A DNA stretch of 38,338 bases, taken from Spirochaetaceae bacterium. GTDB lineage: Bacteria > Spirochaetota > Spirochaetia > Treponematales > Treponemataceae. The stretch is from NCBI GenBank assembly GCA_017936665.1, contig JAGBFB010000004.1, positions 1 to 38,338 of the forward strand, in the 5' to 3' direction. The notes beneath the pieces were generated by a model. The model had not been told where the DNA came from and searched no databases. It saw only the letters and a program-made list of their open reading frames with translations. Below, piece after piece: positions 1 through 38,338 of this stretch (positions within the stretch are counted from its first letter, which is position 1; every line of letters starts with the position of its first letter). The position numbers were made by a program, and so were the translations under genes.

Positions 1-2
1 AA

Positions 3-110
3 AAGGAATTGATTGAATACTTGTCTTGGTACAACGAAAAAAGAATTAAAGTTAAATTAAAAGGACTGACCCCTTTACAATTCAGGAATCAGTCCTTAAA
101 ATCAGCCTAG
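3..110 (+). CDS. IS3-family transposase OrfB, C-terminal fragment
   Basis: The reading frame enters at base 3 and ends at TAG 108-110, giving 35 residues. It contains the typical IS150-group ending (YLSWYNEKRIKVKLKG, then LTPLQFR), the extreme C-terminus of the DDE integrase-like catalytic domain. The catalytic D, D and E residues would lie upstream, outside the window. The 3' codons include a perfect 9-bp inverted repeat (61-69 and 89-97). The family assignment rests on this short tail and on the adjacent terminal repeat. The fragment is cut by the window edge, so whether the gene is intact cannot be judged. Confidence 0.8.
   Translation, partial: KELIEYLSWYNEKRIKVKLKGLTPLQFRNQSLKSA
61..97 (-). 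terminator. Stem-loop in the transposase tail, possible terminator for fliJ read-through
   Basis: Perfect 9-bp arms AAGGACTGA (61-69) and TCAGTCCTT (89-97) enclose a 19-nt loop. Read leftward, the stem is followed by a T-rich stretch (TTTTAATTT). It could stop transcripts leaving the flagellar operon. It could equally be an IS-internal structure, because it lies within coding sequence. Confidence 0.4.
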
Positions 111-168
111 TTAAAGTGTCCAATAATTGGGGTGCACTTCATAAAAAGTTTTTAAGGTACACTTTTTT

Positions 169-591
169 TTATGTGGTAAGATTATTTTTTATTTCATCTA
201 AAACTTTTTCTTCTTCTTTTAAGATTTCTTTTTTGTATTCTTGTAATTGTTTTTCTTTTAATTTTTCTAGAGCCTTGCGTTTTTTCATTGCTTCAATCAT
301 GATTTGTCGTTTTTCTTCAAGAATTAATTCTGCCTGAGCTAATTCTTCTAACAAAATTTCTTTTTGATAATCCAAGCCTTCGATATAGTTTTCTATGGTC
401 ATTAAATATGATAAATCAGTTGAATTTGACCTTGCATCATTATTTTTTACTCTTTCATTGGCAATAAATTTTAATTTATTATTTAATTCAGTTACAACAG
501 AAATTGCTTTTGCAAGTTCTATTTGAGCCTGATTTTCTTCAAACTCTCTAAGAGAAAGAACTTTTTCCAAAGAAAACTTAAATTTTTTCAT
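169..591 (-). CDS. fliJ: Flagellar export chaperone FliJ
   Basis: A 140-residue, highly charged, almost entirely helical coiled-coil protein that begins MKKFKFSLEKVLSLRE, the usual FliJ opening. FliJ is the stalk-like component that contacts the FliI ATPase ring and FlhA and helps deliver substrates to the flagellar type III export gate in the cytoplasm. It is the last gene of the flgB-fliJ run, 18 bp after fliI, with an AAAAGG-type ribosome site. FliJ has low sequence conservation, so the call depends partly on position directly after fliI. An IS element lies immediately downstream, so whatever normally follows fliJ is displaced or elsewhere. Confidence 0.88.
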   Translation of the reverse strand: MKKFKFSLEKVLSLREFEENQAQIELAKAISVVTELNNKLKFIANERVKNNDARSNSTDLSYLMTIENYIEGLDYQKEILLEELAQAELILEEKRQIMIEAMKKRKALEKLKEKQLQEYKKEILKEEEKVLDEIKNNLTT

Positions 592-609
592 AAATTACCT
601 TTTTATAAT

Positions 610-2058
610 CTAAAGAGTTTCTTCAGTTGAATCTGTAGAAAAAGAATTTTCTTGAATTAAATCTTGATTTTTTGGATATTCGCCTTCATCAATTTTTATG
701 CCAGTAATTTGTGAAAGTTTATCTAATGTTTCTTTTAAAGATGAATTTTCCATTTCTTCTTGAATTAAAAATTCTTCAATCTGTGGATGAAGTTCTACCG
801 CTAAATCTGTGTCTGGATTATTTCCAGATTCATAAGCACCAACTTCGATTAACTCTTCAGACTTTGCATAAATTGACATCAAAGTACGCATTTTTGCACA
901 AGCTTGTTTTGTGGTAGGTCCAGAAACTCTATTAGCAAGTCGGCTTACAGAATTTAAAATATCAATAGCTGGATAATGATATGCAGAAGCTAATTTTTTA
1001 CTTAACACAATATGTCCGTCTAAAGTTCCTCGTACTTTATCAGCAATTGGTTCATCCATATCATCACCGTCAACCAAAACAGTATAAAATGCGGTAATTG
1101 AACCTTTTTGAGAAGTTCCACTTCGCTCAAGAAGTTTAGGAATAAGTTCAAAAACACTTGGTGGATAACCACGTTGAGCTGGTGGTTCTCCTGCAGCAAG
1201 AGCAATTTCTCGTTGAGCATGAGCAAATCGAGTTACTGAATCAAACATCAACATAACATCTTTGCCTTGATCCCTAAAATATTCTGCTATGGCAGTTGCA
1301 GTATAAGAAGCTCTAAGACGTGCAATAGAACTTTGGTCAGAAGTTGCAGCAACAATAACAGAACGCTTTAATCCTTCTTCGCCTAAATCTCTATCAATAA
1401 AGTCTATAACTTCACGACCACGCTCTCCAACCAAAGCAATAACATTTATATCTGCATTGGTATTTCTAGCAATCATACTCAAAAGAGTTGATTTTCCAAC
1501 ACCAGAACCTGCAAAGATACCTAAACGCTGTCCTTTACCAACAGCAAGTAATGAATCAATTGCACGAATACCTGTCAAAACTCGTTCTTTTATTGGTCGG
1601 CGCTCTAAAGGAGTTGGAGGAGAAGCAATAGCAGGATACCAAGTTTCTGGGATAATTTCGCCTTTGTTATCGTAGGGTTTTCCAAGAGCATCAACTACTC
1701 TACCCAACAATTCTGAACCAACTCCTACTTTTAAAATAGAACCAGAGCCAACAACTTCGCAACCGATTTCAATACCCTTTGTATCTCCATAAGCCATAAG
1801 TTGCACAGTTGTTCCATTTAAGCCACAAACCTCTGCTAAAATATTTATATATTTTTCTGCATCGGAATTTTCTAAATCAGCTCTAAAAGTATCAGAAATA
1901 TCAGTTTTTGGAATTTTAATGGTACAAATTTCGCCAATTACACACTGAGGACCTTTACTTTCAATAAGATTGCCTTTTACTGCTGTCACCAAACCTGTGT
2001 AATGAATTGTATCAACATCTTTCACAGAATTGATATATTTATCAAAAAAAGAACTCAT
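610..2058 (-). CDS. fliI: Flagellum-specific ATPase FliI
   Basis: A 482-residue relative of the F1-ATPase beta subunit that energises flagellar type III export at the membrane base, as a hexamer with FliH and FliJ. Visible motifs are the Walker A loop GSGVGKST at about 184-191, the GERGREV segment near 211-217, Walker B VMLMFDSVTRF at about 268-278, and the YPPSVF signature near 299-304. The C-terminus carries an acidic extension rich in E, N and S, slightly beyond the usual 440 or so residues. The start codon overlaps the fliH stop (TAATG), which implies translational coupling with its negative regulator FliH. Assignment is firm. Confidence 0.97.
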   Translation of the reverse strand: MSSFFDKYINSVKDVDTIHYTGLVTAVKGNLIESKGPQCVIGEICTIKIPKTDISDTFRADLENSDAEKYINILAEVCGLNGTTVQLMAYGDTKGIEIGCEVVGSGSILKVGVGSELLGRVVDALGKPYDNKGEIIPETWYPAIASPPTPLERRPIKERVLTGIRAIDSLLAVGKGQRLGIFAGSGVGKSTLLSMIARNTNADINVIALVGERGREVIDFIDRDLGEEGLKRSVIVAATSDQSSIARLRASYTATAIAEYFRDQGKDVMLMFDSVTRFAHAQREIALAAGEPPAQRGYPPSVFELIPKLLERSGTSQKGSITAFYTVLVDGDDMDEPIADKVRGTLDGHIVLSKKLASAYHYPAIDILNSVSRLANRVSGPTTKQACAKMRTLMSIYAKSEELIEVGAYESGNNPDTDLAVELHPQIEEFLIQEEMENSSLKETLDKLSQITGIKIDEGEYPKNQDLIQENSFSTDSTEETL

Positions 2059-2993
2059 TAAAAATCCTGTTTAATTGCATTTGTTTTTGTAACAGCCTTT
2101 ATAGGTGAAACATCCAAAATTCTTTGTTCAAGTTCTGTAAGTTGACTAGAAATTCTTGCATCAATAGCACCAAAGTCAGTTTCTACAATACATCCACCTC
2201 TATCAACTGATGAATCTTCTACAACAGAAATATTTTTAATATTTTCTACAGATTGTATAAAGTTTCCTGTATGCTCTGTTGTTAATTCTAAATCAGATAG
2301 ATTTACACGGATTGTAACATCTCCTCGACCTTTTACTTTTCGTAAGGCTTGAACAATATTACTTAATACAACAGTTCTTTGATTTTCAGAAATTACTTTT
2401 ACAACTTTTCTTGTCATCAACAAAACTAAATCAACAATTTGTTGTTCAGTTTCATCAAGAATTGCCTGACGTCTATCCATAGTTTTATCAATAATAACAT
2501 GAAGCCTATCTATCAATCGTTGTGCTTCTTTATTACCATCCTGAAAACCTGCTTCACTTCCCTTTTCGTAGCCCTCATTGTAGGCTTGGGACATCTGTTC
2601 TTCACGTTTTTGTTCTGCTTCTTGAATCATATCCAAGGCTTTTTTTTCAGCTTCTTTAACAATTTGTTCAGCTTCAGTTTGAGCCTTCTGTTTTATAATT
2701 GCAGCCTCGTCAGTTTTTCGTTTTACTTCTGCAAAGGCTGCATTTTCAGCACCTTTAATAATTTTTTCAGCTTCTGCTTCAGTACTTGCAAGGAGTTGTT
2801 GTTTTTCAATTTCCCATTGACGCTTAAATTCTTCTGCTTCTCTACGTAAATCTTCAGCAGTAGGTCCTGTATATTCAGGAACTTCTTCAACTTCCTCTTC
2901 TTCCACCTCAGGTGCAAAACTTTTTGAAAGTTGAAGTACAACCTTTTCTTCTGAATTTTTTATTTCTGTAGGTCTAAAAACACTCTTTGCCAT
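2058..2993 (-). CDS. fliH: Flagellar assembly protein FliH
   Basis: A 311-residue cytoplasmic protein that binds and restrains the FliI ATPase and links it to the C-ring. The N-terminus is acidic (EVEEEEVEEVPEY). Residues about 60-145 form a long Glu/Ala/Lys coiled coil (repeated EAEK, EAEKKA), followed by a GYEKGSEAGFQDG stretch. The C-terminal half is the FliH/V-ATPase E-subunit-like domain with VLLMTRKVVKVI. An AAGGAT ribosome site precedes the ATG, 16 bp after fliG, and the stop overlaps the fliI start. It is longer than enterobacterial FliH (about 235), as is common for extended spirochete FliH proteins. Confidence 0.95.
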   Translation of the reverse strand: MAKSVFRPTEIKNSEEKVVLQLSKSFAPEVEEEEVEEVPEYTGPTAEDLRREAEEFKRQWEIEKQQLLASTEAEAEKIIKGAENAAFAEVKRKTDEAAIIKQKAQTEAEQIVKEAEKKALDMIQEAEQKREEQMSQAYNEGYEKGSEAGFQDGNKEAQRLIDRLHVIIDKTMDRRQAILDETEQQIVDLVLLMTRKVVKVISENQRTVVLSNIVQALRKVKGRGDVTIRVNLSDLELTTEHTGNFIQSVENIKNISVVEDSSVDRGGCIVETDFGAIDARISSQLTELEQRILDVSPIKAVTKTNAIKQDF

Positions 2994-3009
2994 AGTATAT
3001 CCTTAAAAT

Positions 3010-4086
3010 TTATACAACAAGTTCGTCTTCACCACTTCGGGCAATAACAATTTCACCACTATCTTCAAGCCGTCTGATAGAAGCAACGATTTTTTGCTGT
3101 GCGTCTTCTACGTCTTTTAATCGTACTGGTCCCATAAATTCCATATCTTCTTTTAACATAGCAGCAGCACGCTTTGACATATTTTTGAAAACCTTATCTT
3201 GTACTTCCACGTCAACAGATTTAAGTGCCTTAGAAAGTTCTTGTGAATCAACTTCACGCAATACACGTTGAATAGCGCGATCGTCCAAAAGAACAATATC
3301 TTCGAAAACGAACATACGTTTTTTGATTTCTTCTGCAAGTTCTGCATCGTCTTCTTCCAAAGATTCGATAATTGATTTTTCAGAAGAACGGTCAACAAGG
3401 TTAAGAATTTCAACGATACTTTCAACACCACCGGCAGCAGTGTAGTCTTCGCTTGAAAGTGTAGAAAGTTTCTTTTCAAGAACGCGTTCAACTTCACGCA
3501 AAACATCAGGAGAAGTTCTATCCATGGTTGCAATACGACGAGCAACATCACTTTGAATTTCAACAGGAAGATTTTGCAAAATGATAGAAGCCTTCATTGG
3601 TTCAAGATAAGCCAAAATAAGAGCGATTGTTTGAGGATGCTCTTGCTGAATAAAGTTCAAAAGATGTGCAGGGTCTGTACGACGGATAAAATCGAAAGGT
3701 CTAACTTGCAATGAACTTGTAAGACGATTGATAATATCAATAGCTTTTTGACTTCCTAAAGATTTTTCCAAAAGTTCACGAGCATAATCAATACCACCAG
3801 AAGTAATAAAGTTCTGGGCGATCATCATTTCTTGGAATTCTTCCAAAATAGCATCTTTGAAATCTGAATCAACTGTATCTAAACGAGCAATTTCAAAAGT
3901 TAAAGTTTCAATTTCATCTTCCCTAAGATGTTTAAAAATTTCTGCTGAAAGTTCTGAGCCTAAAGAAACCAAAAAGATTGCGGCCTTTTGTCTTCCATTA
4001 AGATTTTTGAAGTCCTTAGGTTTCTTTACGCCTCCAGATGATGAAGCTAAAATATTACTAGATGATTTTCCTTTACTTTGAGACAT
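3010..4086 (-). CDS. fliG: Flagellar motor switch protein FliG
   Basis: This 358-residue protein is the C-ring subunit that sits on FliF and generates torque against MotA. The middle domain shows the EHPQ motif at 149-152. A flexible AAGG hinge lies near 217-220. The C-terminal domain keeps the charged torque helix pattern (LLDDRAIQRVLREVD, about 266-280) and GPVRLKDVE. A Ser/Lys-rich N-terminal extension of about 25 residues precedes the FliF-binding domain. Spirochetes usually carry two fliG genes. The one in the fliF-fliH operon is generally the one essential for assembly, and this copy has that context. The GGAGG ribosome site lies inside the end of fliF, and the gap between the genes is 1 bp. 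Confidence 0.97.
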   Translation of the reverse strand: MSQSKGKSSSNILASSSGGVKKPKDFKNLNGRQKAAIFLVSLGSELSAEIFKHLREDEIETLTFEIARLDTVDSDFKDAILEEFQEMMIAQNFITSGGIDYARELLEKSLGSQKAIDIINRLTSSLQVRPFDFIRRTDPAHLLNFIQQEHPQTIALILAYLEPMKASIILQNLPVEIQSDVARRIATMDRTSPDVLREVERVLEKKLSTLSSEDYTAAGGVESIVEILNLVDRSSEKSIIESLEEDDAELAEEIKKRMFVFEDIVLLDDRAIQRVLREVDSQELSKALKSVDVEVQDKVFKNMSKRAAAMLKEDMEFMGPVRLKDVEDAQQKIVASIRRLEDSGEIVIARSGEDELVV

Positions 4087-4087
4087 T

Positions 4088-5794
4088 TTATTCCTCCATC
4101 AACCATGTTCTAATTAACATTGCAACATCTTCTGGATGATCTTTTGCCATAGAAATTGCATTTTCTAAAAGTTCAGCACGATGTCTTTCTTCAACAGACA
4201 TTGTAACTTCCATTCCAGCTTGTTCTGCTTCCATGAAAGTACGTTCTCGCTCCAATGCTGCTTGTCTAAGATATTCTTCTTCTTTAAGTCGTCTTCGGCG
4301 TTCAAGTTCTCTACTGATAAATCTAAAGATAATAAATGTAACAAGAACAACTACTATACCAATTAAAGCATAGAAAATTGTCTGGCGAGTTTGTTGTGCC
4401 CTAATGAATTCAGCATCTTCTTCTTGGAACTGTGCAGTTCTATCAAACCGTATATTACGAACAGTAACGGAATCTCCACGTAACTCATTGTATCCAATAG
4501 CATCTTGAACAAGACTTGTTGCTTGTGCAATTGTTTCTGCTGTTATTGGAACATATTCTCTATCTATCGTACCATTTGAAAGTAAAATTAAATTTCCATC
4601 TTCATCGTATCTACGTTTCCATTCTCCATCAATGTTTACAGAAACAGTAACTCTGTCGATTGTAGGACTTTTTTGTTCAGAAATATGCTTTGTGTTAATA
4701 ACATTATTTTGTTTGTTTCCTCTCTCTTCTGATGTACCATATAGATTTGACATATCAGAATAAACTGGAGGATTTTGACCTTCAATTCCAGCAGGACCTT
4801 CTGGATTACCTCCTGTTCCAGTCCATTTTTTTTCTACAGTTTCTGAAGATAAAGTTATTGATTCAACGTATTTTGAGTCATCGTATGGAGTTTTAGGGTC
4901 ATCTTCTTTCAAAACAATAGGAGAGTACTCAGTTGCTTCCACAACTTTTTGAGACATATCCATATCAATTTTGATATTTAAATCTCGTACTCTATCCTCT
5001 GTAAAGATTAATTGTAAGGCAGTTAAAATTTTTGCTCGATATTGAGTTTCTAAGGTCTGAATGAGTTTTTGCTCTTTTGCAATAACATCAATTCTCTCAA
5101 TATCTTTCATACCTTCAAAGTCATTCAAAATCACACCAGATGCATCTGCAATAGTAACATTTTCTGCAAGTAACCCAGGAATTGCTTTTAATAATATTTT
5201 TTGAATACCTTGAATTTTCTTTTTGTTTTCAGTTATATCACTACCTGGTTTTGGATAAATAATTACACTGGCAGAAACAGGATCTTGATCTTCTTGAAAA
5301 AGAGTTTTTTCTGGCATTGACAATACAACATTTGCAACATCAACTTCATCAAGTGCTTCGATATGTTGTTTAATTTGATTTGTTATAGAACGTTGTAGAT
5401 TAACATTTCTTTCAAAATCTGTGGTTGTCCATCTTTCTGTATCAAAAAGATTCCATGGGTCAACATTACCAGGAACCAAATCCTCACGCACAAGAATTGC
5501 ACGCATTCTTCTTGCAGTTGCTTCATCTTTTACAGTTAACATACCTGTGGCATTAACATTAACATCAACATTTTCTTCAGCCAAACGATAAACAATTTTA
5601 TCTCGTTGAGCTTCGTCAGTGATAGCCACATTAAAAAGAGGAACTTCTGTTGTTTTTGAAGATAAGGTTACAACTAGAACCAAAGCCACAATTACAGCAG
5701 CAATGACTCCAATTAAAATAACTTTTTGAATTATTGTCCATTTTGACCATAATTCTTTTATTTGTGAAACTAGCTTTTTAAGCCATTCGTTCAT
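4088..5794 (-). CDS. fliF: Flagellar MS-ring protein FliF
   Basis: A 568-residue inner-membrane protein whose oligomer forms the MS-ring, the scaffold on which C-ring and rod assemble. It has a cytoplasmic N-tail, TM1 at about 22-45, a large periplasmic ring-building region (including NVVLSMPEKTLFQEDQDPVSASV), TM2 at about 473-492, and a charged C-tail ending in an acidic helix (HPEDVAMLIRTWLMEE) that docks to FliG. The ribosome site GGGAGG lies 5 nt before the ATG. Unusually, the start codon itself belongs to one arm of a perfect inverted repeat (5785-5794 with 5830-5839). The gene is also separated from fliE by a terminator and a new promoter, so it may be expressed independently of flgB-flgC-fliE. 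Confidence 0.97.
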   Translation of the reverse strand: MNEWLKKLVSQIKELWSKWTIIQKVILIGVIAAVIVALVLVVTLSSKTTEVPLFNVAITDEAQRDKIVYRLAEENVDVNVNATGMLTVKDEATARRMRAILVREDLVPGNVDPWNLFDTERWTTTDFERNVNLQRSITNQIKQHIEALDEVDVANVVLSMPEKTLFQEDQDPVSASVIIYPKPGSDITENKKKIQGIQKILLKAIPGLLAENVTIADASGVILNDFEGMKDIERIDVIAKEQKLIQTLETQYRAKILTALQLIFTEDRVRDLNIKIDMDMSQKVVEATEYSPIVLKEDDPKTPYDDSKYVESITLSSETVEKKWTGTGGNPEGPAGIEGQNPPVYSDMSNLYGTSEERGNKQNNVINTKHISEQKSPTIDRVTVSVNIDGEWKRRYDEDGNLILLSNGTIDREYVPITAETIAQATSLVQDAIGYNELRGDSVTVRNIRFDRTAQFQEEDAEFIRAQQTRQTIFYALIGIVVVLVTFIIFRFISRELERRRRLKEEEYLRQAALERERTFMEAEQAGMEVTMSVEERHRAELLENAISMAKDHPEDVAMLIRTWLMEE

Positions 5795-5839
5795 CCAAGC
5801 CTCCCATCAGGAAGAATTTTCTTCTCCCCATGAACGAAT
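5785..5839 (-). promoter_or_regulatory. Start-codon-occluding stem-loop of fliF mRNA
   Basis: Perfect 10-bp arms ATTCGTTCAT (mRNA side, 5839 to 5830) and ATGAACGAAT (5794 to 5785) enclose a 35-nt loop that contains the GGGAGG ribosome site. The second arm begins exactly at the fliF AUG. Folding would bury the start codon while leaving the Shine-Dalgarno sequence in the loop. The geometry suggests translational control; no regulator is identified. Confidence 0.55.
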
Positions 5840-5856
5840 AATATCCATCCTATGAT

Positions 5857-5885
5857 ATTGTATCACATATTTTTGTATCTGAAAA
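5857..5885 (-). promoter_or_regulatory. Candidate sigma70 promoter for fliF-fliJ
   Basis: Read on the minus strand, TTTTCA (5885-5880) is followed by a 17-nt spacer and TACAAT (5862-5857). The -10 is extended (TGA directly before TACAAT). It lies just downstream of the intergenic terminator and about 63 bp before the fliF start. The -35 matches 4 of 6. Confidence 0.45.
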
Positions 5886-5893
5886 GAGAAAAT

Positions 5894-5926
5894 AAAAAAA
5901 GTTTCGCACAAATAGCACGAAACTTT
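5894..5926 (-). terminator. Intrinsic terminator between fliE and fliF
   Basis: On the minus strand the arm AAAGTTTCG (5926-5918), an 11-nt loop, the arm CGAAACTTT (5906-5898) and a run of Ts (to 5894) follow the fliE stop. The 9-bp stem plus U-tract is a standard rho-independent layout. It sits inside what is usually a continuous flagellar operon, so it may be partial. Confidence 0.72.
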
Positions 5927-5953
5927 CCTTTTTATTGAATATTTTAGAAAAAA

Positions 5954-6289
5954 TTATCTAGTTGTTGTAATTTCATTCCACCCTTTAATAAGTCTATCAA
6001 TTACATTTTGTGCCATAGACAAAGATAGATTTGCTTCTGCCATAGCGATTGTAACATCATGAACATCAACAGAATCTGGATCTGTAATTAATTTTTGTAC
6101 AACATCATCACTTGCATTTTGTTTGCCATTTACATAATCCATTGCTTGTAAAAGCATATTATCAAAAGCTGATTTTTCGGTTTTACCTTCAGAATTTACA
6201 TTCTTTAAGGAAACATTATTTACATCAATCAAAGGTCCTGAACCAATATGATTTACATTTGTTCTAAACATTTCAAAATTACTAATCAT
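5954..6289 (-). CDS. fliE: Flagellar hook-basal body complex protein FliE
   Basis: A 111-residue adaptor that joins the MS-ring to the proximal rod in the periplasm and is itself exported by the flagellar type III system. The C-terminal half has the conserved helical signature VDVHDVTIAMAEANLSLSMA, followed by the VIDRLIKGWNEI ending typical of FliE. No classical signal peptide is present, as expected. The AGGGGG ribosome site lies 6 nt before the ATG. It follows flgC by 44 bp and is followed by an intrinsic terminator, which makes it the likely last gene of a short flgB-flgC-fliE transcript. Confidence 0.95.
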   Translation of the reverse strand: MISNFEMFRTNVNHIGSGPLIDVNNVSLKNVNSEGKTEKSAFDNMLLQAMDYVNGKQNASDDVVQKLITDPDSVDVHDVTIAMAEANLSLSMAQNVIDRLIKGWNEITTTR

Positions 6290-6333
6290 TATTATCCCCC
6301 TAAAAATCCCACCTAGACCTTTATTCTATCACA

Positions 6334-6789
6334 TTATCTACCAATTTCAAGTGCTTTTAAGAACATTTCTTTTGAGCCTTGAATTACAGTTGAATTTGCT
6401 TCGTAAGAACGAGAGGCAGAAATCAAATCTACCATTTCGTTTACTACGTTTACATTTGGATATTCAACATAACCTGCTCTAGGACCGGAAAGAATTGCAT
6501 CAGGGTGAGTTGGGTCATATACAAAACGACCTTCTGAAGTATCTTTTTTAATTTCAGAAACTCTTACGCCTCCACCAACTCCAGCATCTTTTCCCTCTGG
6601 AACAAAAGGATTTCTATATGATAAATCATCTTGAATTGCTTGAGCAATTACCATTTTTCTTTGAAATTTTCCACCATCTTGAGTTCTTGTTGTAGAAGCA
6701 TTAGCAATATTATCTGAAATTACATCTGTTCGTAATCTATCTAAACTCATTCCAGTTGCAGCAATATTTATACTTGTAAATAATCCCAT
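6334..6789 (-). CDS. flgC: Flagellar proximal rod protein FlgC
   Basis: This 151-residue rod protein belongs to the flagellar axial family. The N-terminal rod signature is SINIAATGMSLDRLRTDVIS, followed by DNIANAST. The C-terminal axial motif is NVNVVNEMVDLISASRSYEAN. FlgC stacks with FlgB and FlgF to form the proximal rod and is exported through the type III pathway. The ATG has an AAGGA ribosome site, and flgB ends 20 bp upstream. Length and motifs match the family, and nothing unusual is visible. Confidence 0.97.
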   Translation of the reverse strand: MGLFTSINIAATGMSLDRLRTDVISDNIANASTTRTQDGGKFQRKMVIAQAIQDDLSYRNPFVPEGKDAGVGGGVRVSEIKKDTSEGRFVYDPTHPDAILSGPRAGYVEYPNVNVVNEMVDLISASRSYEANSTVIQGSKEMFLKALEIGR

Positions 6790-6809
6790 AATCTATTCCT
6801 TATAAAAAA

Positions 6810-7223
6810 TTATTTTAAAACAGTCTTCATTTGTGAAAACTGAAATGATTGCATTTGTGTAAGAAGTTGATAATTCAACTGAATCTTTAAGATTTCCATT
6901 GCTTCTTGTTCTGCATCAACATTATTTCCATTGGCTTTTGTTGTAGTTGTATAATCTAAAACACGACGAGGTTCAACATCACGATAATCCCGTGGAGTTA
7001 CTGATTCAATATGACGAGAATCTGTTGTAATCATTCTAAAATCATCTTTAGAATTTTCTTCAGATTCCAAAGCTCTTTTTAATTCACTTTCAAAATTTAC
7101 TGAAGTTCTTTTAAAATTTGGAACTTCTGCATTTGCTAAGTTGTTTGCTGTAACATTGTATCGCAAGGAACTAACATCCATAGCACGATGCAATAAATCA
7201 ACTGACCTTGTAAAACTATTCAT
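6810..7223 (-). CDS. flgB: Flagellar proximal rod protein FlgB
   Basis: A 137-residue rod protein with the N-terminal axial signature LRYNVTANNLANAEVPNFKR and a C-terminal heptad-rich tail (ILKIQLNYQLLTQMQS). FlgB is the first proximal rod subunit to polymerise on FliE. The ATG at 7223 was chosen because GGGGGA lies directly upstream and the product then starts MNSFTRSVDLL like its homologues. An in-frame TTG at 7268 would add 15 unlike residues and start inside the terminator hairpin. It is the first gene of the basal-body run, with a sigma28-type promoter about 70 bp upstream. Confidence 0.95.
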   Translation of the reverse strand: MNSFTRSVDLLHRAMDVSSLRYNVTANNLANAEVPNFKRTSVNFESELKRALESEENSKDDFRMITTDSRHIESVTPRDYRDVEPRRVLDYTTTTKANGNNVDAEQEAMEILKIQLNYQLLTQMQSFQFSQMKTVLK

Positions 7224-7248
7224 ATTTCCCCCAAATCCACCCAAGTTA

Positions 7249-7289
7249 TAAAAAAAATGGATGCACAAAAAATAAACTCTTGTACATCC
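7249..7289 (-). terminator. Intrinsic terminator after hslU
   Basis: On the minus strand GGATGTACAA (7289-7280) pairs with TTGTGCATCC (7268-7259), ten pairs with one G-U, around an 11-nt loop. One A and then eight Ts (7257-7250) follow. It separates hslVU from flgB but lies within the predicted flgB leader. Confidence 0.75.
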
Positions 7290-7292
7290 ATA

Positions 7293-7320
7293 TTTTCGGA
7301 AAAATATAAAATTAGTTTAG
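7293..7320 (-). promoter_or_regulatory. Sigma28 (FliA-type) promoter for the flgB operon
   Basis: The minus strand reads CTAAA (7320-7316), 16 nt, CCGAAAA (7299-7293). The motility-sigma consensus is CTAAA-N16-CCGATAT, so the -35 is exact and the -10 keeps CCGA. The predicted transcript start is at about 7286, on the first arm of the hslU terminator hairpin. Confidence 0.6.
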
Positions 7321-7336
7321 AAAATTTTAAGAATTT

Positions 7337-8710
7337 TTACAAAATATATTTTGATAAATCTTGATCTTGGAAAATTCCTGTTAATTTTTCATCCACATAT
7401 TTGCTATCGATAGTAATAGTTTCGCCAGAATGTTCATCTGCTTCAAATGAAATATCTTCAAGTAAATTTTCCATTATAGTATGAAGTCTTCTTGCACCGA
7501 TATTTTCAATTCGATTATTTACATCAGCAGCAATAAAACTCATTCTGTCTATAGCGTCTTCTGCAAATTCAAGTTTTACACCTTCTGTTTCAAGAAGATA
7601 TGTATATTGTTTTGTTAAAGAATTTTTTGGTTCTCTTAAAATGCGTTTGAAATCATCTGCATTTAATGAATCAAGTTCTACCCGTAAAGGAAAGCGCCCT
7701 TGCAACTCAGGAATTAAATCGCTTGGTTTAGAAACGTTAAAAGCCCCTGAAGCAATAAATAAAATATGAGTTGTATCAATTACGCCAAATTTTGTATTTA
7801 CATTTGAACCTTCAACTATTGGCAAAATATCTCGTTGTACACCTTCTCTAGAAACATCTTGACCTTTTGAATTAGAAGCACCAGAAGCAATTTTATCAAT
7901 TTCGTCAATAAAGATAATTCCCATTTGCTCTACTCTATTTTTTGCTTCTTCCACAACTTTGTCATTATCAATCATTTTATCTAATTCTTCTTCTGTAAGA
8001 ATTTTTCTTGCTTCAGCAATAGTTACAGATTTTTTCTTAGATTGAGGTCCACTCATCATTGAAGAAAGATTTTGAATTGTGGTTTCGATATCTTCTAAAT
8101 TTCCACCAGTTAAAATTCCCATTGAAGGCATTTTATGACGGATAACAAGTTCAACTTCTCTATCTTCAAGCTTACCTTCTCTAAGCATTGTTCTAAATTT
8201 TTCTCTTGTAGAATTTTCTGTATCAGCTGGAGGTAATGTTTCATCTGGTTTAATTGGCGAAAAAGGTTTATTTGAACCTGGAAGCAACAAATCTAGCAAA
8301 CCTTCTTCTACTTTTGATTTAGCATTCGCTCTTAAAGTTTCTTGCATTTCTTGGCGAACCATATTGCATCCTACTGACATTAAATCTCTAATCATTGATT
8401 CAACATCACGACCAACATATCCAACTTCGGTATATTTTGTTGCTTCAACCTTTAAAAAGGGAGCACCACAAAGTTTTGCAAGCCGACGGGCAATTTCTGT
8501 TTTACCAACACCAGTAGGTCCAATCATCAAAATATTTTTTGGAGCAACTTCATCTCGTACATCTTCTGGAAGTTTTAAACGTCTTGTACGGTTTCTTAAA
8601 GCGATAGCAACAGCTTTCTTTGCTTTTTTCTGTCCAACGATATAAGTATCTAATTTAGCAACAATTTGCTTTGGTGTAAGTTGTTCTAAACAAATTTTTT
8701 CTTCACTCAT
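7337..8710 (-). CDS. hslU: ATP-dependent protease ATPase subunit HslU (ClpY)
   Basis: A 457-residue AAA+ unfoldase that caps the HslV peptidase and threads substrates into it in the cytoplasm. It shows the N-terminal LTPKQIVAKLDTYIVGQ, Walker A GPTGVGKT at 64-71, the pore-loop motif GYVG at 97-100, Walker B (GIIFIDEIDKIA) and the sensor region GARRLHTIMENLLEDISFE. The C-terminus ends DLSKYIL, the tail that inserts into HslV to activate it. The variable I-domain is present and hydrophilic. It follows hslV by 17 bp as a two-gene unit and is closed by an intrinsic terminator. Confidence 0.98.
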   Translation of the reverse strand: MSEEKICLEQLTPKQIVAKLDTYIVGQKKAKKAVAIALRNRTRRLKLPEDVRDEVAPKNILMIGPTGVGKTEIARRLAKLCGAPFLKVEATKYTEVGYVGRDVESMIRDLMSVGCNMVRQEMQETLRANAKSKVEEGLLDLLLPGSNKPFSPIKPDETLPPADTENSTREKFRTMLREGKLEDREVELVIRHKMPSMGILTGGNLEDIETTIQNLSSMMSGPQSKKKSVTIAEARKILTEEELDKMIDNDKVVEEAKNRVEQMGIIFIDEIDKIASGASNSKGQDVSREGVQRDILPIVEGSNVNTKFGVIDTTHILFIASGAFNVSKPSDLIPELQGRFPLRVELDSLNADDFKRILREPKNSLTKQYTYLLETEGVKLEFAEDAIDRMSFIAADVNNRIENIGARRLHTIMENLLEDISFEADEHSGETITIDSKYVDEKLTGIFQDQDLSKYIL

Positions 8711-8727
8711 TTGTAATTCCTTTTGTA

Positions 8728-9267
8728 TTATAACTCTTCTACAATAATATTTCCGTTTGTGTAAATACAGATATTTCCTGCAATCTTCAAACTTTTTTCT
8801 GCAATTTCTTTTGCACTTAATGTTGAACTTTCCATATAAGCAAGTGCAGCAGCATAAGCGTAATTTCCACCAGAACCGATAGCAAGAATATCAGTTTCTG
8901 GTTCGATAACATCACCTGTTCCAGAAATTAACAAAATTTTTTCTGCATTTGCAACCAAAAGTAATGCCTCTAAATTACGCAAAGCCTTATCTGTTCTCCA
9001 AATTTTTGCAAGTTCTACAGCGGCTCTTGTAATATCACCATTATATTCTTTTAGTTTTGCTTCAAATTTATCAAATAGGTTAAAAGCATCTGCAGTAGCT
9101 CCTGCAAAACCTGTAATAACTTTTCCATCAAAAATTCTTCGCACCTTTCGGGCATTTCCTTTCATTACAGTTTCGCCCATTGTAACTTGACCATCTCCGG
9201 CCATAGCAACTTTACCATCTTTTTTTACAGCAATAACAGTTGTACTTCTAAACTTAGGTAAACTCAT
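8728..9267 (-). CDS. hslV: ATP-dependent protease subunit HslV (ClpQ)
   Basis: A 179-residue N-terminal-threonine peptidase of the HslVU complex, homologous to proteasome beta subunits. The mature protein would begin at Thr9 ([20 protein letters not shown]) after removal of the short propeptide [16 protein letters not shown] and the [15 protein letters not shown] segment are typical. ATG 9267 is preferred because GGGGGA precedes it; an upstream in-frame TTG would lengthen the propeptide by 16 residues without support. Many HslV proteins begin directly with M-T-T, so the 8-residue propeptide is longer than the E. coli form. Confidence 0.96.
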
Positions 9268-9306
9268 TTTTCCCCCAAAATTAAATTTTAAATCTTTTCT
9301 ACTAAT

Positions 9307-9336
9307 AATATACAAAAAAAATTAGGATTTAGGCAA
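9307..9336 (-). promoter_or_regulatory. Candidate sigma70 promoter for hslVU
   Basis: The minus strand reads TTGCCT (9336-9331), 18 nt, TATATT (9312-9307), about 40 bp before the hslV ATG, in the 87-bp gap after the recombinase gene. The -10 is good and the -35 matches 4 of 6. Confidence 0.4.
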
Positions 9337-9354
9337 ATCATTTATTCACTTTAT

Positions 9355-10326
9355 TTAGTTTTTTTCGGATTTATCTTGTTCTTCATAAACTTCTGGAACT
9401 TCACCATGAGGATGAGAAAGATTATAGGTTTCTATCAACTTCTTTTTTGTAATGTGAGTATATCGTTGAGTTGTAGAAATTGAAGAATGACCCAACATTT
9501 CTTGAACAACACGAATATCGGCTCCATTAGAAAGCATTGTTGTTGCAAAAGTATGCCTAAAAGCATGTGGTGAAACAGGTTTATTTGTTCCCTCAAATGA
9601 AGAATATTTTGAAACTATATATCTTATTCCTCTTACAGAAAGTTTTGTTCCTTTTTGATTTACAAATATATATTCACTATTTTTTAATGATGGAAATTTT
9701 GCATTTTTTGATAACAGATATTCTTTAAAAGAAAGTTGAGCTTCTTTACTAAAAAAAACTCGTCGCTGTTTTGAGCCCTTTCCTAAAACGATGGCAGAAG
9801 AATAATCGCTAGATAAATCAGAAAATTTAATTTCGCCAATTTCAGAAACACGGCAACCAGAAGAATACATCATTTCAAACAATGCCTTATCTCGTTCCTG
9901 CCAAAGAAGTTCTTTTTCTGTAGGTTCATTGCAAAGATTATCAACTTCTTCTTCTGTCATGTACCGAGGAATTCTTTTAGGAATTTTTACAGTTTTTAAT
10001 TCTAAAGCAGGATTTGATTTTATATATTCAAACTTCCTACAATATGCAAAAAAAGTTCTAACCGCTGCAATAAACTGATTAATTGAAGCAGGTGATTTTT
10101 TTTCTTTTGAAAGACAACCAACACAAAATCTTAAATCTTGCAAAGAAATATTTTCAAGCAAAACTTTATCATTTTGCAAAGAATACTTTTGAGCCACATA
10201 ATCATTTAAATAAATTAAATTTTTTTTATATGACTCAATTGTATTGTCAGATAAATTTCTAATGGATTTTTGATAAACAAGAAAATCTTCGATAGTTTCA
10301 GATAAATTCTTATTCGTCAGTATCAC
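9355..10326 (-). CDS. xerC: Tyrosine recombinase, XerC-like
   Basis: This 323-residue site-specific recombinase would resolve chromosome dimers at dif with its partner XerD. The N-terminal core-binding SAM-like domain is followed by a catalytic domain with all the expected residues: Arg159 (CRVSEIGE), Lys183, His254 and Arg257 (HAFRH), His280 (LGHSS) and nucleophile Tyr289 (QRYTH). The start is GTG at 10326, 17 bp inside the end of topA, with no clear ribosome site, so translation may depend on coupling; the exact start is uncertain. Which Xer is C and which is D is inferred from general resemblance and from the other copy being more XerD-like. Confidence 0.85.
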   Translation of the reverse strand: MILTNKNLSETIEDFLVYQKSIRNLSDNTIESYKKNLIYLNDYVAQKYSLQNDKVLLENISLQDLRFCVGCLSKEKKSPASINQFIAAVRTFFAYCRKFEYIKSNPALELKTVKIPKRIPRYMTEEEVDNLCNEPTEKELLWQERDKALFEMMYSSGCRVSEIGEIKFSDLSSDYSSAIVLGKGSKQRRVFFSKEAQLSFKEYLLSKNAKFPSLKNSEYIFVNQKGTKLSVRGIRYIVSKYSSFEGTNKPVSPHAFRHTFATTMLSNGADIRVVQEMLGHSSISTTQRYTHITKKKLIETYNLSHPHGEVPEVYEEQDKSEKN

Positions 10327-12457
10327 TTGTTATTTTCTCATCTGTTTCAGATTCTGCTGTGTGCAAATAATCACAATCAGGATTTATACAAGCCTTGTAA
10401 TTTCCGTTTTTCTTGTCATATTTTTCAACCAAGAATTGACCACAATTTGGACAATTTTGATTAACAGGTTTAAAATGACTGATGAAATCACAATCAGGAT
10501 AATTTGTACAACCGTAAAATTCTTTTCCTCTACCCTTTGTTTTTCTAGTTACAATTTCACCATCACAATTTGGTCTAGGACATTTTGCCAAAGGAATTGA
10601 ACGAGTATTATGACATTCTGGAAAACCTGAACAAGCCAAGAAAAATCCAAAACGACCAAGTTTTTTTATCATAGGTTTGCCACAAAGTTCACAAATTTTA
10701 TCTGTAGGTTCGTCTAAAGTTCCTTTGTAACTTTCTAGGCTTTGCATCAATTCGTCAACATGGTCTTTGAAAGGAAAGAAGAACTCACCCATCATTTTTG
10801 GCCATTCAATTTCGTCAACTTCAACTTTATCAAGTTTGCTTTCTACATCAGCTGTAAAAGAATCGCTAATTACATCAGGAAAAGATTCAACCAAAATGTT
10901 GCAAATCATTCTTCCAAGAGTTGTAGGAACTAACTGCTTGTTACTTCGAGTTACATAATATCTATCTAACAAAACAGAAATAATCGGTGCATAAGTTGAA
11001 GGACGACCAATTCCTTTTTCTTCCAAAACCTTAACGATAGAAGCATCTGTATAACGAGCAGGACCTTGTGTAAAATGCTGTTCTGGATAAAATTTTTGTG
11101 AGTTAAGTTTTTCATCAATTTTAAGTGATGGCACATTTCCTGTAGTATTTTCTTTTGAAGAAAGAACTTTTATCACTTTGTAAAATCCTTTTTCAATAAG
11201 TTTGCTACCTGAAACTCTAAAAATTGCTTCCCCTGCTTTTATATCAACGCTTGTTGTTTTTGTTTTGGCATTATTCATTTGACTAGAAACAAAACGCTCC
11301 CAAATAATTGAATAAAGTCTCAATTGGTCACGAGAAAGATATTCTTTTACATAATCTGGTGTATAAGTTGTATAAGTTGGACGAATTGCTTCGTGGGCAT
11401 CTTGTGCTTTTTTTCCAACTGAATATTCAATAGCTTCAGGTGGAAGTTCATTAGGATATGTCTCGCCAATCCATTTTCTAACATCATCTAAAGCTGTTTG
11501 AGAAATTCTAGTTGAGTCTGTACGCATGTAAGTAATCAAACCCACACGACTAGACCCAATATTTATACCTTCGTAAAGTTGCTGTGCAATTTGCATTGTT
11601 TTTTTAGAAGTAAAACCAAGACGATTTGCTGCCGCTTGTTGAAGTTTTGAAGTTGTAAAGGGAGCTTTTGGTCTAATAGTTTTTTCAGTTTCTTTTATAT
11701 CTGCAACCACACATTCTGAATTTTTAATTTCTTCAATAATATCTTTTACTTGTTGTTCATTTTTTAGTTCAGGCTTTTTTCCTGCATACTGAACAAGTTG
11801 TGCAGTGAATGTTGATTTTCCTTTTGTAAAATCCGCTTCTAAACTCCAATATTCTTCTGGAATAAAATCTTCTACTTCTTTTTCTCGTTCACAAATTAAG
11901 CGCAATGCTACAGATTGAACACGACCTGCAGAAAGTCCATTTTTTACTTTTTTCCACAAAAGTGGAGAAAGATTATATCCAACAAGTCGGTCTAAAACAC
12001 GACGAGCCTTTTGCGCATTAACTTTGCTTTCATCAATTTCTGAGGGATTTTTAACTGCTTCTGAAATAGCAACAGGTGTAATTTCGTTAAAAACGATTCG
12101 CTGAATTTCGGCCTTTGTTTTATCTTTAAAAGCATTATTCAAATGCCAAGCAATAGCTTCTCCTTCACGGTCATTATCACTTGCGAGTAAAACTAAATCA
12201 GACTTTTTAGCATCTTTTTGCAATTCCTTTAAAATTTTTGCTCTACCACGAACTGTGATGTATTCAGGCTGAAAATTATTTTCTACATCAATCGCCATTC
12301 TTGATTTAGGCAAATCGATAAGATGCCCCATAGAAGCCTTTACCGTAAATCCTGGACCAAGATACTTTTCGATAGTTTTTGCCTTAGCAGGAGACTCTAC
12401 AATAACGAGAGTTTGTTTTTTTTCTGTTTTAGTTTTTTTTGTTTTTACCTGTGCCAT
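10310..12457 (-). CDS. topA: DNA topoisomerase I (type IA)
   Basis: A 715-residue enzyme that relaxes negative supercoils. The Toprim domain has the catalytic Glu21 (VIVESPAKA) and the Mg-binding DNDREGE at 94-100. The strand-breaking Tyr310 lies in GLITYMRTDSTRIS. The C-terminus carries three four-cysteine zinc ribbons (beginning CELCGKP, CPRPNCD and CPNCGQF) that hold single-stranded DNA, and then an acidic tail. The N-terminus is very Lys-rich. ATG 12457 has a TGAGGA ribosome site. The gene follows dprA by 40 bp of AT-rich sequence and overlaps the recombinase gene by 17 bp. Confidence 0.98.
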   Translation of the reverse strand: MAQVKTKKTKTEKKQTLVIVESPAKAKTIEKYLGPGFTVKASMGHLIDLPKSRMAIDVENNFQPEYITVRGRAKILKELQKDAKKSDLVLLASDNDREGEAIAWHLNNAFKDKTKAEIQRIVFNEITPVAISEAVKNPSEIDESKVNAQKARRVLDRLVGYNLSPLLWKKVKNGLSAGRVQSVALRLICEREKEVEDFIPEEYWSLEADFTKGKSTFTAQLVQYAGKKPELKNEQQVKDIIEEIKNSECVVADIKETEKTIRPKAPFTTSKLQQAAANRLGFTSKKTMQIAQQLYEGINIGSSRVGLITYMRTDSTRISQTALDDVRKWIGETYPNELPPEAIEYSVGKKAQDAHEAIRPTYTTYTPDYVKEYLSRDQLRLYSIIWERFVSSQMNNAKTKTTSVDIKAGEAIFRVSGSKLIEKGFYKVIKVLSSKENTTGNVPSLKIDEKLNSQKFYPEQHFTQGPARYTDASIVKVLEEKGIGRPSTYAPIISVLLDRYYVTRSNKQLVPTTLGRMICNILVESFPDVISDSFTADVESKLDKVEVDEIEWPKMMGEFFFPFKDHVDELMQSLESYKGTLDEPTDKICELCGKPMIKKLGRFGFFLACSGFPECHNTRSIPLAKCPRPNCDGEIVTRKTKGRGKEFYGCTNYPDCDFISHFKPVNQNCPNCGQFLVEKYDKKNGNYKACINPDCDYLHTAESETDEKITSDTDE

Positions 12458-12497
12458 AAAAAATTCCTCATATCTATATAGATATATATATCACAAA

Positions 12498-13424
12498 TTA
12501 CTTTATAAATAAAGATGTTACAAGGTCTTTTACAGATGAAATACAGGGTGCCCCTTCATCAATATATCGTTGTACACATCTAAGTTTTTGCACTTTTTCA
12601 GAAAGCCCTTTTTTTTGTGCAATAAGATTATATCTTTCTTGTACACTTAAAGCACTTTCATGAAAGTATAAATCTCTGTTTTGTTCCAAAGCAAAATCCG
12701 CAGTAATCAATGCACCAGATTTTGGTGGAGATTCCATTACAACAGTTGCTTCAGAAAGTCCCGAAATAATTCTATTTCTTTGTATAAATCTCCATTTTAG
12801 TGGAGGTTCACCCGGAGAATATTCACTAATCAAACATCCTCCATTTTTTATAATTTCCACTGCTAATTTTTTATTTGCCGATGGATAGATATTATCCAAT
12901 CCACAGGCTAAAACTGCAATAGTTTTTCCTGATAAAATTGTCCCCTTGTGTGCAGCAGTATCAATTCCTAAAGCAAGCCCAGAAACTACAGTATATCCTA
13001 AAGTTGTTAGTTCCTTAGAAAAATTAAAAGTAGTTTTAAATCCAGAAACAGAAGGATTTCTAGTTCCAACAATCGAAACTGCGGGTGTATTCAAAACACT
13101 AAGATTTCCTCTAACAAACAAACCATAGGGAGCATCATACACTTGATTTAACATTACAGGATAATTCTTATCTTTGCAATGTACAAAATCAATACTAAAA
13201 GCCTGCATAACTGAAAAATCTTTTAAAATAATTTTTTCAAAATTCTCAACAGGCCATTCTCTTGTATTAACAACTCTTCCTACAATAAAAGATATATCAT
13301 CTATAGAAAGTATCGCAAGATTTGATATATTGTCAAGATTATTTTCTAGTTTTAGTTTATCTTCTGTTGATAAAAAGCCTAATCTTGCAATTCCAAGTTG
13401 CAAAAGAAGCTTTTTATTCTCCAT
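12498..13424 (-). CDS. dprA: DNA-processing protein DprA (Smf)
   Basis: A 308-residue protein that binds incoming single-stranded DNA and loads RecA in transformable bacteria. The Rossmann-like core is clear: VSIVGTRNPSVSG, SGLALGIDTAAHKG, ACGLDNIYP, SEYSPGEPP and the FIQRNRIISGLS stretch, then SGALITADFALEQNRDLY. An N-terminal helical region precedes it. The C-terminal winged-helix domain of many DprA proteins appears to be absent, since only about 50 residues follow the core. It overlaps the upstream lipoprotein gene by 11 bp. DprA is widespread in bacteria without known competence, so it does not by itself indicate transformability. Confidence 0.94.
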   Translation of the reverse strand: MENKKLLLQLGIARLGFLSTEDKLKLENNLDNISNLAILSIDDISFIVGRVVNTREWPVENFEKIILKDFSVMQAFSIDFVHCKDKNYPVMLNQVYDAPYGLFVRGNLSVLNTPAVSIVGTRNPSVSGFKTTFNFSKELTTLGYTVVSGLALGIDTAAHKGTILSGKTIAVLACGLDNIYPSANKKLAVEIIKNGGCLISEYSPGEPPLKWRFIQRNRIISGLSEATVVMESPPKSGALITADFALEQNRDLYFHESALSVQERYNLIAQKKGLSEKVQKLRCVQRYIDEGAPCISSVKDLVTSLFIK

Positions 13425-14151
13425 AGGCCATTTCCAAAACTAATTTTTTGTTTGCTTCTGCAGCAGCTTTCTTTTCTGGTGATGTAGAAATGCTAATTAT
13501 TTTATCGTAAAGTTCCACGGCTTTGTCAAATTCGTAGTTTTGATAATAAGCATTTGCTAAAACCATCATAGCATCAGTATTTCGAGTATCTATTGTTAAA
13601 AGTTTTTCCAATAAAGGAATTGCTTTTTCACTTTCATTTAAATCAAAAACATACAAGATAGCCAAACCGTACATTGCACGAGCATAAGTTGGTTCTAATT
13701 CTAAAGCACGTAAATAAGCACTTTCTGAAAGTTTTAGATAATTTTCTTTTTGGCTAAAATTTCCACTTCCATTGTAATCTAAACTTGCTTTTGCCATATA
13801 ACCTGCACAAACACCAACCCAATAATACAAATTTTGATTTGTTGGAAAATACTCAATGGCTTTTTGGTAATATTTTAGAGCTTCACCGTACATTCCATCA
13901 TCAAGATAACGTGAAGCTAAAATTTTATACCAAATTCCAGTTTGAGCAGCAGCAGATGTAATATCTTCCACACGATGTTCATATTTTTGAATTGCGTCTT
14001 TTAATTCTTCTTTTGTAGTAGGATTTGAAATTCCTTCTTCAAGAGCTTGCATACGCTTTATCTGTTTTGGATTTACTCCACATCCCAAAAAAAGCGAAAT
14101 TACAAAAATCAATAAAATAGATATAAAAAATGATTTACAAAAAGTTTTCAT
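13414..14151 (-). CDS. TPR-repeat lipoprotein
   Basis: A 245-residue predicted lipoprotein. A signal peptide with hydrophobic core (FFISILLIFVISLFLG) runs to the lipobox cysteine at 24 (FLGC). The mature part is made of tetratricopeptide-like helices: YGEALKYYQKAIEYFPTNQ, then AYLRALELEPTYARAMYGLA, and a third near the C-terminus (FDKAVELYDKIISIS). TPR lipoproteins act as protein-protein scaffolds in the periplasm or at the membrane, but no partner can be named from sequence. Its position between xerD and dprA in a conserved housekeeping run hints at an envelope or division-linked role; that is inference. The ATG has an AAGGAAG ribosome site. Confidence 0.85.
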   Translation of the reverse strand: MKTFCKSFFISILLIFVISLFLGCGVNPKQIKRMQALEEGISNPTTKEELKDAIQKYEHRVEDITSAAAQTGIWYKILASRYLDDGMYGEALKYYQKAIEYFPTNQNLYYWVGVCAGYMAKASLDYNGSGNFSQKENYLKLSESAYLRALELEPTYARAMYGLAILYVFDLNESEKAIPLLEKLLTIDTRNTDAMMVLANAYYQNYEFDKAVELYDKIISISTSPEKKAAAEANKKLVLEMAYGE

Positions 14152-14182
14152 ATTTCTTCCTTATCAAATGCTTTATATATTT

Positions 14183-14213
14183 ATTATATATTCAAAAGTT
14201 AATTTTTTGTAAA
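14183..14213 (-). promoter_or_regulatory. Candidate promoter for the lipoprotein-dprA-topA unit
   Basis: The minus strand reads TTTACA (14213-14208) followed, after 17 nt, by TATATA (14190-14185), or after 19 nt by a perfect TATAAT (14188-14183). It lies in the 76-bp gap between xerD and the lipoprotein gene. The sequence is AT-only here, so chance matches are easy. Confidence 0.35.
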
Positions 14214-14227
14214 AATTATAAAAATTT

Positions 14228-15121
14228 TTATTCTTTTTTTTGTGATTTTCTTTCTGGAAAAAATTCTTTGTGATAATCTTTCAAATCATCTGCATCTACA
14301 TGAGTATAAATTTGCGTTGTAGCCAAATCAGAATGTCCTAACAATTCTTGCACAGAACGCAAATCCGCTCCGCCAGAAAGCATATGAGTAGCAAAAGAGT
14401 GTCGCAAGGTATGCACTTTTGAAGTTACACCAGAAATTGTTTCTAATTCCTGAAATCTTTTCCAGATTCCTTTACGAGAAAAAGGTTTTCCTTGATAATT
14501 TACAAAAATCGTAGGAACACTTTTTGAACCAACAAATTTTGGTCTAATTTCTATCCATTTTTTTAGCCAAAACTCTGCCTGACTTCCAAAAGGAACAAGA
14601 CGTTCTTTATTTCCTTTTCCTGTTACCCAAATAATTCTTTCTTTAAAGTGAAGATTTTGCAATAACAAATTGGAAACTTCACTAATTCGTAAACCACAAG
14701 AATAAATAAGTTCAAACAAGGCTCTATCACGAACACCTAAATCAGTAGAAGTATCTATTGAATTTAAAAGTAACTCCACTTGCTCAACAGAAAGCACTTT
14801 GGGCAAAGTTTTTTCGGCTTTTGGCCTGTCTAATTGAAGTGCGTAATTTTCATTCCAGATTTTTTCTCTTACAAGATAAGTTCCTAAAGAACGCAAAGCA
14901 GAAATGTCTTTTGCAATAGTTAAAGAATCCATTCCTTGAGTTTGACGCCATACAAGATATTTTATTAAATCCTGTAATTCTATTTGTGAAATTTCTTTAT
15001 TCTCTAAATTTAACCAATCAAAAAAAATCTCAACCGCAAAACAATAAGTTTGAGCAGTTGAGATTGATTTTCCTTCGATTGAAACTAATTCATCATAGAA
15101 AGATGATATAACTTCGTTCAT
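14228..15121 (-). CDS. xerD: Tyrosine recombinase XerD
   Basis: A 297-residue recombinase, the length typical of XerC/D. The N-terminal core-binding domain begins at residue 4 or so. Catalytic residues are Arg145 (CGLRISEVS), Lys169 (VTGKGNKERLVPFG), His237 and Arg240 (HTLRH), His263 (LGHSD) and Tyr272 (IYTHV). It acts with the other Xer at dif during division. The ATG overlaps the ftsZ stop (TAATG), so its translation is probably coupled to FtsZ synthesis, placing dimer resolution and septum formation on one message. Assignment to XerD rather than XerC is by general resemblance and is less certain than the family. Confidence 0.9.
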   Translation of the reverse strand: MNEVISSFYDELVSIEGKSISTAQTYCFAVEIFFDWLNLENKEISQIELQDLIKYLVWRQTQGMDSLTIAKDISALRSLGTYLVREKIWNENYALQLDRPKAEKTLPKVLSVEQVELLLNSIDTSTDLGVRDRALFELIYSCGLRISEVSNLLLQNLHFKERIIWVTGKGNKERLVPFGSQAEFWLKKWIEIRPKFVGSKSVPTIFVNYQGKPFSRKGIWKRFQELETISGVTSKVHTLRHSFATHMLSGGADLRSVQELLGHSDLATTQIYTHVDADDLKDYHKEFFPERKSQKKE

Positions 15122-16359
15122 TAATTATTTTTATTATCTGTAAAATTTGGTTTATTTCGCAAACATGTTGGAGTTGAGTAATCGATATTAGATCCTCTTG
15201 ATACATAACTATTTGAAGAATGAATCTTTGTCCAATCATCATGAGAAACTAAATTATTTGTATCTGTTGCAACATTTCCTGTAGATGAAACATTTTTAGG
15301 CTGTTGAACATTAGTAACAGGTGCAGATGAGGTATTTTCTTTAAGTGCATAAAATGGATCCAACTGACTAGAACTTTCACCTTGTTCATCTTTTGGAGGA
15401 AATCCTGTAGCAATTACGGTTACATTTACATGACCTTCCATATTGTTATCAATAATTTGTCCGTAAATTAACAATACTTCAGGATCAGCAGTAGAACGGA
15501 TAATTTCGATAACTTCTTCAGTTTCAAGGATTGAGAAATCTTCACCACATTGAATATTAACAAGAATATTTTTTGCCCCATCAATATGAGAATCTCGCAA
15601 TAAAGGATTACTGATTGCACGAGTTGCAGCATCAACAGCACGATTTTCTCCAGAACCAGTTCCGATTCCTAGGATTGCATCTCCTTTGCCCTCCATTGTT
15701 GTTTTAACATCAGCAAAGTCAATATTTACATCCCCAGAGTGTGTAATTAAATCAGAAATTCCTTGCACACCTTGTTTTAGAACATCATCAGCTTTTTCAA
15801 AGGCAGCTCTAACTGATAAACTCTTGTCCATATCATTACCTAAAAGATATTGATTTGGAATAACAATTAGAGTATCAACTTCTGCATGAAGTTTTCTAAT
15901 TCCTTCTTCAGCAAGACGCATTTTAACCTTTCCTTCAAAATTAAAAGGTTTTGTAACAACACCAACTGTCAATGCACCTTGTTCTTTTGCAATTTTAGCA
16001 ATAATAGGAGCTGCTCCAGTTCCTGTTCCACCACCCATTCCAGCAGTAACAAAAACCATATCCGCACCACGAATTATATTAGAAATAGCTTCTGTATCTT
16101 CAATAGCAGCCTTTTCACCAACTTCAGGTTTTCCTCCTGCTCCGAGACCATTTGTGAGTTTTGAACCAATAACAATTTTCTTTTGAGCAACAGACTTATT
16201 TAATGCTTGTTTATCTGTATTTGCAACGATAAATTCAACATGTTGTAAACCTGATTGAATCATACGATTTACAGCATTTGAACCACCACCACCAACACCA
16301 ATAACTTTTATTACAGTAGGACTAATTTCTTGTTCGTCCTTAACTGAAAAATCTAACAT
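15121..16359 (-). CDS. ftsZ: Cell division GTPase FtsZ
   Basis: A 412-residue tubulin homologue that forms the cytoplasmic Z-ring. Visible features are [14 protein letters not shown] at about 21-34, the tubulin signature GGGTGTG at 109-115, the T7-loop NIDFADVKT that completes the GTPase site of the next subunit, and [12 protein letters not shown] Ser/Asn-rich linker leads to a C-terminal peptide, STPTCLRNK, which matches the conserved FtsA/ZipA-binding tail. The ribosome site GGGAGG is strong. A good promoter lies in the 100-bp gap after ftsA, so ftsZ can be expressed above the level of the upstream cluster. Confidence 0.98.
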
Positions 16360-16418
16360 TTTTTTCCTCCCTACCCAGAAAAAAAAATTAAAAGAATTAT
16401 ATTTTTATCTATCTTTAT

Positions 16419-16446
16419 ATTATACAAGTATGTTTTGTAATTGCAA
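16419..16446 (-). promoter_or_regulatory. Sigma70 promoter for ftsZ
   Basis: The minus strand reads TTGCAA (16446-16441), a 16-nt spacer and a perfect TATAAT (16424-16419), in the 104-bp gap between ftsA and ftsZ. The predicted start leaves a leader of roughly 50 nt ending in the GGGAGG ribosome site. Confidence 0.6.
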
Positions 16447-16463
16447 GATAAAATAAAAAATAA

Positions 16464-17708
16464 TTAAAACATTTCTTTGAAAAAATTGATAAATTTCTGT
16501 AAAAATCCAGATTTATCACTTCCATAGTCTTTACCATTTCTTTTAATATTTCCCTTTGATAAAACATCAGAATTGGCAACAACTAATCCAATAGCAGTAG
16601 TAAAATCTGGTGAACGATATTCATCTGATAAACCAGAAATTTTTGATGACATACCAATTCTAACACTTTGGGTTCCAAAAATAGCAGAAGCAAGTTCAAT
16701 AACTCCACTCATTTTTGCACCACCACCAACAAGAACAACATTTCCAGATAATCTACGATTACCAATGCTAGAATATACTTTTTCTTTTATCATTTCAAAA
16801 ATTTCGCCTACACGAGGTTGGATAATTTGACAAATTTCAGAACGTGGAATTGATTCGGCTCTTCCATTTCTTTGAATTAAAACTTCTTCATTATCAGAAA
16901 CTAAATCTGCCCAACAACATCCTTGTGAAATCTTAATTGTTTCTGCTGTTTCTGTTGAAACACCACGAACAACAGAAATATCGTTTGTTACTAACAAGCC
17001 TCCAAATGGAACAGAAGCAGTACAAATTGGAGCACCATCAGCAATTACGATAACATCAGTAGAACCACCACCCATATCAATAAGAATAGAGCCTAATTCT
17101 TTTTCTTCTTCAGTAAGAACTGATTGAGCTGTTGCAAGGGTTTTTAACATAATTCCGTCTACTGTATAACCTGAACGACTTGCACAAGTTATAATATTTT
17201 GCATTGTAGTTGTTGTAGCTGTAATAATATGCACATCTACATAAAGCCGAGAGCCTAACATGTTTGTAGGATCTTTTGTTTTTTCTACAATATCAACTGA
17301 ATTCTCTACAGTATACATCTGAGGAACAACATGTAAAACTTGTCTATCTAAAGGAATTGCAATATTACTTGCACATTCAATAACTCTATTTATATCGTTT
17401 TGACCAATTTCTCTTGATTTATTTGAAACAGAAACTTGACCTTTAGAATTTAAACTATCAACTTGAGTACTACCGATACCTACAAAACAAGAATTAACTT
17501 CGTGACCACTCATCAATTCTGCATCATAAATTGCAGCAGTAACTGCTTTCATAGTTGCTTCAATGTTTACAATTACACCACTTCTTAAACCTGTAGAAGG
17601 AGCTGTTCCTACACCGATGATATGTAATTTTTCATTTTCATCATGTTCACCAATAACAACACGAACATTACTTGTTCCAATATCCAATCCAACAACAATG
17701 TCACTCAC
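16464..17708 (-). CDS. ftsA: Cell division protein FtsA
   Basis: A 414-residue actin-like ATPase that anchors FtsZ filaments to the inner membrane. Phosphate-binding motifs VVGLDIGTSNVRVVIGE (N-terminus) and LIDMGGGSTDVIVI are present, along with the VLVGGGAKMSGV adenosine motif. The last residues, FLQKFINFFKEMF, form the amphipathic membrane-targeting helix. GTG 17708 is preferred because GGGAGG lies 8 nt upstream; a TTG six bases further upstream would be only 2 nt from the ribosome site. It is preceded by ftsQ with a short gap. Confidence 0.97.
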   Translation of the reverse strand: MSDIVVGLDIGTSNVRVVIGEHDENEKLHIIGVGTAPSTGLRSGVIVNIEATMKAVTAAIYDAELMSGHEVNSCFVGIGSTQVDSLNSKGQVSVSNKSREIGQNDINRVIECASNIAIPLDRQVLHVVPQMYTVENSVDIVEKTKDPTNMLGSRLYVDVHIITATTTTMQNIITCASRSGYTVDGIMLKTLATAQSVLTEEEKELGSILIDMGGGSTDVIVIADGAPICTASVPFGGLLVTNDISVVRGVSTETAETIKISQGCCWADLVSDNEEVLIQRNGRAESIPRSEICQIIQPRVGEIFEMIKEKVYSSIGNRRLSGNVVLVGGGAKMSGVIELASAIFGTQSVRIGMSSKISGLSDEYRSPDFTTAIGLVVANSDVLSKGNIKRNGKDYGSDKSGFLQKFINFFKEMF

Positions 17709-17731
17709 AATCAATTCCTCCCTAAAATTAA

Positions 17732-18550
17732 TTATTTATATGAAATTGAGCCATGTCTTAAATTTATTACAGAAACATCGCTTTTCAAAGAATGAATTAC
17801 ATCTAATGCAACCATCATATACTGAAGTGATTCTATATTCAATGTCCTATCTGCAAGAACTTTTACTCTAGAATGCACAGGAAACAATTCTAATTCATAA
17901 CTACCATAATCATTTGGAACCACTTTAATTTCAGATAAAACTGATAAATAAGCAGGATTTGTAGATTGAATTTCTGAAATTTGTTCCATTAATGGTCTAA
18001 ACTTTCCGTTCAGTCTCATTCCTTCTGCAATAGTATCAAAAGTAAAACCAGTAACTAAAGGAACAGAGTTAACAGGCATACCTCTATCTACTGCAAATAT
18101 TACACCATTTTTATCAATTTGAACAGGAACAGTTTTTCCATTTACATTTGCTAATGTTATAGAAGTAGCTTTTCGTTCTACAACATTAATAAAAACTTTA
18201 TCAGGAAATTGTTTTTCAATAACTACATTTTCAATAACTGCATTTGCTGCAAGTTTTGAAGCTGCTTTTGCAGAATCAAACTGAATCCAAGTTAATTTTG
18301 GTGTTATTTCTAAATAATTACTAATTTGTTGTGCAGTAAATGTTTCTAAACCAGAATAAGTTATTTTTACAGGAGCTAAACATGGCATTAATATTGTGTA
18401 TACAAAAATTTCTATAATAATCAATAAAATGAGAATTAAAGATAAAATTTTCATTAAACTTATTTTATCTAATTTTTTTTCAGTTTTCTGTACTTTTTTT
18501 TGATTTCCTACTGTGTAATAAGGATCAGAGAATGCAATACCGTTACTCAT
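17732..18550 (-). CDS. ftsQ: Cell division protein FtsQ/DivIB
   Basis: A 272-residue bitopic division protein. A cytoplasmic N-tail of about 30 residues precedes one membrane helix (MKILSLILILLIIIEIFVYTI region, about 29-50). The periplasmic POTRA-type domain begins PVKITYSGLETFTAQQISNYL. A beta-rich region follows (ENVVIEKQFPDKVFINVVERKA), as in FtsQ/DivIB. It would bridge FtsA/FtsZ-stage and FtsW/FtsI-stage proteins together with FtsL. It overlaps the end of ftsW by 8 bp. Sequence conservation in this family is low; the POTRA pattern and the ftsW-ftsQ-ftsA position make the call secure. Confidence 0.92.
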   Translation of the reverse strand: MSNGIAFSDPYYTVGNQKKVQKTEKKLDKISLMKILSLILILLIIIEIFVYTILMPCLAPVKITYSGLETFTAQQISNYLEITPKLTWIQFDSAKAASKLAANAVIENVVIEKQFPDKVFINVVERKATSITLANVNGKTVPVQIDKNGVIFAVDRGMPVNSVPLVTGFTFDTIAEGMRLNGKFRPLMEQISEIQSTNPAYLSVLSEIKVVPNDYGSYELELFPVHSRVKVLADRTLNIESLQYMMVALDVIHSLKSDVSVINLRHGSISYK

Positions 18551-19688
18551 TATTCAACTCCATGTTATTATATTTAGAAATATTTATTACAACACCACAC
18601 ATAAGTAATGTAATTATCAACGATGAACCTCCTGATGAAAAAAAAGGAAGAGGAATTCCTGTTGCAGGTAACGCACCACACACAACACCACAATTTAATA
18701 GAACTTGAAGCACAATAGAAGTGATTATTCCAAAAGCAGCAAAACTTCTAAATTTGTCTTCACATCTAAATGCAATTTTATAACCACGAAAGGCAAAATA
18801 AATTATCAAACAAAAAAATATAATTACGCCTAAGAATCCCATTGCTTCTGCCCAACCAGCAAAAATAAAATCTGCCTGAGCTTCTGGAATTCCTGTAACT
18901 TTTTTTAATCCACTACCAAAACCTTCTCCCAAAATTCCACCATTAGAAATTGCTCTTCGAGATGCATTAATCTGGTAATTTACTCCGTGAGAATATTGTT
19001 CAGGATTAAAAAATGCAATTAATCGTTTAACGCGATAAGATTCAGTAAAAATAAACAAAATTACGATTGGTAGAGAAAAAACACAAAAACCCAAAAACCA
19101 ACCTAATTTAATCCCAGCAATATAAAACATAGATAAACCAACAATCATGATAAAAAATGCTGTTGAAAAATCGTCTTGTAAAAAAACTAACAATACAGTA
19201 AAAAATAGTCCAAAAACTGCTTGCCCGATATTAAAACCAGATTCTTTTAAAACATCATGTTTTTTATCAAAGAAATTTGCTAAAAATAAAATTATAGAAA
19301 ATTTTGCAACTTCAGAAGGTTGAAAAGTTCCCAAAAGAGGCAATTTTATCCAACGTCTAGCTCCATTTCGTTCAACACCTATAAAGGGAAGAAAAGTCAT
19401 AGCACACAAAACTAAAGTACCGATAAAAATTATTGGCAAAACTTTTCTTACAAAATCCAAATCTATGATTGAAAAAATAAATAAGCAGAATAAACCAATA
19501 CCTGCACTAATTAATTGTCGTTTAACAAAATAAAATGAATCATCAAATGCTCTTGTTGCATAACTAACTGAAGAAGCATATAGAGTAATTAAACCTAAAC
19601 ATAATAATAGAATTACAGAAACAACAAATCCTGTATCAACGCCACGAGAATTAAATGATTTTTCTGCAAAAATTACTCTTCTATCCAT
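18543..19688 (-). CDS. ftsW: Peptidoglycan glycosyltransferase FtsW
   Basis: A 381-residue SEDS-family polymerase that makes septal glycan strands from lipid II. About ten hydrophobic segments span the chain. Family motifs include GVERNGARRWIKLPLLGTFQ followed by PSEVAKFSIILFLA, the periplasmic GEGFGSGLKKVTGIPEAQADFIFA loop (with the usual GxG and the catalytic-region Asp), and PFFSSGGSSL near the C-terminus. It usually pairs with FtsI/PBP3, and no such transpeptidase gene is in this cluster. It lies 5 bp after murF and overlaps ftsQ. Confidence 0.96.
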   Translation of the reverse strand: MDRRVIFAEKSFNSRGVDTGFVVSVILLLCLGLITLYASSVSYATRAFDDSFYFVKRQLISAGIGLFCLFIFSIIDLDFVRKVLPIIFIGTLVLCAMTFLPFIGVERNGARRWIKLPLLGTFQPSEVAKFSIILFLANFFDKKHDVLKESGFNIGQAVFGLFFTVLLVFLQDDFSTAFFIMIVGLSMFYIAGIKLGWFLGFCVFSLPIVILFIFTESYRVKRLIAFFNPEQYSHGVNYQINASRRAISNGGILGEGFGSGLKKVTGIPEAQADFIFAGWAEAMGFLGVIIFFCLIIYFAFRGYKIAFRCEDKFRSFAAFGIITSIVLQVLLNCGVVCGALPATGIPLPFFSSGGSSLIITLLMCGVVINISKYNNMELNNE

Positions 19689-19693
19689 AACTT

Positions 19694-21103
19694 CTAAACT
19701 GCTTCCACAATTCGTTCTAGTTGCATTCCTCTAGAACCTTTTAATAAAACAATATCATCTTTGCTACAAAATTCTCTTAATTTACTTGCAACGAACTCAA
19801 CTGCTTTTTCATCTCTAGAAGAAATTCCATCTACTTTTTTTGAAGTAACAAATTCCTTTGCTTTTGACATTTGTTCACCAAAAAAGATTACATAATCAAC
19901 ATTTGATTTTTCAACTAATTCTGCAATTTCTTTATGTGCAGAATCTGATTCATCTCCAAGTTCAAGCATATCTGCCAACACAAAAACTTTTTTTCCAGAA
20001 CATTCAACTTCTGAACAAAATTCTACAGAAGCTTTCATTGAATCTGGATTTGCGTTATAACAATCCAAAACAAAAGTAAAATCTTTTTTTACAATTTGAT
20101 TTCTACCAAAAATAGTTTTAACGGTTTCTAAACCATTTTTAATTTCTTCTGTTGAAAGACCTAAATCTTCTGCTAAAGCAATTACACTTAAAGCATTTAT
20201 TAAATTATATTTACCACACAATGGAAATTTTACATTTTGATTTTTATAAGAAAAACTAGAACCTTCCAATCCTAAAAATTTAACATCAGAAATTAAATTT
20301 TGAGAAACCTTTTTTATTTCACCTTTTGATTCTGCAAGAAAATCAGCAAAATCATCATCTGCAGGAATATATCCATGAGATTTTGAATTAAAAAATTTAA
20401 ATATTTGTTTTTTTTCTTCAGCAATATTTTGTTTAGAACCTAAAATACCAATATGTGCAGTTCCAACATTTGTAATAATTCCATATTGAGGATACAAAAC
20501 AGAAGCTAATTCAGAAATTTCACCTTTTCTGTTCATTCCCATTTCAAAAATTCCAACTTGATGATTTTCACGAATTTTAAAAACTGATAAAGGCAATCCT
20601 GTTTCTGAATTTAAATTTCCTTCATTATAAACAACTGAATATTTTTGAGAAAGTACATTTACTGCAATTTCTTTTGTAGTAGTTTTTCCACTTGAACCTG
20701 TAATTCCAATTCTAATTAGAGAAGGAAACTTTAAAACATAAGAAGCTGCAAGTCTTTGCAATGCATACATTGTATGACCTACGGAAATTACAGCAACACC
20801 TGCTTTTTTATATTCTTTAATTTGTTGATTATGAAAATCAGCAAAATAATCTGTTACAAAAATTACAGAAGCACCATTTTCTATAGCTTGAGGAATATAA
20901 TCATGTCCATCTTGAGTTCCAATTAATGGGAAGAATATAAAATCTTTTTTTACTTTTCTGCTATCACAAGCAACATCAACAAAATAAAAATCATTTTCCT
21001 GTGTATTTGAAAGCAATTTTCCATCAACGGCTTTCAAAACTTCTTCTAGAGTCATCAATGATTTTTTTGTTATTTGAAGGTCCCCACCCAAAACATCAAA
21101 CAT
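19694..21103 (-). CDS. murF: UDP-MurNAc-tripeptide:D-Ala-D-Ala ligase MurF
   Basis: A 469-residue cytoplasmic ligase that adds the D-Ala-D-Ala dipeptide to the UDP-MurNAc peptide, the last soluble step of peptidoglycan precursor synthesis. The P-loop is GITGSSGKTTTKE, followed by NLNSETGLPLSVF, EMGMNRKGEI and the DCYNANPDSMKASVEF motif typical of MurF. The N-terminal uridine-binding domain contains FFPLIGTQDGHDYI, and the C-terminus ends in LLKGSRGMQLERIV. The ATG at 21103 lies 4 bp after the ftsL-like stop, with AAAGGA inside the previous gene; a later ATG at codon 17 is possible. Confidence 0.96.
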   Translation of the reverse strand: MFDVLGGDLQITKKSLMTLEEVLKAVDGKLLSNTQENDFYFVDVACDSRKVKKDFIFFPLIGTQDGHDYIPQAIENGASVIFVTDYFADFHNQQIKEYKKAGVAVISVGHTMYALQRLAASYVLKFPSLIRIGITGSSGKTTTKEIAVNVLSQKYSVVYNEGNLNSETGLPLSVFKIRENHQVGIFEMGMNRKGEISELASVLYPQYGIITNVGTAHIGILGSKQNIAEEKKQIFKFFNSKSHGYIPADDDFADFLAESKGEIKKVSQNLISDVKFLGLEGSSFSYKNQNVKFPLCGKYNLINALSVIALAEDLGLSTEEIKNGLETVKTIFGRNQIVKKDFTFVLDCYNANPDSMKASVEFCSEVECSGKKVFVLADMLELGDESDSAHKEIAELVEKSNVDYVIFFGEQMSKAKEFVTSKKVDGISSRDEKAVEFVASKLREFCSKDDIVLLKGSRGMQLERIVEAV

Positions 21104-21107
21104 AAAT

Positions 21108-21404
21108 TTATTTTCCTTTTATAGAAACTCTTACTATTTCATCACTGGTTGCCTTTCGCATTCCCAATTCTTCTACAGCTATTTTTTCTATCCTTTCGGA
21201 ACTGGATAAAACGCTTATATCGGTAACCAATGCCTTATTTTTTTCGATTAAATCTTTTTGAACTATTTCTAGTTCAGCAACTTCCTTTTCGATATTCATG
21301 TACTGTCTAGATTGTGCCATTCCAAGTACTAAAAAACATGGAATTGAAAGAGTTAATAGATAAATACCTAAATTTTTGGCAAATCCTGTCTTTTTTTGTT
21401 TCAT
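21108..21404 (-). CDS. ftsL: FtsL-like cell division protein
   Basis: A 98-residue bitopic protein with a short Lys-rich cytoplasmic tail, one membrane helix (about 12-29) and a periplasmic leucine-zipper-like coiled coil (about 35-65). A C-terminal IEKIAVEELGMRKAT segment resembles the FtsL/DivIC ending. FtsL works with FtsQ and FtsB to activate FtsW. The family is too short and divergent to name from sequence alone. Position between rsmH and murF is the classic ftsL slot and carries most of the weight. DivIC/FtsB is the alternative. Confidence 0.82.
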   Translation of the reverse strand: MKQKKTGFAKNLGIYLLTLSIPCFLVLGMAQSRQYMNIEKEVAELEIVQKDLIEKNKALVTDISVLSSSERIEKIAVEELGMRKATSDEIVRVSIKGK

Positions 21405-21428
21405 AAATACCTCTTTATAAATTTTGAA

Positions 21429-22376
21429 TTATCTTAACTTTCTGATAACTCTTAGTTTTGCACTTCTTGAAGGAGAATTATCCTTAACTTCTTCTTCAGT
21501 TGGTCCAATAGGTTTTCTTGTTAAAAGTTCAACTTTTGCAGAACCCCCACAAGTACATATCGGCTGTTCTGGTGGACAAGAACATACTTTTGACCAATTT
21601 CTAAAAGTGTTTTTTACAATTCTATCTTCTAAAGAATGAAAAGTAATAACACCCATTTTTCCACCAATTTGCAAAACATCAAATGCAGAATGCAAAGCCT
21701 CTGGAAGTCTATTAAGCTCTGCATTAACTGCAATCCTTAATGCCTGAAAGGTTTTAGTTGCAGGATGAATTCCTCCATGTCTATAACCTGATGGTACACA
21801 ATCATAAATAATCTGTGCCAAAACTTTTGAATTAGTTATAGGAGCAAGCTTTCGATTTTCAATAATTGCACGAGCAATTCTTCTACTATATCTTTCTTCA
21901 CTGTAATTAAAGATAAGATTAGCAAGTTCTTCTTCGTGCATAGTATTTACTAAATCACTAGCAGAATTTCCTTCACTATCATTCAATCTCATATCAAGTG
22001 CCTCATCATAACGAAAAGAGAATCCCCTACCCGATTTTTCGTAGTGAAACACTGATATTCCAAGGTCAAACAAAATTAAGTTTGGCTTTGGTAAATTATC
22101 TGGATAATTTGCATAAAAATCGTTGAACCAGCCCAAATGAAATTTCATCCGATCGCCAAAACAAGCTAGTCGTTCTTTTGCTCGAGCCTGAATATTCTGG
22201 TCTGCGTCCAAACCGATTATTTGCAAATTTTCAAACCGATTTAAAAAAGCATAAGAATGGCCACCTTCTCCCAAGGTAGAATCCACCATAAAAGCATTAT
22301 CAGAAAAAGTCTCATTTTCTGGTGATAACCATTTTAGAGTCTCTTGTAATAATACTGGTGTGTGGACAATTTCCAT
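21429..22376 (-). CDS. rsmH: 16S rRNA (cytosine-1402-N4)-methyltransferase RsmH (MraW)
   Basis: A 315-residue SAM-dependent enzyme that methylates N4 of 16S C1402 near the ribosomal P site. Motifs are HTPVLLQETLKWL at the start, the SAM loop STLGEGGHSYAFL, LILFDLGISVFHY, GRGFSFRYDEALDMRLN and the C-terminal GVITFHSLEDRIVKN. ATG 22376 gives the family-typical start. The strong AAGGAG sits 13 nt upstream of it, so initiation at a nearer TTG six bases before the strong AAGGAG's optimal window cannot be excluded. A TTG at 22403 would overlap mraZ. A Cys-rich stretch (CSCPPEQPICTCGG) is typical of the family. Confidence 0.95.
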   Translation of the reverse strand: MEIVHTPVLLQETLKWLSPENETFSDNAFMVDSTLGEGGHSYAFLNRFENLQIIGLDADQNIQARAKERLACFGDRMKFHLGWFNDFYANYPDNLPKPNLILFDLGISVFHYEKSGRGFSFRYDEALDMRLNDSEGNSASDLVNTMHEEELANLIFNYSEERYSRRIARAIIENRKLAPITNSKVLAQIIYDCVPSGYRHGGIHPATKTFQALRIAVNAELNRLPEALHSAFDVLQIGGKMGVITFHSLEDRIVKNTFRNWSKVCSCPPEQPICTCGGSAKVELLTRKPIGPTEEEVKDNSPSRSAKLRVIRKLR

Positions 22377-22393
22377 CCTTACCAAATTTCTCC

Positions 22394-22837
22394 TTAAAAA
22401 CAAATATTTCCAAGTTCTTCAGTTGCTTCTCTGAAGGACAAGTCTGTTTGTTCTAAATATGCTTCGTATTTTTCGGCATCCCATATTTCTATGTATTTAT
22501 TGATACCTAAAATAACACAATCTTTTTTAAGAGAAGCATAATCCCTCAAACTTTGTGGTATCGAAATTCGCCAAGCCTTATCAAATTCAACAGGCTGAGC
22601 AGGAGCGATCAAACGTCTTAAAACAAGACGAGAATTAGGATTAAAAGGAGATGCTGATTCCATCAACTTTGAAGAGAACTCTTTCCACTCAGGCATGGTA
22701 AAAAGCCACAAACACCCATCAGGTGATTGGGTTACCATAAGAGAACCTTCTGTTAATTCGGCTCGCATACGAGATGGAAAAGGAATTCGTCCTTTTTCGT
22801 CCATCTTATTCCTATACTCGCCTGTTAGCATCTCCAT
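22394..22837 (-). CDS. mraZ: Transcriptional regulator MraZ
   Basis: A 147-residue ring-forming SpoVT/AbrB-type regulator with two MraZ domains. The first begins GEYRNKMDEKGRIPFPSRMR and the second contains VEFDKAWRISIPQSLRDYA, both with the expected DxKGRI/DxxWRI cores. MraZ binds tandem repeats in its own promoter and represses the dcw cluster. The ATG at 22837 lies 8 nt after a GGGAG and gives the family length. A longer frame back to 22996 would run through the promoter and operator and is rejected. It is the first gene of the division cluster. Confidence 0.96.
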   Translation of the reverse strand: MEMLTGEYRNKMDEKGRIPFPSRMRAELTEGSLMVTQSPDGCLWLFTMPEWKEFSSKLMESASPFNPNSRLVLRRLIAPAQPVEFDKAWRISIPQSLRDYASLKKDCVILGINKYIEIWDAEKYEAYLEQTDLSFREATEELGNICF

Positions 22838-22882
22838 ACCACTAACTCCCACTAACTCCCACCATTTACCACTAAATACCAT
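22835..22882 (-). promoter_or_regulatory. MraZ operator: tandem 10-bp GTGG repeats
   Basis: On the minus strand the region reads as consecutive 10-mers ATGGTATTTA, GTGGTAAATG, GTGGGAGTTA, GTGGGAGTTA and GTGGTATGGA, ending at the mraZ start codon. Two units are identical. The period and the TGGG core match known MraZ boxes (TGGGN repeats at 10-bp spacing in E. coli). The array covers the transcript start and the ribosome site. Confidence 0.75.
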
Positions 22883-22908
22883 TTTATCCGATATATAAGT
22901 AAAGTCAA
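22881..22908 (-). promoter_or_regulatory. Sigma70 promoter of the mraZ/dcw cluster
   Basis: The minus strand reads TTGACT (22908-22903), 16 nt, TAAAAT (22886-22881), directly upstream of the GTGG repeat array. Bound MraZ would cover the start region. I see no equally good promoter elsewhere in the gap. Confidence 0.7.
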
Positions 22909-22946
22909 TTGAATAAATAAAAAAAAATGGAGATTTTTGAGAAGTA

Positions 22947-22975
22947 TTTACTTTTTTCCGTAACATCTGTATAGT
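22947..22975 (+). promoter_or_regulatory. Sigma70 promoter of the gene divergent from mraZ
   Basis: TTTACT (22947-22952), 17 nt, TATAGT (22970-22975). The predicted transcript start at about 22982 lies only a few bases before the ATG at 22986, and no ribosome site is visible, so the message may be nearly leaderless. Confidence 0.55.
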
Positions 22976-22985
22976 TAACATTAAG

Positions 22986-23690
22986 ATGATAAACACTTAT
23001 AACGAAACAAGCTTACATAAACAAATAAAAGAGATTTACGCAAAAAAATTTAATGGAAAAACTGAAATCGAAATTGAAAAATATATTTGCGATATATTTT
23101 CTTCAGAAAAAGACCCAACGATAATTGAAATTCAAACATCTAATCTTTCAAAAATAACAAATAAAATTGAAAAACTATGCAAAAACTACAAAGTAAAATT
23201 AGTCTACCCTTTAGCAACAGCAACAATCATTCAAAAGCAAGATGAAAATAAAAAAATAATATCTAAAAGAAAAAGTCCTAAAAAGAAAAATATTTATTCA
23301 ATTTTTGGAGAATTATTTACACTTTACAAATTATTTGAAAATCCAAATTTTTCATTAATAGTATTACCAATTCAGCAAATAGTTACAAAAACCGTTTTTA
23401 CCGAACCAGTACAAACAATAAACAAAAGCAGAAGATACAAAAAAAATTGGTTAATAACAGATAAAGAATTATTAAAATATGATGATGAAATTATTTTAAA
23501 TTCTAAAATTGATTTATTTAATCTAATTCCAAAAGAAATTCCAGAAAATTTTTCTAGCAAAGATTTAGCAAAAACAGAAGTAAAAAAAGAAGCAAATAAA
23601 ATGATATGGGTTTTAAGAAAATTACGCTTAATTGAACAACAAGATAAAATAGGAAATTTGATTATATATAAAAAAAACCTCCCAAGATAA
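22986..23690 (+). CDS. Uncharacterised Lys-rich protein, possibly nuclease-like with a C-terminal winged helix
   Basis: A 234-residue cytoplasmic protein that I do not recognise with confidence. No signal peptide or membrane helix is seen. Residues about 10-75 include an acidic helix (KTEIEIEKYICDIF), a strand ending IIEIQTSNLSKI, and a Lys-rich helix followed by VKLVYPLATATII. A strand carrying E-x-Q followed by Lys is reminiscent of PD-(D/E)XK nuclease cores, but this is only a visual analogy. The last 50 residues (FSSKDLAKTEVKKEANKMIWVLRKLRLIEQQ) look like a winged helix. It diverges from mraZ across about 150 bp. Its 3' end overlaps a terminator serving the opposite strand. Product function is unknown. 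Confidence 0.75.
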   Translation: MINTYNETSLHKQIKEIYAKKFNGKTEIEIEKYICDIFSSEKDPTIIEIQTSNLSKITNKIEKLCKNYKVKLVYPLATATIIQKQDENKKIISKRKSPKKKNIYSIFGELFTLYKLFENPNFSLIVLPIQQIVTKTVFTEPVQTINKSRRYKKNWLITDKELLKYDDEIILNSKIDLFNLIPKEIPENFSSKDLAKTEVKKEANKMIWVLRKLRLIEQQDKIGNLIIYKKNLPR

Positions 23691-23706
23691 AATTATCTTG
23701 AAGAGG
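23670..23706 (-). terminator. Terminator of the flaA pair, overlapping the end of the convergent gene
   Basis: On the minus strand CCTC...CAAGATAA pairs with TTATCTTG...GAGG (8 plus 4 pairs with a small internal loop) and is followed by eight Ts (23677-23670). The last codons and stop of the plus-strand gene form one arm. The plus-strand side lacks a T-run, so it serves mainly flaA transcription. Confidence 0.75.
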
Positions 23707-23730
23707 CTTTCAAGGATAAATTATTAAATT

Positions 23731-24459
23731 CTACCAGTTATCGTCCATATCGTCTTCGTCACGATTTTGCATTGCATAAAGATCTGTTACAGCACGCATA
23801 TCGTCGAAATATACATAATATGTTCCTTTTGCTAACATTGGTTCACAATCAATTCTAAATCCAATAATTTTAACACCTGGCTTATCCCCATGATATGCAC
23901 TTGTTTGCACAATACCATGAACTCCATCTGGTGATGGTGGAATAGCTACAGTCATTTTTTTCCAACCAGTAAAATCAAGAGTACCAACATATAACTCAAA
24001 ATTTGAACCAAAATAATCTTGTAAAAGAAGAGTTATTTTATGAGGTTGATTACGACCTACAGCCCAGAAAGAAACTGTTTTTGTTACACCTTCAATTGCT
24101 AAAGGTCTTGCTGATGTTACAAAGAAAGAATTTACACCTCGTCTAAAGAACTCAACTTTAATACCTAGAACTTTTTCATCAACAAGTTGTTGATTTTCAG
24201 CATCTTCAATTGGTTCCTTTGCAGCAGGAGCACCATCAAAAAGACGTGCAGAAATAATTCCATAATCTGGTGAAATTTTTGCTTTCCAAGCACCTTCTCT
24301 TTCAAACATATCTACAGAAACTTCTTTTAAAGCTTGTCTTGCTGAATCTGCACCAATGATTGTTGGATCAGGATCTGACAAACTTGAATTATCTGATTGT
24401 TGTGCAAAAACACAAGTAATAGTAAAAAGTACCAAAAAAATTGATAAGAACTTCTTCAT
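23731..24459 (-). CDS. FlaA-family periplasmic flagellar sheath protein
   Basis: A 242-residue exported protein with a clear signal peptide (MKKFLSIFLVLFTITCVFA, cleavage before Gln20). The mature part resembles spirochete FlaA: it contains SFWAVGRNQPHKITLLLQDYFG, LDFTGWKKMTVAIP and YYVYFDDMRAVTDLY. FlaA proteins coat or modify the FlaB filament core in the periplasm and affect helical shape and motility. The tail is strongly acidic (DEDDMDDNW). It overlaps its upstream paralogue (TAATG). Residues about 100-220 align in order with that paralogue (FWA.G, G.L...GWK, VGFR, FD), so the pair comes from duplication. Which numbered FlaA it corresponds to is not decidable here. Confidence 0.85.
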   Translation of the reverse strand: MKKFLSIFLVLFTITCVFAQQSDNSSLSDPDPTIIGADSARQALKEVSVDMFEREGAWKAKISPDYGIISARLFDGAPAAKEPIEDAENQQLVDEKVLGIKVEFFRRGVNSFFVTSARPLAIEGVTKTVSFWAVGRNQPHKITLLLQDYFGSNFELYVGTLDFTGWKKMTVAIPPSPDGVHGIVQTSAYHGDKPGVKIIGFRIDCEPMLAKGTYYVYFDDMRAVTDLYAMQNRDEDDMDDNW

Positions 24460-25187
24460 TATTCTCCTCCGTTTATAGCATCAAAATCAATATCTCTTAA
24501 ATCAAATCCATCGTAGATGTTATCTAGAGTATGTGTTGTATATTTAAATTGATCAAAATAAACTACAAAATCATCTACATATTCTGCTGGATCAGTTCTA
24601 ACTCTAAAACCTACAAATGTAAGATTTTTTGGACCTGAACGCAATCTTGATTGTTGAGTCATGTGTTTTGGAATATTGATAACGAGATTTTTCCAACCAT
24701 TGTAGTTTAATGTACCAGCTTTCATTGTATGAACACGACCATCTGCATCTCTCAACATAACTTCGAGAGTATAAAGATAATTTGCTCCCCATGCCCAGAA
24801 GTCCAACTGTGTAACTAAACCTTGTAAAGGAATCTCGTAATTTGTCAATTCTCCATTTTCATCAGTTGCAGCTGGATAAACTTCAAACCAGTTATCACCC
24901 TTTCTGTCATATGCAACTTGAACACCCAAAACCATTGCTTCTGGATCTTCTGGAGTTCTAAGTGGTCTTAAAGAGTTAGGAATTCCTGGAACATATCCTG
25001 ATTTTGGGAATCCATCAGCTATAAACCTACTTGCTTGCACATTCCATGACCAATCTTTGCCATCAGCTGAATCAAAGTCATCGATTATAATTGTCTCAAC
25101 GCTCTTTGTACTTGGCTGTGCAACAACTGGCAAACAGAAAAGCATAAAAAGAACGAAAGACATACAGACTAAAACGCCTCGTTTCAT
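24459..25187 (-). CDS. FlaA-family periplasmic flagellar sheath protein (paralogue)
   Basis: A 242-residue exported paralogue of the following gene. The signal peptide MKRGVLVCMSFVLFMLFCLP ends VVA before Gln24. The mature part shows IIIDDFDSADGKDWSW, typical of the FlaA N-terminus, then LDFWAWGANYLYTLEVMLRD, LNYNGWKNLVINIP and VVYFDQFKYTT. ATG 25187 is chosen because AAGGAG lies 7 nt upstream; an in-frame ATG at 25241 would place 18 charged residues before the signal sequence. It leads a two-gene operon from a consensus sigma70 promoter and diverges from fba. From memory, the same fba-flaA-flaA arrangement occurs in T. pallidum. Confidence 0.87.
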   Translation of the reverse strand: MKRGVLVCMSFVLFMLFCLPVVAQPSTKSVETIIIDDFDSADGKDWSWNVQASRFIADGFPKSGYVPGIPNSLRPLRTPEDPEAMVLGVQVAYDRKGDNWFEVYPAATDENGELTNYEIPLQGLVTQLDFWAWGANYLYTLEVMLRDADGRVHTMKAGTLNYNGWKNLVINIPKHMTQQSRLRSGPKNLTFVGFRVRTDPAEYVDDFVVYFDQFKYTTHTLDNIYDGFDLRDIDFDAINGGE

Positions 25188-25264
25188 CCATTTACTCCTT
25201 GAAACTTTCGTTATAAATATGAAGCACAAACGATGCCTCACCTAACTACATCCTTAAAATAAAA

Positions 25265-25281
25265 ATATAGTTATACTATAT
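25265..25281 (-). other. Short AU stem-loop at the 5' end of the flaA leader
   Basis: On the minus strand ATATAGT and ACTATAT pair around a 3-nt loop and are followed by TTTTATTTT. It lies just after the predicted transcript start and could be a weak attenuator. All-AU pairing makes function doubtful. Confidence 0.25.
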
Positions 25282-25290
25282 ATCGGTTAA

Positions 25291-25319
25291 ATTATATTTA
25301 TTCAATATACTTTTGTCAA
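25291..25319 (-). promoter_or_regulatory. Perfect-consensus sigma70 promoter for the flaA pair
   Basis: The minus strand reads TTGACA (25319-25314), exactly 17 nt, TATAAT (25296-25291), which is a full match in both hexamers and spacing. The predicted start near 25284 gives a leader of about 97 nt. Confidence 0.8.
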
Positions 25320-25348
25320 ACTCTTTTAATAAAATTTATATATTTCTA

Positions 25349-25377
25349 TTGATTATTTTTATATTAGTGCATAAAAT
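25349..25377 (+). promoter_or_regulatory. Sigma70 promoter for fba
   Basis: TTGATT (25349-25354), 17 nt, TAAAAT (25372-25377). The start near 25384 gives a leader of about 40 nt ending in the AGGAGG ribosome site. It is arranged back to back with the flaA promoter. Confidence 0.6.
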
Positions 25378-25423
25378 TAGATAATAATTATCTATTTTTT
25401 TTCAAAATTATCTAGGAGGCTTT

Positions 25424-26428
25424 ATGACAAGCTACAAAGAATTGGGATTAGTAAACACAAAAGAAATGTTTGAAAAAGCAATCAAAGGTGGATACGCTAT
25501 CCCTGCTTACAACTTTAACAACATGGAACAAATGCAAGCAATTATCCAAGCTTGTGTTGAAACAAAATCACCTGTAATCTTACAGGTTTCTTCAGGTGCT
25601 AGAAAATATGCTAACCAAACCCTTCTTCGCTACATGGCACAAGGTGCTGTAGAATACGCAAAAGAACTTGGTTGCGAAAAACCACAAATCGTTCTTCACT
25701 TAGACCACGGTGATTCTTTTGAACTTTGTAAATCATGTATCGATATGGGATTCTCTTCAGTTATGATTGACGGTTCAGGGCTTCCATACGATGAAAACGT
25801 TGCTTTAACAAAAAAAGTTTGTGACTATGCTCACTCACAAGAAAACTACGTAACTGTAGAAGGAGAACTTGGAGTTCTTGCTGGTGTTGAAGATGAAGTT
25901 TCACACGAAGAATCACACTACACAAAACCAGAAGAAGTTAAAGACTTCGTTTCAAAAACAGGTGTAGACTCACTTGCTATCTCAATTGGAACATCACATG
26001 GTCGTTGTAAATTCAAACCAGAACAATGTACACGCAACGCTGACGGTGTTTTAGTTCCACCTCCACTAGCTTTTGATGTTCTTGAACAAATCGAAAAAGA
26101 ACTTCCAGGTTTCCCAATCGTTCTTCACGGATCATCATCAGTTCCAGTTGAATACGTAAAAGAAATTGAACAATACGGTGGAAAACTTGCTGACTCAGTT
26201 GGTATCCCTGAAGATCAACTTAGAAAAGCTGCAAAATCTGCTGTTTGTAAAATCAACATCGATTCAGACGGTCGTCTTGCAATGACAGCTGCAATTCGCA
26301 AAGTATTTGCTACAAATCCTAGCGAATTTGACCCAAGAAAATATCTTGGACCAGCTCGTGACGAACTTAAAAAACTTTATATGCACAAAAACATTGAAGT
26401 TTTAGGTTCTGCAAATCACTTAGACTAA
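25424..26428 (+). CDS. fba: Class II fructose-1,6-bisphosphate aldolase
   Basis: A 334-residue zinc aldolase of glycolysis and gluconeogenesis (fructose-1,6-bisphosphate to DHAP and glyceraldehyde-3-phosphate). The catalytic Asp94 and zinc-ligand His95 lie in VLHLDHGDSFE. Further metal and substrate sites are VEGELG (Glu146), SIGTSHG (His192), VLHGSSSVP (His235) and the NIDSDGRLAMTAAIRK phosphate-binding stretch. The AGGAGG ribosome site is strong. Codon use is markedly C-ending (AAC, TAC, ATC, TTC) compared with neighbouring genes, as expected for a very highly expressed gene. It is monocistronic, closed by a strong terminator. Confidence 0.97.
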   Translation: MTSYKELGLVNTKEMFEKAIKGGYAIPAYNFNNMEQMQAIIQACVETKSPVILQVSSGARKYANQTLLRYMAQGAVEYAKELGCEKPQIVLHLDHGDSFELCKSCIDMGFSSVMIDGSGLPYDENVALTKKVCDYAHSQENYVTVEGELGVLAGVEDEVSHEESHYTKPEEVKDFVSKTGVDSLAISIGTSHGRCKFKPEQCTRNADGVLVPPPLAFDVLEQIEKELPGFPIVLHGSSSVPVEYVKEIEQYGGKLADSVGIPEDQLRKAAKSAVCKINIDSDGRLAMTAAIRKVFATNPSEFDPRKYLGPARDELKKLYMHKNIEVLGSANHLD

Positions 26429-26483
26429 AAAAAAGCAAAGGTGAATTCATCTTTATTAATGATTTCAACCTTTGCCATAAAAC

Positions 26484-26528
26484 AAAGTCTAGCTTGATGA
26501 AAATTTCATTCGGCTAGACTTTTTTTTA
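26484..26528 (+). terminator. Terminator of fba
   Basis: AAAGTCTAGC (26484-26493) pairs with GCTAGACTTT (26513-26522). An inner GATGAAA/TTTCATTC extension fills the loop, and the T-run continues to 26527. A second hairpin just upstream (26436-26475, GCAAAGGT with ACCTTTGC) follows the stop codon. The structure may also act on the convergent membrane-protein gene. Confidence 0.85.
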
Positions 26529-26529
26529 T

Positions 26530-27195
26530 TTAAATAATTTCATCAGGATTAGATTTTGAAGCAAAAATAAAAAATAATAATACAGAAACAGCAAAAATTA
26601 ATATAATTAAAATAATTTTTAATACAAATAAGATATTTAAGAAATTCAATATTTCAATTGTTGCAGGAATCATTGAAATTACTAAAGCAAAAAATATCAA
26701 CAAAATTTTTATCCATATAGATTCATTATTTTTTATCGATTTTGCAAAAAAGTAAATTAAAATCCAAACAGAAAAAATCATTGCAAAAAAAGTAGTTGGT
26801 TTTACAAATAATAAAAACATATCAGTTTTTTCGTATGTTAACAAACATGTGTAAGGCATATAAATTGAATAAAATCCTAACATGAAAGGAAGAATTGTTA
26901 ATACTTTATGATAAAAGTTTTTCCTAGAAGCTAAAATTATTAAAAGAAATCCTACCGCAAAAAAAATAAAAAAATCAAATAAATAAAGATTTACAAAATT
27001 CAAAATAAAATTATCTGGAATTTGTTTATAACTTGAAGTAAATAATAATTTGATAAAACAAAATAGAGACGAAATTAAAATTGCTAACAAAAAGGATTTT
27101 AACGAACCATCATAAAAAAATTTAATTTTTACAGATTTTAGACTTTTTAGAAAAAAATACATCAACGGAAAAAATACAATCAAAAAAACACTCAT
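26530..27195 (-). CDS. Uncharacterised multi-pass membrane protein
   Basis: A 221-residue, very hydrophobic protein (Phe, Ile, Leu, Lys) with about six or seven predicted membrane helices separated by short Lys/Asn loops, such as KSVKIKFFYDGSLKS and KSIKNNESIWIK. No family motif is recognised. ATG 27195 is chosen because AGGAGA lies 4 nt upstream; an ATG at 27255 lacks a ribosome site. It is a single gene, convergent with fba and divergent from infC, with no clear promoter. Function is unknown. The high AT content and lack of operon partners fit a lineage-specific gene. Confidence 0.7.
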   Translation of the reverse strand: MSVFLIVFFPLMYFFLKSLKSVKIKFFYDGSLKSFLLAILISSLFCFIKLLFTSSYKQIPDNFILNFVNLYLFDFFIFFAVGFLLIILASRKNFYHKVLTILPFMLGFYSIYMPYTCLLTYEKTDMFLLFVKPTTFFAMIFSVWILIYFFAKSIKNNESIWIKILLIFFALVISMIPATIEILNFLNILFVLKIILIILIFAVSVLLFFIFASKSNPDEII

Positions 27196-27314
27196 AAAAT
27201 CTCCTGTTAAAGAAATTGCAATTAATATCACAAGTTTGCAACGCGAACTTTTCATAAAATATCACGAAAAATAAGACTAGACAAGGGCTTTTATACGTTT
27301 TTTTTATTTCGTAC

Positions 27315-27347
27315 TAGACATTTACATTAGTTTTCTGCTATTATAAA
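27315..27347 (+). promoter_or_regulatory. Candidate promoter of the infC operon
   Basis: TAGACA (27315-27320) and TATTAT (27339-27344) are 18 nt apart; an overlapping alternative is TTTACA (27321-27326) with TATAAA (27342-27347) at 15 nt. An ACTAGACA octamer at 27276-27283 is repeated at 27313-27320, over the -35. The leader would be about 60 nt. Confidence 0.4.
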
Positions 27348-27372
27348 TAATACGCTTTATTAAAAAGGTCTC

Positions 27373-27397
27373 TCTATCCTTTAAAGGAGAGGATAGA
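27373..27397 (+). promoter_or_regulatory. Leader stem-loop upstream of infC
   Basis: TCTATCCT (27373-27380) pairs with AGGATAGA (27390-27397) around a purine-rich loop containing AAAGGAG. An alternative pairing of CCTTTAAAGG within the same stretch is also possible. It lies 18 nt before the TTG start, close to the GAGGAGG ribosome site. A role in IF3 or L20 feedback is conjecture. Confidence 0.35.
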
Positions 27398-27415
27398 AGA
27401 AAACGAGGAGGATAG

Positions 27416-27937
27416 TTGGCGGAAACTAAGGGTTTGCGAATTAATGAACAAATTCGTGTACGAGAAGTCAGGCTAATAGATGATGAGGGCGAACAAAAAG
27501 GAATCGTCCCTACTATAGAAGCTCTCAAAATGGCAAAAGAGCGAGAATTCGACTTGGTTGAAGTTGCACCAAATGCAAATCCTCCTGTATGTAAAATTCT
27601 TGATTATGGCAAATACAGATTTGAGCAAGAAAAAAAACTTAGAGATTCAAAGAAAAATCAAAAGACATTGAATCTTAAAGAAATCAGAATGCAACCTAAA
27701 ATTGCCTCTGGTGACCTTGATTTCAAATCTAAACACATTAAAGAATTTCTTGACAAAGGAAATAAAGTAAAAGTTACTATTAGATTTAGAGGACGAGAAC
27801 TTGCTCATACCGAGTTAGGTGCTGATGTCCTTAACGAAGTGCTTAAACGTCTTGATGGAGATTATGCTATAGACAAAGCTCCTGCAATGGAAGGAAGATT
27901 TATGTCTATGACATTAAGTCCAAAGACGAAAAAATAA
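27416..27937 (+). CDS. infC: Translation initiation factor IF-3
   Basis: A 173-residue factor that binds the 30S subunit, prevents early 50S joining and discriminates start codons. It shows [20 protein letters not shown], the [24 protein letters not shown] signature and [19 protein letters not shown]. The only plausible start is TTG 27416, because an in-frame TAG lies immediately upstream, with GAGGAGG 4 nt before it. Many bacteria use AUU or another rare start so that IF-3 limits its own synthesis; UUG may serve the same purpose. It heads infC-rpmI-rplT. Confidence 0.96.
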
Positions 27938-27950
27938 AGAGGTATGCAGT

Positions 27951-28151
27951 ATGCCAAAAATGAAAACAAAAAAAGCTGCCGCAAAACGTATGTCTTTGAC
28001 AGGTAGCGGAAAAGTTAAGTATAAGAAGATGAATCTTCGACATATCTTAACTAAAAAAGCTGCAAAACGTAAGAGACAGTTAAGAAGCTCAGGAATTTTG
28101 AGCGACGCTGACTCAGCAAAAGTACGCAAACAGCTTTTACCATACGGCTAA
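27951..28151 (+). CDS. rpmI: 50S ribosomal protein L35
   Basis: A 66-residue, strongly basic ribosomal protein starting MPKMKTKKAAAKRMSLTGSG, with the RHILTKKAAKRKRQLR motif. It is the normal length for bL35. It follows infC by 13 bp with an AGAGGTATGCAGT leader. The last codons and the TAA stop form one arm of a perfect 10-bp stem with sequence just downstream (28142-28151 with 28164-28173), which may influence termination or coupling to rplT. Confidence 0.98.
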   Translation: MPKMKTKKAAAKRMSLTGSGKVKYKKMNLRHILTKKAAKRKRQLRSSGILSDADSAKVRKQLLPYG

Positions 28152-28242
28152 ACTTTAACAAAATTAGCCGTATTGGCTAAGAATTTTATTTAGCCGTAAA
28201 ACTTCGCTTATAGCGAAAATTTAATTGCGATAAATTCGCAAT
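28142..28242 (+). promoter_or_regulatory. Candidate RNA switch in the rpmI-rplT gap
   Basis: Four complementary arms occur in series: A ATACGGCTAA (28142-28151), B TTAGCCGTAT (28164-28173), C GGCTAA (28175-28180) and D TTAGCCGTA (28190-28198). A can pair with B or D, and C with B or D, giving two exclusive folds (A:B with C:D, or B:C nested within A:D). Two more hairpins follow: TTCGC/GCGAA (28203-28217) and ATTGCGA/TCGCAAT (28224-28242). No T-run is seen, so translational control of rplT by L20 is the natural hypothesis. Confidence 0.55.
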
Positions 28243-28300
28243 AAAAACTATTCCACGGTGGAGTAATTAAGAACACTTGCCGGGAATCAAGGAGTAATGT

Positions 28301-28660
28301 ATGTCAAGAGCAATTGACGGAACAAAACGGTTGAACCGCCGTAAGAAGATTCTTAAATTAGCTAAAGGGTTCCGCGGAAGAAGAGGTACAAACTTCAAAG
28401 CCGCTAAAGATGCTGTTACACAAGCATTGTCAGACGCATACGTAGGAAGAAGAGACAAAAAAGGTGATATGCGCTCTGTTTGGATTGCACGTTTAAATGC
28501 AGCCGTACGTGAACAAGGTTTATCATATTCACGTTTTATTGATGGCTTAAACAAAGCTGGTGTTGTTATCAACAGAAAAGCACTTTCAAATATGGCTATC
28601 GAAGATCCTGAAGCATTCAAAGCAGTAGTAGAAACTGCAAAAAAAGCTATTGGAGCATAA
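28301..28660 (+). CDS. rplT: 50S ribosomal protein L20
   Basis: A 119-residue basic 23S-binding protein required early in 50S assembly and a known autogenous repressor in other bacteria. It shows LAKGFRGRRGTNFKAAKDAV, RRDKKGDMRSVWIARLNAAVR and YSRFIDGLNKAGV. The ATG has an AAGGAG ribosome site. A 149-bp gap with several stem-loops separates it from rpmI, unusually long for this pair. Codon use is biased as in other highly expressed genes. Confidence 0.98.
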   Translation: MSRAIDGTKRLNRRKKILKLAKGFRGRRGTNFKAAKDAVTQALSDAYVGRRDKKGDMRSVWIARLNAAVREQGLSYSRFIDGLNKAGVVINRKALSNMAIEDPEAFKAVVETAKKAIGA

Positions 28661-28663
28661 ATC

Positions 28664-29203
28664 ATGATTACACTCGATCAAGTTCAACTGTTAGAAAAAA
28701 AAGTAGAAACTATTGTTTCTAAAATTAATGATTTACAAAGACAAAACTCTGCTTTACAAGAGAAAAATAGAGAATTAATCGAAAAAAATTCGCTTTTAAT
28801 GCAGAAAATTTCTACATTCGAAGCAGATCAGAACCGAATCGAGCAAGGAATCTTGAATGCACTTGACCGACTTAACAGTATGGAAAATTCCGTTCTAAAA
28901 GTTGGTACAAGTGCTATAAATGAATCTCAAAATGTTCAACCACAAGAACAACAAACTTCAGAAGTTGTAAATGAAAATTCACCAGAAAATAATTTTCAAG
29001 AAAACAATTTAACTGATTTTTCAAATATTTCAGACTCAGAACAAAACAATGGATTAGATTTTTCTGACGAAGATATAAATGAATCAAACGAAAATGATAA
29101 TTCAACAGAAGAACAATCTTTAGATTTTGGACTAAATTTAGATTTTGATTCAAGCACACAAGAACAAGAAAATGATTCTCAAAACCAATTAGGAATTTTT
29201 TAA
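28664..29203 (+). CDS. Coiled-coil protein, ZapB-like
   Basis: A 179-residue cytoplasmic protein. Residues 1-75 form a coiled coil with heptad repeats (LEKKVETIVSKINDLQRQNS, then LQEKNRELIEKNSLL) of the kind seen in ZapB. The remainder is an acidic, Asn/Gln/Ser-rich low-complexity tail with repeated LDF motifs (LDFSDED, LDFGLNLDFDS). The ATG lies 3 bp after rplT with a GGAG inside it, and the gene overlaps the start of zapA by one base at its TAA. Pairing with ZapA supports a Z-ring-associated role, but coiled coils are poor evidence of homology, so the name is tentative. Confidence 0.75.
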   Translation: MITLDQVQLLEKKVETIVSKINDLQRQNSALQEKNRELIEKNSLLMQKISTFEADQNRIEQGILNALDRLNSMENSVLKVGTSAINESQNVQPQEQQTSEVVNENSPENNFQENNLTDFSNISDSEQNNGLDFSDEDINESNENDNSTEEQSLDFGLNLDFDSSTQEQENDSQNQLGIF

Positions 29204-29505
29204 TGGGAAATCTACAAATAGATATATTAGGAACATCTTTTGCCCTTCAAGCAAATGAAGAAGACGAATATCTTAATAAAATTTACGAATATTATAAATC
29301 TATCGTAAGACAAGTTGATAACGACCCTAAATTAAAAGATCCATTAAAAAAAGCAATAATTTCAGGAATTATGATTTGTGATGAATTGTGTAAATCAAAA
29401 CAAAAATTAGAATACACAAATCAAACAATCAACAGACAAGATTTAGATGAGGCAGAAAAAATCACTTTAAGAATGATTGAAAATTTAAACAAGGTTTCTA
29501 AGTGA
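29203..29505 (+). CDS. zapA: Cell division protein ZapA
   Basis: A 100-residue cytoplasmic protein of the ZapA family, which bundles FtsZ filaments. The N-terminal globular part has the typical LQIDILGTSFALQANEEDEYLNKI pattern, and a C-terminal helix (AEKITLRMIENLNKV) would dimerise. Its ATG overlaps the stop of the preceding coiled-coil gene (TAATG), and its TGA overlaps the GTG of the next gene. It sits downstream of ribosomal protein genes, so Z-ring accessory factors may be co-expressed with translation capacity. Confidence 0.88.
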   Translation: MGNLQIDILGTSFALQANEEDEYLNKIYEYYKSIVRQVDNDPKLKDPLKKAIISGIMICDELCKSKQKLEYTNQTINRQDLDEAEKITLRMIENLNKVSK

Positions 29506-29972
29506 CAAGCTTTTCTATTTGGGTTGATGCTGATTCCTGCCCTACACCAGTAAGAGAAATTATTATTAGATTTTGTAAACGATTAAAACTTGAATTGAAT
29601 TACGTTGCAAATCATCAAATTCCATTACCAAAGTTAGAAAATTTTAAAATGATAATTTGCGATACAACTCCAGATGCAGCTGATAATTATATTGTGGAAA
29701 ACTCAAAGGAAAACGATATAGTTATAACTCGTGATATACCACTGGCTTCAAGGCTTCTTGAAAAACAAATTACAACCATAAATGATAGAGGACTTCTGTT
29801 TACTCCAGAAAACATAAAAGAAAAACTATCAATGAGAAATTTCAATAAAGAACTTTACGAAAACGGAATTATCAGCGATAAAATTTCCACATTTTCAAAA
29901 AAAGATGTAAATAATTTTGCAAATTGTTTTGACAGAGAAATACAGAAAAAATTAAGACTCTTCGTCAGGTAA
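29502..29972 (+). CDS. YaiI/YqxD family (DUF188) protein
   Basis: A 156-residue member of the YaiI/YqxD family, recognised by IWVDADSCPTPVREII at the N-terminus, the acidic PDAADNYIV and NDIVITRDIPLASRLLEK segments, and NDRGLLFTPENI. The fold is related to PIN/NYN-type nuclease domains, and the conserved aspartates are in place, but I know of no established substrate. GTG 29502 overlaps the zapA stop by 4 bp. The 3' end overlaps the convergent HD-GYP gene by 21 bp, with no terminator visible in between. Confidence 0.9.
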   Translation: MTSFSIWVDADSCPTPVREIIIRFCKRLKLELNYVANHQIPLPKLENFKMIICDTTPDAADNYIVENSKENDIVITRDIPLASRLLEKQITTINDRGLLFTPENIKEKLSMRNFNKELYENGIISDKISTFSKKDVNNFANCFDREIQKKLRLFVR

Positions 29973-31199
29973 TGATTTTTGAATTTCTTTAATTGTTGGA
30001 TAAACCTCAAAGAAAATATCAATAAGTTCTGGATCAAACTGAGTTCCAGATTGAGCTTTTAATTCATTTAGAACATCATCTTCATTCCATGCATCTTTGT
30101 AACATCTTCTGTGGGATAAAGCATCAAAAACGTCAGCAACAGCAACAATTCTTGCAGCAAGAGGAATTTCTTCTCCAGAAAGCCCCATAGAATCATGTAG
30201 ATCAAAAATTACATCAGGACTTGTTACTTTTGAAATATCAATTTTACCAGGATAGCCTTTTCCATCCCATCTTTCGTGATGATGCATAGCAACATCCAAA
30301 ATCATTTTATCCAAACCAGAAACAAATCCATTAAACAAAAAATGACAAATATATGTATGAGCTTTCATGATATTTCTTTCGTTATCATCAAAACGCCCAG
30401 GCTTTTTCAAAATTAAATCTGAGATACCAACCTTTCCAACATCATGCAAGATTGAAGCAATGGTTAAAGAATCTCTAAAAGCACTTTTTTCTTTAGCAGG
30501 AATATTATGTTTAAATGCCCATCTATCATAAATTTCTACAGAATATTTTGAAACACGAGTAACATGAGTTCCAGTTTCTTTAGGATCACGCATCTCTGCC
30601 ATACGAGCCATTCTAAGAACCATAGTTCTAGTTAAAAAACCACGTTCGAGGGCAGCAGTTGCATTTTCTGCAAAATGTTGTATGTAAAGTTCCGCATCTT
30701 TATCAAAAGCTATAAAATTTCCATCTTCATCTTGAGCATTAATAATCTGTAAAACACCCAAAATTCTACCATCTGCGGTAATAAGAGGAATTGTAAGCAT
30801 AGATTTTGTTTTATATCCAGATAAAATATCAGGTTGACGATTAAAATTGTAAATACTATCTTCTGGAATTTGATAAACATCAGGAATATTTAAAATTTCT
30901 TTGTTTAAAACACAATAACCAGAAATTGATTTTTCGTTTGCAGGAAAAGAAAAGAATGAATAAGGCAATTTCTGACCAGCCTCAAGACGTTTTTGTTGAG
31001 TATCATTTTGACTATATTTTATCGAAAGTAACTTAGTAGATTCATCCCAAACATAGATAGAGCCAGCATCAGCGTTTACAATTGCCCTAGCCTCTGTTAA
31101 AAGTTGCTCTAAAAGAACATCAATATCTTGAATATCGTTGAGAATTTTTTCTGTTTCTATAATTTTTTGAAGTTTTGCTTCTCGTGATGAATTATTCAC
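29952..31199 (-). CDS. GAF / HD-GYP domain phosphodiesterase
   Basis: A 415-residue cytoplasmic signalling protein. Residues about 25-185 form a GAF sensor domain (LTEARAIVNADAGSIYVWDE, MLTIPLITADGRILGVLQ). Residues about 205-400 form an HD-GYP domain with His252-Asp253 (ILHDVGKVG), HHHERWDGKGYP (GYP at 315-317) and ARIVAVADVFDALSHRRCYK. All metal ligands look intact, so hydrolysis of cyclic di-GMP is the expected activity, gated by an unknown GAF ligand. GTG 31199 has a GGAGAG ribosome site. There is no membrane segment. It could link the motility genes to c-di-GMP, but no direct evidence is in the sequence. Confidence 0.93.
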   Translation of the reverse strand: MNNSSREAKLQKIIETEKILNDIQDIDVLLEQLLTEARAIVNADAGSIYVWDESTKLLSIKYSQNDTQQKRLEAGQKLPYSFFSFPANEKSISGYCVLNKEILNIPDVYQIPEDSIYNFNRQPDILSGYKTKSMLTIPLITADGRILGVLQIINAQDEDGNFIAFDKDAELYIQHFAENATAALERGFLTRTMVLRMARMAEMRDPKETGTHVTRVSKYSVEIYDRWAFKHNIPAKEKSAFRDSLTIASILHDVGKVGISDLILKKPGRFDDNERNIMKAHTYICHFLFNGFVSGLDKMILDVAMHHHERWDGKGYPGKIDISKVTSPDVIFDLHDSMGLSGEEIPLAARIVAVADVFDALSHRRCYKDAWNEDDVLNELKAQSGTQFDPELIDIFFEVYPTIKEIQKSLPDEES

Positions 31200-31242
31200 T
31201 ATTACTCTCCAAGCTACAAATATAGTACAAAAAAAAATATTT

Positions 31243-32088
31243 TTAGTCTATAGATTTCTTTATTAAAGAAAAATAAATCGGGCCTGCTCCATTATTTTTA
31301 TCAGGTAAAATTTGATATCCAAATTCAGTTTTTTCGATAAATAATTCTGGAATTTGAACACAAGATGGAAGCTCAAATTTTTTTTCAGAAAAATCAATAT
31401 CAAGGATTTTAATAGAAAATGTATTTTCTTTATTGCTATATTTTTTTACAAGTTTTTTTATTACACCATCATTTTCTTCATTTGCTAAAGCACAAGTTGA
31501 ATATAAAATATAACCTTCATCTTTTAATGACAAAAACGCAGATGAAAGTAAAGACCATTGTGTAAAAGATAAATTTTTTACTCTAGAAGGCGTCCACTGT
31601 TCTAAATGTTTTGGAGAATTATATACATGACGCTCGGATGAACATGGAGCATCAAGCAAAATTGAATCAAATTTTTTATCAGTTTTTTTGCAGATTAAAG
31701 AGCCATCATTTCCTGTAATTTGTATTCTATTAGAAATATTTTCTGGTAAACTTTCTTTTATTACAGCACAAAGACGATTTCTTCTTTCAGCAGAGCGTTC
31801 ATTACAAACTAAATTTGATTTTTCATCCATTTTTGAAGCTAAAATCAAAGATTTTCCACCAGGAGCAGCACACATATCAAGAATTTGAGAATCTTCTTTT
31901 AGAGGCAAACAATTACTTGCAAAAACACTTGCAGCATCAAGATAATAAGGACTACAATCATTAATTTGAAAAGTTGCGTATAAAGGCTCAGTTGTAAAAC
32001 TCTCTTTTAAAGAAACCCATCGTTCATTATAGAGAGAAAAATAATATTGTTCAAAAGAATCTTTTCCATTAAGTTTATTTTTTGCCAT
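31243..32088 (-). CDS. RsmB/NSUN-type RNA (cytosine-5)-methyltransferase
   Basis: A 281-residue SAM-dependent enzyme of the NOL1/NOP2/Sun family. The SAM motif is LDMCAAPGGK (73-82). The two family cysteines are Cys149 in LLDAPCSS and Cys199 in YSTCALANEENDG, so the double-Cys mechanism is preserved. The N-terminal NusB-like or PUA region of longer homologues is missing; only a short leader precedes the catalytic domain. ATG 32088 has AAGGG upstream; a TTG at 32124 is less likely. It overlaps the pseudouridine synthase gene by 14 bp, so two RNA-modifying enzymes share a message. The exact target (rRNA or tRNA) is not decidable. Confidence 0.9.
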   Translation of the reverse strand: MAKNKLNGKDSFEQYYFSLYNERWVSLKESFTTEPLYATFQINDCSPYYLDAASVFASNCLPLKEDSQILDMCAAPGGKSLILASKMDEKSNLVCNERSAERRNRLCAVIKESLPENISNRIQITGNDGSLICKKTDKKFDSILLDAPCSSERHVYNSPKHLEQWTPSRVKNLSFTQWSLLSSAFLSLKDEGYILYSTCALANEENDGVIKKLVKKYSNKENTFSIKILDIDFSEKKFELPSCVQIPELFIEKTEFGYQILPDKNNGAGPIYFSLIKKSID

Positions 32089-32800
32089 CAGAAAACCCTT
32101 GTTTATACACTTCATAAGAATCAATAAAACTTTGCCATAAATTATCTATTGGAAAAATTTGAGAAGTAAATTCTTTTAGTTCCTTTGAATTAGGAACAGG
32201 AGTTTTTATAGAACGAGCAACAAGCCTAATTCCGGGAATTGTATCACTTCTTTTTGCACCATATTTAACATCCCCTTTAATTGGCATTAAATTTTTTGAA
32301 AGTTGTGCCCTAATTTGATGTGTTCTACCAGTTTGAGGAAAAACCTCTACAAAAGAATATTTTTGACCTTGAGCAAAAATGTAAAAATCTAAAACAACTT
32401 TTTTTGTTTTTCTAACCTGTTCATCATGAAGATATGCCTTTTGCTTTTTTGTGTTAAAAACGAGAAAATCTTGTAAAGTTTGATATTGTAAGTCATGTAC
32501 ACCTTCAACTATCGCCCAATAAGTTTTATGAATTTTATTGTTAGAAAAATTCTGTGTAAAAAAATTAAAACTTTCTTTATTTAATGCGATAATTTGAATT
32601 CCAGAAACAGGCATATCTAAACGATGAGGACATTCTATAAAATCAATTTTTTTATTTAATTTAAATTCAATTTCATCTTTGAAAATTTTTGGAATATCAG
32701 TTTGACTGTTTTCACCTGCAAGTTTAGTTACTACACAAAAATCATTTTCAAGGTGAATAATTCTATCTGAAATTTCAAGTTTATCAGTATTAAAATTCAT
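32075..32800 (-). CDS. RluA-family RNA pseudouridine synthase
   Basis: A 241-residue pseudouridine synthase. The catalytic Asp62 lies in HRLDMPVSGIQIIAL, followed by NKIHKTYWAIVEG and the FVEVFPQTGRTHQIRAQL motif typical of RluA. No S4 RNA-binding domain precedes it. The substrate uridine cannot be named from sequence. It lies 1 bp after the glycoside hydrolase gene and overlaps the methyltransferase gene, at the tail of a minus-strand run that begins with the TRAP transporter. Confidence 0.92.
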   Translation of the reverse strand: MNFNTDKLEISDRIIHLENDFCVVTKLAGENSQTDIPKIFKDEIEFKLNKKIDFIECPHRLDMPVSGIQIIALNKESFNFFTQNFSNNKIHKTYWAIVEGVHDLQYQTLQDFLVFNTKKQKAYLHDEQVRKTKKVVLDFYIFAQGQKYSFVEVFPQTGRTHQIRAQLSKNLMPIKGDVKYGAKRSDTIPGIRLVARSIKTPVPNSKELKEFTSQIFPIDNLWQSFIDSYEVYKQGFSDGKK

Positions 32801-32801
32801 A

Positions 32802-34097
32802 TTAAAAACTCAATTCATAGTTAAATAATTCAGGAAAACCTTGTGTTAAAAACATCTGTGAATAAGAATTTTCGGATTTTTCAACTTTAATTAGTTTATG
32901 CTGAAGTTTTGCACTTAAAACTTTTGCACATGATTCATCAATTCGTTGAGAAAATTCATTATTAGAAAGATATAAATTTTTAAGTGATGGTAACAAATTT
33001 ACAAATTTCTTGGGTGAAAGCATGATTAAATCAACACCAGATAAAATACTTAATTCAGCAGCCTTTTCTGGCGAGTAACCATTTTTTGCCAAAGCTCCCA
33101 TGTAAATATCATCAGAAATAATCAAACCTGTAAAATTCATTTTAGTTTTTAAAATATCAGTTACCATTTCTTTAGAAAAACAAGCAGGAAATTCGCCAAA
33201 AACTTGTGGCAACATGGCATGAGACAAAAGAACGGCACAGTTATATCCGTAAGAATTTGATTTAAGAATTTTTTTGAAAGGCAAAATCATTTTTTCAAAA
33301 TCTTGCATATTAGCTTGAATTTTTGGTAAACCTAAATGAGGATCATCATTTGTATTACCTGGAAAATGTTTTAGAACTGGAATAATTCCAGATTTAATAT
33401 AAGCTGAAACACAAGAATTTCCGTAAGAAACAACATTTTCGATACTTCCAAAAGAACGATTATCTAAAAAATCTTGATTATCTACAGTTTTTTCTTCAAC
33501 AATTGGCGCTAAATTGATATGAATACCTAATTCTTTTAAAATTTTTCCTTGTTCAAAATATTTATCAAAGGCTTGTTCAGATGAAAAATTTTGAGCAACT
33601 TCTTCTTGAGAAGGAAACTTTCCGTAAATTTTACGTAGTCGATTTACATATCCACCTTCATGATCTATTGCCAAAAAAGGCGGAATTTGATTATTTGTCA
33701 CATAAAAATCATTTATGGACTTTGTAAAAGTTTTAATTTTATCTGTAGAATCTGCCACGTTGTAGGAAAACAACAAATATCCACCAGGTGAAATTCCGTC
33801 ATTATATTCAGTTTTTTCTGTAAAAAAAGAACTTCCTTCAAGATTTAACAAAAACAACTGAGCAATTTTTTCATCAAGGCTCATATTTTGCATATATTTT
33901 TTTACTACAACTGGATTATTGACATCAGATTGAAGCATATTTATTCTACGCAAAAAAACTTGAGTAGCTGGAGAAATTGAAAAGGCAAAAGTTGAGAAAA
34001 ATACTGTAAATAATAAACAAAAAGCTGTTCTTTTAGAAAGGTGAAAAGTACATTTTTTAAGAACAGCCTTTTTTACAGTTTTTTTAGAAAAACTCAT
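32802..34097 (-). CDS. Exported glycoside hydrolase family 3 (NagZ-like)
   Basis: A 431-residue GH3 enzyme with an N-terminal signal or anchor (hydrophobic about 24-41 after a Lys-rich start). The catalytic barrel has PPFLAIDHEGGYVNRLRK, KHFPG at 243-247, an Asp252-x-His254 dyad (shortened acid/base loop, NTNDDPHLGLP) and the nucleophile region ISDDIYMGAL (329-330). This matches beta-N-acetylhexosaminidases. Cytosolic NagZ recycles peptidoglycan, whereas the leader here suggests a periplasmic or surface location. The gene starts 1 bp after the TRAP permease stop, so the hydrolase may supply a ligand to the transporter; that is inference. Confidence 0.88.
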   Translation of the reverse strand: MSFSKKTVKKAVLKKCTFHLSKRTAFCLLFTVFFSTFAFSISPATQVFLRRINMLQSDVNNPVVVKKYMQNMSLDEKIAQLFLLNLEGSSFFTEKTEYNDGISPGGYLLFSYNVADSTDKIKTFTKSINDFYVTNNQIPPFLAIDHEGGYVNRLRKIYGKFPSQEEVAQNFSSEQAFDKYFEQGKILKELGIHINLAPIVEEKTVDNQDFLDNRSFGSIENVVSYGNSCVSAYIKSGIIPVLKHFPGNTNDDPHLGLPKIQANMQDFEKMILPFKKILKSNSYGYNCAVLLSHAMLPQVFGEFPACFSKEMVTDILKTKMNFTGLIISDDIYMGALAKNGYSPEKAAELSILSGVDLIMLSPKKFVNLLPSLKNLYLSNNEFSQRIDESCAKVLSAKLQHKLIKVEKSENSYSQMFLTQGFPELFNYELSF

Positions 34098-34098
34098 A

Positions 34099-35946
34099 TT
34101 ATGGAATAATTGATGTAAACCATGGTATATATGTTACAAAAAGCAATACAACTGCTTGAATTGCTAAGTAAGGAAGTACACCTTTTACAACCTTCATTAA
34201 TGGTTTATCAAAAGCATAAGTTGAAATAAATAAGTCCATTCCAACAGGTGGAGTTAAGAATCCTAACTGCATATTCATAAGGAATACTACCCCAATATGA
34301 ACTTGTGACAATCCAAAACTATCTGCAATAGGAATGATCAATGGAGATACAATCAAAATTGCAGAATAAATATCCATCAAACATCCTACAAATATTAAGA
34401 AAATATTTAACAATAACAAGAATAAATATTTTGAATGTACAAACGATGTAATAAATTCTGAAAGCATGTATGGAACATTTGCATCAATAAGGAAGTATGA
34501 CAAACCTCTTGCTGATGCCAAAATCATCAATACACCACCAGTAATAGGAATACTTTCAGCAATTACTTTAAGAGATTCTTTTACAGTAAAATCTTTACGA
34601 ATAAATGTTTCAAGGATATATGTGTAAACTAAAGCAAAAGCCGCAGTTTGCATAATTGTAAAAATTCCAGTGAAATAAGTAACAATAATTAAAATCGGCA
34701 AGAGAAGTTCCCAAATACTACCTTTAAAAGCAACCCAAATTGCATTTAAAGAAAATTTAGGTCTATCAATATTTTTATCTTTTGTAATTCCATAAATTAT
34801 TGTTGCTACAGCTAAAATAAAGCCAGGTATAATTGCACCTTTGAATAAGTCAAAAACATCTATTGCAAAATAGTTTGTTGTACCATACATAATGATAGCA
34901 ACACTTGGTGGGAAAAGTAATCCTAAAGCACCTGAAGATGTAATTAAAGAGTGAGCATCATCCGCTTTATATCCAGAACCTGCAAGAAGAATTGTAAGAA
35001 GAGAACCTAGAGCAAGAATTGTAACCCCAGAAGCACCTGTAAACATTGTAAAGAAAGTTGTTACAACAACTGCTGCAATAACAGTACCACCACGGAACCA
35101 TCCAAAAAGTGATTTGAAAATATCTACAAGACGACGACCTGCACTACCTTGTGAAAGTAAATATCCCATGATTGTAAACAATGGAATTGCTGCAATACTT
35201 GAATCAGTTAATACTGAATATGCCTCTTGAGACATAACTTCTACGTATCCACCACCTTGAGAGAAAGCGATGTATGCAATACCAGCCAAGGCAACAAAAA
35301 GAGGCACACCCATAATTGCAAGAAGTATAAATAGAATAATCAAAGGTACAAAAGCAACTTGAGCAAACGTATTCCAACCATTTGAAATGGCATACATAAA
35401 ATTCAAATTATCAAGACCAAATGTGTAGTACAAAATACCAGAGATTGGTCCCATAGAAATAAATAAACCAATTACAAGCCCAATAATTGAAGCTATTCGA
35501 TAATTCTTTGCACAACATGCTCTAATAAGCATTGTTAAATATGCTAAAGGTAAAAATGCAAAAATAAGTCTTAAAGGAATTCCCCAAACAGTTTGATTCC
35601 ATGTAAAAATTTGGAAAAAGTTTGAAAAAGAGCTAAAAAACATGGCACAAAGAATTGCTGGCACTGCACCTGCCCTAATTTGCAAAATAACTTTTGTTAC
35701 TTTTTCAGGAAACAAATCAGTTAAAGATGCTAAGCTAATATGTCTATCTTCACGCCATGTTATTGCACCTGCAATACATGAAAAAACGAAAACAAGATTT
35801 ACCATAACGTTTTCGTTATTAAGAATAATAACATTAAATACTGACTGACAAATTTTAGTTACTAAGGGAAATAATGCTAAAAAAGCAACAAAAAATACAG
35901 CCAAAATATTTTCGAATTTTGCATATTTTGCAGATATTTTATTCAT
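34099..35946 (-). CDS. TRAP transporter fused small and large permease (TatQM / DctQM type)
   Basis: A 615-residue polytopic membrane protein. The first 160 or so residues form a DctQ-like four-helix unit (WREDRHISLASLTDLFP after TM2). Residues from about 185 form the DctM-like ion-coupled transporter (GVPLFVALAGIAYIAF, IAAIPLFTIMGYLLSQGSAG, FTGASGVTILALGSLL, LLFPPSVAIIMYG and the C-terminal GFLTPPVGMDLFIS). It imports a substrate delivered by the periplasmic binding protein, driven by sodium or proton gradient. It overlaps the tatP stop by one base. T. pallidum has an equivalent TPR-associated TRAP (TPAT) system. Confidence 0.94.
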   Translation of the reverse strand: MNKISAKYAKFENILAVFFVAFLALFPLVTKICQSVFNVIILNNENVMVNLVFVFSCIAGAITWREDRHISLASLTDLFPEKVTKVILQIRAGAVPAILCAMFFSSFSNFFQIFTWNQTVWGIPLRLIFAFLPLAYLTMLIRACCAKNYRIASIIGLVIGLFISMGPISGILYYTFGLDNLNFMYAISNGWNTFAQVAFVPLIILFILLAIMGVPLFVALAGIAYIAFSQGGGYVEVMSQEAYSVLTDSSIAAIPLFTIMGYLLSQGSAGRRLVDIFKSLFGWFRGGTVIAAVVVTTFFTMFTGASGVTILALGSLLTILLAGSGYKADDAHSLITSSGALGLLFPPSVAIIMYGTTNYFAIDVFDLFKGAIIPGFILAVATIIYGITKDKNIDRPKFSLNAIWVAFKGSIWELLLPILIIVTYFTGIFTIMQTAAFALVYTYILETFIRKDFTVKESLKVIAESIPITGGVLMILASARGLSYFLIDANVPYMLSEFITSFVHSKYLFLLLLNIFLIFVGCLMDIYSAILIVSPLIIPIADSFGLSQVHIGVVFLMNMQLGFLTPPVGMDLFISTYAFDKPLMKVVKGVLPYLAIQAVVLLFVTYIPWFTSIIP

Positions 35947-36983
35947 TATTGTCCTCTATGTTTTTGTAAAATTGCATCTATTCGTTTGAAAAAATCAAAA
36001 TTGATAACATTTGTTTCTTTTGATTCACCCATTCGGATAGCATCATTGTACAAATCTTGTTCAAAAACCGCTCTTTCATCATCAGTAAGTCTTGTAATTA
36101 CTCCACCTTCTGATTCGATTTTTGCAAGATAGTTATTATCATTTTCTTGTTGAATTTCAATAAACTTTTGTTCTGCATCATGGATATTTGCTATAATTAC
36201 TTCTCTATTTTTTTCAGGAATAGAAGCCCACACATTTTTATTTACAACAAATCCACCCATAACAGGACAAATTGGCAAACCTAAAACATGATTAGCATGT
36301 TTAGAATATTGAGCAGCATAAGCATACATAGGAATTGTATATAAACCACCACATCCATTATTTGATTTCAAACTAGAAAGAATTTTTTCATTAGGAACAT
36401 CATCTGTTTTATATCCTGCATGCTGAAATGCTCGACCCAATTCTGGAGAAGTAATTCCACCAACTGACAAACTTACATTTTTAAGTTGTGTAGGAGTTCT
36501 TACTTCTTCTTTTGTAAAGAAGTATGCCCAACCAACATTGAACCATCCTAGTAAAACAAATCCTTGTTCTTCAATAGCAGCATTAATTTCATTTTGTGTT
36601 TCTTCAAGCACTAATGTTAATTCCTCTTGATCTCTGAACATAAAAGGAACACATAATGTTAAAATATTTGATTTTGGAGCTAATTCATAAACACCAATAT
36701 TTGTAAAAATACCACCATCAAGAGGAGCCTTTTGTCCAGGTCGTGCAACTCTCATCTTTTGGATAACACCAGCTTCACCTCCAAGAGCAGATGCTGACAT
36801 AAAAGTTAAATTTACTTGACCATTTGTAAGTTTTAACCATTCTTGAGCGATTTTTTTCTGCTCAATAGCCCATGGTGAATTATCTGGAGCAACAGAACCA
36901 ATTTTTAAGTTTACTCTTTGTGCATAAATACTTGAAATAGCAAAAACACACATCAAAACTGCAAATAATTTTCTTAATTTCAT
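35946..36983 (-). CDS. TRAP substrate-binding protein (TatP / DctP family)
   Basis: A 345-residue periplasmic binding protein with a signal peptide (MKLRKLFAVLMCVFAISSIYA, cleavage before Gln). The DctP fold is visible in NLKIGSVAPDNSPWAIEQKK, LTFMSASALGGEAGVIQKM and ILTLCVPFMFRDQEEL. At the place where most DctP proteins have a carboxylate-binding Arg (motif like LKGLKIR), this one reads LKNVSLSVGG, so the ligand may not be a simple carboxylate. ATG 36983 has GGGGG 5 nt upstream; ATG 36995 lies inside that purine tract. It lies between the TPR lipoprotein and the permease. Confidence 0.92.
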   Translation of the reverse strand: MKLRKLFAVLMCVFAISSIYAQRVNLKIGSVAPDNSPWAIEQKKIAQEWLKLTNGQVNLTFMSASALGGEAGVIQKMRVARPGQKAPLDGGIFTNIGVYELAPKSNILTLCVPFMFRDQEELTLVLEETQNEINAAIEEQGFVLLGWFNVGWAYFFTKEEVRTPTQLKNVSLSVGGITSPELGRAFQHAGYKTDDVPNEKILSSLKSNNGCGGLYTIPMYAYAAQYSKHANHVLGLPICPVMGGFVVNKNVWASIPEKNREVIIANIHDAEQKFIEIQQENDNNYLAKIESEGGVITRLTDDERAVFEQDLYNDAIRMGESKETNVINFDFFKRIDAILQKHRGQ

Positions 36984-37037
36984 TTTTACCCCCATAAAAA
37001 TAAATACTATATATATAATAAAGATATTAGAGAAAAG

Positions 37038-38075
37038 TTACCAAATAATAAAATAATCTTCTCTATGTTCTTTTAAAAACTGAGCTTTTTCTTTTGCAAG
37101 TACAGTCATAAAACGAGAAGAAGGATCTTTGTTAACATCTAAATCTAAAACTACATCCAAAGCCCAATCAAAACCATGAATTCCAGGAGGAAGAGGCCAA
37201 AGTGCATTTTCATTTACACCCATTCCGATGGATTCCAAAAATTCATCACGAGGAATTTCTGGAAATTTCCAACCTAATTCTTCGATTGAAATAGGACAAT
37301 CCCAAGCGTAAGCTGATAAATCTATATTATTTTTACAGAAAACTTGGGCATAAGTCATATAAAGAGAGGTTGTTTCTCCTTTTGAATATTCAACTTCTTT
37401 TAAGAAAGCTGAAACCGCTTTATCTATATTTCCACCAAATTCAGCAGGTGCACCAGCATAGAATGCAACTAAAACATCCCAAATTGCACCTTTATTATAT
37501 GCTGGATCTAATTCAGCAGCACGTTCTAAAACAGCTAATGCAGAATTTACACCAGAAAGCATATCAACATCTAATGGGTCAAGAGAGAAAGCTCCCAAAC
37601 AAGCAGCACCTAACCAATAGGCCGCAGGAACATCTTTTGCTTTTAATTTTTTTAAAGCAAGTTGCTCTAATTCAGGATCTTTGCTAAGAAGATTTTTAGA
37701 AAAGTTTTTATATTTATTATCAAAATATGATAAAGAATAATCCCTACCACGAAGATAGTGCATTTTTGCTCTCATCTTTTCAGAATACTGCAATTCAAAA
37801 TCAATAGCATCCATCATGTCTGCTTTATGCTGAACAAAAGCATTTGCATACATTACATAAAGAGAAGCCGTCAATTCATGAATTGCATCATTTTTAGGTG
37901 CAGCATGATGCAAAACTTCAATAGCTTTTAAAGCAACTGGCATCATATCACTCATAAGAATAGTATCAGTTTCGCCCATTACTGGAGCCATTAAAGATGA
38001 AGAATCAGCAGATTTACAGGAAAACAATACACAAATAATAAAAAAACAAACAAAAATTTTATTTAAAATTTTCAT
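37038..38075 (-). CDS. TPR-type TRAP-associated lipoprotein (TatT-like)
   Basis: A 345-residue lipoprotein with the signal peptide ending LFSC (acylated Cys20). The mature region is all-helical with degenerate tetratricopeptide repeats (VALKAIEVLHHAAPKNDAIH, SALAVLERAAELDPAYNKGA, FGGNIDKAVSAFLKEVEYS). The matching T. pallidum protein, TatT (Tp0956), was shown to trimerise and bind TatP. It is first in tatT-tatP-tatQM. The promoter places the predicted transcript start on the ATG itself, and no ribosome site is visible, so translation may be leaderless. Orthology to TatT rests on order, lipobox and TPR content. Confidence 0.88.
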   Translation of the reverse strand: MKILNKIFVCFFIICVLFSCKSADSSSLMAPVMGETDTILMSDMMPVALKAIEVLHHAAPKNDAIHELTASLYVMYANAFVQHKADMMDAIDFELQYSEKMRAKMHYLRGRDYSLSYFDNKYKNFSKNLLSKDPELEQLALKKLKAKDVPAAYWLGAACLGAFSLDPLDVDMLSGVNSALAVLERAAELDPAYNKGAIWDVLVAFYAGAPAEFGGNIDKAVSAFLKEVEYSKGETTSLYMTYAQVFCKNNIDLSAYAWDCPISIEELGWKFPEIPRDEFLESIGMGVNENALWPLPPGIHGFDWALDVVLDLDVNKDPSSRFMTVLAKEKAQFLKEHREDYFIIW

Positions 38076-38081
38076 ATTCTT

Positions 38082-38109
38082 ATTGTATCATCATAATATA
38101 AAAAGTCAA
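38082..38109 (-). promoter_or_regulatory. Sigma70 promoter for the TRAP operon
   Basis: The minus strand reads TTGACT (38109-38104), 16 nt, TACAAT (38087-38082), with an extended TGA before the -10. Six bases separate the -10 from the A of the tatT ATG (38075), so +1 should coincide with the start codon. Confidence 0.65.
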
Positions 38110-38176
38110 GGTATTGTATAGTATATGAATTATTAAGATTTTGTTATAAAAAAAAGGCGACAACAAAAAAATGTCA

Positions 38177-38338
38177 TGAAGTGCACCCCTAAAGTTAGAC
38201 AAATAAAGTTCAATTTTAGGAGGTGCATTTTTTATGTCTAAATACTCAGAAGAGTATAAGTTAAGAGTTGTAAAAGCTTACATATCAGGAGAAGGTGGAA
38301 CTGAAACAGTTGCCAAAAAGTATAAAGTCGCAAGAACT
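38177..38338 (+). mobile_element. Left end of an IS3-family (IS150-like) insertion sequence
   Basis: The left terminal repeat TGAAGTGCACCCCTAAAGTT begins at 38177 and is followed by a short leader with an AGGAGG ribosome site and the start of OrfA. It has the same orientation as the element cut at base 1, and its end is inverted and 19/24 identical to that element's other end. The element continues outside the window. It inserted about 70 bp upstream of the tatT promoter. Confidence 0.85.
38234..38338 (+). CDS. IS3-family transposase OrfA, N-terminal fragment
   Basis: The first 35 codons from ATG 38234, beginning MSKYSEEYKLRVVKAYISGE and continuing into a helix-turn-helix (TETVAKKYKVA). This is the DNA-binding N-terminus of IS3-family OrfA, which recognises the terminal repeats and is normally joined to OrfB by programmed frameshifting. 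AGGAGG lies about 8 nt upstream. The fragment is cut by the window edge, so nothing can be said about the frameshift site or activity. Confidence 0.85.
   Translation, partial: MSKYSEEYKLRVVKAYISGEGGTETVAKKYKVART

Follow-up and report, generated by a model that had tools for sequence, protein, structure and literature searches.

In the window (the whole stretch of 38,338 nucleotides from a Spirochaetaceae bacterium that was analysed), the start codon of the flagellar gene fliF lies in the stem of a predicted RNA hairpin whose upstream arm is kept before fliF in most relatives of the same family. The main reading of this arrangement, to which we assign a probability of roughly two in three, is that of a conserved cis-acting RNA hairpin in the 5′ leader of fliF, which would act as a translational brake on the synthesis of the MS-ring protein.

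An inverted repeat and a predicted hairpin at the start of fliF

An inverted-repeat search of the window returned two 10-nt arms (5785-5794 and 5830-5839) that are complementary in 10 of 10 positions and lie 35 nt apart. Since fliF is encoded on the minus strand with its ATG at 5794, the repeat begins exactly on the AUG, in agreement with the original prediction of a perfect 10-bp repeat starting at this codon. That prediction had also held the Shine-Dalgarno (SD) sequence in the loop: the SD does lie between the arms, but in a 14-nt bulge rather than in a simple loop. The role of the inner hairpin, the promoter and terminator just upstream, and the exposed state of the SD had been left out of it. 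The features of the region are the following.

4088-5794, minus strand: fliF, MS-ring protein, 568 aa, ATG start (Pfam PF01514, YscJ_FliF, and PF08345)
5785-5794, minus strand: 3′ arm of the predicted outer stem, ATGAACGAAT, equal to fliF bases 1-10 including the start codon; the stem reaches 5783 on this side
5795-5808, minus strand: predicted unpaired 14-nt 3′ bulge, GATGGGAGGCTTGG, holding the SD GGGAGG at 5805-5800 (fold and sequence)
5809-5816, minus strand: 3′ strand of the predicted inner helix, UUCUUCCU (RNA fold)
5822-5829, minus strand: 5′ strand of the predicted inner helix, GGGGAGAA, stacked on the outer arm (RNA fold)
5830-5839, minus strand: 5′ arm of the predicted outer stem, ATTCGTTCAT; the stem reaches 5841 on this side through two U-G pairs
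5857-5885, minus strand: putative sigma-70-like promoter, TTTTCA-17-TACAAT, with an extended -10 TG (sequence)
5894-5930, minus strand: intrinsic-terminator-like hairpin with a T run, between fliE and the fliF promoter (sequence)
5954-6289, minus strand: fliE, the upstream gene (Pfam PF02049)

The predicted helix comprises 12 outer base pairs (10 Watson-Crick and two U-G) and 8 inner pairs stacked directly on top, and the SD-bearing 3′ bulge reads GAUGGGAGGCUUGG. The fold of 5845-5780 has a predicted energy of -19.9 kcal/mol (z -3.55), a value equalled by none of 200 shuffles, which places the start codon within a predicted stem more stable than expected by chance.

The earlier argument that such a match would hardly arise by chance was borne out by control starts and by shuffled sequences. 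Among the 40 ORF starts of the window, fliF alone reaches 10 complementary nucleotides, the next best having 7. When the 60 nt upstream of 110 fliF loci were shuffled 100 times each, at least 8 nt were reached in 25 of the 11,000 shuffles, 9 nt in 4 and 10 nt in none. By the same kind of count (perfect pairing of the first 12 coding bases with the preceding 60 nt), complementarity of at least 8 nt is present at 29 of 110 fliF starts, but at none of the 87 fliG and 106 fliE starts of these loci.

Two other candidates for the region were rejected. The ATG in the arm of the window opens a 17-codon frame overlapping the fliF start, which could have been an upstream ORF, but the arm common among relatives, TTCGTTCACGGG, has no ATG. 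An alternative start of fliF was ruled out by the conservation of MNEW and of its nucleotides.

Conservation of the arm in relatives

The conserved arm TTCGTTC is situated just upstream of the SD and is complementary to GAACGAA in fliF codons 1-3. Of 59 related genomes, 54 had a fliF match and 50 loci were extracted, leaving out G017, G038, G039 and G052, in which the match was fragmentary or without the first residues; in most of these 50 loci, TTCGTTC or its inner six bases stand directly before the SD. The TCGTTC arm precedes fliF in 32 of 35 loci from the same family and in 7 of the 15 other loci extracted from the same order. Family-wide, the pattern TCGTTC-GRGG-ATGAAYGA is found in 117 of 134 genomes, against 4 for the reversed control, a count in which the window's own genome is scored as a miss, because its spacing goes beyond the pattern limit, and which also misses G021 (start GTGGGCGA) and G025, both with a TCGTTC arm; at least one of the matches (G243) is possibly not fliF, and further matches outside fliF occur in G007, G034 and G004. 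The upstream arm is kept in close relatives, both within the family and, in part, in the order, which supports the original idea that the fliF start is buried in an RNA structure not due to chance.

The 110 fliF loci compared here are the distinct 5′ regions among 130 loci, some of which were collected partly with the help of the peptide MNEWLKKL, so that this start is favoured. Among the records retrieved with fliF are Treponema lecithinolyticum, T. brennaborense, T. parvum and Brucepastera parasyntrophica. Beyond the order, one of 27 loci has the arm (L167, TTCGTTC with GAACGAA), while ATGAACGAA is often kept. There are also 25 loci with ATGAACGA that have no arm. Retention of ATGAACGA or ATGAACGAA without an arm indicates that the coding sequence is conserved for another reason too. 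A T, which is not part of the arm definition, precedes TCGTTC in 93% of 61 loci. In a column-information count, where the six core letters are invariant by selection and the flanking columns alone inform, the SD and the start are strongly conserved and the 20 nt before TCGTTC carry 0.03-0.32 bits, save for the last two columns. Exceptions are L020, in which the arm is kept though the coding start is mismatched, and L094, which has TCGTTC at an odd distance.

Some observations on the same loci may be added. An extended SD, GGGAGGGG, as well as ATGAACGAATGG, are often kept before fliF across the class, even in armless loci (L161-L189). The locus L078, labelled Treponema denticola (SulCav isolate), has no arm; on the FliF tree it clusters with L019 and L020, and its label looks doubtful. 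The FliF proteins of two genomes of the same genus (G001 and G002) show 54% identity to that of the window, against 72-73% for other genera, for which operon transfer or a doubtful genus placement is a possible explanation.

Pairing in RNA or a site in DNA

The distance between the arm and the AUG ranges from 12 to 38 nt over 56 loci, and such variable spacing is easier to reconcile with an RNA hairpin than with a DNA operator. A protein operator had been among the roles first proposed. In this reading a dimeric protein bound to the inverted repeat would block transcription, and it now looks very unlikely: the half-sites are not at a fixed spacing, the arm persists in the 25 of 60 arm-bearing loci that have no recognisable promoter, and genome sites of the pattern are about as numerous as those of the reversed control (6 versus 4). 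What speaks for it is a CheW-like gene of the same genome (L213:837-867, equal to G000:C11:45236-45266), where a perfect 9-bp inverted repeat of the same letters lies over the -10. This repeat covers both the -10 and the start codon of an apparently leaderless gene, so an RNA hairpin there would be untranscribed if the inferred transcription start is right; the one CheW homologue examined (L220) has neither such a repeat nor a TCGTTC in the stretch before its start.

An inner hairpin is inserted between the arm and the SD in L001, L003, L006, L011, L012, L014, L055, L057 and L059. Such insertions also occur in G267 and G354, and in many cases the SD is a second GGGAGG, a GGGAGG-like stretch before it being paired. 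In the outer stem, a purine precedes TTCGTTC in 50 of the 55 loci with T as the facing coding base; it is not part of the arm definition, and a T or a purine flanking the arm lengthens the stem by an A-U or G-U pair. Pairing is preserved through wobble after coding changes in L013 (AAT codon), L029 (GGGCGAA) and L044 (GAG), while the outermost pair is lost in L013, L029, L038 and L043. The original prediction looked to conservation and covariation in related treponemes: the first was found, whereas covariation in the outer stem is weak because its 3′ arm is coding, with wobble-keeping changes on a single side and no clear compensatory double change. Double changes do appear in the inner hairpin: of its 9 pairs, two differ between L012 and L014 by compensatory double changes and another by a change from G-C to G-U. 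The arm state changes just 6 times on the FliF tree, too few for an independent-pairs test against the coding state, which stayed below significance over the 90 of 110 loci with enough FliF sequence. A MAFFT alignment of the arms was misregistered owing to the variable loop length and was left unused.

Codon choice in the 3′ arm was also considered. In full-length fliF genes with the arm, AAC stands at codon 2 in 44 of 45 cases, when 21.6 would be expected from the rest of each gene, and codon 3 is GAA in all 45. The 16 arm-bearing genes that use AAC at less than 35% elsewhere all have it at codon 2; in the fliF of the window, AAC accounts for 15% of the Asn codons other than codon 2. Armless genes lean to AAC as well (23 of 28 at codon 2, versus 17.4 expected), which means that the arm is not the sole reason for this codon.

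Predicted accessibility of the start codon and the SD

The arm markedly reduces the predicted accessibility of the start region: the mean unpaired probability of positions +1 to +9 is 0.18 for the observed sequences and 0.50 when the upstream region is scrambled with the last 16 nt (SD region) kept, and the observed value is the lower one in 56 of 56 loci. For the window fliF the accessibility of the start region is 0.09, the second lowest among 27 starts of the window, and the SD region from -14 to -5 has a mean unpaired probability of 0.73. The 7-bp stem has a mean pair probability above 0.5 in 33 of the 56 loci, and other folds dominate in 23.

A buried start region is also what an RNA thermometer, one of the roles suggested at the outset, would show; in that case the stem would melt at host temperature and switch FliF on. 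Model energies make this highly improbable, since the predicted opening of +1 to +9 in the window hairpin is small (0.05 at 20 °C, 0.11 at 42 °C and 0.15 at 50 °C), that of L027 is flat (0.12-0.13 throughout 20-50 °C), and there was no match to an Rfam thermometer.

It is somewhat less improbable, though still unlikely, that the arm is kept for a reason other than masking the start, be it as a linear RNA signal (a protein or sRNA site), as a stabiliser of the mRNA 5′ end or as part of an alternative hairpin. The arm retained without a partner in L020, the dominance of alternative folds in 23 of 56 loci and the possible GTTC..GAAC(AUG) pairing in loci with GGGGAAC before the AUG would all agree with this idea. 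On the other hand, the commonest short form has no GAAC before the AUG, and the extra purine pairing and the wobble-keeping coding changes point to pairing in register with the start codon.

Gene and transcription context

The gene order in the window is hslV-hslU-flgB-flgC-fliE-fliF-fliG-fliH-fliI-fliJ. Pfam confirms FliE, YscJ_FliF, FliG, FliH, the flagellar-type ATPase and FliJ, and the names flgB, flgC, hslU and hslV were assigned from rod-protein, AAA and proteasome matches. A terminator-like hairpin and an extended -10 promoter divide flgB-flgC-fliE from the part of the operon that begins with fliF-fliG. As the terminator-like hairpin and then the promoter follow fliE, a separate fliF transcript is likely, which, judging from the promoter sequence, would start near 5850 and have a leader of about 56 nt. 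Of 60 arm-bearing loci, 35 have an extended -10 (at least 7 of 8 bases matched) within 70 nt upstream of the arm, where shuffles predict 4.3; among 50 armless loci there is 1. This element ends a median of 22 nt before the arm. The remaining 25 of the 60 arm-bearing loci have no such promoter, which suggests that the hairpin can also sit inside a longer transcript.

A translational brake and its possible regulation

From these data we infer that a brake or delay on MS-ring synthesis is the best reading of the fliF hairpin. The ribosome would dock on the exposed SD and would have to melt the stem before reaching the AUG, and FliF would be produced at a low and fixed rate from an mRNA whose 5′ end often lies a short way upstream of the hairpin. 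In its simplest form this would be a constant brake that keeps the MS-ring protein scarce; in a regulated form, CsrA (with FliW) acting on the GGA of the loop would keep the hairpin shut.

By analogy with other flagellar leaders, the fliF hairpin as a CsrA-FliW target is the leading and most attractive regulated version of the brake, unproven and held here only tentatively. CsrA would bind the SD at its GGA, within the loop or bulge, and block the ribosome, and FliW would free it as assembly proceeds. A passage of PMC4894983 describes CsrA as binding GGA motifs, often in hairpin loops that overlap the SD, with such a conserved structure in the C. jejuni flaA leader, and to that extent provides established CsrA sites in SD-spanning hairpin loops of other flagellar leaders. 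In T. denticola, a CsrA homologue shares a flagellar cluster with FliW, and the flaB1 and flaB2 SDs have putative CsrA sites nearby, as reported in PMC9481697. In the window's genome, fliW (C12:91460-91813) adjoins csrA (91846-92001), and csrA is present in 50 of the 54 genomes with a fliF match and in 0 of the 5 without one. The same-order genomes without a fliF match that also have no csrA are G043, G046, G049, G051 and G057, and CsrA appears to be tied to flagella in this order. A GGA does lie in the loop or bulge of the predicted fliF hairpin, but any SD contains one, and its common context here, CGGGAGG, differs from the ANGGA / AAGGA CsrA consensus. Moreover, the fliF loop has at least 12 nt and is no hexaloop, csrA is equally present in armless lineages, and G010 (99% complete) has the arm while csrA and fliW were not found in it, possibly because of an assembly gap.

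Specificity and comparison with known systems

In a covariance-model search of 36 genomes (model R1, built from 19 short-loop sequences out of 43 distinct ones), the strong matches, taken as the best per genome, are at fliF, and the others are weak (E of at least 0.03). In the window's genome, fliF is the single place where GGGAGG follows TTCGTTC within 35 nt. Rfam gave no match above the gathering threshold in the window, with sub-threshold matches only around 5740-5960, and a literature search returned no title describing such a fliF element. The fliF hairpin appears to work like other start-masking leader hairpins and, as a conserved element of the MS-ring gene, to be undescribed in the literature covered by that search.

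The leader of Bacillus subtilis hag is, like that of C. jejuni flaA, a CsrA-regulated flagellar leader, and the fliF region resembles both in having a short 5′ hairpin with an unpaired SD/GGA before a flagellar gene, in a genome with csrA and fliW. Unlike them, it precedes the MS-ring gene and not a flagellin gene, its stem is formed by the start codon with codons 2-3, and its leader has a single hairpin with a larger loop, a candidate CsrA target. The initiation hairpins of RNA phage coat and replicase genes also sequester the start codon, and as in these the fliF initiation region would be held in a local hairpin that ribosomes must melt; the fliF hairpin differs in belonging to a chromosomal flagellar gene, and its 5′ arm is kept throughout a bacterial family, with a variable loop and insert. 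ROSE and fourU thermometers likewise mask the initiation region with a 5′ leader hairpin, as that of fliF is predicted to do, whereas in fliF the SD is exposed and not paired, no Rfam match was obtained, and the predicted stability is nearly insensitive to temperature.

Implications for motor assembly

A more far-reaching reading, possible and well short of probable, would regard the hairpin as an undescribed family of cis-regulatory RNAs restricted to the MS-ring gene of treponemes and of some sister families, with FliF codons 1-3 as the 3′ arm of a switch in which an assembly signal opens the AUG. The SD would be accessible in the loop or bulge with the AUG closed off, and the opener could be CsrA released by FliW, or another factor. 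If this is true, the first step of periplasmic motor assembly would be gated at translation. Spirochaetes are thought to rely on post-transcriptional control of motility genes, as stated in a part of PMC3757020. A conserved hairpin at the MS-ring gene, with whose product the motor begins, would be a concrete and testable control point, bearing on whether the supply of FliF limits the number of motors per cell.
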